Positions 1 through 64,000 of a DNA stretch of 64,000 nucleotides are shown one piece after another (position 1 is the stretch's first letter; each line of letters opens with the position of its first letter). The DNA comes from Hysterium pulicare CBS 123377 (taxonomy: Eukaryota > Ascomycota > Dothideomycetes > Hysteriales > Hysteriaceae), in the NCBI GenBank assembly GCA_000467715.1, contig AJFK01000112.1, positions 151,360 to 215,359 on the forward strand. Reading direction: 5' to 3'. The position numbers and the translations under genes were made by a program. Under the pieces are notes generated by a model. The model ran no database searches, was not told the origin of the DNA, and saw only the letters and a list, made by a program, of their open reading frames with translations.

Positions 1-1827
1 GCTATCGACGAGGACAAAGCTCTTATGGTGGGTGGACGAGCGTCGCCAAATCAAGCATCCCCGGATTGCTGGTATCTGAATGGTGGAGCCTGGAACGCGG
101 CACAGAATCTTGAGCCCGCACGCTTCAGACACTGTTCCGTGCGAGTCGGTCTATTCTGGAAGGGCACCTTTGCCAAGGCAATCCTTGTGTTTGGTGGTAA
201 AACAAGCTCTGGAAAGGTCTTAGGAGAGTGGAGACTGTGGATCTCAAATCATGGCTGGCAGAAAGTTCTTACCAAAGGCTCTTGTCCATCGCCAAGATTT
301 GGTGCCGCTATGTCCACGCTGGGGAATTCAAATAATCGAGGGATTCTCATCGGAGGTATGTCGGCCGAGGGAATGATTTTATCTGACATGTGGGAATGGG
401 AGTTGAGAGACGGTGAAATTATAACGATCACTTTCAAAAGCCGCATGAGCGATGTATCTCCGGACTATGCACGGTCAAGCTACCCGAGGATAGGCGCGTG
501 TTTGCTAAAGCTGGAAGACGAGCTCCTCCTCTTAGGTGGGGTCACCGCCGGACGATTACCTAGCTCCACGGACGAAGTCCTACGTATTCGCTGTGGAAAA
601 GTCGTCCATATCGAAAAAGTTCAGATTTCATGGTCTACTGGCCCACGCCCACTCTTTATCGGATTTGCAGCAGCCAACGTTTCCGACTGTGAGTTGCTTG
701 TCGCCGGCGGCGGGGCAGTGTGCTTTTCGATGGGTAGTTATTGGAATGAAGGCCACATTCGGATCAAGAAAGTCAACTCTCCCGCTGCTGACCCCTGGAG
801 ACTTATCATCGACCGTGGGCATTCCCTGTCGCAGCCATCGGCGCCGAAACAGTTATTCAGGGAAGCTTCTGATTTTTCTACTACGAATGATTTCCTGGGG
901 GCAAAGCGTATTAGCCCAAAGATAGCGATAATTCCAAGGATTTCGATACAAACAGGTGAACAATTTCTAGACATAGTTACTTCTTCACGACCGGCAATTC
1001 TAGAAGGACTTAACCTGGGTCCTTGCACGCATTTATGGACCATGGATTATCTTCGAGAGCAAATCGGGCCGGATCGACCTGTAATAGTACATGTTTGTGA
1101 TTCCGACAGAATGACTTTCACTGACAAGAACTTCGCCTATATGAAAAAATCGTTTATGGACTTTATTGACGGAATATCTCAAGGCGACAAGTGGTATATG
1201 CGTTCAGTATCCGCGACACAGCCTACAAAACATGCCGCGAAACTTGAAGATGATTTTCCCTCCATCGCCGCAGACTTCCAACTACCAGAAATACTCTCAT
1301 TTGTGACTGAGAATATGCATAGTGCGCCTTTGCGGATATCTGGGCCTGTTTCACTTTGGCTGCACTACGACGTTCTGGCAAATGTCTTGTGTCAAATAAG
1401 GGGAACAAAAACACTCAGGCTCTTCCCGCCGTCAGACGTAGCCCATTTAGATTTCCCACCAGGTGGATCCAGCTCGAATGCCAACCTTTTAACGCTCGAT
1501 AATCCCATTCTTTCCTATCTACATCCCCACGAAGCTGTACTCAAACCTGGAGATGTTCTATTCATCCCTCCCTTATGGTCGCACACTGCCACTCCAACCG
1601 ATGGAGTAAGCGTAGCAGTGAATGTGTTTTTCCGGAACCTCCACAAGGGATATGCACCAGGGAGAGATGTATATGGAAATAGAGACCTCCAGGCATACGA
1701 AAACGGAAGAAGGGATGTTGAACGTATTGTGAAAGCTTTCAGTGAAGTACCGGTTGATATAAGTAAATTCTATCTTGAGAGACTGGTCGGCGAATTGAAG
1801 GAGAAGATCGGGAAACTTGGTTCTTGA
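1..1827 (+). CDS. PPM2: tRNA wybutosine-synthesizing protein 4 (TYW4/PPM2), C-terminal part
   Basis: The reading frame is open from base 1 to the TGA at 1825-1827, so the gene starts upstream of the window and about 608 residues are visible. TYW4 proteins methylate and methoxycarbonylate yW-72 to finish wybutosine at G37 of tRNA-Phe; they carry an N-terminal leucine-carboxyl-methyltransferase-like domain, kelch repeats and a C-terminal cupin/JmjC-like domain. Only the last two parts are seen. Kelch-type glycine pairs occur in ILVFGGKTS, GILIGGMSA and ELLLLGGVT. The cupin part has SLWLHYDVLANVLCQ, which supplies an H-x-D pair, then GDVLFIPPLWSHTATP with a downstream histidine. No intron is evident. 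It runs convergently into the Dicer gene. The methyltransferase half lies outside the window and cannot be checked. Confidence 0.88.
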   Translation, partial: AIDEDKALMVGGRASPNQASPDCWYLNGGAWNAAQNLEPARFRHCSVRVGLFWKGTFAKAILVFGGKTSSGKVLGEWRLWISNHGWQKVLTKGSCPSPRFGAAMSTLGNSNNRGILIGGMSAEGMILSDMWEWELRDGEIITITFKSRMSDVSPDYARSSYPRIGACLLKLEDELLLLGGVTAGRLPSSTDEVLRIRCGKVVHIEKVQISWSTGPRPLFIGFAAANVSDCELLVAGGGAVCFSMGSYWNEGHIRIKKVNSPAADPWRLIIDRGHSLSQPSAPKQLFREASDFSTTNDFLGAKRISPKIAIIPRISIQTGEQFLDIVTSSRPAILEGLNLGPCTHLWTMDYLREQIGPDRPVIVHVCDSDRMTFTDKNFAYMKKSFMDFIDGISQGDKWYMRSVSATQPTKHAAKLEDDFPSIAADFQLPEILSFVTENMHSAPLRISGPVSLWLHYDVLANVLCQIRGTKTLRLFPPSDVAHLDFPPGGSSSNANLLTLDNPILSYLHPHEAVLKPGDVLFIPPLWSHTATPTDGVSVAVNVFFRNLHKGYAPGRDVYGNRDLQAYENGRRDVERIVKAFSEVPVDISKFYLERLVGELKEKIGKLGS

Positions 1828-2249
1828 ATCTAGAAAAGCTGGATCTATTGGAACTGAGCTTAGATGGAATTGTGTGATACTGCTATACCTCTATGGTAAA
1901 CAATGCCCAGTAAATTACTTTGGACACAAGGTTCCTACAAACTATCCATATACTCTCTAGTTTCAGTGCGGCTGTTTCACTGTAGTTGACATATCCGGCT
2001 GGACTGCAAGGAGTGTGCTTGTCCCTGGTCACAATTCCTGGAAATCAAAGTCTCGAGATTTGGGGTAGTGTCGTATATCAGAAAGTACCCCAATGGCAGG
2101 CTTGGGGTTTATATGCTATCCAGGCACTTATCCCAGTACTAGGTATTCTACTTGTTCTAGAGGCATCGAATAATCAGTGACCTGCTCCCTGACAACCATC
2201 ACACACTGTGTTCAAAAGGCAAGGTAAGCGTGCCGAGACAATGAATCCA
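1828..2249. other. Convergent 3' region, TYW4/DCL1
   Basis: Holds the 3' ends of both genes; no other feature seen. Confidence 0.7.
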
Positions 2250-5200
2250 TCATATCGCACTACCGACAGCCTCCTTCGTCCGCTTTTCGGCCGCCTCGGC
2301 ATCCTCGACGTGATCTTCGCAGTCGCATTTATACAGCCGTCGAAACTCGTATTGGGGAAGCCCCTCGAGGAGATCTAAAGCCGCGTTACTGGCTTTGATG
2401 CGGGCGTATCGACCGGACACCGCGGTCCCGGATGCAACAACTTCCCAATGCAGAAGGACCATTGCTACAACAGTTGGGCGAGCATGCGGTATAGTGGATT
2501 CGCATAGTCGTGTTGCAATCCTCCATTCGCGGCATCCTAAGTTGATGTTGAGCAACTTGGTGAGACGGGTCTAGTAAACGATTAGTCTTGAGCCAATGCC
2601 ATATTGGAAGCAGATGACGTACGGTAGGATGGTTGTTTGCGAATGTATCGTAAATTGACATGTCTTCAAAGTATCTTCTGACGTGCAATTCAAAGAATCT
2701 CTGCACCTCGTTGAAATCAAAATCGGAGTCAACAAAAAGGGCAGCCACATAGGCTTCCACAACGTCCGCAAGACACTACGCAGTATTAGCAGGCTGAAAT
2801 GAGTTCGGTGACAATACTTACTTTGGGAGGTTCGCTAACGGTCGTCCAATATTCAACAGATCCATTGGCCTCGCGCTCTGCTTCTCTGACCTCGGTCACG
2901 TACTCACTGATTTGATGATGTAGAACGGCGTTATTGTGACGAATGTGGCCGTGGAAATCCAGCTTGACGCATAGCGCTCCCAAAAATTTATTCGACACCA
3001 TAGGCATCTTATGTTCCGTAAGCCACTGGGGATCCTTGTCCGGATAGCGGTAGAACAGATGCATGACGAAGACCATGTCGAGAAGGGAATCACCCAAAAA
3101 TTCTAAGCGTTGATAATGAGGGATCTTCTCCCACATGAAAGACTGCGATGGATGAATGAACGCAGATCGTAAAACTCGTGGGTAGCGGAAATGGTAGGGG
3201 TGCTGCTGCTCCACTTTCGCTGCGAGGTCAGTTTGTGAGGCTGTAGCCTCCCCGGTTTGGTATTTCGGCTTGGTGTACGCCTTGAGATAGTCCGCCCACG
3301 TCTCCATCGTATGATCGTCATTGGACACCATCACTTTGACAGCCTTGACCGCTTGGTCCCAATTTGTCGGATTGAAGACCCCGGGTTTGTTATGTTCCAT
3401 GAATGCGGCCCCGATGAAAGCTTCGCACACGTCTGCGATAGACTTGTCCCCCAAGGAGTGCTTGATCATCTGAACTCCTGTTTTCTTTGCACCCTTACCT
3501 TCAAGTAGCTTTAGACCCTCGGGATACCATGTCCGCCTAATTTATGTCAGTAAGATAGTTTAGAGTGCAGTTGCTCACAACTTACCGAGAGAACGCCATG
3601 CTGCGGACAAATTCATATAACTTTAAATCGATCGCGCTCTTGAACAGATTCTTGTTGCAGAGCAGACACATCCGCCGGACGTGAAATTCAAACTCGTTGT
3701 CGTCTGGCCTCTGAACAAATACTGAGATCGAGGTTGCCATCTTCAGAAAGCAATCGCCCATGAACTCTAGACGTTCATAATTCGGACCCATGCCACTCCT
3801 CAAATTGATCTTCTCATCTCCATGTTCATCGCTGTTATCAGAGTCTTTGGTGAGAGCCTCTAAAGCAAGCGCTGGACCTATTCTAAGCCCTAATAGCTTG
3901 CAAGCATCTACAGCAATGAGATACGACTCGAGACGATGTATTATCGCAGGGAAAACGTAGCACATGGCAACAAAATGGGTAGGAAGCTGTCGGGATATTA
4001 GTTACGAGAAATTGAAGATGCATCATAGACTTACGGCTGAAATTCTGATTGGCTGTGGACATACGAAGCAGCGAGTTACACCAGCAAATTCATCAACCTC
4101 TACTGGCGCTAACAAGTTTCGTCTGAAAGGGACTTTCTCCACTTCCACAACCGGTTGCGACAAATCCCATGTCCTCAATGCACGAGATTTATTCCAGAGA
4201 CTTATAGAATAGTCAAGTATATTGGCCATGAACTTGTGCTTAGGAGCAGATGAGGGCACTGGATCTGTGGGGCTCAATCCCGGCGAGACTCCCACAGAGA
4301 AGAAACGTCTGCCTCCATCCCAGATGTCGACGAAGTAGCGATCCGCAAGACTCTCATTCGTCATTTCTGGCGTCCACCTGTACTCTTCATGTGTAGAGAT
4401 CTCGTGGATAACGTCCCAATCAATAATATCTGCCGGGTTGTCATTACCAGACGACGGTGGTGTGTGCCACTGGGTCAGTGGCGCTATCCAATAAGACATC
4501 TTTGAGGTATCATGCTCAAAGGTCTTGGCGAAGACATCTTTGTAGACGCGCAAAGTTACCGTCGTAAGTTGTTCAAGCATGTCCTCAGAGATGCGGAAAG
4601 GCGAGCTTAGGGAATTAGAAGTTACCTGAGTTGCTCTCCCGTCGTTGAGGTAGATGGGAAATCGTGGTATGTTTGGGAGGACTGATTTCGTAATGAAACC
4701 AATAGGCCGATATGGCCTGTCTAAACCCGCCGTTACATTAAAAATAGTAAGGTATAGTTCGTCAGTAGTTGTGCTCCGTCCGGACTTCCAAATTTCGGGT
4801 TTGAGACGCATCGGGTATAGATCTTTTTTCTTTACATCGAGTGCAAGGAGAGCATTTTGCATAGCAGGACGTTCTTTCGAGACTGTGGAAAGCAGATTCT
4901 TATCCAAATGCTCTTTCGATCTAAGCAAAATACATGCCTGGAAAGCTGCTGAGCGCTTGGCCACAGCCTTTTTAGTGGCCGGACGACCAAGGGCAGAGTG
5001 GACCGGAGAAGTCTCTGGAAGCGTGACCTCATACACGAATTTTCCAGCCTCGGCGACCACTAATTCGTAGCTCGGCTGAAGGAAAAACTCGCTGGGTTGC
5101 TGCAATGAGGAAACGTAGTGTGCTAAGACCCCTAGGCTCGAGCTGTAAGTCAACTTGGCGCCGCTTGACGGGTCGGTGTAAGTCGGGGTCTTTTCTGTCG

Positions 5201-7175
5201 AGAGCTCTAAGCCCATGTCTGCATCTGCGCCGAGAAGCAGACGATCAGCTGGCAAGGTTTGACAAAACTCGCGCATGAGTTTCTCTGAGCTGCGGGCCTC
5301 GAATACCGCTTGTTGGTGGATTAGGTTGTCTTGCTCCATCATGTGTAGGTACTTCGAGTTTCTGTGTCTCGCTCGGCCTCGTGATTGGATGTAGGAGATC
5401 ATAGTCTTGTAAAGATCGAAACGGACGACAAGATTGCACTGTGGAATATCGAGTCCTTCTTCGGCCACAGAAGTAGAGAACATGCAATTGAGTTCCCCTC
5501 TTCTGAAATTTGCTACAGCCAAAACTTGGTTGCGCAGGGATATGTTCAGATCACTAATCGTGGAGTTCACACCTACGAGTATGCCGCTACGCAGATGAGG
5601 GCCACCAAGATGACTGAAGATCAGATGCAGGAGACGCGCCGTATGTCTACGTTGAACAAAAACTATGCATCTAGAATCTGAGACTCTACAGAAGTAACGT
5701 TGGAGCCACTCGTGAAGATGGAGGACTTTGTCGCTTAGATCGTGAGAGTTTGGCTCAGGCATTCCGAAATCGTGATCTCTGATAAAGTCGGCAGCTTCCC
5801 GTAAATGGGCTATCTCTTCGTCCAGCTTTGAGATCGGTCTGACTTCTTTCTGGGCATGGAATTTCCGCTCTTCTCGCATCTCCATTTTCTGAGACTCTTC
5901 ATCAGAAAGTGCATATGACCAGTATATATCGGATGCCCATCGGCCAAGTTCGGAACTGATTTGCTTCGACGCATCGAACAGTTTCTTGAAAGCCTCCAGG
6001 TTCCCGAAACGGGCTTTGAGTTCTTGATGCAAGGAGGTTTCGAACGGGGCTCTTAATCGGCGGTACGTGATGACTTGTTCCGATGGTCGAGAGATGTTGT
6101 TTCTCATTAGACTCAGGTCACTCGTTGTTGCAATCTTGCAATGAAGAAGATTTTCTAATTCCCTACACAGTATTAGAGTGGTAATGGGCAATAGTTAGCC
6201 GACTCACCTTGCACCCAGTTGGACATCAACCTTTGCATCGATAGGAGACGCTGTCATGCCAAATATTCTCGGTCGTTTGGACATATCTCCTTCGGCTTGG
6301 TAGTAGTCTTTGATAATCCTTAATGGTAGGCAGAATCAGTACTGATACGCTAATTTGCAACACTCTTCACTCACCTTGCATATGAGTGGTTTTTCTTCGC
6401 GTGATGCGCCTCATCGAAGATGAGCAGATTGATCTTGTCGATGCTAATGAATGAGTGCATGAGACATTGCACAAGAACCTCGGCGGTGCAGACGATAACC
6501 ATATTGTTTCTGAAAAGCTTATCCCAAGTCTTCTTGGCCCACAATTGGGTCCCCATTGCTCCACAAATCCCCTCGACGTTCTGATCAAGACCACATCTCA
6601 ACACATTCGCCTGCTGGAAAACGAGATTGACAGAGTCGACCTGCGCACACGTTAGTGGTAAGATAATATAGCAATTGATCAAATCCCACCAGGAAAAATG
6701 AGATCCTCTGAGGTTGACCGGCTGCCCTTCGCTCCAGTTCTTGATCAATGACATGGCGAAGCAACAGTGTAGCAATGTGTGTCTTGCCAGAACCAGTATC
6801 TAAAACGGCAATGATGTTTTCGTCTTTGGCCTTCAGGAAAAGCTCTGTTTGATAATCCCTCGGGTTAGTAATGTGTGAACTAGCCTCTTGTTTGGCTAAG
6901 ATGTCTTTGATTGACAATGTCTCATCGTCAGCACCTTGGATAGCTTCTTTGACTTCTTGCTCTGTCATCTCTTCGGTCTTCTTGTTTGCCCAGGCTTTTA
7001 AGATCTCGTTCTGCGCCATTCGTTTCTCTGACGAAGTACGAGGGCCGTGTGGGTGGGCAATGTCCGTGTCAATCTCATCGTCATCAGGGTCAAGGTCAGA
7101 CACGTCAGGTGTTTGTACATCGTCCAATTCTTCCTCGTCCTGGCGCAGAGTGGCCAGCTTGGAAGACCAGGCCAT
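2250..7175 (-). CDS. DCL1: Dicer-like protein 1 (DCL1)
   Basis: This RNA-silencing endonuclease cuts double-stranded RNA to small RNAs. The eight-exon model is 7175-6690, 6640-6375, 6318-6208, 6162-4035, 3986-3586, 3536-2822, 2775-2623 and 2555-2250, giving 1,521 residues, normal for fungal DCL1. In order: an acidic N-terminus, helicase with Walker A GSGKT near residue 130, a DEAH box near 238, GMTASP, and motif VI QSRGRAR; a Dicer dimerisation (DUF283-like) region; RNase IIIa with ERLEFMGD near 1068 and ADVCEAF; RNase IIIb with QRLEFLGD near 1273 and ADVVEAY; then a short dsRNA-binding tail ending in a CDC..H cluster, probably zinc-binding as in S. pombe Dcr1. All acidic catalytic residues appear intact. 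No PAZ domain is obvious, as is usual in this family. The similarity of the N-terminus around Walker A favours DCL1 over DCL2. It is divergent from TAP42. Confidence 0.95.
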
Positions 7176-7632
7176 CTTCAGCAGCTGAGCAAATCCGTGT
7201 CAATGGATATCAGTGTGGTGACTTAGCTGCGCCCTTGACCTGGACGGAGTGAGGTGGGCCAGAAGAGGAGCACAGAACTCGGGTATATATAGTTTGGGGC
7301 GGTGAAATGGGTTCCCAGCACAAACAATGTGCAATTGGGTTGATGCCGGGTAAGTAAGTGTGGCTCATCCGTAGCAAACAACTGAACAGGCCTTCACCGC
7401 ATTTGAAACTGCGGCAGCCTATGGAAGGCGCGCTACTCCGCCACATTGCGAAGGTCGGAAGTGCTTTCTTCTTCGCCCTGGTGGAGGAACGAGAGCCGTA
7501 TGAGAGCTCGAGCTTGCGCTATGGTGTGATCGGGACTAGCGTAAATCATTTCACGTGACCTACTAGCCACATGCTTTTGAGCTACTATAGGACCTGCAGA
7601 AGCTGCTCATTGACCCGAAAACACATTCATCG
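7176..7632. promoter_or_regulatory. Divergent promoter, DCL1/TAP42
   Basis: Contains one CACGTG box near TAP42; no coding signal. Confidence 0.7.
7552..7557. promoter_or_regulatory. CACGTG box, TAP42/DCL1 divergent promoter
   Basis: The palindrome TCACGTGA ends 75 bp before the TAP42 ATG. It is a consensus bHLH (Cbf1-type) site. Confidence 0.45.
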
Positions 7633-8809
7633 ATGGATTCTCAACCCGACAGTATTCGCGGTCTGTTCGCCAGAGCGGAGGGAAAACGCCATGAGCTGGA
7701 TTCGTCCTGGGATTCTAACAACGCCGCTTTCCAAGAAACTCTCGCCGCTGCTATTGCCACCTATGAAGAATGCTTGAGGCTGGCTGAACATGTCTCACTC
7801 TTCAGCCCAAATGAGGCTCTGGATGACATTGCGACGAGCGATTTGCAGTAGGTGTTCCATGCAAGGTTCGCCATGGCTAGTCCTGAAGTCTCATCCGTCA
7901 TAGGTACATGGCAATCAACTACCACCTTGCAGAGTTGGTATTGAAAGTTACGGGAGGGGGACGCAAAACATATTTACAGCGTGCGAGAGATTGTTATGAA
8001 CGATTCCTTAAACTTCTAGATTCGTACGATATTCTATCGAAGACTGATGCGACATTGCTGGAAACCTATCTAGAGAGTCGGGATTCGTTCTCTACGGCTT
8101 CCACCACAGATCCTGCTGCGCGGAGAGAAATGAAAATCGCTAGGTTTAGAGAGGAGAAAGATCTGAAGCGTAAACTTGAGGTTGGTACTTGCCATTCGTG
8201 AAGCAACACTTTCTAAGACCAGACTACATGCTTTAGTATCTTCGGCAAAACCCCCATGCGTTAGAAAGCGATGATCTGGCACTACGCCAACTTCACCTGA
8301 CAAGCATCATGCTCCATGTTCTTCAGTGTTTTCAATCGTTGGAATCTATTGCACTTGAACTACAGATCCTAGCTCTGGCACCGCCACCTGTACCCCATTC
8401 CCCGAATGCCATTTCGGAAGATGTTCGCCAGAGGAACGGGGGAGCCCGCGAAGGATATTCGGAACGCCTTGACACGTCTTTATCGGGAACGATAAATGCG
8501 GGCCCTATTCTAAGTAGTGATGGTAAACCGCTTAGACCGTTTACTCTACTAGATACTCGACAAAGGTTGCAGCAGAGCGTATTTAGGCCCGATCACAGCT
8601 TGCCGACAATGACAATCGATGAGTATCTAGAGGAAGAAAGACGAAGGGGCGGAATTATCGAAGGCGGTGGAGAGCAGTCTGGCATCAGACCAGAGCCGGA
8701 CGAGGACGATTTGGAAAAGGCCGACGAAGAGACAATGAAAGCACGGGCATGGGATGAATTCAAAGAAGAGAACCCGAAGGGCTCAGGGAACACCCTGAAC
8801 CGGGGTTGA
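7633..8809 (+). CDS. TAP42: TAP42-family PP2A-associated protein
   Basis: TAP42 (alpha4/IGBP1) binds PP2A-like catalytic subunits and is a TORC1 effector. Exons 7633-7847, 7904-8180 and 8237-8809 give 354 residues, close to the yeast 366. The N-terminal two thirds is helical and tetratricopeptide-like, with YMAINYHLAELVLKV and ARDCYERFLKLLDSYDIL matching the family core. The C-terminal part has the conserved R(P/Q)FTLLD-type stretch (LRPFTLLDTRQ), then PTMTIDEYLEEERRRG and an acidic segment ending in an ARAWDEFKEENPKGSGN motif, the usual C-terminal family signature. The start is the first ATG after an in-frame break and gives the standard N-terminus. It shares a 457-bp intergenic region with DCL1, and a CACGTG box lies 75 bp before the ATG. 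Confidence 0.95.
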
Positions 8810-9009
8810 TTTCACAGGTCTAGCCAGAGCATGTCGAGCGTAGGGGAATGTATAGATTGCAGTCAATTAGTTGCCTCACCAGTCCTCAAACCAGAACGAA
8901 GACACAAATAACCACACAAACTTTGAAACAGTATTAGGGAGACTTGTTCTGAAAGACATTGTATTCCAAGCTTGGTACGAAGTCCGACCCATGTATTTCC
9001 CTTTAAGAT

Positions 9010-10121
9010 CTACTCCGGTGAGTATGGCTTCAACCAATTATCCTGGCGATCCATGCCACTCTCCATGCTTTCTGGGAGGTTTGAATAGCTCCCGGGTGGC
9101 CATATACTTTTTGTAGTCTCAATTTTGTCGATTTTCTCAGATGCTAGTCCAGGCCACTTCTGATAAATCAATCCCATAAGTTCTTTCGAAAGGACATCGT
9201 AACCCTGTTTGGAAAACAATTGGTTAAGGCTCGCTCGATACCAGTATTGGGAGATCTGATCGCTCACTAAGTAGTCAAGGTGCAGTCCGTCCGTAAAATA
9301 TCCTTTAGGGAATGCTTTTGCAGTTGATAAGCCACATCCTGGCAGTTGATCCTCAGTACCAGTTCCAGATTCAGAAACTGCGTTCACCAAGGCTTGCCAG
9401 TAATTGAGACCAGCGACACGATCCGTCACACGCTCATAAGACTCCGCAATTTCCAATACCTTCTCTGCGTAGCATTTCTTGCTCATATAGGTGAGGTAAG
9501 CCCGACTCTCTCTCTCGGACTTCAAACGGTCATCAGGCGATTGACAAGGATTCATGGACAGAGGACTTTGAGGAGGCTCTAGGACATTAATGGGTGGTGG
9601 AGTTATCAGCACCACTTTTGTTTTCTGCATGGCCTCCTCGGTCAAGATGGCCTCCACGAATTCTCGCAAATTTTTTTCATATGTATCCAATGGTACGTGA
9701 GCGCCGCTGGGGGGTAGACAAGCATCGTTGGCACCTAAGAAGAGGCTAACTAAGAGAGTGGGGGCCGCATACAGTTCTTTGGCCCTTTCAATGATGTGCG
9801 CGAAATGTAATTTGAGCCAAGTTGAATTGTATCTGGTTGGAGTGTCAGGTCAAGTATCAATAGGCTTTCCAACAGGCCATTGCATACCCTGCAACTCCTA
9901 CACAAGTTTTCAGTGGGGGTTGCGTACAGATGGCTTAAACGGCGTGCTTAGTTGCATTGATAGGACCTACCTTCGTTGACAACTTCGGCTTTTCCACCAT
10001 AAGCATTCTGTAACGCCCAACCGAAGCCGCGGTGAGGTTCATCAAATCCCCACTGGGTGAGAGAGTCGCCGAATAATACGATCTTCGGGAGTTTGGGTGC
10101 GTTACGCATACTAAGTAACAT
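9010..10121 (-). CDS. IAH1: GDSL/SGNH esterase, isoamyl-acetate hydrolase-like
   Basis: Exons 10121-9971, 9897-9888 and 9832-9010 give 327 residues. The SGNH hydrolase blocks are present: block I LFGDSLTQWGF carries the catalytic serine near residue 18; the EGVAGYNSTW region supplies block II glycine; block III GANDAC follows; and DGLHLDYL near the C-terminus supplies the catalytic Asp and His. The arrangement matches yeast Iah1, which hydrolyses acetate esters. The second exon is only 10 nt, and leaving it out destroys the frame and the block II glycine. The chosen start is the first true ATG; a second ATG four codons later is equally possible. No signal peptide is seen, so it is probably cytosolic. 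The protein is about 90 residues longer than yeast Iah1, mainly after the catalytic core. Confidence 0.88.
9888..9897 (-). other. 10-nt micro-exon in the GDSL esterase gene
   Basis: The bases between a TGTAG acceptor and a GTATGC donor add the codons for G-V-A-G across both junctions. Flanking introns are 73 and 55 nt. Both flanking junctions need it for phase. Confidence 0.75.
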
Positions 10122-11824
10122 TTTCAAAACAAGAAGTAGATGAAGATTATCTATTAATTCTGTCGACAACTACATCAGTAAGTTGCTGCCTGGATCAGTG
10201 TACTGCGGTTGGCTAGGCAGCTATGTTTGCTGGACAAATCCTTAGTCATCGGACTCGACTACCGACGACAAACGAAGCTGACGAGCAGACCCATATGGCT
10301 AAAAGCACCTTCGCATCCGAATCACAAAAACTTGCACTTGCCCGAACTATGGGGACGCTCTCCGCAGCTTGCCGGTGCTGGAACCATTGGTGTCTGCAGC
10401 CGGAGGATGGGGGTGCATCTGCAAGGTACGCGAAGCCCCAATTGGAGAGTACTTGGGAAACGATCAGTCTGCCATTCTTCATTCAGCGAGAAGGTTACAA
10501 CGGAGCGACCGCTTGATGGCGAAATGGCCCTCGCCAGCCGCGAAAGCGTTGAAGTAAGGTTGCACGATACAAAAAGGGGGACGCTGATCGTTTGATAGCA
10601 CGAAGCAGAAATTCACAAGCGAAGGACCGAATCAGATAGCGAACACAAGGGCAGTTTCCTTGCTTATCTCCCCGTCGCCCTTGTCGAAAACATATCGATA
10701 ATCCGCTGCTACAACGACAGGGCATGGGTGCAATCCATGCTTAGAACCTTCGCTCATCGATTCCTGGCCTTCAGGCCTCTCACAATACTCCGTCTACACA
10801 CTCCCAGGACGCTAGTGAGACCCAATACCCGTTGTTTCTAACGCTTTTTCACGCTCCAGATTCCGCGCGTCACGGCGGGAAGGAGGCGCCGCCACAGAGT
10901 CAAGGGGCTACCTAGTCGTGGGGGAAACGTCAGGCCAATGATTCTTTGCAGACTTCGACTTCTGGATCGGTAGCAGGCATCTGATCGAACACAATCGCCG
11001 CTACGGTCCTGACTGCATAGAAACCACTATTGGGAAAAGGGAATGTGCCTCGGTGCTGCCAGGCGGCTTGACAAGCTCGGCCGGCAGCCCGGAACGGGCA
11101 TCGTACAAATGCAATAAAGCGATGGGTGACGAAGAAATGTAATAGCCTCGGATTGCGCGGTGTTGATGGGATTGATGGGATTGATGGGATGGCGAGAGGC
11201 GATGGCGAATAGGCTTCGTTCCAGACGAGGGAAGGATGGCCTCCCACACGGCGGGCGAAACGGGGTCAGTAATTCTCATTATTTTATTTATTTGATAGGA
11301 CGGCGGGCGCGGACGAGGGCAATTGCGCGAGCGAGGGAGCGAAAAGCAATAGTGCATGCTAAGACTGGCTAAGACATGTGGCGTGCAGCAAGCCACGCCC
11401 GCTTTGGCCAAGAGAACATGTCTGCAGGCAATATATGCATCCACATCCATATTCTATTGCAGCGCTGCTCCAGTGCTCCCCACCAGATGGACCGTGTTTC
11501 GGGCTTTGATTGCTTCTGACGCTCTTTAGACGACACTGTACTTCCCTCCGCTGTCCCTAGACTGCCTGCCAGGCCCTCCGCAAAGGACAATGCTGGCCGA
11601 GGCAAATATCAATCGCTGACACCCCACGCCAGAGCTTGTGCTGCCACCTCCAGTTCACGGCCTTCAGCATGCTCACATTCCCAATTCACCTGCCTAGCAC
11701 CCTGCATCACGAAGCCTACCGCCCTTCTTCGCGACACTCGTCGACTTGTCCGTCCCGGCTCACTGCCTGACTTTGCTCGTGCGCATACGACCGTGGACCA
11801 CCGCGCTGACCCTTAAGCAGCGTC
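10122..11824. promoter_or_regulatory. Long divergent 5' region, esterase/TSC1
   Basis: 1.7 kb with the 9-bp tandem repeat and a pyrimidine-rich stretch close to TSC1 (about 11640-11820) typical of a leader. Open frames here (for example 10209-10595 plus) show no family signal. Confidence 0.55.
11165..11191. repeat. Three tandem copies of a 9-bp unit
   Basis: GATGGGATT repeats twice exactly and a third time with a final G. It lies in the long region between the esterase and TSC1; no role is evident. Confidence 0.9.
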
Positions 11825-14800
11825 ATGGCGACTGGGTGAGATCTCTTCACCTTCTTTACACCACAGATGGTGACCTCGCAGGCTGACCCATCTACCCACG
11901 CAGGTCGATGAGAGAAGCCGTTAAGGCTCTAACCACCGCATTCTCGGCCCCAACTGTACCCTACCCTCTGCCAGTCGATCTCCAGCAAACAATCGAAGCA
12001 TTCTTGGACAGACATGATGAGATTGACGACCACGACTCGCAACGCCTGCAAGATGAGCTCCTCGCGCTATATAAGAGATATGTCTTGGGAAATCCAGAGA
12101 AGCATGGCCCATTTATTAGTGTCTTGAAGGCCCTCCGGCCTGCCATCCGCGGGGAAGCTCGTCTTGAAGAATGGTGGGATCTTGTCATTAGACCTACTAT
12201 AGACGCAATAGGACACAAAAGGTCTGAGATCGAAGATGCGCGAGACTTCGTTCAAGGGATCCTGGTCTTCGACCTTGATGATGATAAAGACGGGGAAAAC
12301 GCACGATTATCCGCTTTTATCTCGGCAAAGTTGTTGAACGCATATCTTTTACGGACCAGACTTCCATCTACAGAAGAGGAGACGGTGTCTCCGGAGGATG
12401 AATTCATTGCTCGTGAATTGGAGTCTATACTGGTGGGATTTGGACGACGGAAGCCAAAGGTACGCCCCCTCTATGCATATTAGTGGCAAAATCCGTGGTC
12501 CGTAAAGCTCCAAGAAACCCCGTTGGTCTAAAGTTGCATTCCTTCAATATGTTACTGTCAAGTACATTACGGACAGATAGCATAGGATCGAGTCTTTCTT
12601 CTAAGCTCAGTCCATTGAGATACGACAAAGCAAAATATTGGCTGGCTGGGCACGAGTTCCGACGCCCACTGTCATCATTTTTAGTTTCCCGTCCAAACTG
12701 ACGTGTTATTCAGGAGCTTCTTTTTGCCTTGGACGATCTATTCCTCAAGAAGGATCACCGCGTTCAGGTACTAAACCTTCTAAGCGCTTTTGTCAGGCTC
12801 CAACCGCCGCATCTCCATCTTGTTCTAGATACACCTCTGATCCAGCATCTCGAAAATTGTCTCATGATCGATACCTCCTCCACTGTGATTGAACTAGCGT
12901 TGATGGTTCTGATCATGTTTCTTCCCCATATCACAAGCTCACTTACTTCGGACCATCATCTCTCTAGGCTGTTTTTGATATACAGTAGGGTTTTATGCTG
13001 GGACAAGTTTGGGGAGTTGGCGCACGAGGAGCAAAATGGAGATGAGCAAAATCCAGAAAGTGGAGGCGGCGAACCATATGATGGCCTGGGAAGAGAGCAA
13101 TCATGGGAAAAAGTCAAGAGATCATTCGATTACCCCGAAAATGCGGCCCCTGGACTCTTACATTTTTTTACGTTTCTTTACGGACTCTTCCCGCTCAATT
13201 TCATGAGCTATATTCGAAAACCACGCAAGTATCTGAAAACCATCGATTTTCCGGGGGCGGATGATTTTGATCTGGACCAAGATCTGATACGCAGCCGGAC
13301 CGAGCCTTATCGCCGGGTTCACTTACTGCATCCCCATATGTTCACGACGACTGTCGAAGATGAATTAAGCGAACACCGGTGGCTGAAAAGTGATCCTGCC
13401 GACGTCGTGACTGAATGCATGGAACTTTGCGTGGCTGTATCGTCGACTCTTGACGACCCCGGCCCACCACCCACTACGAAATTACCTGATATTCCGGGGC
13501 CAATGGTTCCCACCGAAGACATTCCCCAAGATGGAGTGTTTGCTCTAGATGAAGAGCCGGCAACAAGTTGGAGGAATACCCAATCGACGATGTTCTCACC
13601 CTCGAACAACTGGCCTCCAGACAACATCGAATTTCCTCCAAATTCCAACCAAAGTACCTACAGTCAATCACTTCCGAAATGTTCCAAACCCACAACTCCT
13701 GTTCTAAAGTCTCGCGATGTCATGGATAGCCCGACCCTTCCGGCGGCTTTGAAGGATGATGCTGATCATAGGAACTCACAGCTGAAGAAGCAACGGTCTC
13801 AGACTTTGCGAAAGGAAGGTTCTCTTCCCGGACCTCGGAGCATCATTCCACCTTCGCCACGTCTGGAGAATTTTGCGCTTTCACTGTCTCATTCGCAAAG
13901 TCATCATTCAGGTTCTCCAACAAGGCCGGATTTTCAAGTGCAAAGCATTGCATCTCTCCAACGCGAGATTATGCTACTAAGGAATGATTTGAATTTCGAG
14001 CGGTACCTTAAGCTGCAACATCTTTCTCATATTGGCCAATTGCAGCGCAGGCACATCAAGGAAGTAACGGTCGAAGCAGAAACTCAAAACCTCATAAACA
14101 CGAATCGCACCTTGAAGGCTAAGCTTGCGAAGGCCAACGAATTGTACGCCCAGCTGAAAAAGGAGACTTTGACAAGTCGAAGTCAGTCCAAAAAATGGGA
14201 GAGTGAACTAAGCTCGAAAGTACGATCTTATAGAGAAGAGCAGAAGACTTGGCATGCCGATGAGGATAGTCTTCGCTTTGACTTGCAGAAAGCGCAACAG
14301 GACTGCGACCGCCTTAGAAGACTTGTTGTCGAAAGCGAGGCACGAGAGTTGAATGCAACTCAAAAACTGCGTGCGCTAGAGTCGGATTTAGAGGACTTGG
14401 AGAGTCTCCGAAAACAGAATGAAATACTGCAGGAGAAGGTTCGAGACCTGCAAGAAAGCTCTGCGGAGTTGGGCGCAACGAGACAGGAGCGCGATCAGCT
14501 GCGAGACGATCTTGAGGTTGCCACCATGAAGCTGAGTAGCAGAGAGATGGAGCGAGAGCGGTCGATGAGATTGTACGAACGGAAAATATCGGAATTAGAG
14601 TCACGTCTACAGTCCTCGCAAAGAAATACCCAGCCAGGTCAGCTACCTGGCTCGGTGCAGCAGATGCTTGATTCAGCACTGGCTGCTAGCCAGGCGAAGT
14701 TGCAACAAATGAAGAAAACGCATTATCGTTTACTGGAGCAGTACACGGAGTTGCAAGTGCGTTACCAAGAGTTGGAAGGCCAACGGCAAGCGGAAACAAG

Positions 14801-15404
14801 CCGATTCGACATCTATAACCAAATCCCAGATGAACTTACCCCCAGCCAGCCTCCTACCCGCCAAAACAGCGGACTCGGCGGTTTTGGCTCAAAATATCCA
14901 CGCCCACTTGTTACCAGCTCCCAGCAAGACTATGATTACTATAACGAATACCATTCGCCCATTTCAGCTAACAGTCCGTCGAGCCAATTGTACACTCCGC
15001 GTCCTGTACGCCTCGAGTCTCTACACCATCAGAGATCAGTCAAAGAACCAGTCAGCCCTACCTTAGACTTATCCGCGGCATACGAATCATCCCTAAACGC
15101 GTCGTTTCATCTGCAAAATGCGCCTGACACTGTTGTATCAAGCGGTAAGAGTGGCTACTCGGTGGACACAAATAGCAGTAAAGGTGAGATGAAGGACAAG
15201 ATTGTACCTAAGTCTGAGGTCAGGGTTTATGGACGTGGTAAGCATCCACTTAACTCTTAGGCTGCTTTCTGAACGCAATTAGTAGCTAATAGTGATCAAC
15301 TAGGCGGTGCACAGAACATTGGCAAGAAATCAAAGGACAAGCACGACAAAAAGGACAAGCAACCGAAGTCAGGCGGCTTTCGAGGCTTGAGAGGAATCAT
15401 GTGA
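11825..15404 (+). CDS. TSC1: Hamartin homologue, tuberous sclerosis complex subunit TSC1
   Basis: TSC1 stabilises TSC2, the GTPase-activating protein for Rheb, and so restrains TORC1. The model 11825-11835, 11904-12459, 12714-15237 and 15304-15404 gives 1,063 residues. The N-terminal 330 residues form the helical hamartin core (QPPHLHLVLDTPLIQHL, LFLIYSRVLCWDKFG, and a FLYGLFPLNFMSYIRKP segment). A low-complexity Ser/Pro linker follows, then a long coiled coil beginning QREIMLLRNDLNFERYLK, where human hamartin also binds TSC2. The tail is lysine-rich. The first exon is only 11 nt; starting at 11908 inside exon 2 would lose just five residues. Intron 2, 254 nt, is long for this window. TSC1 lies one gene away from TAP42. 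Confidence 0.9.
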
Positions 15405-16143
15405 TTCAATCCGACGAGATCTCTGTGCATCATTTGTCCAATCCAGCCCTCATCTTTACTGTGACATTCCTTCCGATGCTCAAACCGACGGTCCCCCAGT
15501 GCCAACGTTATCAAGATAAAACAGCACGAAGTCAACTCCGACTTACCGCGATATTGGTCTGCACCACGCGAGTTTGAAAGGGAGTATAATCCAATCTAAA
15601 GTGTTTTGTTATAAGATATTCGATATGGATATGCAGGCGTTTGGTTCTCAACATAGAGACTTCACGCCGAAATCTACATCCTACCCACCGGCACAACGAT
15701 CTCCGATTTGGGTCGAGGCCGTAACAGCTGGTAGACGCTTGGGCTCTGGCGTAGGTATATATGCTGCTACTTGCGTATGTACCTTAGTTAATGACCAAAT
15801 GTTAGGCGTATATCTTGCAGATATGTGGGTGTATTTTCCTGTTGATGTTGGAAAAATTTAGCGAAGCAACTTAGGATTCTGGCACACGGAGCTTGTCATG
15901 AGGTTATTTAGAAGCTCTTCCTATAGACATGGTAGCCATGTGGCTGTCATCTGAACCCTGAATAATTTACTAAAACCATGTTTAGTCGGACATGTAAACT
16001 TAGGAAAATCTGGGTTGCTGTTGCTATCTGCATGATACTAGAGAGCGCTGCCTATTTCTCAAGACCTTATGTACGCTAATCGATCATGTTATATAATCAC
16101 ATAGTGTGGTATGTCCTATCACGCCAGCATTCCATGAATCGAT
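15405..16143. other. Convergent 3' region, TSC1/MLH1
   Basis: AT-rich 3' sequence; nothing else recognised. Confidence 0.65.
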
Positions 16144-18399
16144 TCAGCAGCGTTCGAACACCCTATATAACCCCTTCAAATTAGCCACCTCTATCACTCC
16201 ACGCAACAACCCCTTTGTTGCCACCAACCTCGCCTTGAAAGCCGGAAAAAGCACATCTTCAATAGACCTCATCAACTGCTTCCTCCTTGCTGCTGTCTCG
16301 GGATCTCCTGTCGCCGTGGTTGGTAGACATTCTGGAACATAAAAACTGGCCAATTCTTGAAGAAAGGTATGGAAGCATCTCTTCTCATCCATCCAGTCGA
16401 CATGAGGACCGAGCCGTAATAGGAACCGGGGGAGTTTGGCGAGAGAAGGCGTGTAGCCCTTGATGAGAAGGGGTATGGAGAGCAGCTGCCCGTCTTCCGA
16501 GATTTCCAGAGCAAAGTACTCGGAAAGCATGTCTCGACGATCGAGGAGTCGCGACTTGACCGTAATAACGACCTCCTTCCAGTCAATTTCGTCTGCCGTA
16601 TCTGTCAAGTCTTTCTCTTGATTTGCAGCAATCCGCAGGAGCGCTTCTAGATTCAATGTCGGATTGAACCGTATGCAGCCATAGTTTCCAAAGTCCGTGA
16701 GGCCGACTTGGTAGAAGTATTCGTTGGAAACCATGCCATAGTCAACGAGGTAGAGCTTTACGCCGCCTTGGATAGCTGCGATCCTTTTCTGCTCGTCAAC
16801 TACTCCTACGAAAGTGTGGCTGGCGACGATATCCGTCAGTTCATTGTGCATACTTTCTCGGACCTCCGCGCGCAGTTCTTTCACAGTAGTGAGTCGGCAG
16901 AGAGTGGGTTCTTTCTCGGAATATTCGTATTCCATATCTTCGGGGATTGAGTCATCCTGCAAAGCGGCGTCTGAGGACCGTTGGCCTGGACGCAGCATTG
17001 AGGTAATCTTCCTTGCGTTTGCATCGGTTCGAACAAGATTGTTCTCATAGATTCTCTTTGCCGAGGACTTCTGCGTTCCGGATTTTGGAACAGGTCCATT
17101 GAACTCTAATGCCGTGCTGGAACCTGGATTTTTTACTGGCGTTGCGAATGGAACCTTGGGTCCTGATAGCAGACTTTGTGTCATGAATGAGCGACTGGTA
17201 TCCACGCTGCTGAGGCTAGCTCGAATCTCGTCACAGATAGTGCTGATGATTTCATCCTCGTTTAAGAAATGCACTTCACGTTTGGTAGGATGGACGTTGA
17301 CATCGACGCGTTGTGGATCGATGTCCAAACGCAGGTAGATAAAAGGATGACCTCCTTTCGGAAGGAAAGTAGTATAGGTTTGTTCTATAGCTCTCTTGAT
17401 GGCCACGGACTCGACAGACCGATTGTTGATGAAAAGAAGGAGGGTGGTCCGCTTTGCGCCATAATTCGCATTGCTGATCCAGGCCTCGCCTTTGAAGCCC
17501 CAGCGTTCATTTGCGGTAATGAAGTGAACCAGCTCATTGGCAACAGAGCCCCCGTGAATCTGGCGAATACGATCGACGAGACTCGCATTAGCTGGAACAG
17601 ATATCCCCGCGCCTGCATCACCGTGCTTTTTGCACGAGACCGAAACTCCGCTGCAGTGAACTGCATATCGCCCGACGAGGTCTAGGATTTTTGCATACTC
17701 TTCACTCGCGGAACGGAAAGCTCGTCTGCGCGATGGAACGTTGTAGAAAAGATCCTCGACCTGAGGAGTTTGAGTTTAACACCTGCGTAGAGAGGGGTAA
17801 GGCTTACAGTGATCTGAGTTCCAGGTCGACCGGCAATGGGCTTTGGATCGGCACTTTGTCCTGGCTTTGTTGATACAAGCTTGCCATCCGCGTAATGTGC
17901 GCGCCATGCACAGCTTGACTCTTTGGTCCTCGTCGTAACGTTCAGATGGGCAATATGGCTGATGCTAGCCAGAGCTTCGCCACGGAAGCCATATGTTCCA
18001 ATGGAAGTGAGATCTTCAAACGCCTTCAATTTTGAGGTTGTGAAACGTTCGCAGAGAATAGTCAGATCTTCTTTCTGCGCCAGTGTTAGCATGCCGGGTG
18101 AAGGTACGGGGAGTAGAACTCACCTCTATGCCATGTCCATTATCTGTGATTTGAAGAAGCTTCAGGCCTCCGTCCTTGACCATGATTTCAAGAGCAGTCG
18201 AACCTGCATCAACTGCATTTTCCATGAGTTCCTTTAAAGCATGTACTGGGGCCACTATAATTTCCCCTGCGGCAATCTTGTTCACGACATCTTGAGCAAG
18301 AGCTTTTATTCTGCGCGGCGCCGGCAGCACGATATCTGCGTCGGCCTTTCGTTTCGTACCCCTCGGGGAGGCCGAAACGTTCTCCGTGCCATCTTCCAT
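16144..18399 (-). CDS. MLH1: DNA mismatch repair protein MLH1
   Basis: MLH1 is the common subunit of MutL heterodimers in nuclear mismatch repair. Exons 18399-18124, 18074-17808 and 17760-16144 give 719 residues, slightly short of yeast (769) and human (756), mostly in the linker. The GHKL ATPase motifs are intact: [11 protein letters not shown] with the catalytic Glu, DNGHGI, and [12 protein letters not shown], followed by [16 protein letters not shown] and the transducer motif [14 protein letters not shown]. The C-terminal dimerisation domain follows a variable linker, and the protein ends in FERC, the conserved MLH1 terminus that contributes to the PMS1 endonuclease site. The start is the first ATG and leaves a 35-residue basic lead before the ATPase core. 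A CACGTG box sits 78 bp upstream of the ATG. Confidence 0.97.
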
Positions 18400-18476
18400 A
18401 TTTGTCGTCGTAATATTGTTGATGCAGCGAACCTTGGACGACGGATATGGTGAGATGTAGATGGGTAGAGTGTAAT

Positions 18477-18482
18477 CACGTG
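18477..18482. promoter_or_regulatory. CACGTG box, MLH1 promoter
   Basis: TCACGTGG lies 78 bp upstream of the MLH1 ATG. Confidence 0.45.
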
Positions 18483-18749
18483 GTAACCGGCGGAGTTCAC
18501 TCGCCCCTAAAGTCTCGAAGAGGTATAGAGAGAATAACCTTCAATCCTCATGGCTCAAAGACAGCAACCATCCTTGGACAATTCCAGCAGTAATTTATAT
18601 GAGAGCGACATAAATGGTCAAACGCGGTTGATGCTAAGACATATTTGATTCTTTTGCGTCTTGATACAAAGGTAATGGCCCACATCTTCCGCCGTCACAA
18701 GGAAGTTGTTCTTGCTTCACAGAACCCCGAGTTGAATGGCAAGCACGTG

Positions 18750-19245
18750 CTAGGGCGGAGGTACAGCCCTGGAGGTAGTCAAAACATTGCGCGCGTCTTC
18801 CACTTCAAAGTCACAAACCAACTCCACAAGCTCGCCATGCCGCAACCCGACGTCGATAAGCGCCAAGCGGCGCGCGAAGTTATCGACATTCTTCATGAAA
18901 TCGCAACTCTGCTTGTCCGTTACTAATACCTCCATTCCGCGTCCCTTGCCAACACTGCTAACAACAATTAGAACACCCAGCTCAACCGCCAACAACTCTC
19001 CTACTGCGTCTCTCTGATTGAGAATGGCGTCAATCCTGAAGCATTAGCGGTAGGCTGACACCCATCAGAAACCTGCGGGCCCCCACGCTCTCGGAGCGGA
19101 TAGTCTGCTTATCAAGATACGATTCTGATAGCGGATGTAGAATGTGATTAGGGAGCTCAGGACCCAGTACCCGCAATCGCTGGATGAGGAGCAGCAGCAG
19201 AGATAAAATGTTTGGGAGCTGCATGAACCGTCTTCTAGCTCCCAC
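18750..19245 (-). pseudogene. Possible decayed coding locus, weak methyltransferase-like signal
   Basis: Two open stretches on the minus strand read like protein in different frames. The upstream piece (about 19245-19030) contains ELPNHILHPLSESYLD. The downstream piece (about 19010-18750) contains AVELGVLIVVSSVGKGRG then MEVLVTDKQ and MKNVDNFA, a pattern reminiscent of a Rossmann methyltransferase (acidic strand end, glycine loop, V-T-D, N-V-x-x-N). The canonical ELGxGxG glycines are absent, no start codon and intron set joins the pieces cleanly, and the frame ends at a stop near 18750. It may be a decayed lysine-methyltransferase-type gene, or chance. The opposite strand also has a 93-codon open frame over the same bases. 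Confidence 0.2.
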
Positions 19246-19863
19246 CCCTCGGATTGTCTACACAACTCACGAGCTCCGGAAGCTCCATCCGCTGCTGTCT
19301 TCGCTGAGAGCGATATTACGATTTAAGCATACTCTACGTTCTGCATCAGGCCTGAAGAAGTTTTCCCAGTGTAACTCTAATAAGGAGCATGTTCGCTGCC
19401 AATGTTGACTATTGGTACTGCATGTGCCCTTCTAATCCTGCGTGGGGCAGAGTGGAGAAGGTTTGCCTTAAATCGTCGGAGGTACGCTGCGAATCTCTAT
19501 ACAAAGTCAATCATAGCACTAAGCGCTTGGTAGCTAGCAATCCGAAGTATGATCTAGAACCTAATCACACGGAGTGACACTATGCCAAGTGACATGCTTG
19601 GATGCAGCCTCTTTCCAGGAAAGTGACTTCGGCGTGGTATATTTTTATGGTTTTCGACTACGCAATGCTCTTGACATGGAAGCCATTCCCAATCCCTAGT
19701 CTAGTCTCCTAAAGAGATGTACATATAGAAACACACAGGAAATATGCATAATTAAGGCTAGCTTCTTGCTCTTGGCTTCGACTGTCTATATCAATGGGGT
19801 ATAGGTCTACTTATAATACGCCTCTAGTACATTTACTCCAATTTCGGCAATTTCCCCAACATA

Positions 19864-21165
19864 TCATCTCCTCTTCCCAAAACTCCCTTTCTCATTTGCA
19901 ACCTTCTCCAACGCCATTTCGGCCTTGCTGTCTCTTCTATCCAAGAATGCGTTATAAAAGTTCGGTAAAATCCTTTTTGAATCTGCGATTGTGTCATGAG
20001 CCTCGGGTGCCAAGTGAATCAGATATCGAATCAACTTACTCGCATGTTCTTCCGCAAACTCAATACTCTCTGCTCCCTTTTCGGACGCAATCCTTACCGC
20101 CTCTTCCAACAAGGCCTCTCCGATGCCCTTCCTTCGATACTTTAACTTGACCGTCCAAGCCCTCACAAGCGCCTTGCCCCTCCGCTTCCCTCTCCCACTC
20201 CTCTTCTTCCCGCCATTCCACTCATCGGACCACCCCAAGATCAAACTCCCGATAATCTCCTCGCCCCATTTCGACACAATCAAAATATCATCCCCTACCC
20301 ACTCCCAGCCAATATCCTCGGCGAGGAAGAGATAGCCACCAGTAGCCCAGCGGACCGAAGCAAGAAAGGCCATTGTGATGCCAGCGGAGGTAGTAATTAA
20401 AAACATGAGGTCCTCGGATGAATGATAGGTTTTTTGGGTCAGGATGGCTATGATGCCGATGTATATAGCCACGTGTAGGGGGTGAAAAATGAGCATTCGC
20501 GATGCGAGCTGCCGCTGCTGAGCCACGCTGTCCGCGACCAACTTCAATCCATCGAACCTATCGTCTTCCTCCGAGGCAATGTAGGTGCTTAGCGGGGGAA
20601 GTGGTTGCGGTCCGGATTCAGCCGGGACGTTGGAGGGACTGACAGAGGATACTTCGGCGGCAGAATGGGAAGACAGGGGACCTGAGAGAGCGGTTGAGGT
20701 CGATACGGAGAGCGGAGAAGGTGGTGGGAGCGGAAGTGAAGAGGTGCTTCCGCGCATGCTTGGTGGGGTGGACATGGGTGATGGCATGGGGTCGTCGTCG
20801 CCGAGGCGCAGATTCGCGCTGAGGGAAGTGAGGAAGGCTGGTGAAATCAAACTGTTAGCTAATCCATCTTTGCTAATCTGTACAACATTACGAGAGTGAA
20901 GGGATGGTCGCGTGCTGTCAAGCTTGAATTCCACCATGAACAACACATTTTCGGCTGGGCGCAGCATCTGCAAATCCCCTTCCAAAGTTGCCAACAGAAT
21001 ACAAAGGGAGAAAGACTCGCCAGCACTCGTTCTGAATCCAGGTATAGCAGGAATGAGCTTATCACCAACAGCGCCGGCGTAGTGATTGACGACCAGATCC
21101 GACGAGAATCTGTGAGAGGGAGGAGGAACGGGCTTGAGGTGCGGCGGAGGAAGCTGGCGGACCAT
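19864..21165 (-). CDS. GNAT-family acetyltransferase with membrane segments
   Basis: The frame 21165-19864 is fully open, 433 codons. The C-terminal part is a GNAT fold: LIVSKWGEEIIGSLILGW, then ALVRAWTVKLKYRRKGIG, where RRKGIG is the acetyl-CoA pyrophosphate loop, and ALLEEAVRIASEKGAE. Before it are one or two hydrophobic stretches, LHVAIYIGIIAILTQ and LMFLITTSAGITMAFLASVR, suggesting a membrane anchor. A Ser/Pro-rich linker separates an N-terminal basic/proline region. A 54-nt segment, 20891-20838, has GT..AG ends and a GCTAAC branch site and is in frame, so the product is probably 415 residues. A polypyrimidine tract ending in CGCAG just upstream (near 21184) and in-frame codons back to it suggest a missed 5' exon, so the start is uncertain. 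The substrate is unknown. Confidence 0.75.
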   Translation of the reverse strand: MVRQLPPPHLKPVPPPSHRFSSDLVVNHYAGAVGDKLIPAIPGFRTSAGESFSLCILLATLEGDLQMLRPAENVLFMVEFKLDSTRPSLHSRNVVQISKDGLANSLISPAFLTSLSANLRLGDDDPMPSPMSTPPSMRGSTSSLPLPPPSPLSVSTSTALSGPLSSHSAAEVSSVSPSNVPAESGPQPLPPLSTYIASEEDDRFDGLKLVADSVAQQRQLASRMLIFHPLHVAIYIGIIAILTQKTYHSSEDLMFLITTSAGITMAFLASVRWATGGYLFLAEDIGWEWVGDDILIVSKWGEEIIGSLILGWSDEWNGGKKRSGRGKRRGKALVRAWTVKLKYRRKGIGEALLEEAVRIASEKGAESIEFAEEHASKLIRYLIHLAPEAHDTIADSKRILPNFYNAFLDRRDSKAEMALEKVANEKGSFGKRR

Positions 21166-22357
21166 ATTGACAAGGCCAATTTCCTCTGCGAAGGAGTCGA
21201 AAGAAAAAAAAATAGGCTGGCAACGGCGTCAACGGTGACATTGAATCTACTCCAAGAACGGGGAGCAACGTGCCATAAAGTATTGGTTCTAACATCGCCA
21301 AGGACCAAAACTTCAGCCACTCAGATGGGCCGTGCCAGTCAGCGCAAGAGATAAGCAACTCGTCGGAGTCGTCGTCAAACCTTTCCCTCTGGGTAGCCAA
21401 CAGGGAGACCAAGCAGTCGTCATCATCCCGACTCACCCAGGCCAGAGAGCTATATCAGACCTGTTACTGCTCACCATTCCCCGCAGCAGCTGAAACGCCA
21501 AGATCTCACTGAAACGGTCTCTTCCACTCTGCATGCCGTCCCATGAGCATAATTGCATGTCAGCTGGGCCCCGTGTCGCGGAAAGAGTGCCGCTTGAGGA
21601 CAACTTAGTATCATGTAGCAGCGTCCCGCCGTGGTTCCTGTGCACAATTCCGACATCCTCGGGCAGGCAGTCATGCTACCCTGCATACCGGTCTTATTCA
21701 GATCTTAGGTATTGTTGTATAGAGGTAAGAGTATCTTTAATATTAATTGAATTGAAGTCACCTTTACTTGTTCATGGTTTGCTACCCATAGCCGAGTTAT
21801 TGAAGCGGAGTCTACCTCACCAGTTTCCACTCCAATGAGAACAGTCCCAAGAACCAAAACAAAGTCCTCCCAACAATGTGAAGCATGCCGCATGCCGTGG
21901 CGGGACATCCCGATGCAACTAACGAATGCTTGTCCATCCTCATAAGTCTATTTCAAAACTCGGTTATATGTCAAACAAAAAGTAACGCTCTATAGACAAC
22001 GCCCAACACTACCCAACGCTTACCCGAACGACGAGTTCCCGATTCTCCCACAGTATGCAATTGATAGCAAATCTTTGTTCGTATGGACACAAACTGAAAA
22101 GCTTTGCTCACAGAGACTGTAGTCCACAAAAAGTGATACAGTTTGTGACCGGAGGCAGCTCCAACCAACCAGTTAGTCAGGTCTCAATCCAGAAATTGAC
22201 GTTTGTTCCATACAAAGTTTTGAATGACCGACTTTTTGGGACCTTCTAGTATAGACAAGATCTTCCTAGGCCACATTATGGTTCTGGAGCCGGGTTTTGA
22301 ACGGACCAGTAAAAAGGAGGCCTGTGTATGTCGATTGGAGCATCAGCGAAACCTGGC
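21166..22357. other. GNAT gene upstream region and kinase 3' region
   Basis: Near 21184 a polypyrimidine-CGCAG acceptor suggests that a 5' exon of the GNAT gene lies in 21200-21450. No independent gene seen. Confidence 0.5.
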
Positions 22358-24879
22358 TTACTTCTTGCTCGGTGTTGTTGACGGAGCCCCCGCGCCTGAC
22401 CCAGGTTCAAGTGTATGCTCGTGGCCCTCCGCCCTAAATATCGTGCCTCCCTCTTCTTGCCGACAGATCGGGCTATTGAGCACCCATTTGTCTTCCAATA
22501 TCTCTTCCAAAGTCGCGCGCTTCTTCGGATCTACCTCCAACATTCGTCCAACAATGTGTCTACTCTCACGAGGCAGCAGACGCAATAATCTCCAAGGACC
22601 TTTAATGACTTGTTGCTGTTGTTGCTCTTTGCTTTGCAGATTAGACGTCGGCGTCGACGGTCGATTCTCATTGGTAACTGGATCCGACTGGTTACCATCT
22701 TTGTGCCGATGATGATGATGGTGATGATGATTTGTGGAGTTGGTCGCTGCTGAACCCTGGCGCGATGCTGGCTCCGAGTAGGGCCCTGATTGTCGGCGGT
22801 CATCAGTTCCTGAGTTTGGAGAGAGCTCCGATGCCGATTTTGACGGATTTGTAATTTCCTTCGGCCCATCGTTAGGAGGTGATACAAAAAGCTTGTAAGA
22901 ATTATCCGAGAGGCGAGGCGCCTTCCAAGGAAATCGTCGTAGCGTCATGCAGCAGAAGATGATTGCGAGAGACCATATATCGGTAGGTTGAGGATCGTAC
23001 TTTGATAAGTCGTACACTTCGGGGGCGAGATAAGGGTCTGATCCAACGATACCTACAAAACATCAGTTGCATTCTCTACTCTCCAGAAAAATATGCTTAC
23101 CACTGGCGAGTACAACGTCATTCTCGAAAGGATAGCGAAAGACTGCGGCGCTGCCGAAATCTATTATCTTCATGATACCATGTTCATTGACGACCACGTT
23201 GTCCAACTTCATGTCTCTATGGGCCAATCCCATGCTGTGCAAATACGTCAATCCGTTGAGTATTTGGAGGGTTGCACAATTGATCTCTTCTCGACTCATC
23301 TTACCAGTCATGACAATGGCGAACAGATCGTATGGTGCATATTCCATAACAACATACCAATTTCCTTTCTCATGAACGAGGTCCATCGTTTCAATGATAT
23401 TCCCATGGTGAAGCGTCGAACCGATACAGAATTCAGCCGTTACCTTTTTGTTGTAGTCCCGTTCCGTTTCATAAGAATGCCGAGCTCTGAACTGTTTGAC
23501 GGCGAAAGTCACTCCATCGCTGCTTCTCTTCATGAGTCGAACTGAGCCTCCAGCGCCAGATCCGAGAACTTTTCCAAATTTTCCGTATTTGCTCTGTAAT
23601 CCATGATCATCCGCAAACGGAACACCGGCAGATCCAGGGGTCGGTGGAGGAGTTTGGATTCCTGGTTTGATCGGTTTGGTTGACTTGTCCGCTCTTGTGG
23701 ATTTTGTGGATTTTGTGGATGGAGCTGGAGAACTGGCGCGTTTGTCCTTCGAATGTTTGTGGCCACCCAGCTTGAAGAATCGCTTTAACTCGGACATCGA
23801 TCCATGCTGTTTTCCTCCCAGTGTAGATCGTGCATCGCTATCATCATGCTTACCTCCACCAAAGAAACTATGCCTTTTCTCCTCCTTGCTCGATATTTCC
23901 GAGGCGTTACCCCGCGAACGAGGCAATGGAGTTGTCGATGTGGATGATGAGTAACTATGGCCCCGTCGTGCATCTCTGCCACCAAAGATGAATCTAGCAT
24001 CGAGTGCCTCAAGATTCCTGGGTTGCGGAGGACGTTTCGCACGAGCATAAGGATCATCTTTGTCGCCAGTAGGCGTAAACGGTCTGGTGTAAGTTGGTGT
24101 AGTAGCGCCTGGGGTATGATTTCCAGGAGTATGAATACCGGTAGATCCGGAAGGACTTGTGTCCCTGGAAGGAGGAAGGGAATCACCGGCGGGGCCAACG
24201 GTGAATGTAGGAGCATGCTTAGGGTGTGTTGCGACGACTCCGCTCATATCAGATAGTGATTTTGGGCGTGGTGATGGCTGTGGAGAGTGTCTGGGAGACC
24301 CAGATGGCGCGGGAGATGCTTGTTTTCGTTCATTATGCATATCCATCGATATAGGCGGGGGCTCATGCGGCGGAGAGACTTGAGGAGTCATCATCGCCGG
24401 GTCCGTTGAGACTTTCCTCTGATCCACACCTGGAGCGGGTTTCCCGTCGTTTGACGATGTACCAGCAGGGGTCAATGGCGGGGAGTGCATAGCAGAAGCA
24501 GGAGGAGATGGTCGTGGAGTATTACCCGAATGGTACCCAGAAGAATGTGTACGGGAAGCCGAAGCGGGAGAGGGTGCCTGCAATGTTAATTAGTTACAGC
24601 TATACAGCTACCGAAGAAATCACTTGCCCTAGATGCCGGGAGAGAAACGGGTTCGAAAGAGAAGTTCTCCAATCGTCTAGCTTGGCATCGTGATTTCTGC
24701 AGTGTCATTGACAGATTTCTAATCTCTTCCTCGGCTTCAGGACCTAGTTCGTCATTGGGTTTATCGGAGTTGGAACTGAGAGTTGTCACATGTTGTAGGG
24801 ACGGTACTGGATCGATTTCCTCGTCGACAGAGCTAAAGCGCACTGCCTGCTGGGGTTGTTCGCTTTGCGTGGACGTCAT
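22358..24879 (-). CDS. SAT4: Ser/Thr protein kinase, HAL4/SAT4 (NPR/HAL5) family
   Basis: Exons 24879-24628, 24577-23101 and 23052-22358 give 807 residues. The first 400 residues are low-complexity Ser/Pro/Thr. The kinase domain, about residues 415-770, starts at [17 protein letters not shown]; the ATP lysine is in FAVKQF near 445, the catalytic loop is [11 protein letters not shown], the metal motif is DFGSAAVF, and [12 protein letters not shown] is the activation segment. The GSGAGGSV loop and the SDPYLAPEV and DIWSLAI motifs are typical of the fungal HAL4/SAT4 family, which stabilises potassium and nutrient transporters at the plasma membrane. A His-rich run and a Gln run lie in an insert inside the C-lobe, interrupting the region after FPWKAP. 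The first intron uses a GC donor. The start is the first true ATG. Confidence 0.88.
22708..22732. repeat. GAT-rich trinucleotide tract inside the kinase gene
   Basis: On the coding (minus) strand it encodes a run of eight histidines with one Arg just after, in an insert within the kinase C-lobe. Confidence 0.85.
24578..24627 (-). other. GC-AG intron in the HAL4-type kinase gene
   Basis: The donor reads AGG/GCAAGT, the classic context of GC donors, and the acceptor is TTGCAG, 50 nt apart, with CTAAC as branch. It joins two open frames in phase 0. The nearby GT at GGTAGC would shift the frame. Confidence 0.7.
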
Positions 24880-25738
24880 CTTCGGCGTATAACAGCAGGA
24901 TAACTGATAGAACACTGGTTAGTAACAAGACACGTATAGATTGAATGATCATAATGGCGCAGGGGACGTAGAAGTACTTGGATAGGTAACATCGGTATAG
25001 GATATCCTTACATGATAAACTTAAAAGCCTTCCTACTCGATTAACGTATCTTTCACTGAGCCCAGGATTCCGCAATCAATTGGACGGATAGCATGCGGCA
25101 GTTCCAATCGGCGCAAGTATGGCAAACAGACAGACTAGCTGGCAATGAAGGATAGAAATGAAGAATCTGGCTCGTCTGTAAAGATATGAGTCGGCGCACG
25201 ATGGTATGAAGGATTTGACGAGTGTGAGCCGGAAGATAGTCGGGATTACCTAGGAATGACGGCGGGCCCGGAAGCTTTCGGCAATCCACGCCTCAGCAGC
25301 GAGGCAGAGTTGAGATACAGAAAGGCGCGGGGAGTGAGGTAGCCGTAGGTCGTCGAGAAGGAGTGAAGGAGCCTTGGAGGAAGAGCTGGTTCTGGTGATA
25401 TGCGGGTTGGTGAGGGGCAATCAAAGACATGCCGGCTTCCCTTATCAGGCCCTTGCAGTCCTGTACACAGTCCCTCAACCGGGTCTGACATTGCTCGTCA
25501 TAAACGTCGGACTGGGACCAGCTGCTTACATACCACCGCCGAGTGTTTCATTTCACCTGCAGAAAGTTTCTTCAAACCACCCAGCAACCCGTAACAGCTG
25601 GTTGCAGCGCCTTACTATTCCTAGTTAGAGTGGCATAAGTAACCGTCCTCCAACTGCCCGCGCCGCCCACACCCATACACATCGTCATTCTCTCTGCTTA
25701 TTCTGGGTTTTTGGATAGTGTCTCGACGATCCCGCAAA
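24880..25738. promoter_or_regulatory. Divergent promoter, HAL4-type kinase/SVF1
   Basis: No coding signal or clear motif; only short overlapping frames. Confidence 0.6.
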
Positions 25739-27039
25739 ATGTTTAATTGGGCAAAGCAGACGTCAGTATTGGTCTTCCCAGCTCCTGTTGCTCTCACTTA
25801 CGTCCAACGGCGACTTCTAGACTGGCCAATGTTGCCGGCACTCAAGAGCCTATCTATGGCACTTCCGCCATACAGCCCGTTGGTCAACAGCCAGGCGATC
25901 CTGCATACACCGAGTTGACTAAGGATGGCCTCAAATGGGTAGCTATGGAATCAACCTGTGTTGAAACGCAGAGTTTCTACCTAATGGGAGACAACGGCCA
26001 CATCGGCCTTGCTCAGGTTATCTATAGTAACGTAGCGTGAGGTTCCCGTCAAGGCCTCAATTTATGGCCATACCAAGAACTTACTGTGCGCAGAGGCATT
26101 CGAACCACCTGCCAGTTCAACACCAAGATCTTCTACCCGGATAAAAAGACTCCTACCCTCTGGTCCTCCGATCCTCTCAGCAACTATGGTTTTGATGATG
26201 GCATGTTTTCTTTCTTCGCCGACGGCTGTTCACTCGATTTATCCGAAGACGGCACGTTCTATACTATTAAGTCAGCGATAAATGAGAACAGTATGGTGAA
26301 TCTCAAGGTCACGAGGGCAGCTCCTGGCTTTGTGGCCGGGAAAAATGGCTCCAGCTATTATGGGACGGATCCTAAAACTCCATGGGGCTCGATGCGACAT
26401 GCTTTCTGGCCTAGATGCAATGTAGAAGGCAGCATCATAACCAAAGCGGGGGAGGTCGATTTTAAAGGTCGTGGCTTTCTTTCGCACGCTTTGCAAGGAA
26501 TGAAGCCACACCACGCAGGTATATCTTAAACTATGGGTTTCTTCCTGCCTTCGCTAACAACCCATGTAGCTGCTCGGTGGAACTTTGCCAATTTCCAATC
26601 CCCCACTTATTCCGCGATACTGATGGAGTACACAACACCACCTTCATACGGATCGACAGTGGTGCGTGTGGGTGGAATAGCGACAGATGGCAAGATTCTT
26701 TTTGCAGGAAGCACCGGTGAATGCACCCACACCGAAGTGAATAACGATTCGGATAATGATTGGCCGGCACCCAGCGCTGCAAGCTATCATTGGGAAGGCA
26801 AAACAGCAGATGGCAAAGAAGCTCGTGCAGATGTCAAGGGGAGTCTCGGCGAGAGATTAGATCGTGTGGACGTGATGGATCATTTGCCAGGTTTTGTGAA
26901 GGCCATTGTGGCAAGCGCGGCGGGCACAAAACCATACATCTATCAGTGGGCCCCCAAGTTGACGCTTGAGCTGCAAGTGGGAGAAGAGTCATATAAGGAG
27001 GAGGGGACCCTGTTCACCGAGGCGACATTCATCTGTTAG
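25739..27039 (+). CDS. SVF1: Survival factor SVF1-family protein
   Basis: Svf1 proteins have two lipocalin-like domains and were linked first to oxidative-stress survival and later to ceramide transport between ER and Golgi. Exons 25739-25761, 25821-26036, 26094-26518 and 26570-27039 give 377 residues, matching the family (yeast 481 with a longer insert). The N-terminus has a short helix followed by [17 protein letters not shown], the family signature. Further conserved blocks are [49 protein letters not shown] and [12 protein letters not shown]. No signal peptide is seen. It lies divergent from the kinase and tandem to the histone H4 variant, 369 bp downstream. Confidence 0.94.
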
Positions 27040-27408
27040 TCGGGTGTTCGCCGCTTTTTGGCTCTGATTATTCCTTAGTTGTAATGCCTCAACGTCGCAG
27101 GCCTGGTGCTTGAGACTTGATTAATTCCTTTTAACTCGGGTTTCTTCACTCAATTCTCTTTTTGTGAATAAATCCTCACTTCACTGATCTTTCGTTGGAC
27201 AACGCCTATCTCCAACAACCCGACCGTCAGGATTTCTCATTGCTTCACTTCCTTATAGGTAACTCTCACATGAGAGCGCGTATTAGGGCGTTTGCCGTGT
27301 CGCGGTTGAAGTGGGGGAAGTGGCCCGTGCATCTAGTTACTTTCCTGCTGCCTTACAAGGTTGCCATCGCCAACCTCATGCAACGAACCGCCACAAACAA
27401 CGGCCAGA
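27040..27408. promoter_or_regulatory. SVF1 3' end and H4-variant promoter
   Basis: Short tandem intergenic region. An AATAAAT at about 27167 is a possible SVF1 polyadenylation signal. Confidence 0.5.
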
Positions 27409-28222
27409 ATGGTGCAACCAAGATCAAGCGCTCAGGCACCCTTTGCAGGGTATAGTCGATATACGACTCTTCCTCTCCCCGCTGACCGGAAAGGTCTCGG
27501 TGGAAAGGGCTTAGGGAAGGGTAAAGCCTTCAAGAGGCATCGGTCAGTCTACTACCCGCGCCACAATTTGTGTCTAATCTGGCTTGAACTTGCAGAAAAC
27601 TCCTCAAAGACAACATTCGTGCTGTAACTAAAGGCGATATCCGGTATGAAGAATGACTTACTGTACACTTTCACTATTTCACTGCGCCTTCTCGCCATCA
27701 GTCGCAGTTCCCGAGAAGTCATCGAGCTAACCAATTGCTTACCAGTCGTCTGGCTCGTCGCGGCGGTGTCAAACGCATTTCGGCTCAAATATACGATGAA
27801 ACCAGGGCGGCATTGAAATCCCGGTTAGAGATTGTGAGTGATCCATATAAAATAGTCAACATTGTCATTTGTCTAAATCTTCTGAAGCTGTTGAAGGAAA
27901 TCACAGCTGTCGTAGGTACGTTATCAATCAAAACTGCGTCTCTGATCAATTGATTCTAATTGGCATTAAACAGAACACTGCGGCAGGAAGACAGTGTGCG
28001 TCACTGATGTAAGTTGACTCCATACAATTTCACTTGGGTATTAGCTGATGTCTTTTCAGGTTGTTTTCATCTTGAACAGAGTAAGCAGAGTCTCTGTCAT
28101 TAACCAGCTGTGGTGCTAACATTTGACAACTAGCTTGGCAGTCCACTCTACGTAAGTATCATCTCCCTCAATATCGCTACCTTTACTGATCTTCTCAGGG
28201 TTTCGGACCAGGAAGGAAATAA
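27409..28222 (+). CDS. Divergent histone H4 variant
   Basis: Eight exons (27409-27542, 27596-27643, 27746-27833, 27888-27915, 27974-28008, 28060-28080, 28134-28151, 28199-28222) encode 131 residues. The histone fold is clear: KRHRKLLKDNIRAVTKGDI, then RRLARRGGVKRIS, IYDETRAALKS, GRKTVCVTDVVFILNR and LYGFG. Alignment to canonical H4 is gap-free from KRHRK to LYGFG, which validates even the 18- to 35-nt exons. Differences from canonical H4 are heavy: a 27-residue N-terminal extension, one extra residue between the K12- and K16-equivalents, LLKEITAVV in place of the near-invariant VIRDAVTYT, an EHCGRK block and a PGRK tail. Canonical fungal H4 has 102-103 residues, is extremely conserved and usually has few introns. 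It is therefore an H4 variant (compare Neurospora hH4v), not the replication histone. No H3 partner adjoins it. The exact start is uncertain. Confidence 0.85.
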
Positions 28223-28623
28223 GGTAGCGGCAATGTCCAATTCTTTATGTTGAATACCCTCGGCGTTTTGGTACGGTTTGAAAACTCATTTTGGTCAATG
28301 GTACTTCAGTCCTGTTGTGTCTGATGGAGACTTGGGGTGTGGTTCAAAGGTGTCAGTACTAAAATTGTGGGAGAAGTCTGATACCAATCATTGTGAAATG
28401 GCAAGAGTGAGCGAGGCGGGGACACGAGTTCATGATCATGTTTCAATTGAAAATGTCATAGGCGAATGGCAGGGGACCTTCTAGGCTTAGTGATTGGTAT
28501 GCTCATGAGCCATGCGACCCCGAGCGCAGTAGTGTAATTCTCTTAAACTAGTTACTAGTCCTTTGTTGCCGTCAGGTTTCCATATCAATGCATCCTTTCC
28601 TCGCCCTTGGAGCCTGAAGAGCT
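28223..28623. other. Convergent 3' region, H4 variant/F-box-like
   Basis: Nothing recognised beyond the two 3' ends. Confidence 0.6.
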
Positions 28624-29622
28624 TCATGAAACCTGCCACTTCGTTAAGGAAAGCCTCATGCGCTCAACCTTGGCCTCCCACTTCTTGAGACCTGGAAGAT
28701 CGTGCTTTGTGCGTAAGCTCTGCAGGTTTCCAAGCAGGTTGTGGGCCTCCCCTGCCATTGACTGTTTTTGTACTGGCGTGATCACAGCGTACCGTACACA
28801 ATTTTTTTGAAATAAGCCTAGGGTTCGGCGCAACACCTCCACGAAATCGGATGGTCCCAGGCGTTTCGTTGCACCGAGCCATATCCGGTATTCCACACCG
28901 TAGTTCCATCTAATATCGTGATGAATGGGTTTGGCACACCATAGAAACCATTTTGAGAGGCGGTTGAGATGCAAAAAATTCTGCCTATGGCTATCGGGTA
29001 CTTCATAAAAGTTCCCGAGAAGGCGACATTCCGACCAAGCAGCCTTGCCAGCTTCTGGATCATCAATCCATGGGCGTCTCCACCAGAAGGATGGTTGATC
29101 AACGAACTGGAGCTCAAGAATGATTCCGTGGTTTCGTTTTAGATGAACTTGATGAGCGGGCGGTACCATCTCAACCCATTGCATTACCTTGTCGAATGAA
29201 TTGTCATAGATATACCCTGTGAAGCGGGTCTTGGCGTAGAATTCATACGAAGCTTCGTGGCGTAGGAGGCGACAGACGCGAAGGAGGGGCGGCCACAAAG
29301 TTCTTGATTTTTGACATCCAGTGCGTAGGTCAGCGCGACGATAGAATGGAGTGATGGGAACTACTGCATGTTGGGAAAGGACGAGCTCATATATCAGTAT
29401 TCTGACCTCGGGAGGCAGCTTCGATAGATGGCATTGCTTGCCAGGAAGAGGTTTGATGGTCAGCGGTTTCTCTAGTCTGGTATTGAGTCTAAAAGGTACT
29501 GGAGGTGAGTCTGCGAGCGCAAGGTTGCGTCGGACCTTCGGAGATTCCTTCGACCGGGAGGAAGATGTTGAGCGAGCGAACGAGGGGGATTTGGTAGGGG
29601 TATGTGGCATAGAAACATTCAT
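28624..29622 (-). CDS. LPPEVR-motif (2EXR/F-box-like) protein of unknown function
   Basis: A single exon gives 332 residues from the first true ATG at 29622. After a basic, serine-rich 60-residue lead, HLSKLPPEVRILIYELVLS matches the F-box-like / 2EXR type N-terminal helix pair that is hugely expanded in Pezizomycotina. Downstream, LLRVCRLLRHEASYEFYAKTRF is the usual second block of such proteins (a residue string V-C-x-x-x-x-x-E-A). The rest is unremarkable. The cellular role of this family is mostly unknown; a substrate-adaptor role is inferred only from the F-box resemblance. It is head to head with the CCDC25-like gene, 214 bp apart. Confidence 0.7.
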   Translation of the reverse strand: MNVSMPHTPTKSPSFARSTSSSRSKESPKVRRNLALADSPPVPFRLNTRLEKPLTIKPLPGKQCHLSKLPPEVRILIYELVLSQHAVVPITPFYRRADLRTGCQKSRTLWPPLLRVCRLLRHEASYEFYAKTRFTGYIYDNSFDKVMQWVEMVPPAHQVHLKRNHGIILELQFVDQPSFWWRRPWIDDPEAGKAAWSECRLLGNFYEVPDSHRQNFLHLNRLSKWFLWCAKPIHHDIRWNYGVEYRIWLGATKRLGPSDFVEVLRRTLGLFQKNCVRYAVITPVQKQSMAGEAHNLLGNLQSLRTKHDLPGLKKWEAKVERMRLSLTKWQVS

Positions 29623-29836
29623 TTTGATCTTCGCACTTGAAGTTTCTTTAGTTGAACATATTGTTGAGCATTTGGGGTGGAGTTTGGGGTGGAGATGTGG
29701 TAGACAGCACTCTTTCACAAAAGTTTTATCGATAAGCAAGCGGCTTCATGGCGGCAAGAAGTCAGCCCCACCAGAAAATAATCCAACCCAACAGCACTGC
29801 AAATTCCAATACCAAACACCTGAGATCTGCACAGAA

Positions 29837-30829
29837 ATGGTCTACTACTTCACCAGCAACGTAGTCAGTCCGTCTGCTTTCATATATGTTGGCAAAGATA
29901 AGGTAGAAAGTACGAGGGAATCTGTTCACATCGGCACGGCTATGCACTGATTGTGAGGTCTCAGATGAAGAATTGATCAAATACGGTCTCGACGAGGATG
30001 TCTGGTAAACATGGATCCTAATTTTACGTTTAAAGCTTTGGCTCTGACAATGCGTTACGGCGTTATAGGGTACGTAGTCCTGGTAAAAGGACGGGCATCT
30101 TGCACAAATTCATTCGTGATAGTTTCACGTCGACAACCTCTCGAGTGCCCACATATATCTCCGCATGAACGAAGGGGAATCATGGGAGGGAATATCTGAG
30201 CAGCTTCTAGAAGATTGTGCACAATTAACAAAAGCAAATTCAATTGAAGGTCTAACAGATGCCACTTCATTCCTTTTACAGAGGCTAAATTCCTCGAAGG
30301 GAATAAAAAGGACAACATCACCATCGTCTACACGCCATGGTCGAACCTTAAAAAGGATGGAAGTATGGCCGTCGGTCAAGTGGGCTTCAAAGACCAAAGG
30401 AAAGTACGTGAGCCAGTTTTCAGCCTAATTCTACCCCTTGCAGCTTCTCTAACCCAAACGCAGGTCAAGCGAATGCACGTAGTCCAGCGTGAAAACCCGG
30501 TCGTCAATCGTCTCAACAAGACAAAGATCGAGAAATTTCCCGACTTGAGGCAGGAGAAGGAGGCTAGGCAGAAGGAGCTGAGGCAGCGAGATAGAGCAGC
30601 GCAGCAAGTCCGGGTAAGCTTTAAGCCACCTTTAAAAATATGAGTATGTTAATGCCTCGAGCTGATTTTTGTTTTGCTGTAGCAAAAGGAAGAGGCCCGA
30701 ATCGCGAAAGAGAGGAAGGAAAAGGCCTGGCAGAGGGATCATGCGTACGATGATATGATGTCTGAGGAAAACTTGGCGGCATCAAGTAATCAAGATCGGG
30801 AACCGGACTTTCTTGATGACTTCATGTAA
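29837..30829 (+). CDS. CCDC25-like protein, NFACT-R (DUF814) domain
   Basis: Exons 29837-29909, 29965-30004, 30069 (1 nt), 30123-30249, 30300-30403, 30464-30613 and 30683-30829 give 213 residues, matching human CCDC25 (208) in length and layout. The NFACT-R domain fills residues 1-120: [53 protein letters not shown]-like [11 protein letters not shown], and [20 protein letters not shown] basic coiled coil ([20 protein letters not shown]) and the acidic tail DFLDDFM follow. The conserved Trp of EDVWFHVD is split TG/G: the G must come from a one-nucleotide exon at 30069, because joining 30004 straight to 30123 shifts the frame to an early stop. The S. cerevisiae homologue is Jlp2; a molecular role is not established there. 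Confidence 0.9.
30069..30069 (+). other. One-nucleotide micro-exon between two adjacent introns
   Basis: Intron A is 30005-30068: GTAAAC donor, CTGAC branch near 30044, TATAG acceptor. Intron B is 30070-30122: GTACGT donor, GATAG acceptor. The single G at 30069 completes the conserved Trp codon of the CCDC25-like gene. Removing 30005-30122 as one intron gives a frameshift and a stop 15 codons on. Sequential removal (A first, then B using the donor formed after it) is the likely route. Confidence 0.75.
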
Positions 30830-31189
30830 AAGGCAGAGCATGTTCGCCTCTAAGCCAAGCCCACCATAGTACACTGACTCATGTCGCCCATTCATGTTAT
30901 TTCGACCGCTACGGCATTCACCTGTAGCCAGGAATATGCTGATCTTCTTCTATCGCCTTCATGGTGGATGCGAAGGGTTCGGAATATGCAAGCCATTATT
31001 TGCGCCCCATTCGGCTTTGATCAATAGATGTCGGGTCGGACGTTTGAGATAGGAAGGCACATCCCCATGCTCTCATTGAGCATTCGAATGTTATGCTGAA
31101 AGGCATCGTAGGATGTGATCCTCATTTGAATCTCTTCATTCTTCCTGACTCATGTCAATCAACCGGCTCTATTAAAGAATAATCGATTG
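30830..31189. other. Convergent 3' region, CCDC25-like/LYR protein
   Basis: Nothing recognised. Confidence 0.6.
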
Positions 31190-31477
31190 CTACGCGTACG
31201 CTTTGGACTTGACTACTCTCGTGGGACTACTCTGGTGGTACCACACCAGGAGGATATTTTTCAAAACTCTGTGCTCCAATCCCTTCACCCGAGCAGCACC
31301 CTCAAGAAATTCTAGGGTATTTTCGACCTTTTGTTGATCAAAGTCCGCCACGTTCCCTTTTCGAAAAGCAAGTCGTAAACGATCCCGAAGCGTGAATCGG
31401 GCTGGTTTCGAGAATTGGATCGCTCGTAGGCCTTGACGATATAAGTGACGATAAGAGCGTATGATGTCGGCGGACAT
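31190..31477 (-). CDS. Small LYR-motif protein (DUF1763-like)
   Basis: A single exon gives 95 residues from the first ATG at 31477. The sequence IIRSYRHLYRQGLRAI carries an LYR tripeptide in the right helix context, followed by ARFTLRDRLRLAFRKG and a helical region ending LKNILLVWYHQSS. This resembles the complex I LYR / DUF1763 group of small basic mitochondrial proteins that bind acyl carrier protein and assist iron-sulfur or respiratory complex assembly; mitochondrial function here is inference. The frame stays open for 54 codons upstream without an ATG. A CACGTG box lies 81 bp upstream of the start. It is divergent from the DUF2293 gene. Confidence 0.72.
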   Translation of the reverse strand: MSADIIRSYRHLYRQGLRAIQFSKPARFTLRDRLRLAFRKGNVADFDQQKVENTLEFLEGAARVKGLEHRVLKNILLVWYHQSSPTRVVKSKAYA

Positions 31478-31849
31478 GGGAGAAAAAATGGCTTGAGTGT
31501 GATGGCCAAAGGCAAGGCTTAGGAATACACTTGGGGATTCGTAGATGGTTTGATGACCACGTGCCTCGGTAGAACCGGTTGGAACCTTGGCATGGCCCAG
31601 CCGCGCTACTTTTAAGCGCTTGCTCTTCACCTCCAACACTCAACAACTGAACTTCCATCAAGTCTTAGCTGCAACCCGCATCGCGGACTGTAGCCCCTAG
31701 AGCAAATCTTGTGGATTCAGATTCAACGCTGAACATGCTCTATAGGAGTTGTTGACTGCTAACTGCTTAGGCTTTCTTCCCTTTGTCTTCTCCAGTCGGG
31801 TTTTTCTTTACAATCAGGCGTCGTCCCATGACAGTGACGCAAAGACAGC
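31478..31849. promoter_or_regulatory. Divergent promoter, LYR protein/DUF2293 protein
   Basis: Contains a CACGTG box at 31558 and part of the open upstream frame of the LYR gene. Confidence 0.6.
31558..31563. promoter_or_regulatory. CACGTG box, LYR-motif gene promoter
   Basis: CCACGTGC lies 81 bp upstream of the ATG at 31477, in the region shared with the divergent DUF2293 gene. Confidence 0.4.
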
Positions 31850-34526
31850 ATGACCAGAGTCCATCATCATTCGCACGTCGGGCTGACAAAATCATCCCTG
31901 TATCGTGCCAGAGTCGCGCGGAAGAAAAAGCCATATAAAATCCTTCTGGAGTCCGTTACGCAGGAAAAGAAGAAACTGCATTCCGCCGTCCGTTGCTCTC
32001 TCGTGTCGAGTGACGAACTAAAGCACTGACACTTTGTCTAGATTTCGTACGATGCACACGCCCCGGTCGGGTATACCTTTGTGCCCGCCGGGACTCCAGA
32101 GCTTACAGACTATTGCAAAGAGCTCTGTAGAAAACGAGGGCTCATTGCACATATTGTTTCGGTCAGACTTGTTGCGCTTGTTACGATTACCGGAAACTAA
32201 CGAAGCTTGTAGGCCAAGCCCAAGAATAGGGCTCATGCGAATCCGGACAAGATAGCCCATCATGTTCATCGTATTGGACACCATTTCCCAAATGAGGTTG
32301 TTGATCAAGCTTGTGATTGGCTTGGTTACGTTTATCGTGGCGGTATCTACCAGAAAACCATGAACAATTTGGGCACGGATGTCTTTGCACGCAGCCTTGC
32401 TACTCATGGAAGCAGATTGGGTCTCCACGATCGCCCCGTTACCGTTCAAGAAACCAGCCAGCAAATCAAGGCAGCTATACTCGACCTATTTCCCAAGATT
32501 CCTGACAAAGACGCAGAAGCTATTGTCAAACATGCGTTTCGAGAAGTATCTAGCCGCTCTTCTTCCCCAGGCTATGGTGTGGTACTGATTCTCTTCTAGG
32601 GTACCAAGAGGGTAGGTAATGCGCAAGAACTACCTTTGCCACGACGAGTCCAGCTTGCAGTGGTTGCCCATATCCGCCACGAGTACACAGATTATGACCA
32701 GCTTTTGAAGACGGGATCTTGGATGGATGCCAGACAAAAGGTCGAGGAAGCTTCGCTTGATCAGCTGCGGAGATGGCGTGGCGAGAATGAGACTGGAATT
32801 ATAGAGATGGAGGAAACATTTCGTGAGGTCATTGTGCTGGACGACGATGAAGATGACGGAGAGGATAGCAGTGAAGAGCAGTCCAGCACCGACGATGGAG
32901 AGCGAAGCATCGAGATATTCTCGAGCCAGGCAGCTGCTCACGAACTTCAACCAGATGATGCACATGATGCCGAATGGACTGATATGCACAGCACGAATCG
33001 TGCACCTGGCAAGGTATATTTCGTAAGACCTGCACCTCGACGGACTCGTGTCGTCCAACCTCGATCTGCTGCGGTGTATTCCAACCCACGCACGGCGCCC
33101 ACTCTTGTCACAGCACCTCGTTTCAGAAAGGAGCCAGCTTCGCTCAGCTATAGCCAAGCACATTCAAGACCCGTTCGCCATCTCCTTCCGCCCGTGCCAA
33201 CTGCAAGTTATAGGCGCGAGGTGCATCATGAGCGCGATGACCGTCGACTCGTGCTCGAGACGTAAGGAGAGATGGTATTCTCGCATAGTCCAACCTGCTC
33301 ATATTGAATAGGGCTCCGAAAACCCCATTCACTCCATCTGCACTTGATCAACCTTTGCGATATTGCGATGAACACGGAAGGCTCTACAATGTGAGTGTTC
33401 CCGGATCATTGCCCTTAACTGACTTGATATGTCTTGCATGGCTGGTTTCCGCCACAATATATTCATACCCGATATCGACTTGCGTATATCCACACTATAT
33501 CTTTAACCCAGGCGAACATAAAAGGTAGTAGTCTTGTCATGGTCACCGAATCGTTTAGTCTTTGACGCGAAACTGGCTGTGCAAGACATAGCACTTCCGA
33601 AATTTCTAAGTCAAGGGCGCTGACTTAGCTAGCTACAACGCATTGATGACAGTTCATCCACGCCGCCGAATCACAGCTCAAATTACTTACGAGCTACAGA
33701 GGCTGTTCATCATACCCACTTACCACAAAAAGCCCCTTTCCAAAAGCATGCTCCGCTACATGACCGCAGAGATTTTCTCCCTCCCCCCATTCCAATAGCC
33801 CTGACAAACAGAGACCGCCAGCCGATAAGGTATGTGCATAGTAGAGAACATACAGTTCAGGAAAGCGATGTCGCAATCCCATCGATAGAGCGGGATATTC
33901 CCGAGCCTGCTGAATTGTCTTCCATGCGGAATCTTGACATTGCACAAAGATCACACGATGATCGTGCATCGGGCTTGATTGACCCTAACGCATTATATCG
34001 AGGTCAGATGCTACAAGGACAAGTCCAGAATGAACGCCACCAATTTGCAAAGCGCAAGTCGTGGCCTTCTCCCCGACGTGATATTCCACATGATCTGGAG
34101 CCTTGTGTGCCCAAAAGACAGAAGGTCATCCGCGATCAAATGCAATATACGAACGACGGCAGGTTTCAGGACTCACGACAAACAGATGTGATTGACCTTA
34201 CATCCAGCCCACGGAAACCACTTGGCTACGTGTCGCAAGCGTCATATCCTTCAGAAGAGCCACAGCCACAGCCATCAACATCAAGATTTCGTTCTGCTTT
34301 CGATCGGAGTCAACCGATATACAATCAGAGCGCATACGCACAGCTAGAGCGGTCCCCCTCGATTCCTCGGGCAGATGAGCGTTTCTTCATTACCGAAAAT
34401 GAGCATGTTGACTCCAGTGCGAATTGGCGGCACGCTAACCAAGATGGCCTGAATGATCAGTATCAAAGCCGAGCGATCAAGCGATATGTCCCACAGAATC
34501 AAATTGTGGATTTATCCTACTCCTGA
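31850..34526 (+). CDS. DUF2293 domain protein
   Basis: Six exons (31850-31987, 32042-32161, 32213-32545, 32600-33261, 33312-33390, 33633-34526) encode 741 residues. The N-terminus is basic (ARVARKKKPYKILLESVTQE). SYDAHAPVGYTFVPAGTPEL and WLGYVYRGGIYQK are blocks usual in this fungal family. The DUF2293 domain lies near residues 160-250: IKAAILDLFPKIPDKDAEAI, KHAFREGTKRVGNA, RRVQLAVVAHIRHEYTDYD. The remaining 490 residues are acidic then low-complexity Pro/Gln/Arg with KRQK-type basic patches, suggesting a nuclear protein. Donors GTCCGT and GTATCT are weak, but they restore known family sequence. Intron 5 (242 nt) is long. Biochemical function is unknown to me. Confidence 0.85.
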
Positions 34527-35526
34527 GGATGAAAAAGCCTACACCAATGGCTAAAGCTCGTTTGAGACCTCGTTGCTCTTGAATTGTTGACCGAAGCTCA
34601 TTTCACATCTTGTTGGGTCTCAGTAAGTGAAATCATTTTGTGTTTGGACGCTGCTCCGCCTCTGCCATTCAATCAAGGCCACCATTCATCGTCCCCTCCA
34701 TAAACGGTTCAACCTTTGCTTGGAGCAATGAATCTAAGTCTGTAGCTTATATATACCCTGGCAATGACCTATTATTGTGGGCCAATTCTTCGATGGGTCC
34801 TCCAAAGGGCGCATGGGTTCTGGATGTTACTTCGACGTGAATCTGACGGTTTCCAGGGAAATTTACCACGTATAAGGCTCATCAATCAGTAAAAGCGTTC
34901 ACGTCCCTCGAATTTGGACAATGAGTCTCGATAACAATTTCCTTTCTGCGCCCACCACAGAGGATTGCTGCGTCAAGTTGAAAATACCACTATACTAGGT
35001 GTATCTGAAGGTATTTTTTTGACCTTCAAGTTAGAAGACGACTATTCAAGAAGGTGAGTAATCCGATCTTTCCAAGCAAGTGGCAGAATTTGATGTCCAC
35101 AGCCTGCAATGCGAAAGGAGGGCTCTTAAGCACTATTTTCATAAATGGCGTGCACTTAGGATTCTTGGTGGAGAGCATGCTTGTGCGGGCTTTAGGCAGA
35201 CAATTCGGACCCGGGGAGAGCAGAAAAACACTTACGAGGCAAGTGTGCGGGGGCTGGAACCTGTATGAGTTATTGATGGGAAAACTGAATGTATTGTTTT
35301 GAAGCTCCGAACCTCCGTAAAATAAAACATGTCGATTTGACCCTACTTGTGGTTTGCCATAGCTAATACTAGATGTGACCGCCTACTGGACACCATTTAA
35401 GTGCCCTGGCTCTTAGTACAGAATATAGAGCCGAGACGATCTTAACCACACCCACTACACACACTTCGCTTGAACTATTCTCAGGTCTGGGGAACTCCCA
35501 AACTGCAATTCCAACAAAAGTTGTTA
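34527..35526. other. DUF2293 gene 3' end and TYW2 upstream region
   Basis: Within it, a plus-strand frame at about 35083-35268 reads RRALKHYFHKWRAL, like a single Sfi1-type repeat, but has no gene context. Otherwise nothing recognised. Confidence 0.4.
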
Positions 35527-37047
35527 ATGACTGAAAATGAGCGTAAATTGGGATTTATCGTCCCTAAGCAACTGGTCAACCACGTCAAATCGGCCCTCGA
35601 ACGTCATGTTCAATTGAACCGCGAATCGAAAATCCGTCCCCACTCAGAGCATACTACTATTCCACAACACTCCTTCGTGGTTCCCACCAATATCTCAGCG
35701 CCGGTCCACAACAAATTTGAGGATGTAGCACACTACTTTGAAAAAGAAGCAATCCTCATAGGCCTTGAGCTGCAAGCCTATGTAGACGAAATATCCTTCA
35801 CCAGCTACAAAGCTGGGTCCATCAGCAATCATCCTTGGTCAAAACGAGGCAATCCACTTCTTCGTGTAGTTGAATCATGGCTTCAAGACTTGCCACCTAC
35901 CATTCTCCCATCTCTTGAACTTGAGATCAATCCGCTTCTCACCACGTTTCCAAACACTTACTCCGTCTATACACCCATGCTACTTCTACCACCTCACATA
36001 TACCAAACTTCTCAATGGGAAAGGCTCATCACCACGTTAAGCAGCAAAACAGATCTCACTCATGTTCTTTACCAAAATCTAGTAACCACAGTAGGTTGTT
36101 CACACCTCGCCATCAATGCACCTATTCCGCTTCGAAAGTCTCACTCCCAGTGCGACGGATCCGAGGAAGGTGTGAACTTCCTTCGTAGTCCTACTTCTCT
36201 AACACCTCTATACGGCAACTTTGGACCTTTACCGACGACGAACCCGATATTGTATCTAAACCCGACTTCTACAGATTTCGCGTCGGCATTCTGGGTGTCG
36301 GTACGTCAAAACGGTATCCAGCAGACTTGGGCTCCGCTCTACACAATGTTCTCGCGAGGGAACATCTCCGAGAAGACTCGGCTACTCTCATTACCTTCCG
36401 TGATTGATCTCGCAAAGGAGAAAGAAGGATGCACGGCCGTGGATCTCTACGCCGGCATAGGATATTTTGCATTCAGCTACAAAAAGGCTGGTATCAAGAA
36501 AGTTCTTTGCTGGGAACTAAACCCCTGGAGTGTAGAAGGCTTGAGGCGCGGTGCACTCTCTAACAATTGGACTTCCGAGGTTCTATCGTCGACTTTTCTT
36601 TCTTCGGATTCCTCCGGCGAAGGCTTGCCCCACGACCCGAAAGCCGATTTCCTGATCTTTCAAGTCTCGAATGAGTTTGCCACCGAAAAGATCGTGTCGT
36701 TAAGAAGTTCGATACCGCCGATTAGACATGTGAACTGTGGATTACTTCCTACATCGAGAGGAAGCTGGGAGACAGCTGTGAAAGCGGTGGATCCGAAGAA
36801 AGGTGGTTGGATCCATTTACATGAGAATATTGGTGTGGAGGATATTGTAGGTAGGAGTGAGGCCATTACTAAAGAGGTTCAGGGAATGATGGATAAGTCA
36901 ATAAGGGGTGATCAAGGGGAGGAGGAAGGTGGTGGGCAGAGTCGGGAAATGGTGAGATTGGAGCATGTGGAAAGAGTTAAGACGTATGCACCGGGAGTGA
37001 TGCATTGTGTGCTGGATATCTACATCCCTCCCCTAAGAGCGGAATAA
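35527..37047 (+). CDS. TYW2: tRNA wybutosine-synthesizing protein 2 (TYW2)
   Basis: TYW2 transfers the 3-amino-3-carboxypropyl group of S-adenosylmethionine to the wybutosine precursor on tRNA-Phe. One exon gives 506 residues from the first ATG. The Trm5/TYW2 methyltransferase-like fold is in the C-terminal half: TAVDLYAGIGYFAFSY is the SAM-binding loop, and VLCWELNPWSVEGLRRGA follows with the acidic ribose-binding residue; IRHVNCGLLPTSRGSWETA and GGWIHLHENIG are later conserved blocks. TYW2 has ELNP where Trm5 methyltransferases have D-x-NP, which supports TYW2. A CTCAG acceptor-like site at 35479-35483, followed by open in-frame codons, leaves room for an unseen 5' exon. TYW4, which acts two steps later, lies at the start of the window. 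Confidence 0.92.
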   Translation: MTENERKLGFIVPKQLVNHVKSALERHVQLNRESKIRPHSEHTTIPQHSFVVPTNISAPVHNKFEDVAHYFEKEAILIGLELQAYVDEISFTSYKAGSISNHPWSKRGNPLLRVVESWLQDLPPTILPSLELEINPLLTTFPNTYSVYTPMLLLPPHIYQTSQWERLITTLSSKTDLTHVLYQNLVTTVGCSHLAINAPIPLRKSHSQCDGSEEGVNFLRSPTSLTPLYGNFGPLPTTNPILYLNPTSTDFASAFWVSVRQNGIQQTWAPLYTMFSRGNISEKTRLLSLPSVIDLAKEKEGCTAVDLYAGIGYFAFSYKKAGIKKVLCWELNPWSVEGLRRGALSNNWTSEVLSSTFLSSDSSGEGLPHDPKADFLIFQVSNEFATEKIVSLRSSIPPIRHVNCGLLPTSRGSWETAVKAVDPKKGGWIHLHENIGVEDIVGRSEAITKEVQGMMDKSIRGDQGEEEGGGQSREMVRLEHVERVKTYAPGVMHCVLDIYIPPLRAE

Positions 37048-37322
37048 CATCTATTTCCTTAAACCCATTCACTAGTGTGTTAGCATTTGTGTACGCCTAG
37101 TTTAATTCCGTTAGATGGGGTTGTGCATAGGCACTTCTGATAACATGTCGCCAACGCAATACTTGACGGAGTATTTCATGAACATACTAGACACATAATT
37201 AGAGCATTGTCCATTCTTCACTTCTGAGATCAAGTCCAAGATGATATGATTGAAATAAAGCCTTATTTGCTGATACGATACCCAGGAATAGCAAACACGG
37301 TGAAGTTTACGAACAAGAGTCA

Positions 37323-38004
37323 TCAATCTCTCCTGAATTTTGCAGGAATATTGTTCTCAACGATTCCCTCCCTCTCCTTCTTCTCCCAAGCTTCCCTCTC
37401 CTCCTCCATCTTGTCATGTTTAGCAAAATGCGCAATATCCTCCGGATGCGTCAAGTCCTCCTCTTTCGCATCATCACCATGAAACTTCTCAAAGTGATGA
37501 ATTTCATACTCGTACTCGTCATCGCCATGGTGTCCAGGGCCCAGCCCAAAATCCGGCAAAACAACCCCCTTGGCGTGGGCTATCGTGAATTCGGCGAAGG
37601 AGATGGTCCCGCTGCGATCTGCGTCATACATGTCCATGACTACACGCGCGACGTCTGATTTCTTTTCTTCGGGGACGTGGTTGGTGCTTTCATCCATGAG
37701 GCCATAGGTACGGCGCACGTCTTCGGGAGACCATTCGCCGGAGGAGTCGTAGTCGTGGAGGCTGAAGAAAACGCCGGCGTCGAAGTTGTTGATGTGGTGT
37801 TCCTCTGCATTCTAAAGTGAGCTCATTGGAATTGGAAGGAGAAGTGGTGGAGGACTGCCCTGCCATATGCCGCGTTGCCCAGTCCGCGTCGGCTGCGATG
37901 GGTTGTTGATCGTGGCCGTGGTCACCGTGTGCGGAGGCAGTAATGGCGAAAGTGAAGAGTAGAAGAGCGACGGGTCGGACTCGGAATAAGTATCTCAGCT
38001 CCAT
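37323..38004 (-). CDS. Secretory EF-hand protein (SSP120/nucleobindin-like)
   Basis: The model 38004-37860 plus 37804-37323 gives 208 residues. A signal peptide is plain (PVALLLFTFAITASAHG). Two EF-hands follow: DYDSSGEWSPEDV near residue 72 and DADRSGTISFAEF near 115, both with calcium-ligand spacing. A His/Glu-rich acidic tail ends in a coiled region (EEEREAWEKKEREG). This is the layout of yeast Ssp120 and animal nucleobindin/Cab45-like proteins of the early secretory pathway. The intron between DWATRHMA and EEHHIN has a normal branch (CTCAC) and acceptor (GCAG) but the only in-phase donor is GG rather than GT. Without removing it, translation runs into a stop at 37690 and both EF-hands are lost. 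The gene may use a non-canonical donor, or carry an error or mutation. Confidence 0.82.
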
Positions 38005-38529
38005 CCTTTGTTTACTTATCAATTGAGAAGTTGAAGGCGGAATTGTATGCTGACGGCAGAGGCGCTACGAAAGCACACTCGACTACGGGAAAATGTACTG
38101 CCGCGCCCGAACTCCAGGGGGTGAATATAAGTAGTCCAAGAACGCATTTCTAATCCCCTAAATGCTAAAGGACAACATTATAATAGTCTTGCTTCTAGCA
38201 TTCGAGCATAGCCGTGATTATTATTACGACCCCTACTTTTGAATAAAGCTGAGTAAATATACAATAGAAGTGAAGAACGCTATATATACTGGTATACGCA
38301 TGTTGAACGATGATGGACCCTCGCAGCCTCAGGCCAATACTTTCCCAAGACGTCACCAGAGGTCGAACCTCAGTGTGGAGGTCAATCATCTAGCGAAACC
38401 CAAACTCCCATGCTGTTCAGCCCGGAATTGAGAGCCCATACTCTTTCTTACGAACGCCTTGGCCGTCACACGTATAATCCTAATACATCATACCTCCTAA
38501 GCCCATAAACGCCATATCCCTTTGTGCAG
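38005..38529. other. EF-hand gene promoter and YND1 3' region
   Basis: No coding signal or clear motif seen. Confidence 0.6.
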
Positions 38530-40846
38530 TCACTCTAAACTCTCCTTGAGCGGCATCATCATCGGACTCCTCAACCTAGTCGGACTTCCCGTCCTACTAT
38601 GAGTACGATGGCCCGGTCCCACCAATCTCTCTCTACTATCTGTTCTTGCCATCAGCCCACCTCTTCCCATTGGATTGTTGAATACGGGCGCTGGACCTAG
38701 ACCAAGCCCAGCCCCCTGCGAAAGCACATTATTTTCAAGATATGTCGGTGTTCCCGGATTATCGATCCCAGCTTTAATTTGCGGAGTCGCCCATCCAGAA
38801 GTGCGCCCAACGCGAGAACCTTCGGACGAATCAGAGTGTCCGCCATCGGAGTCTACTTCGCCAAGTTCGAACTCGTCGGTGCCGCCGTCTTCGAGGACAC
38901 GTTCGTAAGAGTGCGAAGGGTGTCCGAGGTTAAACAATTTCCCTGGGAAACCGCGTCGCCGTTTGGAGGGCCCCGAAGATCGACCGAGTAAGCGTAGGAC
39001 CTTCTGTCGCATTGTTTTCCTACGTTCCCGGCCGCAGAGCATGAACAAAACGACAAATACGAGGAGAAGAAAGATCACTAGACCGGGAACGCGCCGTGGA
39101 GAGTCTTTGAAGAGAGCGTCGTGCCAGTCATCATCATCTTCATCTTCATCGACTGACGACGGTAAATATTTACCACCAGCATATTGAAAATCCGAGGGGA
39201 TTCCAGGTACGTTGCTTCCAAAGCCGACCGCCAATGCTTCAGGCGGTGCAGGAACTTCGCTGGCGGCATAGAGTACCATCTTCCCTAGCGTCCAGCTCAC
39301 TTCCACTCCACTGATTTTGTTCACAGCTTGGAAGGGGTCCAGAAAGCCCTTCTCTTTTGCGTTGTGGAGGACTGCTTTGGTTCCATTGTGACCGCCCTTC
39401 ATGTCCTCGATCCCGACGCGGGGAACACCGATTCCGTCGTGAAGCATGTCAATAAGCCAGGAAGCTTTAAAGCATACTTCCAGTGCTGTTGTCTCGTCCA
39501 CTTTCTTTCCCCACTTCTTTTCCCCTACCCCCTTCACGATGCTTTCCCAGTCCTGACTACAGAATTGCTCAACACGCTCTTGATAGGTCTTGAAGTCGTA
39601 AGCCTTGTCTTTATGTGCCATCTCGAATACCTCATGAGTCGTATGCCAGTATTCAGAGACGCCGACGAAATGGTTGACGTCAAAATCTATGGCGGGTACG
39701 TGTTGCCCGTTCAATAGACACGGCTCATCTGGGCAAGGCATATCCTTTTCAAGAAGTGGAAGAGTTTGGTGCATGCATTCTTGAAATTTGCCGGTTCCTA
39801 TAAGATGAGGTCTCTTGCCAAGGTCCTCGTCGGATCCAGACTTTATTGGCTTTCCTTCGGCGGTGACCTTTAAACCTGAAGGTAGACAAGGATCAGGATA
39901 TTCCTCGGCGTCCGTATTTGTTTCTAAGAGCGCTTTGACGTATCGTTGCCTCGCTTGGTTGACTCCAAATCCAAGCCAAGTGGTCACGAAGACCCTGTAC
40001 TCTGAAGCCCCGCCGTCCACTGTCCGCAATCGCAGCAGTGTGAGATCACTGGCGTGCTTCTCGGCCTCTGTGGCATTCGGTGCAAATGCAATCTGTGCTG
40101 ACGCACCTCCCATATCCAAGAACCCGTACGTATGATGTCCCTTCCCATGGTCGTGATCGCTCGGGTTGTCGAAGCCTCCAAGGAGGTAGTTGGCCGCAAT
40201 CCACCCATACAGCCCCTCCGTCTCACCCGAAATGACTTTGACGTGTAGATCACAGTCGGGCAACTGAAATCTGGTGCTTTTCCTTGCATAGCTGCAGACT
40301 TGTTCCAGTACGGCTTTTTGCTTTAGTTCGGGGAGTATGCGCATTCCGGCGGTCGCAAGAAGAAACAACGGTGTATTAGGGACATCTTCCTCGGGTATGT
40401 ATTTGAGAGCATGCTTGAAAAGGGCTTCGAGATGATCGGGCCCTACTTCGTTAGGATTATCGCCGAATGTAGAGATCCCTGCCAACAAAAATTTCGATCA
40501 GCGACGTTGCAGCGCAGAAGAGTATCGCGGACAGCTACACACCGGGATGTATCTTTTTAGTCCATTTCTTGTCCGATTCAAGAATGGGCAGACTTTGTAG
40601 TTGTGCTTGGCTCGCTTTGGCCCGCGCTGTGTCGCTGTTCAGCCACCGATAGATATGGACTCGGGTCCCCTTTCAGATGGTCAGCATATCGATGCGCAAT
40701 GGCATGGTCATGCCTCTGAAATGAGCATACCGATGACCCAGCATCCAGGATAACGCCATATCTCCCTGTGACAAAGTCCAAGTTAGCAATCTGTCGAGAA
40801 GGCGACGGCGATAAGCAGGTTCAGAGGCTTGCGTACACTTTCCCAT
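38530..40846 (-). CDS. YND1: Golgi apyrase, GDA1/CD39 family (YND1-like)
   Basis: Exons 40846-40839 (8 nt), 40761-40731, 40669-40543 and 40478-38530 give 704 residues. Apyrases of this type hydrolyse GDP and UDP made by glycosyltransferases in the Golgi lumen. All apyrase-conserved regions are visible: ILDAGSSGTRVHIYRW near the N-terminus, LLATAGMRILP, ISGETEGLYGWIAANYLLGG and FLDMGGASAQIAF. A transmembrane segment VPGLVIFLLLVFVVLFMLCG near residue 510 is followed by a Ser/Arg-rich cytosolic tail of about 160 residues, the Ynd1 topology. The tiny first exon encodes only M-G-K (part); an alternative upstream acceptor breaks the frame. A GTAT microsatellite lies 120 bp upstream. Confidence 0.92.
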
Positions 40847-41420
40847 CGGAGCTGGCCGGGGTGTCGAAGGCTAGAAGAGAAGACGCATCCAGCAATGATA
40901 AAGGAGACGAAGAAGAAGAAGACGACGACGAACAGATTACGAGGTTTAATAAGGAGAAGAAGGCTGTATGTATGTATGTATGTATGTAACGAACGACGTG
41001 GTTGAGTGGGGAAGGATTCGTGAGGGCTTCCTTCGAGGGATCAAAGATAGCCTGCGCCGCGTCAGGGATGGCGGTGGGTCGAAACGGTTTCCAGGGTTGC
41101 GCACCCGGAAGAATCAACGCCACATGCAGCCAAGTCCAATAGAACGAAAGAAAAGAGTGAAAACTCGATACGAGAGATAACGGCTGCATCCATCAACTAC
41201 AAACTGCGTAGTCGGAGCAACTTCAATATCCAGACGGCCAAACTGACACTGCAAGTAAAACCTTGACGTCGTGGAATTTTGGGCAGGGTTCCCCGGGGAT
41301 AACGTCGGCTTCATGCGATAGTCCAAGCCGCAAGAATTGTACCCTGACAAGTTTTACATTGATGATTCCAAACAAACCAGTCCATGCGTCACTAGCTATG
41401 TATCTATCGAGAGAGCAGCC
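40847..41420. other. YND1 promoter and amidotransferase 3' region
   Basis: Contains the purine-rich tract and the GTAT microsatellite; no gene seen. Confidence 0.6.
40966..40988. repeat. GTAT microsatellite
   Basis: Five full GTAT units plus GTA lie 120 bp upstream of the YND1 start, next to a purine-rich GAA/GAC tract at 40908-40931. Confidence 0.95.
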
Positions 41421-42283
41421 TCAATCTTCAAGTAGAAACCTCAAGAAAGCTGATGCGACGACCACGCCATCATGATGATTTCCAACCCTGGCCATGGCAT
41501 CCTCGAACTGTTCGTCGTTAAAGATGCCTTGTGAATGCCGTGCCTCTACCAGCTCTGCCACTATCTGTTTGGTGAACTCAGGGTGGCCTTGTACTGAAAT
41601 AAAGCGCCCCTTTGCATACATTCCTTGGACGCTGCATCTAGGTGATGCGCCCAGATGTTCAACCGTTTCCGGATATTCGTACACTGCATCTCTGTGCATT
41701 TGGTGAAGACTCTACAGCACACATTAGAAAGAGACCACCAAATCGAACCTTGACAAGCGGCCTACAAGAGTTTCTTGCTTGAATAGTTCCTTTCCTTTCG
41801 GTGTCAAATTTACAGGTAAAACGGCTATTTCCCAACCGCCATCACTTCGTCCAACTTTTACGCCCAGCGCTCGGCCAAGTATTTGGTGGCCGAAGCAAAC
41901 CCCAATGATTCGGATACGGTTCTGGCCGAGCAGCTTCTTTGTAAATTCCACGAGGTTGAGGATCCATGGCGTATCATCAAAAGAATTATGTCCTACACCA
42001 AACAGGTCAGCCACTTGCAGCAATCGGCCGTTTGAAACCCACGTGATCCGGTCAAAAGCACAGCATCTACTGCATCTAGATCTGGATACTTTTGTTCGTT
42101 CACAACATCAAATTTGCTCAGCTGGAGGCCATGCTTCGACGATATCAAGTCAGGTTGGCCAAGTTTGTCAGCGCCCGCTTCAAGGAGAGCGCTGAAGACA
42201 CCTCCGTATCCTCCATACTTTTTCCTTGTCCCATCCAGCGGAGTGTCACACTCAAGAATAGCTATCCGAAGCGGTGGCTTCAT
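41421..42283 (-). CDS. Class I glutamine amidotransferase-like protein
   Basis: Exons 42283-42043, 41992-41766 and 41711-41421 give 252 residues. The class I GATase triad is present: the nucleophile Cys in RIIGVCFGHQILGRALG, and His-Glu in SVQGHPEFT. The IHQMHRD-type motif (SLHQMHRDAVYEYP) and the N-terminal LRIAILECDTPL match stand-alone fungal amidotransferases such as yeast YLR126C, related to the GMP synthase glutaminase domain. There is no synthase partner domain in the protein, so the acceptor of the released ammonia, or whether it is a peptidase, is unknown. For intron 2 I chose the donor at 41765 (54 nt), because the nearer GT sites would give introns below 40 nt. It is divergent from the MFS gene, 241 bp apart. 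Confidence 0.88.
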
Positions 42284-42524
42284 GATTTCTTTCTACCCTT
42301 CGCAGGAGTTGTGACGTTGGCAAGGACTTTGGGGGGCCCAAGATTCCTTATCGTCGGCAGCAATCTAACCGCATGACGTTAGTCATAAGTTACCTTTATG
42401 GCACTTCGAGTGCCGTTTCTTCCAGCCCACTGACCCCCAAGCCTTCAACTCTAGGGTTGATGCTGTGCGACTCTTACTTCCCTCACTTCTTGTATATTTT
42501 CCATTGGAGGTATGTGCAGCTCCA

Positions 42525-44739
42525 ATGTCACTCACTAAGTCAGATCATCGAGCTGATGAGCGGACTCCCCTAATACCCTCATCTGCACAGTCCGGTGTGC
42601 TGTCCAGTAATGAAATAGAGATCGAGGAAGGGACAATCCAAGCCTCAGAGTTAGACGTCGCCGTTGGCCTCGACCCGGGCCACTCGTCGACTCTTAATAA
42701 ATCAAGAAGCTATTCCAGTAGCCATTGGCTAGCCCCAGATGAAGGGCAAACAGTAGTCTCTGGGGTAGACGACACTGACAGCAATGAAAGACAGTATATT
42801 CTTGGTGGGGTTTCAAAGACCAGGTTTCGGTTTATATTTGGAGGTATTTTACTTGGATATTTTGTGAGTCCTGTTTCTCCTAGTGAGATGCTTCCTGGAA
42901 TTCAGGGCTTTTATAGATCATTTGCTTATGAAACCTCCAGGTAGCATTGTTCGACTCTACTATGATGGCTTCTAGCCATCCTGTGATTACCTCGTACTTC
43001 AATGCTTCCAATTCTGCGTCCTGGCTCTCTACTGCATTTCTTCTCACTTCGACTGCGTTGCAACCACTCTTTGGGCGTGTGTCTGACACGATCGGGAGAC
43101 GACCATTGTATCTGTTTGGTTTAACATGCTTGGCTGCTACTACGGTTTGGTGTGCCCTTGCACGAAGCATTGGAAGCTTCATCGCCGCCAGAGCCTTTTG
43201 TGGTCTAGGTGCCGCTGGCGTGTTGGCAATGGGTAAGAGAAAGATACTGCCCCGTACCGGAGTGTGCTAACCTAGATGTGAGGTTCTATCATGACGAACG
43301 ATCTTGTCAGTATTGAAATAAGAGGCACATATCAGGCATACATTAATCTATTCTATGGCCTCGGAGGTGCATGCGGAGCAGCTTTTGGAGGGTTCCTTTG
43401 TGACCTCGTCGGATGGCGCTGGGCCTTCGGCCTCCAGATACCCCTGATTCTCTGCATCCTCGTCACCGCGTTGTTTTCGACTCCTTCATCCCTTGGTCCA
43501 CATCTGGCGAAGCATTCGGACAAAGGTGCCCTGGAATTGATCAAAGGATTTGACTTTGCTGGATCAATTCTCTTGACCGGTTCCGTCGCCTTTCTGATCC
43601 TCGGTCTCAGTACGTAAGGTCCGGGTACAAAGTCTACGTCCCCGTCTTTGTACTTTTCCCTTAGATTTTCACTACTTACATCCCACTCAAGTGGTATCTG
43701 GAGATCAGAACACTATAAGCAGAAGCATTGAACGGGTTCTGGTAGTACCAAAACTCCTTTTTGAAGACCATGCTAATTGTACTCCTACATTTAGACCTCG
43801 GCGGTAATGTTTACCCTTGGGATCATCCACTGGTCATTACCTCTCTTGTCATTGCTTTCATCTCCAGCATCATCCTCGTGCTTGTCGAATCTCATGCGAG
43901 TCGCCCAGTAATGCCCATTACAATGTTAGCAAGCCGCCCCCGAGCAAACGTAGTCTTCAACAATTTCTTTGCCAATATTGGGATCAACACCATCATTTTC
44001 AATGCACCATTATACTTCCAAGCAGTTAAATTGGACTCTCCGACACAATCTGGATTTCGACTTGCGGGGGCGTCAATAGCCCTTACCGTGTGCGGGGTCG
44101 GTTCTGGATTCCTCATGACGGCCACAGGACGGATGAAAGAGCTAATCGTATTCGGATCTCTGTGCATGCTTTTAGGCGGTATATGTCTTTCCGTCATGTG
44201 GGATGACATACCAATTTGGCTTGCTGCAATCTTCGTGGCGCCAGCACCTCTCGGGCAAGGTCTCTCCTTTCCTGCATCCTCTCTTGCAGTACTCGCTACA
44301 AGCACACAAGAAGATCAGGCGGTTATGACCAGTACATTAACTCTCTGGAGAAGCCTGGGTACTGTTATGGGCGTATCTCTCAGTAGTTTGATCCTGCAGA
44401 ACGCTCTCACTGCGTATCTAAATCAAGTTGTGACAGATCCTAGTAAGGATGAGGTATGGAAATCAAGTCCTTTTTCTCATACGTATACTCATGTAAACTA
44501 GGTAATTGCTAAAGTTCGTAAATCGGTTAGAGCAATCCTAGATTTGGATCCAGAGCATCAAGTCCAAGGTTCGCAGCAAGCTCAACAATCGCTTCGATAT
44601 ATCAAACGACTAACACAACAAAGTCATCAGCGCCTACTCGCAAAGCTTAAGAGTCACATTTATTTCGGCTATCGTCATCTTTTTAGCAGCGAATGCATTA
44701 GTGCTTACGATTAAGCTGCCTCACCTTCGCCGCAGATAG
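42525..44739 (+). CDS. MFS transporter, vacuolar basic amino-acid transporter-like
   Basis: Six exons (42525-42863, 42941-43232, 43283-43609, 43795-44453, 44502-44568, 44624-44739) give 599 residues. After a 100-residue acidic cytosolic N-terminus come about 13-14 membrane spans (for example FIFGGILLGYFVALF, FDFAGSILLTGSVAFLILGL, HPLVITSLVIAFISSIILVLV). MFS motif A is GRVSDTIGRRPLYLFG and FFDSTMMASSHPVI is the usual first-helix sequence of the VBA/FNX1 group, which moves lysine, arginine and histidine into vacuoles. Substrate here is inferred from family only. Intron 3 is 185 nt, longer than its neighbours. The last exons restore VISAYSQSLRVTFI and end LPHLRRR. It sits between two nitrogen-related enzymes. 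Confidence 0.88.
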
Positions 44740-45069
44740 CCCAACTCCGCAATTCCTAGCCGGGAACATGGACTTTCTGGCGCTCCACATTTCTGATGGC
44801 AGACCCAGTGCCAATATTTGAGGTCATTGATGGCCATGTTCATTCAGAATATGAAGGCTGAGTTATAGTACCTGCAACGAATGATGGAGGTCGAAGATTC
44901 TCAGGCACGGGGTAGGAGGAAGAAGAGAAATTGCAGCGATCTTCCCCCGGCATTTAGGCAATGTAAGCAATAAGTATTGGTCAACGTTGTTGGCATGAAT
45001 GATAACTCGTCCCCATCGAACTGGAGGTTCCAAAAGGGAATCCTGATATCTGCCTGTGCATTCACTACT
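44740..45069. other. Convergent 3' region, MFS/cyanamide hydratase
   Basis: Nothing recognised. Confidence 0.6.
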
Positions 45070-46179
45070 CTAATCCCACGGCTCCATCAACTTATTCCCC
45101 TCAACACCCTGTGCAAAGCCATCAATAACCGTAGTATGACACCAAGGCTTTAAGCCCACTTCTTCTCGAATGGTCGCGGCGAAGCAGCTGGACCATTTAT
45201 TTCTTGGAAACGCCGATGTGACTGAGTCGATCGTATCCTTGTGGATCAGGTTAGGGTTGATACCCATGTTATCTAATTCGGGTAATTGTCAGCGGAGCGA
45301 ACTTGTTGAAGATTGCGATATCCTTGAGGGCGTAGCCTCAGGCACCATCTCTTCACCGGTCGTCCTCCTGAAGCCTTGCTCGTCAAGATCCTTACCGAAT
45401 GGCTATCTATATTCGGCCCGCTACAGCGCATCGCCGAGAATATTGGGGGGCCGAAATCCAACCAGATCGCAAAACCTTGTGCCTGGCCCCCAACTTCTCG
45501 TATTCGATTTCGTATTTCCCCGCAACGGAGAGTTTCTCAACTACTGAGAGGAACGCAAAACTTACCAAACACTGTCGCCAGCTGGATCAATTGTCCCACG
45601 GTGGTAATGTTTCCCGACTCGCCTAGATCTAATTGGAGCAATTCAGAACGAGCACTACAAGGCGCGGAGGAAACCAAATACCTTGATGCCTAATGATGGC
45701 TTCCGCAACACTTTCGGTTTGCTCTTTGGGTGCGCCGTACTCTTGAAGAAGTGAGAGTGCTAGAAAGCCGCCGTAGAATTCAAAGGACATGCGGGTCGCA
45801 TTGAGGTTGGTCTTCGTGGTGCCGATGTCGTGGAGCAGGCACGTTAGAAAGTAGGTTTCTACACTGGGGGAGAAGTGGGGGAGGTGTTGGCGTATGATGG
45901 CGGAGCCTATTTAGAGAGTCAATGATTGGGACGGAAATAATGAGTTTGAGCGTTATAGAGAGGATTACCATAGTAGAACACCCGCATGGAATGGTTGAAT
46001 GTTTGCTCCGGGAGTTTTTCTTTCGCATACTCATATGTCTTCTTGGCGATTGGAGTGTCCGGAAGCTTGATCTCAGATGTAGATATCTTGGACGGGGAGT
46101 TGGTGTTGAAATCCTGTAGGAATTTGGATTGGGAGCGAGGAACGGCTGTCCAACCATATGTTTCCAGCTCATCTGACAT
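45070..46179 (-). CDS. Cyanamide hydratase, HD-domain family
   Basis: Exons 46179-45969, 45906-45682, 45628-45566 and 45272-45070 give 233 residues, near the 240-250 usual for fungal cyanamide hydratases (yeast DDI2/3, Myrothecium Cah), which convert cyanamide to urea using a metal-bound HD site. The metal ligands can be traced: His in TFNHSMRVFYYG, the His-Asp pair in LLHDIG, an Ile-Arg-His-Gln segment AIIRHQD, and the N-terminal GWTAVPRS lead is a family mark. The last exon has SAFPRNKW and HKDTIDSV. Intron 3, 293 nt, is by far the longest in this gene; both its splice sites (GTAAGT, AATTAG) are good. It may have been enlarged by insertion. Confidence 0.9.
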
Positions 46180-49097
46180 TCCTTTTAGATACTCCTGTTT
46201 TAGGCTAGTTCGAGAGGAGGAACGAAAGGAAGTATGTCAGAAAATGGTAAGAAGTTTAAGTCGAAGGTAGAAAATCTCTCGATGTGATTCACTCGAAGGT
46301 AAAGAGTATTGAGAATGTTGACGATGTCTCAGCTGCTTGAAATGTACGATTGTGTGGATGGTTTTATTAGATGGCAGTCCGTACGGCGATGTAATCATAT
46401 CTGCTCCAGACAATTCACGTTTTCGTCATGGTCTTCTACCCCGCGGATGCACACTTCTATGAGGCAGGGCGTGGATTACGAACCACCGGAGCGTAGTACG
46501 CCCATCCACGTCCCGCATGTACCTGTTGTAAAGCATTACTGAGCATGCACTTTGGCGTTTATAGACTGAAACTGGCATGCCGAAAGCGGTAGCGGTGAGG
46601 TTATTACAGAGGATTATGGTCTGGAACTTTAATTTTGGCCATTGAACCTGAAGTGCAATTGGCCATCTCCGCGGGCTCTATTTTCTCGCTCGGCGTCCGG
46701 CATGTGTTTCAACAATTGAAAGACTGTGAAACAAAATCGGCACCGATGGAATGGTGTTCTGTAAGCCGTGCTATTCTTGTGCATCTGGCGCATTAGCCTA
46801 TGGGCACTTCTGTCTCCCGAGGTCCGTCTCATCCGTCTGAGAATACCCCTTTGGACATTGGACTTCCAGTTTGATTGTTGAAAAGGCATCGTACTTTATT
46901 AATAAGTATGCACCTCCCCATTTCTGATTTTAGACTGGCTGATTTTAGCAGCGCGGAGCAATGAAGACCAAAAAATAGCCACTTTGAAATCAAAACGGCA
47001 AATACTGTAAGAAGGAAGTCGCCGAGATCCTGATGCCAGACAGGGACCGTCAGGCTGTTAGAATTCTTATGGGTGCATTTCTCATACCTCGTTCGTGATG
47101 GGCAGACTCATCTTGAAGCCCTTGCATGGGAGGCTTTCTCGAGCAATAATGGCGGTGACAATGTGTGCGTATGTTACAGGCCTTGGTGTTGATACAGTAA
47201 ATTTCTCAGTTGCTGCTGAATTGCTTGCGATCTTCAGGAACGGGATACGGCAATCGTAAGGAGTGGCCAGCAAGGAATTAGACCAAGCCGGCTTGAGTTG
47301 AAACCTTAGGTATGGTCGCGATTGAAGCCAAACCCACAAATCGGTCTTTCTCCCTCGTCGCAGACTTCGAATTGTCATGTTTGCGTCTTGCTGCTCGGCG
47401 TCAGTGACAGCAAGTCGCATGGAGGGCATTTCCACTGTCCGGCATGGCGCATAATTTGGCCTGGCATCGGCATCCCGTCGATTGTTGAGTATAATATAAC
47501 ACGGCTTGTTAACCATCAATTCTACTCCACAAACCCGATGGCAATACTGGATGCGCCTCACCCTCGTGTAATGCTCAAGTCGAGTACGCCTTGACCATGC
47601 ATGCTCATCTCAGTCCCGTCGGAAGTTCTCCCCTTCCGGGAGGTGGAGCCTATGATAAATTCCTTGGACTCCGACCACAAACCTCGTCCTTGACAGCATG
47701 ACACGCGGCATGTCTCCTGCCGGTTGTTCAGATGTAGTGTACACACAAGAAGTAGCACCAAATCGACCTTGGTGACGGCCGCAAACAGCGGATGGCATGT
47801 TGGGGCCAAGCCCGCTAGCAAGGTAATGATACAAAGACTTTCCATTGTCAGGCGCGCAGGGCTGTTTTGGGGATAAATTACTTCAACGGAACACAATGGG
47901 GTGTGTATATCGCTGGTAACCCAAACCCTTTCGGAACAATACCCACCTACGTGCACAAGCTCTGTATACCTAAGCAGCTTCTGAACTTGCTTGGTGAGGG
48001 CAACTGGCTTTTATGGCCTGCGCTGAAGCCAAATGATCTAGGCAGGTAGACCTCTCACAGCTCCGGTAATAGGGCTAGACACATAGTAGAGCTGTAGCTT
48101 ACTACAAAAGCTGGAGAACTTGCAGAGAATGCTCCATTATTACCTGCACGTCCCTGCTATAAGTTTGCGCCTGGCACACAATGCGCCGTCAAGCGGTTAG
48201 ATACCTAGTCTCCTCCACGGATGCACAAGCTCGCTGCTGCTGGTCTTGCGCCCAATTAGGCTTAGCCTGGGGCTGTGTCGAAACCCAGCACCTCTCTCGA
48301 AAGAGGGTTTGTTGCCCCGATATTTGCTGCCCTGTTCCTGTGAATGGACTGATTATTGTCAATTCTTCGATATCGCTTCGGCTCGGCCAGCCTTGCTCTT
48401 CTCTTGCCTCTAGAATCCACCTCCAAGCTCGAAGCTCGCCACGTCCACTCCTTTGCTATCTTTCTCTGCTTCATCATGTCCATCTAGCGAATCGTCCCCA
48501 AGACCATGGGCTTTCTGCTACACTGCCACACTGAAACCGGCTGTTCTCCGCCATCAACTCTTCTTCGACTGCCCTTGAGCCCGCCGGAAGCCGCGCTTTC
48601 AGCTTGCTTGTGCTGTTGAGGACGCAATCATACCCATTTCGCATACTGGACACCCTTGGATTAAGGTGAGCCTGATCCGCGTTGACCGGCCAAGCAAGAG
48701 GCAATTGTCTGGCTCAAGCCCGTCTTGTGAACGTGGCTGAGTACGATACGTACTTCTCAACACGCTGGTGGCTCTTGGATAGTCTGGACATGTCAGTCCG
48801 CTAATCTTTGGTAGCTACCTTCCATCGAGCAGAGCTCTTTCCACACTTTACTTCTTAGCCCGGACCAACAAATCATACAACTTTCGGCCCTGCTCAGCCT
48901 CGTCCTTCGTACTTTTAGGCCTTCTCCGTCGCCCTCCTTATCATTGTAATATTCGTATGTCGAGCTGCTGTTCATAGCTTAGGTGTGGCGCCTTTCTCAC
49001 CTCATTCTTCCTTCGCATCCATCGCTTTTCCAAGCACAGCCTACCACAATCAGCCTCGCGTTGCGCACTCAGCATCTCACCCGAGGCAACGTCGATA
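46180..49097. other. 2.9-kb gene-poor stretch before PMC1
   Basis: No gene is recognisable on either strand. The last kilobase is pyrimidine-rich with many short upstream ATGs, as expected of a long leader for PMC1; a GGTGAGC at 48665 could be a leader-intron donor. A minus-strand 86-codon ATG frame at 46889-46629 (with CRFCFTVFQLLKHM, only loosely zinc-finger-like) and a minus 159-codon frame at 47561-47082 have no family resemblance. Two CAGCCTC boxes lie within 205 bp of the PMC1 start. Confidence 0.5.
48895..49057 (+). promoter_or_regulatory. Two CAGCCTC boxes upstream of PMC1 (candidate Crz1 sites)
   Basis: CAGCCTC occurs at 48895-48901 and 49051-49057. Its complement GAGGCTG is the core bound by calcineurin-activated Crz1 in yeast, where PMC1 is a target. 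Both may lie in the transcribed leader, and chance is not excluded. Confidence 0.3.
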
Positions 49098-52000
49098 ATG
49101 GCTGAGAATAAAGACCCCGAAGCACGCCAGACGCCCTCGCCGGGTCCTGCTCGAAGGCAACGAGCCCCGACGATCACTATAGACACCTCCGCTGTGAACA
49201 CTAATAATCCTGATATGGGGGGTGCCGTGCCCTTGGGCAATCTCCCTGATAACCGGTTATCATCACAGGGCGGAAATCAAACAGAATCAGTATCACCAAC
49301 GCAAAAGTCGGTGCCAGAATTACGGGCGGCAAGCTCGTTCGAAAGCCGAGAAAGTAGACCCACTTCTCCTCATAACGTTTCCTCCCCAACTTCAGGATGG
49401 GGCAAACCACATAATTTCCTGTCCGTACCGGGAGCAAGGTCAAGGGGAAACTCGCTGGACTCGACCACAGAGGTTGGCGAAGGATCAAGTAACGGCACCA
49501 CATACCTTGACTCTTCGCATGGAGAGACGTTTAGAGGAGATGGTGGGAGTCATGATGTGCTAAATGACGAGGAGGCACTGCGGCCCGATCCTGGCACAGA
49601 AGCTGATTTTCAAGTCGAAGACAATAAGTTCGCATTTTCTCCTGGCCAACTGTCGAAGCTCCTCAATCCTAAGAGTTTAGGGGCATTCCATGCTTTGGGC
49701 GGACTTGCAGGTCTTGAGAAGGGATTGAGGACCAGTAGACATCATGGACTAAGTGTTGATGAACAGGGGGTGGATGGCTATGTGTCATTCGAAGAAGCAA
49801 CCACACAGAAGGCAACAGATTCACCAAAAAAACGTAGCCCAGACAAACCGCTGCAGCGAAGCGATACTGCCGCGACGGTTTCGAAGTCGCAACGAGAATC
49901 CTCCTTTATCGATCGGAAACGGGTCTATAGTGACAATCGATTACCTGAACGCAAAGCCAAGAACATACTTCAGCTCGCCTGGATGGCATACAATGACAAG
50001 GTTCTAATTCTGCTGACCGTAGCTGCCGTTATTTCGTTAGCACTTGGTCTATACCAAACATTTGGCCAGAAGCACGAAAACGGCGAGGCACCTGTGGAAT
50101 GGGTTGAAGGTGTTGCTATAATGGCAGCCATCATCATTGTCGTTGTCGTCGGAGCTATCAACGATTGGCAAAAGGAACGTCAATTTGTGAAATTGAATAA
50201 GAAAAAGGAGGATCGATACATCAAGGTCGTCCGTTCTGGCAAGACAAGAGAAATCTCAGTGTATGATGTTCTAGTCGGAGACGTCATTTTGCTCGAGCCA
50301 GGAGACATGGTACCCGTCGATGGTATATTGATCGAGGGCCACGGCGTCAAATGCGATGAGTCGTCTGCGACTGGTGAATCAGACCTGCTCAAGAAAACGT
50401 CTGGCGAAGACGTCTTTCGCGCCATGGAAAATCACGAAAACGTAAGGAAGCTAGATCCTTTTATACTATCCGGGGCGAAGGTATCGGAGGGTATCGGAAG
50501 GTTCTTGGTCACTGCAACCGGCGTACATTCCACGTACGGGAAGACTATGATGTCCTTACGAGAGGACAACGAAGTCACGCCGCTACAGTCAAAGCTCAAT
50601 GTCCTGGCCGAGTACATTGCCAAGTTAGGCGGCGCTGCAGCCCTGTTGCTCTTTGTGGTCCTCTTCATTGAGTTCCTGGTAAAACTCCGCACCAATCACG
50701 ACACCCCATCACAGAAAGCCCAGGTTTTCCTTAACATCCTAATCGTTGCTATCACTGTGGTCGTTGTGGCTGTTCCTGAGGGTCTCCCTCTTGCTGTTAC
50801 ATTGGCATTAGCTTTCGCGACGACCAGAATGCTTAAGGATAACAATTTGGTTCGTTTGCTTCGCTCCTGCGAGACCATGGGGAATGCTACAACAATCTGC
50901 TCAGACAAGACCGGAACTCTCACCCAGAACAAGATGACGGTTGTCTCGGGCACTGTTGGGACCGCTCTACGTTTTGGAGACCGAAAACTAAAGGCACCTG
51001 GAAATCCTCCACTGGACAATGGCTCGAAAGGCAAACAGCTCGCTGACTCTCCTGTCGACAACTCAGATGATGTGTCTGCATCTGAATTCGTCTCCACTCT
51101 TTCTGACGATGCTAAGTTCTTGCTCGAGCAGTCCATCGCAATTAACTCCACAGCCTTCGAAGGAGAAGAGGACGGCCAAGAGACGTTCATCGGTTCTAAG
51201 ACGGAAACAGCCCTTCTCGGCTTTGCCCGCGACCATCTTGGCATGGGTCCTGTCAGCACCGAACGTTCTAATGCCAACATAGCTCAGTTTGTACCTTTTG
51301 ATTCCAGCAGAAAGTGTATGGCCGCGATTGTCAAACTGGATGATGGCCGATACAGGATGTACGTTAAAGGAGCATCGGAAATACTCCTTACCAAATGTGA
51401 CAGAATCATCTCAGACGCAACTAAAGGGACTTCTGATATTCCTCTCTCCCCGGACAATAGAGATACGCTTGAACGACTCATCTCGACATATGCCTCGCGC
51501 TCTCTTCGTACTATCTCTCTTTTATACCGCGACTTCGAGCAGTGGCCCCCTAAAGACGCCCGCAAGGCCGAGGATGATACATCCCAAGCTAACTTTGACG
51601 ATGTATTCAGAAACATGGTCTTTCTTGGTGTTGTCGGTATTCAAGATCCCTTGCGTGAAGGTGTGAAGGTTGCAGTTCAAGATTGCCAACGGGCGGGTGT
51701 TTTTGTCCGCATGGTGACAGGTGACAATGTGCTCACGGCGAAGGCCATTGCTGAGGACTGTGGCATCCTGGTTCCTGGTGGTCTGGTCATGGAAGGTCCA
51801 ACCTTCCGTAAATTGTCAAAGAAAGATATGGATGCCATTCTCCCGAAATTGTGTGTTCTCGCCCGATCCAGTCCTGAAGATAAGCGAAAACTTGTGAAAC
51901 GATTGAAAGAATTGGGTGAAACAGTCGCAGTCACTGGCGATGGTACAAATGATGCGCCGGCTTTGAAGACCGCTGATGTGGGTTTCTCCATGGGAATTGC

Positions 52001-53354
52001 TGGTACTGAAGTTGCAAAGGAGGCTTCTGCGATTATTCTCATGGACGACAATTTTTCCTCCATTGTCAAGGCTTTGCTCTGGGGCCGTGCCGTCAATGAT
52101 GCCGTGAAGAAATTCCTTCAATTCCAGGTTACGGTCAACATCACTGCGGTGACACTCACGTTCGTCTCCGCGGTTTTTAGCGGCAATCAATCTTCCGTTC
52201 TCACCGCCGTCCAACTTTTATGGGTCAACCTAATCATGGACACATTTGCAGCGTTGGCACTAGCTACGGATCCACCTACCAGAAGTCTGCTCTATCGGAA
52301 GCCTGACCCAAAATCGGCGCCTCTTATTTCACTGACAATGTGGAAAATGATCATCGGACAGTCCATCTACCAACTGGTCGTGACCTTGATCCTTCATTTT
52401 GCTGGAGAGAGGATTCTATCTTATCAGAGTCAACCCGAGAAGGAGCGGATGAACACACTTGTTTTCAACGTGTTCGTATGGATGCAAATCTTCAATCAGC
52501 TCAACAACCGTCGACTGGATAACAATTTCAACATTTTTGAAGGCATTCACCGTAACTACTTCTTCATCGCCATCAATTGTATCATGATCGCTGGACAAAT
52601 CATGATTGTATTTGTTGGAGGCCGTGCTTTCTCTGTCACAAAACTTAATGCTGCGCAATGGGCATACTCAATTGTTTTGGGGGCTCTCTCCCTTCCAGTC
52701 GGAATGATTATTCGTCTGATACCAGACGAAGCTATTCGCCGATGCCTTCCAACCTTCTTAAAGAGGAGGTCAACACCTGAAGTCGTAGTATCTGATGACT
52801 TCCAATGGAATCAAGGACTACTAGAAATCCGCGAAGAACTAGCCTTTATTAAGAAAGTCCGTGGAGGTCGTCTCAGTAATCTCAAATTCAAGATTCAACA
52901 CCCTCAAGAGATATTCACCAAGTCCAGGTCCAGTTATTCACTGCCAGGGACTCCAAACAATGGTCCTGAACAGAATGGCGACCTTACTCCAGGTCCTCCC
53001 ACCCCAGACTCCAGAACGCGCCGACGGGCAAGATCAAGGTCGAACTCTGCCTTTGGTCCCGCCGCCGTCATGGCAGGTATCGTCGCCGGTAGTGTTGCCG
53101 GATGGTCACCGATTGATAGAGGCCATGGCGACAATGATTCCATAAGGTTTTCTCGTCCCCGAAGCAAATCAGATCTTGAGGCCCAGGATGGTATCGATGT
53201 GCATCCAGACACAAAATCAAATGACCCTATTCTCGTCGATGAGCCACAGCAGTACGATGCTCCGCCAAGTCAAAGAAATGAGACTACCCCAGCCTTCAAT
53301 GTTGGGCCCTTTGGTCATGATCCAAGTCTGGATATGAAACCTTCAGGATCATGA
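49098..53354 (+). CDS. PMC1: P-type calcium-transporting ATPase, PMC1 family
   Basis: One long exon gives 1,418 residues. This P2B-type pump loads calcium into the vacuole. After a 290-residue Ser/Pro-rich cytosolic N-terminus come M1 VLILLTVAAVISLALGL, M2 GVAIMAAIIIVVVVGAI, the actuator motif SATGESDLL, M3 and M4 with VPEGLPLAVTLALAF (PEGL calcium site), and the phosphorylation motif CSDKTGTLT with Asp603. KGASEIL marks the nucleotide domain and TGDGTNDAPAL the hinge. M5-M10 follow (NITAVTLTFVSAVFSG, LLWVNLIMDTFAALALATDPP). The C-terminal tail of about 200 residues is Ser/Pro-rich. One calcium site, as in other PMCA-type pumps, is expected from these motifs. Regulation by calcineurin/Crz1 is known for yeast PMC1; candidate CAGCCTC boxes lie upstream. 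Confidence 0.97.
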   Translation: MAENKDPEARQTPSPGPARRQRAPTITIDTSAVNTNNPDMGGAVPLGNLPDNRLSSQGGNQTESVSPTQKSVPELRAASSFESRESRPTSPHNVSSPTSGWGKPHNFLSVPGARSRGNSLDSTTEVGEGSSNGTTYLDSSHGETFRGDGGSHDVLNDEEALRPDPGTEADFQVEDNKFAFSPGQLSKLLNPKSLGAFHALGGLAGLEKGLRTSRHHGLSVDEQGVDGYVSFEEATTQKATDSPKKRSPDKPLQRSDTAATVSKSQRESSFIDRKRVYSDNRLPERKAKNILQLAWMAYNDKVLILLTVAAVISLALGLYQTFGQKHENGEAPVEWVEGVAIMAAIIIVVVVGAINDWQKERQFVKLNKKKEDRYIKVVRSGKTREISVYDVLVGDVILLEPGDMVPVDGILIEGHGVKCDESSATGESDLLKKTSGEDVFRAMENHENVRKLDPFILSGAKVSEGIGRFLVTATGVHSTYGKTMMSLREDNEVTPLQSKLNVLAEYIAKLGGAAALLLFVVLFIEFLVKLRTNHDTPSQKAQVFLNILIVAITVVVVAVPEGLPLAVTLALAFATTRMLKDNNLVRLLRSCETMGNATTICSDKTGTLTQNKMTVVSGTVGTALRFGDRKLKAPGNPPLDNGSKGKQLADSPVDNSDDVSASEFVSTLSDDAKFLLEQSIAINSTAFEGEEDGQETFIGSKTETALLGFARDHLGMGPVSTERSNANIAQFVPFDSSRKCMAAIVKLDDGRYRMYVKGASEILLTKCDRIISDATKGTSDIPLSPDNRDTLERLISTYASRSLRTISLLYRDFEQWPPKDARKAEDDTSQANFDDVFRNMVFLGVVGIQDPLREGVKVAVQDCQRAGVFVRMVTGDNVLTAKAIAEDCGILVPGGLVMEGPTFRKLSKKDMDAILPKLCVLARSSPEDKRKLVKRLKELGETVAVTGDGTNDAPALKTADVGFSMGIAGTEVAKEASAIILMDDNFSSIVKALLWGRAVNDAVKKFLQFQVTVNITAVTLTFVSAVFSGNQSSVLTAVQLLWVNLIMDTFAALALATDPPTRSLLYRKPDPKSAPLISLTMWKMIIGQSIYQLVVTLILHFAGERILSYQSQPEKERMNTLVFNVFVWMQIFNQLNNRRLDNNFNIFEGIHRNYFFIAINCIMIAGQIMIVFVGGRAFSVTKLNAAQWAYSIVLGALSLPVGMIIRLIPDEAIRRCLPTFLKRRSTPEVVVSDDFQWNQGLLEIREELAFIKKVRGGRLSNLKFKIQHPQEIFTKSRSSYSLPGTPNNGPEQNGDLTPGPPTPDSRTRRRARSRSNSAFGPAAVMAGIVAGSVAGWSPIDRGHGDNDSIRFSRPRSKSDLEAQDGIDVHPDTKSNDPILVDEPQQYDAPPSQRNETTPAFNVGPFGHDPSLDMKPSGS

Positions 53355-54374
53355 GTGTCCCAGGGATGACTAAGTGCTATACGTTGACAGAACGCTCTCG
53401 CAGCTACCCCAGGCGACTGGCCCTAGCTAACAGGATTCTGGGTTGGGAATCCGAGTAGGTATTTGGAGGTGCGTCAGGCGTATTGGGCCAAGAGAGAGCC
53501 AAGCGGCCTTCAAAGCCTGTGTGGAGTGCCTGCTGTATTGAAGAAGATTTTCCTACATGTCCTAATAAGTCAACGATAAACCCGAGAATAAACCCTTTTC
53601 CTACATCGAATTCTGTACATTCTCTATCTGCATTGCACCGGCGAAATTTAGGAGTTCAGGCGAGGAGCGATAGGCGGTGCTACTGTCATGGGTGGGCTTA
53701 TCGCTATACGGACACTCCGCAAGTGTTTTCGGTCTGCATTGTATGGTGTTTTGCTCGACAGCTGGTCGTTTACCTTTATCCTCTGCTCTTCTCACGCGGC
53801 CAAAGCATGACCGTTCGTTTGTATTATTCTTGATTAGTTTTCTTTGTAAAAGATGGTCTAGCAATGGCGACTGTAGCGATGGCGAACATCCGTTTTTCTT
53901 TAATCGGCGCTGGGGTGGTCGGGCCCGCGTAAAAGTCCACGGAATTATATAGGGTAGTGACCGGAGCGAGGCAGAAATGGAAAGAAAAGGTCTGAAAACA
54001 CGCCTCACGATCTCTAGCTGTCCTGGCAAATATTTACTGTTTCGTGAAGTTGATGTTGACAATTCCTAGTATTCGACAAAGTCCAATAGGCGTATGTGAG
54101 TTTGTGTAGTTATAAACGTTTCTCACTCGTCATCATGCAAGCCACGGCACACGGTCAAAGATAAAACACATTCTATCGTGACTGAGCGAGACTTTTGATC
54201 CCCCAAAAACTGCTCGCAAAATTTGTTCTAAACTAGACGTGTGGGAACAGGCTTGAATTTCAATTGGAAGTAGTAAGTACTGTGTACCATGAATGCCCCT
54301 CTCACGTGTTGCCACAACACCATCCAACAACCATTGAGCGGTGCCCTTACATAAAACTCGACAATACTCCCAGG
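53355..54374. other. PMC1 3' region and DAD1 promoter
   Basis: A minus-strand 153-codon frame (54062-53601) has no family signal. The DAD1-proximal part holds a CACGTG box. Confidence 0.55.
54303..54308. promoter_or_regulatory. CACGTG box, DAD1 promoter
   Basis: TCACGTGT ends 66 bp before the DAD1 ATG. Confidence 0.45.
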
Positions 54375-54835
54375 ATGTCTTCCTCGACCACACAACGACC
54401 CACGGCCTCCATATCTACAAACGGCAATGCCGCACCGGCGGAGAAAACTTATTTTGAATCACAGCGCGAGATGCTTGTTGGCGAGATAGCCCAGGTAAAC
54501 AGCCCGGATTCTTCGTGAAGAGAAAGGAAAACTAAGCTAATCGCGTTCTGTCGCGACGTTGTAGAGCCTAGAGCATGTCCTGCAGAATCTCAATAAATTG
54601 AATCGGAGTTTGGAGGAGGTTATTGCGGTCAGCCGTTCCTTTCTGACTCGCTTGGCCTTGTGCGTATACTGATTGTGTCGATGGGTATCAGGTCGGGAAC
54701 GAGTTCAGCCCTGTTGAGGCGCTGTGGTCGCAGTTCGAGAATGTCATGGCTAAGGACCCGGATGCTACGGAGGAAGGGCATGCTGATGATGTCGAGGAGG
54801 GGGACTCGGAGTTCAAGCAGGAAGAGAGGTCATAA
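54375..54835 (+). CDS. DAD1: DASH complex subunit DAD1
   Basis: Exons 54375-54494, 54565-54627 and 54692-54835 give 108 residues. The core matches Dad1: [20 protein letters not shown], then [18 protein letters not shown] and [17 protein letters not shown]. Dad1 is one of ten small proteins of the DASH/Dam1 ring that couples kinetochores to spindle microtubules. The first 30 residues are Ser/Thr-rich and the tail is acidic ([14 protein letters not shown]), both typical of filamentous fungi, whose copies exceed the 94-residue yeast protein. The exon junctions restore IAQ/SLE and IA/VGN exactly. A CACGTG box lies 66 bp before the ATG. Confidence 0.94.
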
Positions 54836-55378
54836 GAGAGCGACCTTATAATCATTGAACACGAGTGGATCAGGTGCTGATGGTTTTGGCACGGCTTCTG
54901 GGGCATGCGACGCATATTTTACGATTCGAAGATACCCAGATGGACACGATATGGAGTCATTATTTCAGGGAGGAGTGCATTCATTGCGCTAAATATATCG
55001 GGAGGCGTTGTCCCCGAATGATTACAACAGAAGACACAATGGAAAAGTCGTATGTGTAAAATAGAGAGAAGAGGCTGGTTCGATCGTCCAACCTGTCGTG
55101 TTTAGATAAACACCTAGAACGCCGCAAACCATGTATGTGTGACCGTCCCCTTTCCCTCCGAACGGCTATGATGCAGCAGGCAGACAGACAGAAGTAAGAG
55201 ACATAAAGACCTTTATTTTTCATACCAAAAGTGTCGACCGAAGAATGACAAAAGTCCGTGATATGTCGTCTCAGCATCAACATCGGTCGTTTCGCGTCTA
55301 GCGTCATCTGTTTGAGGCGTGCTTGAGTTTACACCACAGCATTGTTCCTCGGACTCTAAAAAGAAAGAAGCAAAACAC
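54836..55378. other. Convergent 3' region, DAD1/RHO4
   Basis: Nothing recognised. Confidence 0.6.
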
Positions 55379-56337
55379 TTAGAGAATCTTGCAGCTTCGC
55401 TTTTTGGGTTTCTTACCGCCTGCAAAGGCCGGTTTCCGCTCTCCTGCTCCTATTCCTTCAGGTGTCTTCCACTCGTCGCCGACGGCCATGGTGACTGCCT
55501 GGTCAAAAATCTCCTCGACACCGTCTTGCTCTTTGCTGCTGCATTCCATGTAAAGAGCGCCCATCTTCTTGGCCACAGTGCGGCCTTGTTCGGGGGTGAC
55601 TGGTGTAAGGCCTTGAGCCTTGAGGAGCTCGATACAATTTTTCGTGTTCCGAAGATCCGATTTCAGTCCCAGGAGCATGATCGGCGTTGTAGGGCAGAAG
55701 TGGAGGACTTCAGGGTACCACTGCTCAGCACATTAGTATCCATTGATCGACATGTGTCGAAGGAGTTGGGTCACCTTATCCAAGACGTTTTCTAGGGAGT
55801 TTGGGCAGTCAATGGCAAAGCACACGAATAGGATATCTGTCTCCGGGTAAGAGAGGGGCCGTAGGCGATCGTATTCTTCCTGCCCAGCAGTGTCCCAGAG
55901 AGCGAGCTCGACCATCTTGCCTGTCGGTGGGTGAGGGGTATGTGTGATGTAGTTCTCAAACACGGTTGGGACATATTTCTATCAAGGCCATTAGCCATTC
56001 GACAATCGACGATAACGATGCTTTCACCTCGTTTGCTTACCTCTGGAAAGTTCCCGGAGCTGTAGCTGATCAGCAAACACGTCTTACCACATCCTCCATC
56101 CCCGACTACGACCAGCTTCTTCGAATACATGGGCGGCTCTGTGACATTGGTGAGAGCTGTGCCGGCCGACTCCCGTCCCGTCGAGGTAGTGTTGTATGAG
56201 CTGACGGTGCCATTGCTGTTCCTCTCGCTTGGCGTACGAACAGGCTTCCTCGATGGAGTGATGGAGGAGTTTGGGGCCTTGGAGGAAGGTTTCCGTCGGA
56301 GGTAGTCGTAGTTCTGTGTTGCTTGCACTGCCGCCAT
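55379..56337 (-). CDS. RHO4: Rho-family GTPase RHO4
   Basis: Exons 56337-56041, 55978-55775 and 55720-55379 give 280 residues. A 70-residue basic Ser/Thr-rich N-terminal extension, characteristic of fungal Rho4, precedes the G domain: [10 protein letters not shown] (P-loop), YVPTVFENY (switch I), [18 protein letters not shown] (switch II), GLKSDLR (base recognition) and ECSSKE. The Rho insert is present ([15 protein letters not shown]), and the protein ends CKIL, a CaaL box for geranylgeranylation. Rho4 acts at septa with formins in filamentous fungi. The frame stays open upstream to 56673 with another in-frame ATG, so a longer form cannot be excluded. Head to head with LCB3, 353 bp apart. 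Confidence 0.95.
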
Positions 56338-56690
56338 GGTTGTTTGGAGTGGAAGCAGTATACTGATAGCAGGGTGGTCAACCAGCGGTGATGGGAGATG
56401 ATTCTGATCAAGGCCGATTGTATCAATATGGACAGCGAATCTGAAGTAGCAATTGGGGGTGGTGTAGCGATTGATGGTTGATGGTTGATGGTGTTGGCGG
56501 CAGTGATATGGGCTGGGTGCTTTGTTTAATGGCGGCCGTTGCCATTGCGACCGACACCCTGGCAGCGGAGTCGGGTCCTTGGTCCAAGCGTCCCCACCAA
56601 GGAACCCCCCGATGTGCATCTGTATCACCAATTGCTGGCCTCGCGAGACAAGACTGCCATGATAATCCACCACTGCTCGCGAATGCTTCC
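56338..56690. promoter_or_regulatory. Divergent promoter, RHO4/LCB3
   Basis: Both 5' leaders must lie here; the RHO4 frame is open across almost all of it. Confidence 0.6.
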
Positions 56691-58602
56691 ATGTATGAAC
56701 ACGACAATGGCTTACGGGAGAGTAGCAAGCCCCCCATGGAGCCTACGACGCCAGATGCAGGCATGCGACCCGTAGATCACTGTGCGTACCTCTTTTCCAC
56801 CCGCTCCAATTCATTGTTGTGCGCAAGATGGACTGCCAAATAAGATGCTAATACCGATATCCCCCCCGGATAGATGCACAAAGACTCCCAGCATGGAGGA
56901 ACCTTCTGCGAAAGCGCTTGATCCCCATTGTGCGATGGGAGACCCCCTACCTCGCCCTCCTTCAGGAGAAACTCCGCTCTCCTACCCTCGACTCCTATTT
57001 CGCCTTCACGGCCAATTTGGGAACACACACATTCTTCATGGTCATGTTGCCAATTCTCTTTTGGTGTGGATACACCAATATAGGGCGAGCGTAGGTACAT
57101 TTTCCGTCCGGCATTGTCCAAGATGCAGTAGATCGATATTGATACCTGGGGTAGGATGGTACATGTATTAGCATCGGGAGTGTTCTGGAGCGGATTCGTA
57201 AAGGACATGCTTTGTCTACCTCGTCCGTTATCTCCTCCGCTACAGCGCATTACTATGTCGGGGTCCGCCGCGCTTGAATATGGCTTCCCGTCAACTCACT
57301 CCACGAACGCCGTCTCTGTCGCCGTGTATGCCATTTACATGTTGCAAAGCTCTTCCGACACGAACAATCCGAATCTTCATCTGGCTTTGCAGGGCCTGTT
57401 CTACTTCTACGCTGTTTCAATTGTGTTTGGAAGACTGTATTGTGGCATGCACGGATTTTTCGACGTTTTGATAGGAAGCATTCTGGGTGCCGTTATATCT
57501 GCCGTCCAGATTCTCTACGGCGATTTTTTTGACCACTGGATCTGTCAGGACTCTTTTAAAAATCTCCTTATTTGTACCTTGATCATTTTCGTCCTCGTGC
57601 GCATACACCCGGAGCCCGCAGACGATTGCCCCTGTTTCGACGATAGCGTTGCATTTGCTGGTGTGCTAGTTGGTATCCAAATTGGCGCATGGCATTACGC
57701 TCGTACCGGTTTCGCCTGGGATCACCCAACTCCATCCACCGTACCCTTCGATTTGAAAAGCATCGGGTTACTTAGATCCTCTCTTCGCATCTTGCTGGGT
57801 GTTTTGATTATCTTTGTATGGAGAGGATCAATGAAGCCTGCATTGTTCAAGATTCTACCCCCAATATTTCGAGTCCTGGAACAAGCGCGCCTAAACCTTC
57901 CTCGAGCATTCTTTCTGGATGCTTCGGAGTACAAATCTGTCCCTACCCTTCGAGGAGATGATAATGTTATCCCCTCCGCAGCAGACATCCCTCGCCTTCT
58001 CAATAACCTCAGCCATCCGCGCCGTCGCTCCGTTACCGTGGGCCCGCAGTCAGCCGCCGACGCCTATGAAACACTGGCATATCGCAAGAAGAGGCGAAGG
58101 GAGAGCTTGTCGAACCCAGACACCTTCAGCGAACGAAATCTTGTCAATTCGAGCAGTCCTGTGCACAAGGAGGCGAATATTGGCTTCTCAACAAATGTGC
58201 CACTCTCTCCCGGTGTTAGGGGGAATAAGGAGAATAATGTCCCGTTAGGGTCGAATCTACTTCCAACTCCTATGTCTTCGCGTGTACATTCGTATGAGGA
58301 GATGATGGGAACGGGGTCAGAAAAGGCAGTTGGCGTTGATACACCCCCAGAAAGCGATGCCGGCATCGCGGTAGACGAAGAGAAGGAAGACAGGGAAATG
58401 TTTATGAAGTTAGAAAAGCCTCGTGTGAGGTACGACGTCGAAGTAGTTACGAAGCTTATTGTTTATTCTGGTAAGTCATGTCGAGTCCCCGCGGATCTCA
58501 TCTCCCTGACAGTTGTCTCGTATAGGAATCGGATGGCTAGCTGTGGAAGGGAACCCCCTCCTTTTTGAACTGTGCGGATTGGGTTTGGGTGTAAATAGGT
58601 AG
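56691..58602 (+). CDS. LCB3: Dihydrosphingosine-1-phosphate phosphatase (LCB3/YSR3 family)
   Basis: Exons 56691-56781, 56874-57090, 57155-58470 and 58526-58602 give 566 residues. This ER membrane PAP2 phosphatase dephosphorylates long-chain base phosphates so that they can re-enter ceramide synthesis. The three PAP2 motifs are seen: KDMLCLPRP, YGFPSTHSTNAVS, and RLYCGMHGFFDVLIG with the catalytic histidines. Several membrane spans flank them (TFFMVMLPILFWCGY, ILGAVISAVQILYG, LLICTLIIFVLVRI, LLGVLIIFVWRG). A hydrophilic Ser/Pro loop of 200 residues lies between the last spans, and the C-terminus VTKLIVYSGIGWLAVEGNP is the family end. The start is one of several in-frame ATGs; exon 1 gives MRPVDHY, matching the family's D-H-Y lead. 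Confidence 0.93.
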
Positions 58603-59720
58603 TGGTTGGAAGATTCATACTTAGTCATGGAGGACACTTCTTTTCAACAGATCATTTGTTTGCATAGTAGGAGTTTGTTTCTATGTAAATGCAGAGGATG
58701 TATTGTTCCTTTCTTTCACACAAACGTAATGCTGCTTCATAATACCACCATTGGAAAGCGTTCTATTCTCGTCTGAGTTGTTGCCAGCTTAGGCAACCCG
58801 TTGTTTGGTTATCTATCGCCTGAGAAGGCATTTCGGAGATTCGCTCAGAATAGTCACTCACAAGTAGTTATCTTTCTCGGCCGTCAAAGGATCTCGTGGA
58901 CTTAATCGAAGGACACCGTGCTTTGTTTTGTAAAGTGATATGAAAGCTTCTTGTCCAAAACCCAGTCTAACATACTTTTGCTAAGCAGTTACCTTTTCAC
59001 TCCTGTCAGAACTACCCTTAAACTACTTGCACAAAACCACATCTTCACCCTTTGACTCAGAACCCCCGTTCGTCCTTGGCCCAGCCATTTCGTCTATGGC
59101 ATTCTTTTCAAGGCCTAGTGGGATAAGTCTGAAGGAAGCAGCGTATAGGAATCAACGATGGGCGCCATGGAAGCAATCATCCTGAGCAGGACATGTGGAA
59201 CAGTTTTGGATTTAGCAATGAGCTTTCTACCATAACTCTCAACTGTCATATTCATCAAGAACTAACCTCTTAAGACCTGAAACCTGACCAAGGTCTCTTA
59301 AGACAGCGCCACGGTCGCTCAATGTAATATGGAAGTCTACAATTGTATGTATCTATAATACATATGCTGCTATTGAGCAGCTAAAGAAGTATGATTATCG
59401 AATGGTAGATCTAGATCAATGGGAAATCTAAATATGCTTAATTTTTGAGGCCTTTCGGCCAGATTGCGATCGAAATCTCCCTGAAAAAGGAGAATCTTCA
59501 TCAAATCGCCCGAGAAAGAACTTGCCGTAGCGCGTCCGGTCCTATACCATGATTCCGTGACACCGAATTGACCTTTCTCTGATGGATCGAAAAATCCTAG
59601 GTCAAAGGTTAACTGCTCCTTGAAACGCCGTACGAAGTGGTGAAAAGATCCTTAGACGCTCAAATAACATAATCGTACACTCGACCTTTAATTTCTTCCT
59701 CATTCACCGCTCACGCGTCG
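58603..59720. other. Convergent 3' region, LCB3/SCC2
   Basis: AT-rich with stop codons in all frames; holds the CTCTTAAGAC repeat at 59267-59304. Confidence 0.6.
59267..59304. repeat. Short repeat with palindromic core between LCB3 and SCC2
   Basis: CTCTTAAGAC occurs at 59267-59276 and 59295-59304; with the adjoining AGACCT and AGGTCT it can also pair as an imperfect hairpin. Possibly part of the shared 3' region. Confidence 0.6.
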
Positions 59721-62700
59721 CTAATCCCAACCATCATCATCATTGTCTGGTGTCCGACTCAAACTCCTCTTGTTCTTATTCTTCGCGCCAGGAGGCCTGC
59801 CCCTTCCTTTGCCCGCGCCATGGTTCTTTGGTTTTTTTGGAGTAGCTCCCAAACCCGCACTCGCTTTCCTTTTTCTGCCCCTACCACTCCCTCCAGGAGT
59901 AGCACTCTCCATTCTATTTACTTTTTCGTCAGGCGTCTCATACCCCGCTGCCGCATCCGCTAACGCTATATCGTCGTCATCATCACTGCCAACCCTCAGT
60001 TCGTTGTCAACTGAAAGCAGGTCGGCAAAAGCTTTGCACTGTGCCAGCATACTATCGGTGTTATCCAGCGCTGTCATGATGTCGCAAATTCGTTCCCAGA
60101 GCTTGTCGCCGGTGACGAAATTGACTTTCGTGGGAACTTTGTTAAGATCTTTCGCGGTAATTTTGCCGGTTGCGCTTTTGCCTTCGCGCTGCCTTTGGAG
60201 ACCCCACAGGCGGCGGAGGAAGGTGCGGGTTTCCCATATCATGGTGAGAATCATGGATGCTACGGCTAGATGCCGAAGCTTGGACTCGTTGACTGCGTTG
60301 AGGTTCGATTGTCGTTGCGTTGGCGGATGGGCGTCTCCGTTAGTTTCGCCGTTCGCTGTGGGCGTCTCAGTAGAAGATAATGCGGCTTCACCGTTCGTTA
60401 CAGGCGCTTGGCCTACATGTTGAGGTTGGCCTGTTTCTAACCGAATTCCTAGAATATCTGTCTCAATTGAATGAGCCACAACGGCACCAGTCCTTGAGAC
60501 AATCTTCTCCATCCCTGCGACAAGGTGCAGTATTTCATCGACGCGAGCATAGTCGAAGAAAGCAAGGTTCTCAAGCACGAAGCGCGCATACAGCAGAGCA
60601 TGTGGCGGATTACCATTACTATCCAGTTTCGGTAGCTCAAAGTCGATCCGCTCGCACAAATTCGAGACAAATTTCTTCCGAACTTTTGAACTGCCAGTCT
60701 TTAAGACCTCAAAGAGCAATTGCAGCTTGGGCTTGAAAATCTTGCTGAGGGCTCCATGCGCATCGCCTAGGACCTCGCACTGATAGTCAAATGCTTGGCT
60801 GACGGCTGCCATGTATTCTTTCTCAAACATTGTCTCGTGCTTGTGGTGGAGGCTGCGATGTTCTTCAAAGGCATTGTTTGAGATAATGCCGTTCGGAGAA
60901 GTCTCCAACGCCACTAGAGCCGGGCCACACTCTTTCGGGTGAACCAATCCTTGACGGCTGATGCTGATTACGATCTGAGTAGCCGTCACAGCAAGGCTTT
61001 CGGTCTTGCTAAGAGCGATACGAACCACGTGTGGTAGGTATCGCCGTGCAAGGGATAGAGCTGCTCCGTCGTTCTCGTTCGCTTGAAGGGAAGTTCCCAA
61101 GCGTTCGGCGCCGTTAATTGCACCTTCCCCGACAGCAATCGCTGCTCCACTCTCAGATCGTTTTTCTTCAGAAGCAAAGAATTCTCCGAACTGTGAGAGG
61201 AGGATTTGCTCAAGCTGCGTATCGTTGTTGATAAAGACGAGATCGAAAGCGGTTCCCACATCGGATCTCATGAATAGACCAGGGGAGTTTTGGCATATCA
61301 TGCCCAAGGTCTCGAAAGCTTGCTCTCGCACAGCATTTGCCCGGTTCTGCCGTGTGAAGGGACATGCTGTTTGCACAAGAAGATTTGCAACAGAGTTGCC
61401 CTTCCAAGTCTGGAGAACGGTCTTGTCAACAGTTGCCTTGAACTGAGCAACATATTCTTCGAAATGACAGACTTTTCCAAAGCTGCCTAATATCATGAGA
61501 TACTTAGTCACCCGTTTCACAGCAGCTTCGTCTGTAGATGGCTTCTCCTTATCCTTGGTTAGGTTATTGATGATGGAGGATACGAGACGAACAAGCTTTA
61601 CGACTGTGTTCTTCAAAACGCCGCCAATGATCCATAAACATTGAGCAATATCATAAAGCTCTCCTTTGCCCATTTTGCCGACGGTTTGCATCAAGGATGC
61701 GTGCACTTCTGCAAAGAAGCTCTCCTGTAAGGAGGGAATAAAGGGGAAGACGTGGCGGAAAATGACTAAGACGGATCGATAGACTTGTACTTCGTCCGTT
61801 TGTTGGAGGTTTTTGGTGTACGGCTGAAGTAATTGGACCTGTTCTGCTGTGAACAATTTTGGATTTGCTTTAGCAAAGATACTTAGAGTCCGGAGTATCT
61901 GAGTTTGAGACGGTTTTCCAGGTAGTAGATCCGTGTCGATAACGCCTTCGAACATGTCTCCGACGATGGTCTTACAAACTTTGAAGTTTGCCACAGCGTT
62001 CTTGGACTTGTTTGCAAGGAACGTCTGGAGCAGGGACTTAAGCGCATCGGAGAGTTTGGGCAACCGCATAGTATGTTCCACGGATTGTATGATGAGAGAT
62101 ACTTGATGCCGAAGCGCTAATTGTAGCTTCATTGCATCCCCCTTGTTCGTTTCGTAGAATGGCGCTATCCAGATGTCTTCAAAGGTCTGCCGTGCTATAT
62201 CTGCGATACCCTCATCATGATCTTTGACTTGGTAGAGCAGATGTTCGACGATTTTCAATTTTGCGTCAGTGTTCTCGTTGCGGAGGTATATTTCCTTGAC
62301 GGTTTTCATTGCTTTCTTCTTGACCCCAATAGCAGGATCATTCACTCTCTGAACAAATTGATCCAGAAATCTCGCCTCGATCGTTTGGTCCCACAAAAGA
62401 CATTTGGACAAAAGTGTGAGGGCATTGTCACGCACTAGTGGTGAGGGATCAACAGTCATCAGGCGGACGATTTTTTCGATAACGGCGTCGTTTGCCTTGA
62501 GGATCTCAGGATCCTTTTCCAGTACCTGTGTTATACTCTTCAAGCTGCGGCTTTTCAGAGTTGCATGAGGGCTTGCCATGTTATTTACGATGTGAAGAAG
62601 GAGGTTTGTAGACTGTCTGCAAAAAGGACCCTCCAGTGTGATGATGCCGGCGGCAAGACGACCTTGTACAGTACTTACGGCCTCAAATTCGCTGTAGAGA

Positions 62701-64000
62701 TATGTCAGTATAGTGGCTTTTAAACAATAGGAAGTCACTCTCACTATTCTGACGTCAGCCATTTAGGCTCTAGAATCATATTCTTTAACTGCTTCTCCGT
62801 AGACTTGGTGGATGGGCGATCTTTCTCTTCCTCATCACCTCTCTCACTACCTTCACATATTTGGTGAGCCCAATTTGTTTTGTGACATCCTGTGGCACTT
62901 TGCATGTGTAAATCCTCATCCTTGGCCATCGACTGAAGAAACTCCAAAACCACCCGATATGGACCGTCGAACCCTAGGAGGTCTTTGGAGTTGACATCAC
63001 CCTTCAATGCATCCTCTGCCAGCAGGACTAACTGGTTGGAAAGTTCTGATTGAGCGATATCAAGAGAACGAGCGTTCTGGAGAACGTGGGCTTTCATATC
63101 AGCTAACCCCGATCCCATCAGTCCCATGATATCCAACGCCATATTCTTGGCGGGTACAGTAGAAGTCTCGTTGTAGAGCAAATTCACCATCCCGTTAAAC
63201 AATATGCGGAGGAGCAATTCGGCAGCGGGCCATTCGGGCGATCCAAGAACATTAAGGAAGTCCTCGGTGAAGATATCAAGTAAGTTGCGATACGGCTGGT
63301 CCCCAGTCTTGGTGGAATTCATGGCTCGCTTTACGATAAAGTTGACAAGGTGACATGCAGTTTTCTCTGCGCCGTTGTGAAGCTCCCTCGCAATTTGGGC
63401 GAGGCTCTGTTTTGTGAAATCAACTGTACCGTTGATTAGACGTGATTGTTTCGTGGGTGAACGGCTGCCGACTTCGGATGAACTGTCCTGTTCTTCATTG
63501 TCTTCTGCATCAATAAGTGTGTTCGGAACCATCCCGCTCTCTCGGATCGTTCGAGTTGCGCTCATCTGCACAAGTCGCATGATCAAAGCAGTTACTAGTT
63601 GTATGGGCTTGCCATCGACCATTTTGAATTGTCTGGCGCTTTGGCGCTGAACGGGTAGTTTTTCTAATGAAGTTAAAATGTCATCGGAGATAGACGTTCT
63701 CTGCTCTTCATAACGAGCGAATATCTTGGCTAGAACGTCCATGGCCGTCCGCCGGACAGTTTCAAACTTCTGTATACCGAGAGCCGAATCCTTTTCGGTA
63801 TGGGCATTTTCGACAAAAATAAGCGTACACGAAAGGTCTTCAACTGAATTGATCGCTCTATCTGCCACGTCAACCTTGACCATTAGCGTTCCAAGGAGCC
63901 GGAGGATGCTGCCACAGAGCTGGAGAACTGCTGACAGTGACTTGCTCTGGGAGGACGCGACTTTGTAGATGTCGTTGTCAGAATCGGCGCTCCGCGCCCC
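59721..64000 (-). CDS. SCC2: Cohesin loader SCC2/MIS4 (NIPBL), C-terminal part
   Basis: The frame is open to the window edge at 64000, so the N-terminus is missing. Exons 64000-62745 and 62691-59721 give the last 1,408 residues. Scc2 with Scc4 loads cohesin on chromosomes and stimulates its ATPase. The sequence is a long HEAT-repeat array: NNMASPHATLKSRSLKSI, LTLLSKCLLWDQTIEARFLD and IFTEDFLNVLGSPEWPAAEL are typical Mis4/Scc2 blocks, and the LEPKWLTSEYEF junction is restored by the 53-nt intron. The tail is basic with AT-hook-like KGRGRPPGAKNKNKR, then an acidic DNDDDGWD end. It converges on LCB3 across 1.1 kb. Confidence 0.95.

Follow-up and report, generated by a model that had tools for sequence, protein, structure and literature searches.

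The question raised by this locus is how one missing base is supplied when a CCDC25-like gene is spliced. The gene lies in a window of 64 kb, which is the whole stretch of DNA that was analysed and forms the end of one contig (C94) in a genome of 37.2 Mb assembled in 596 contigs. Its second exon ends with TG, and TTT opens the long exon that follows, so that one base is needed between them to complete a Trp codon (TGG) and to keep the frame. The 118 nt that separate the two exons are probably two back-to-back introns that would be removed separately, with the G at position 30069 retained as an exon of a single nucleotide. The gene is laid out as follows.

29837-30829, plus strand: CCDC25-like gene from start to stop codon, 213 amino acids when spliced, with an NFACT-R_1 domain (PF05670)
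29837-29909, plus strand: exon 1, placed by the spliced frame and the alignment to CCDC25
29965-30004, plus strand: exon 2, whose last bases, TG, are positions 1 and 2 of the Trp codon
30005-30068, plus strand: intron 2a, 64 nt, GTAAAC..CTGAC..TTATAG, phase 2
30069, plus strand: probable exon of a single nucleotide, G, which completes the Trp codon (TG/G) as its third base
30070-30122, plus strand: intron 2b, 53 nt, GTACGT..TGATAG, phase 0, with a good donor and a poor branch point
30123-30249, plus strand: exon 3' of the tandem introns, which begins with TTT and whose peptide ends in ...ANSIE, placed by the alignment and the spliced frame
30250-30299, plus strand: next intron, 50 nt, with a weak donor (GTCTAA), supported by the alignment of ANSIEG with ANSIQG
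30300-30403, 30464-30613 and 30683-30829, plus strand: remaining exons, joined in the spliced frame

The original prediction had divided the 118 nt into introns of 64 and 53 nt with GT..AG ends around a single G, and its coordinates, lengths and ends are exact. G30069 is preceded by AG and followed by GT, and the introns on either side are of workable size. Joining all the exons, G30069 included, gives a single open frame of 213 amino acids with the stop at its end. When the G is omitted, the frame reads ...DEDVC and stops after 52 amino acids, just as had been predicted for a single 118-nt excision; its inclusion restores the conserved protein. Keeping intron 2a in the message leads to a stop directly after DEDVW (38 amino acids), and keeping intron 2b leads to a stop after 70 amino acids.

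The spliced product matches the Pfam profile PF05670 (NFACT-R_1) with 114.9 bits, against a cut-off of 29.8, and aligns with residues 1-179 of CCDC25 in PDB entry 7eof, which we take to be the human protein, with E = 3.8e-60. This alignment pairs EDIWFHVDKLSSAH with the junction peptide of the tandem introns, and its sole gap is found elsewhere, near residue 15; EDVWFHVD at the junction aligns gaplessly to EDIWFHVD in CCDC25. Both the spliced frame and the alignment bear out the idea that the G completes the Trp codon of this motif. The same Trp is present in 5h3w, a solved structure of a distant relative (GELWFHAKD), and as far as the sequences seen here indicate, it appears to be strongly conserved among CCDC25-like proteins. 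It is not invariant in the wider family, and the earlier description of EDVWFHVD as near-invariant was too strong: Tyr occupies the position in a protein of the same genome that is presumably Rqc2/NEMF-like (DIYVHAD), and 4u5a, matched very weakly in the PDB (E 0.012), lacks Trp at the corresponding position. The gene for the Rqc2/NEMF-like protein (L001, 1501-1809; C112:23303-23611) is the only other PF05670 match among those listed for the genome. Directly upstream of the CCDC25-like gene and divergent from it, positions 28624-29745 of the minus strand carry a long open frame of 373 amino acids from stop to stop.

GT..AG stretches of at least 20 nt, with donors from 29980 and acceptors to 30180, were cut from 29965-30249 in one step or in two ordered steps, the latter including nested introns. 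A junction peptide with WFHVD was given by none of the 55 one-step excisions and by two of the 884 ordered two-step excisions, and these two consist of the same pair, 2a and 2b, removed in opposite orders. With introns of at least 30 nt, 41 two-intron parses are in frame and free of stops; one of them retains WFHVD, and it scores best of the 41 under an earlier splice model (-4.67, with the next at -13.86). One-intron parses with GT or GC at the donor, AG at the acceptor and a length of at least 36 nt remain in frame without a stop in three cases, none of which has Val-Trp together with FHVD. Within these ranges and sizes, no other canonical parse yields the conserved protein.

The same listing bears on the stwintron-like arrangement that the original prediction had named as an alternative. 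In stwintrons, two canonical introns also occupy one site and are removed consecutively (PMC5639578, PMC9024468), and they are reported from Pezizomycotina, including Leotiomycetes, with two cases in lipase genes that total 99 nt and 52 + 57 nt (PMC5639578). They differ in that the internal intron by definition splits a splice element of the external one, with no base kept between them (PMC5639578). Introns 2a and 2b flank a retained G and neither splits the sites of the other, and not one nested excision among the 884 ordered two-step GT-AG excisions yields WFHVD. The label is therefore not appropriate for this site, and a true stwintron here is scarcely credible. Recursive splicing at a zero-nucleotide exon was also considered and rejected, since the site reads AG-G-GT and not a bare AG/GT, and one base must be retained.

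For comparison with other introns of the genome, a self-trained gene finder was applied to 315 kb, namely the whole of C94 (215,359 bases) and 100,000 bases out of the 103,451 in C112. The CCDC25-like gene was excluded from its training. After early rounds that gave 42 and 72 introns, 112 introns were predicted, of which the 104 no longer than 150 nt serve as the comparison set; the gene finder itself picked its members, which biases this set to strong sites. Among the 112 introns, the median length is 54 nt and the 90th percentile is 82 nt, with 2 at 90-150 nt and 8 above 150 nt, and the typical size claimed for introns 2a and 2b (64 and 53 nt) agrees with this distribution. Their consensus is approximately GTAAGT at the donor and CTRAC at the branch point, which mostly lies 9-14 nt before the 3' end.

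Introns 2a and 2b score -1.55 and -1.91, respectively, values that 7 and 4 of the 104 comparison introns do not exceed. The next intron (30250-30299) scores -3.16, with 3 of the 104 as low, and its GTCTAA donor lies below all 104. A single intron of 118 nt scores -9.39, a value as low as that of none of the 104, whereas the sum for 2a and 2b in the final model is -3.46. The weakest elements of the pair are the branch points. That of 2a, CTCTGAC with a CTGAC core, lies unusually far from the 3' end, at 21 nt, and 2 of 104 score as low; in 2b a CTRAC core is absent and the branch-point score lies below all 104. In the earlier model, both fell below all 65 comparison introns. The weak branch point before 30122 belongs to any intron that ends there, whichever model is taken. 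The gene finder, which is blind to protein similarity, called no gene at the locus in its full run, and a local run under three settings recovered neither the G exon nor the following exon; under two of these settings, the frame ended at TGG-TAA.

A message that drops residues, or one that is read with a shift, would need no exon of one nucleotide. A donor at 30000 keeps the frame and would produce EDFHVD; excision of the 118 nt followed by a -1 ribosomal frameshift would produce EDVCFHVD. No donor among the 104 comparison introns scores as low as the one at 30000 (GTCTGG); the parse with this donor totals -12.33, and it would lose Val-Trp where CCDC25 has Ile-Trp, which reduces the Pfam score by 10.3 bits, from 114.9 to 104.6. 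No slippery heptamer was seen by eye at TGTTTC for the frameshift variant. There is only a slim chance that either of these accounts for the site.

The same message, with WFHVD exactly preserved, can also be reached with a single intron of 117 nt if its ends are non-canonical, either GT..TA (30005-30121) or TA..AG (30006-30122). Since both give the same TGG junction, mature RNA alone cannot settle the parse. However, splice ends of these kinds are very rare, the length would be unusual, and the GT-AG pair, which suits the site with introns of typical size, would be left unused, which makes a non-canonical intron most improbable.

The main rival, which requires no more than one ordinary intron, is an intron of about 118 nt, in plain phase 0 or phase 2, with one G missing from the assembly or from the strain. 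The base might have been lost where GGG is given as GG at 30004-30005, which is the simplest case, or where AG/G is given as AG at 30122; the assembled sequence at these sites is GTCTGGTAAAC and TGATAGTTTC. Errors in which a run of G loses one base are common, and the poor branch point tells against neither model, since the acceptor at 30122 is used in both. However, an intron of 118 nt would be out of the ordinary, falling in the range of 90-150 nt that holds 2 of the 112 predicted introns, and the rest of the 213-amino-acid frame is intact. In addition, the AGGGT that divides the 118 nt would have to be taken as a coincidence. An AGGGT flanked by 45 nt or more on each side was found in 804 of 40,000 intron-sized constructs, whose 92-nt interiors were drawn from regions without a predicted gene (some of which may contain genes that were overlooked); among 20,000 dinucleotide shuffles, 994 had one. 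A split with a splice score as good as that observed occurred in none of the 40,000 constructs and in 5 of the 20,000 shuffles. A match at exactly the junction where one base is lacking would not readily be expected by chance, and a missing base is, on balance, an unlikely explanation. The one-nucleotide exon, for its part, is confirmed as sequence and probable as biology.

AG-N-GT splits in general are not uncommon in long introns, which tells against the one-nucleotide exon. Of the 10 predicted introns that reach 92 nt, 3 contain such a split with at least 45 nt on each side, twice as AGAGT and once as AGCGT, and never as AGGGT. The pattern GTA-N(23-53)-CTRAC-N(5-25)-YAG-G-GTANGT occurs at 4 places in the 37.2 Mb, the site studied here included, compared with 24 in the reversed control. 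A stricter pattern that allows any middle base, and which the studied site does not match, gives 1 match compared with 6 in the reversed control. By both measures, such tandem sites are not enriched in the genome.

The single strict match is covered by no called gene and has no second acceptor above -4. The other three places found with the first pattern are unconvincing as one-nucleotide exons. The match on C328 (L031, C328:33579-33630, minus strand) lies in what is presumably an RPS26-like gene, where, with the junction judged by eye, it is the end of an ordinary intron followed by GTACGT as coding sequence for Val-Arg; it has no second acceptor above -4. The end of this intron, AG/G-GTACGT, mimics a one-nucleotide exon, and such cases call for caution in pattern searches. 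The match on C43, with a poor donor (-4.77), lacks a second acceptor above -4, and the one on C145 has a likewise poor donor (-3.23) and four candidate second acceptors (-2.39 to -3.77), in a place where no gene was called.

If the G is indeed retained, the site would be processed as two ordinary U2-type introns with a single G between them, each spliced as a separate intron-defined event, one after the other. Removal of 2a first would turn the end of exon 2 into ...TGG and create the next donor as TGG/GTACGT. Removal of 2b first would leave a 3' junction of TTATAG/GTTT, with an ordinary exon start. Either order would end in TG-G-TTT, with EDVWFHVD intact. The branch point of 2b is the poorer of the two, and 2a would be expected to leave first on this ground, although that order is a guess. 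Stepwise splicing had originally been deduced from the difficulty of defining an exon of one nucleotide. A stepwise course is reasonable, and either order works on paper, but poor exon definition is no obstacle in itself, as splice sites in Pezizomycotina are described as pairing by intron definition (PMC5639578).

Exons of a single nucleotide are very rare, but they are already known, and the CCDC25-like gene is probably an additional example. Among the closest known cases is that of the CYP621A genes of Fusarium, described by its authors as the first for a fungal gene, in which a single-nucleotide exon within AGGGT is reported with 18 RNA reads and at least 20 orthologues (PMC12940212). Like the CCDC25-like gene, CYP621A is a protein-coding gene of a filamentous ascomycete, and its G of AGGGT also belongs to a codon within a conserved motif. 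In both genes, the intervening sequence is about twice the length of the median intron (139 compared with 56 nt for CYP621A of F. graminearum, and 118 compared with 54 nt here). Within its codon, the G takes the middle position in CYP621A (Gly) and the last position in the CCDC25-like gene (Trp), and the former exon is supported by orthologues and RNA reads, whereas the latter is predicted from one genome.

In plants, single-nucleotide exons are reported from APC11 and VPS55, with that of APC11 conserved in diverse land plants (PMC8831610). Base substitution in protoplasts proved the APC11 exon of Arabidopsis, for which the authors favour intron definition and sequential removal (PMC4674806). 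As in the CCDC25-like gene, one nucleotide lies between two canonical introns of a conserved gene and is required for the frame. However, the APC11 exon is an A within an intervening sequence of 422 nt, and not a G within 118 nt. A further fungal case is found in the snoRNA host transcripts of the Candida parapsilosis group, where a single-base exon lies between snoRNA-bearing introns (PMC5033589). This is likewise one G between introns, for which the orders of removal are discussed with RNA-seq, but it belongs to a snoRNA host transcript of yeasts, and nested and recursive routes are also described there. No report of a one-nucleotide exon in a CCDC25-like gene was found in the open-licence literature, and the papers among the matches listed for CCDC25 deal with extracellular traps, with none on gene structure by title.

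A further one-nucleotide exon in a conserved fungal gene would point to under-annotation, as such exons escape gene finders, the one used here included, and read mappers. An ordinary mapper is reported to have missed one-base exons until they were annotated (PMC8831610). The CCDC25-like gene would also offer a clean test of intron definition and of the order of splicing in filamentous fungi.

How the exon arose can be addressed with more reserve. It is possible, as a tentative suggestion, that the G exon is a trace of intron movement: an exonic base next to the intron may have been lost and a chance AGGGT within the intron recruited, which would restore the frame and leave the Trp motif untouched, or a second intron may have been gained one nucleotide away from the first. 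A frameshift-rescue scenario has been proposed for CYP621A (PMC12940212), and together with relatives, the CCDC25-like gene would allow such an origin to be tested here. As 2a is a phase 2 intron and 2b a phase 0 intron, at sites one nucleotide apart, the loss of either would look like sliding by one base. If the suggestion is true, the pair is a living intermediate of one-nucleotide intron sliding, from phase 2 to phase 0 or back.

Several other sources were considered and set aside. A mobile introner is not indicated, as the 129-nt stretch around the site matches itself alone in the genome (E up to 1), and a 32-nt piece of 2a had no second copy in the genome with up to 3 mismatches. Relatives were sought in viral and prokaryote collections, and none were found. 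RNA structure holding the site was rejected as well, with an unremarkable fold: its z-score is -0.82, and 40 of 200 shuffles are no less stable. That one intron arose as a tandem duplicate of the other is contradicted by their local alignment, which scores 11 compared with a shuffle mean of 12.0, with 1431 of 2000 shuffles as high. The 3' ends of 2a (30061-30068) and 2b (30115-30122), CGTTATAG and CGTGATAG, are alike at 7 of 8 bases, a similarity that is not significant by shuffles.
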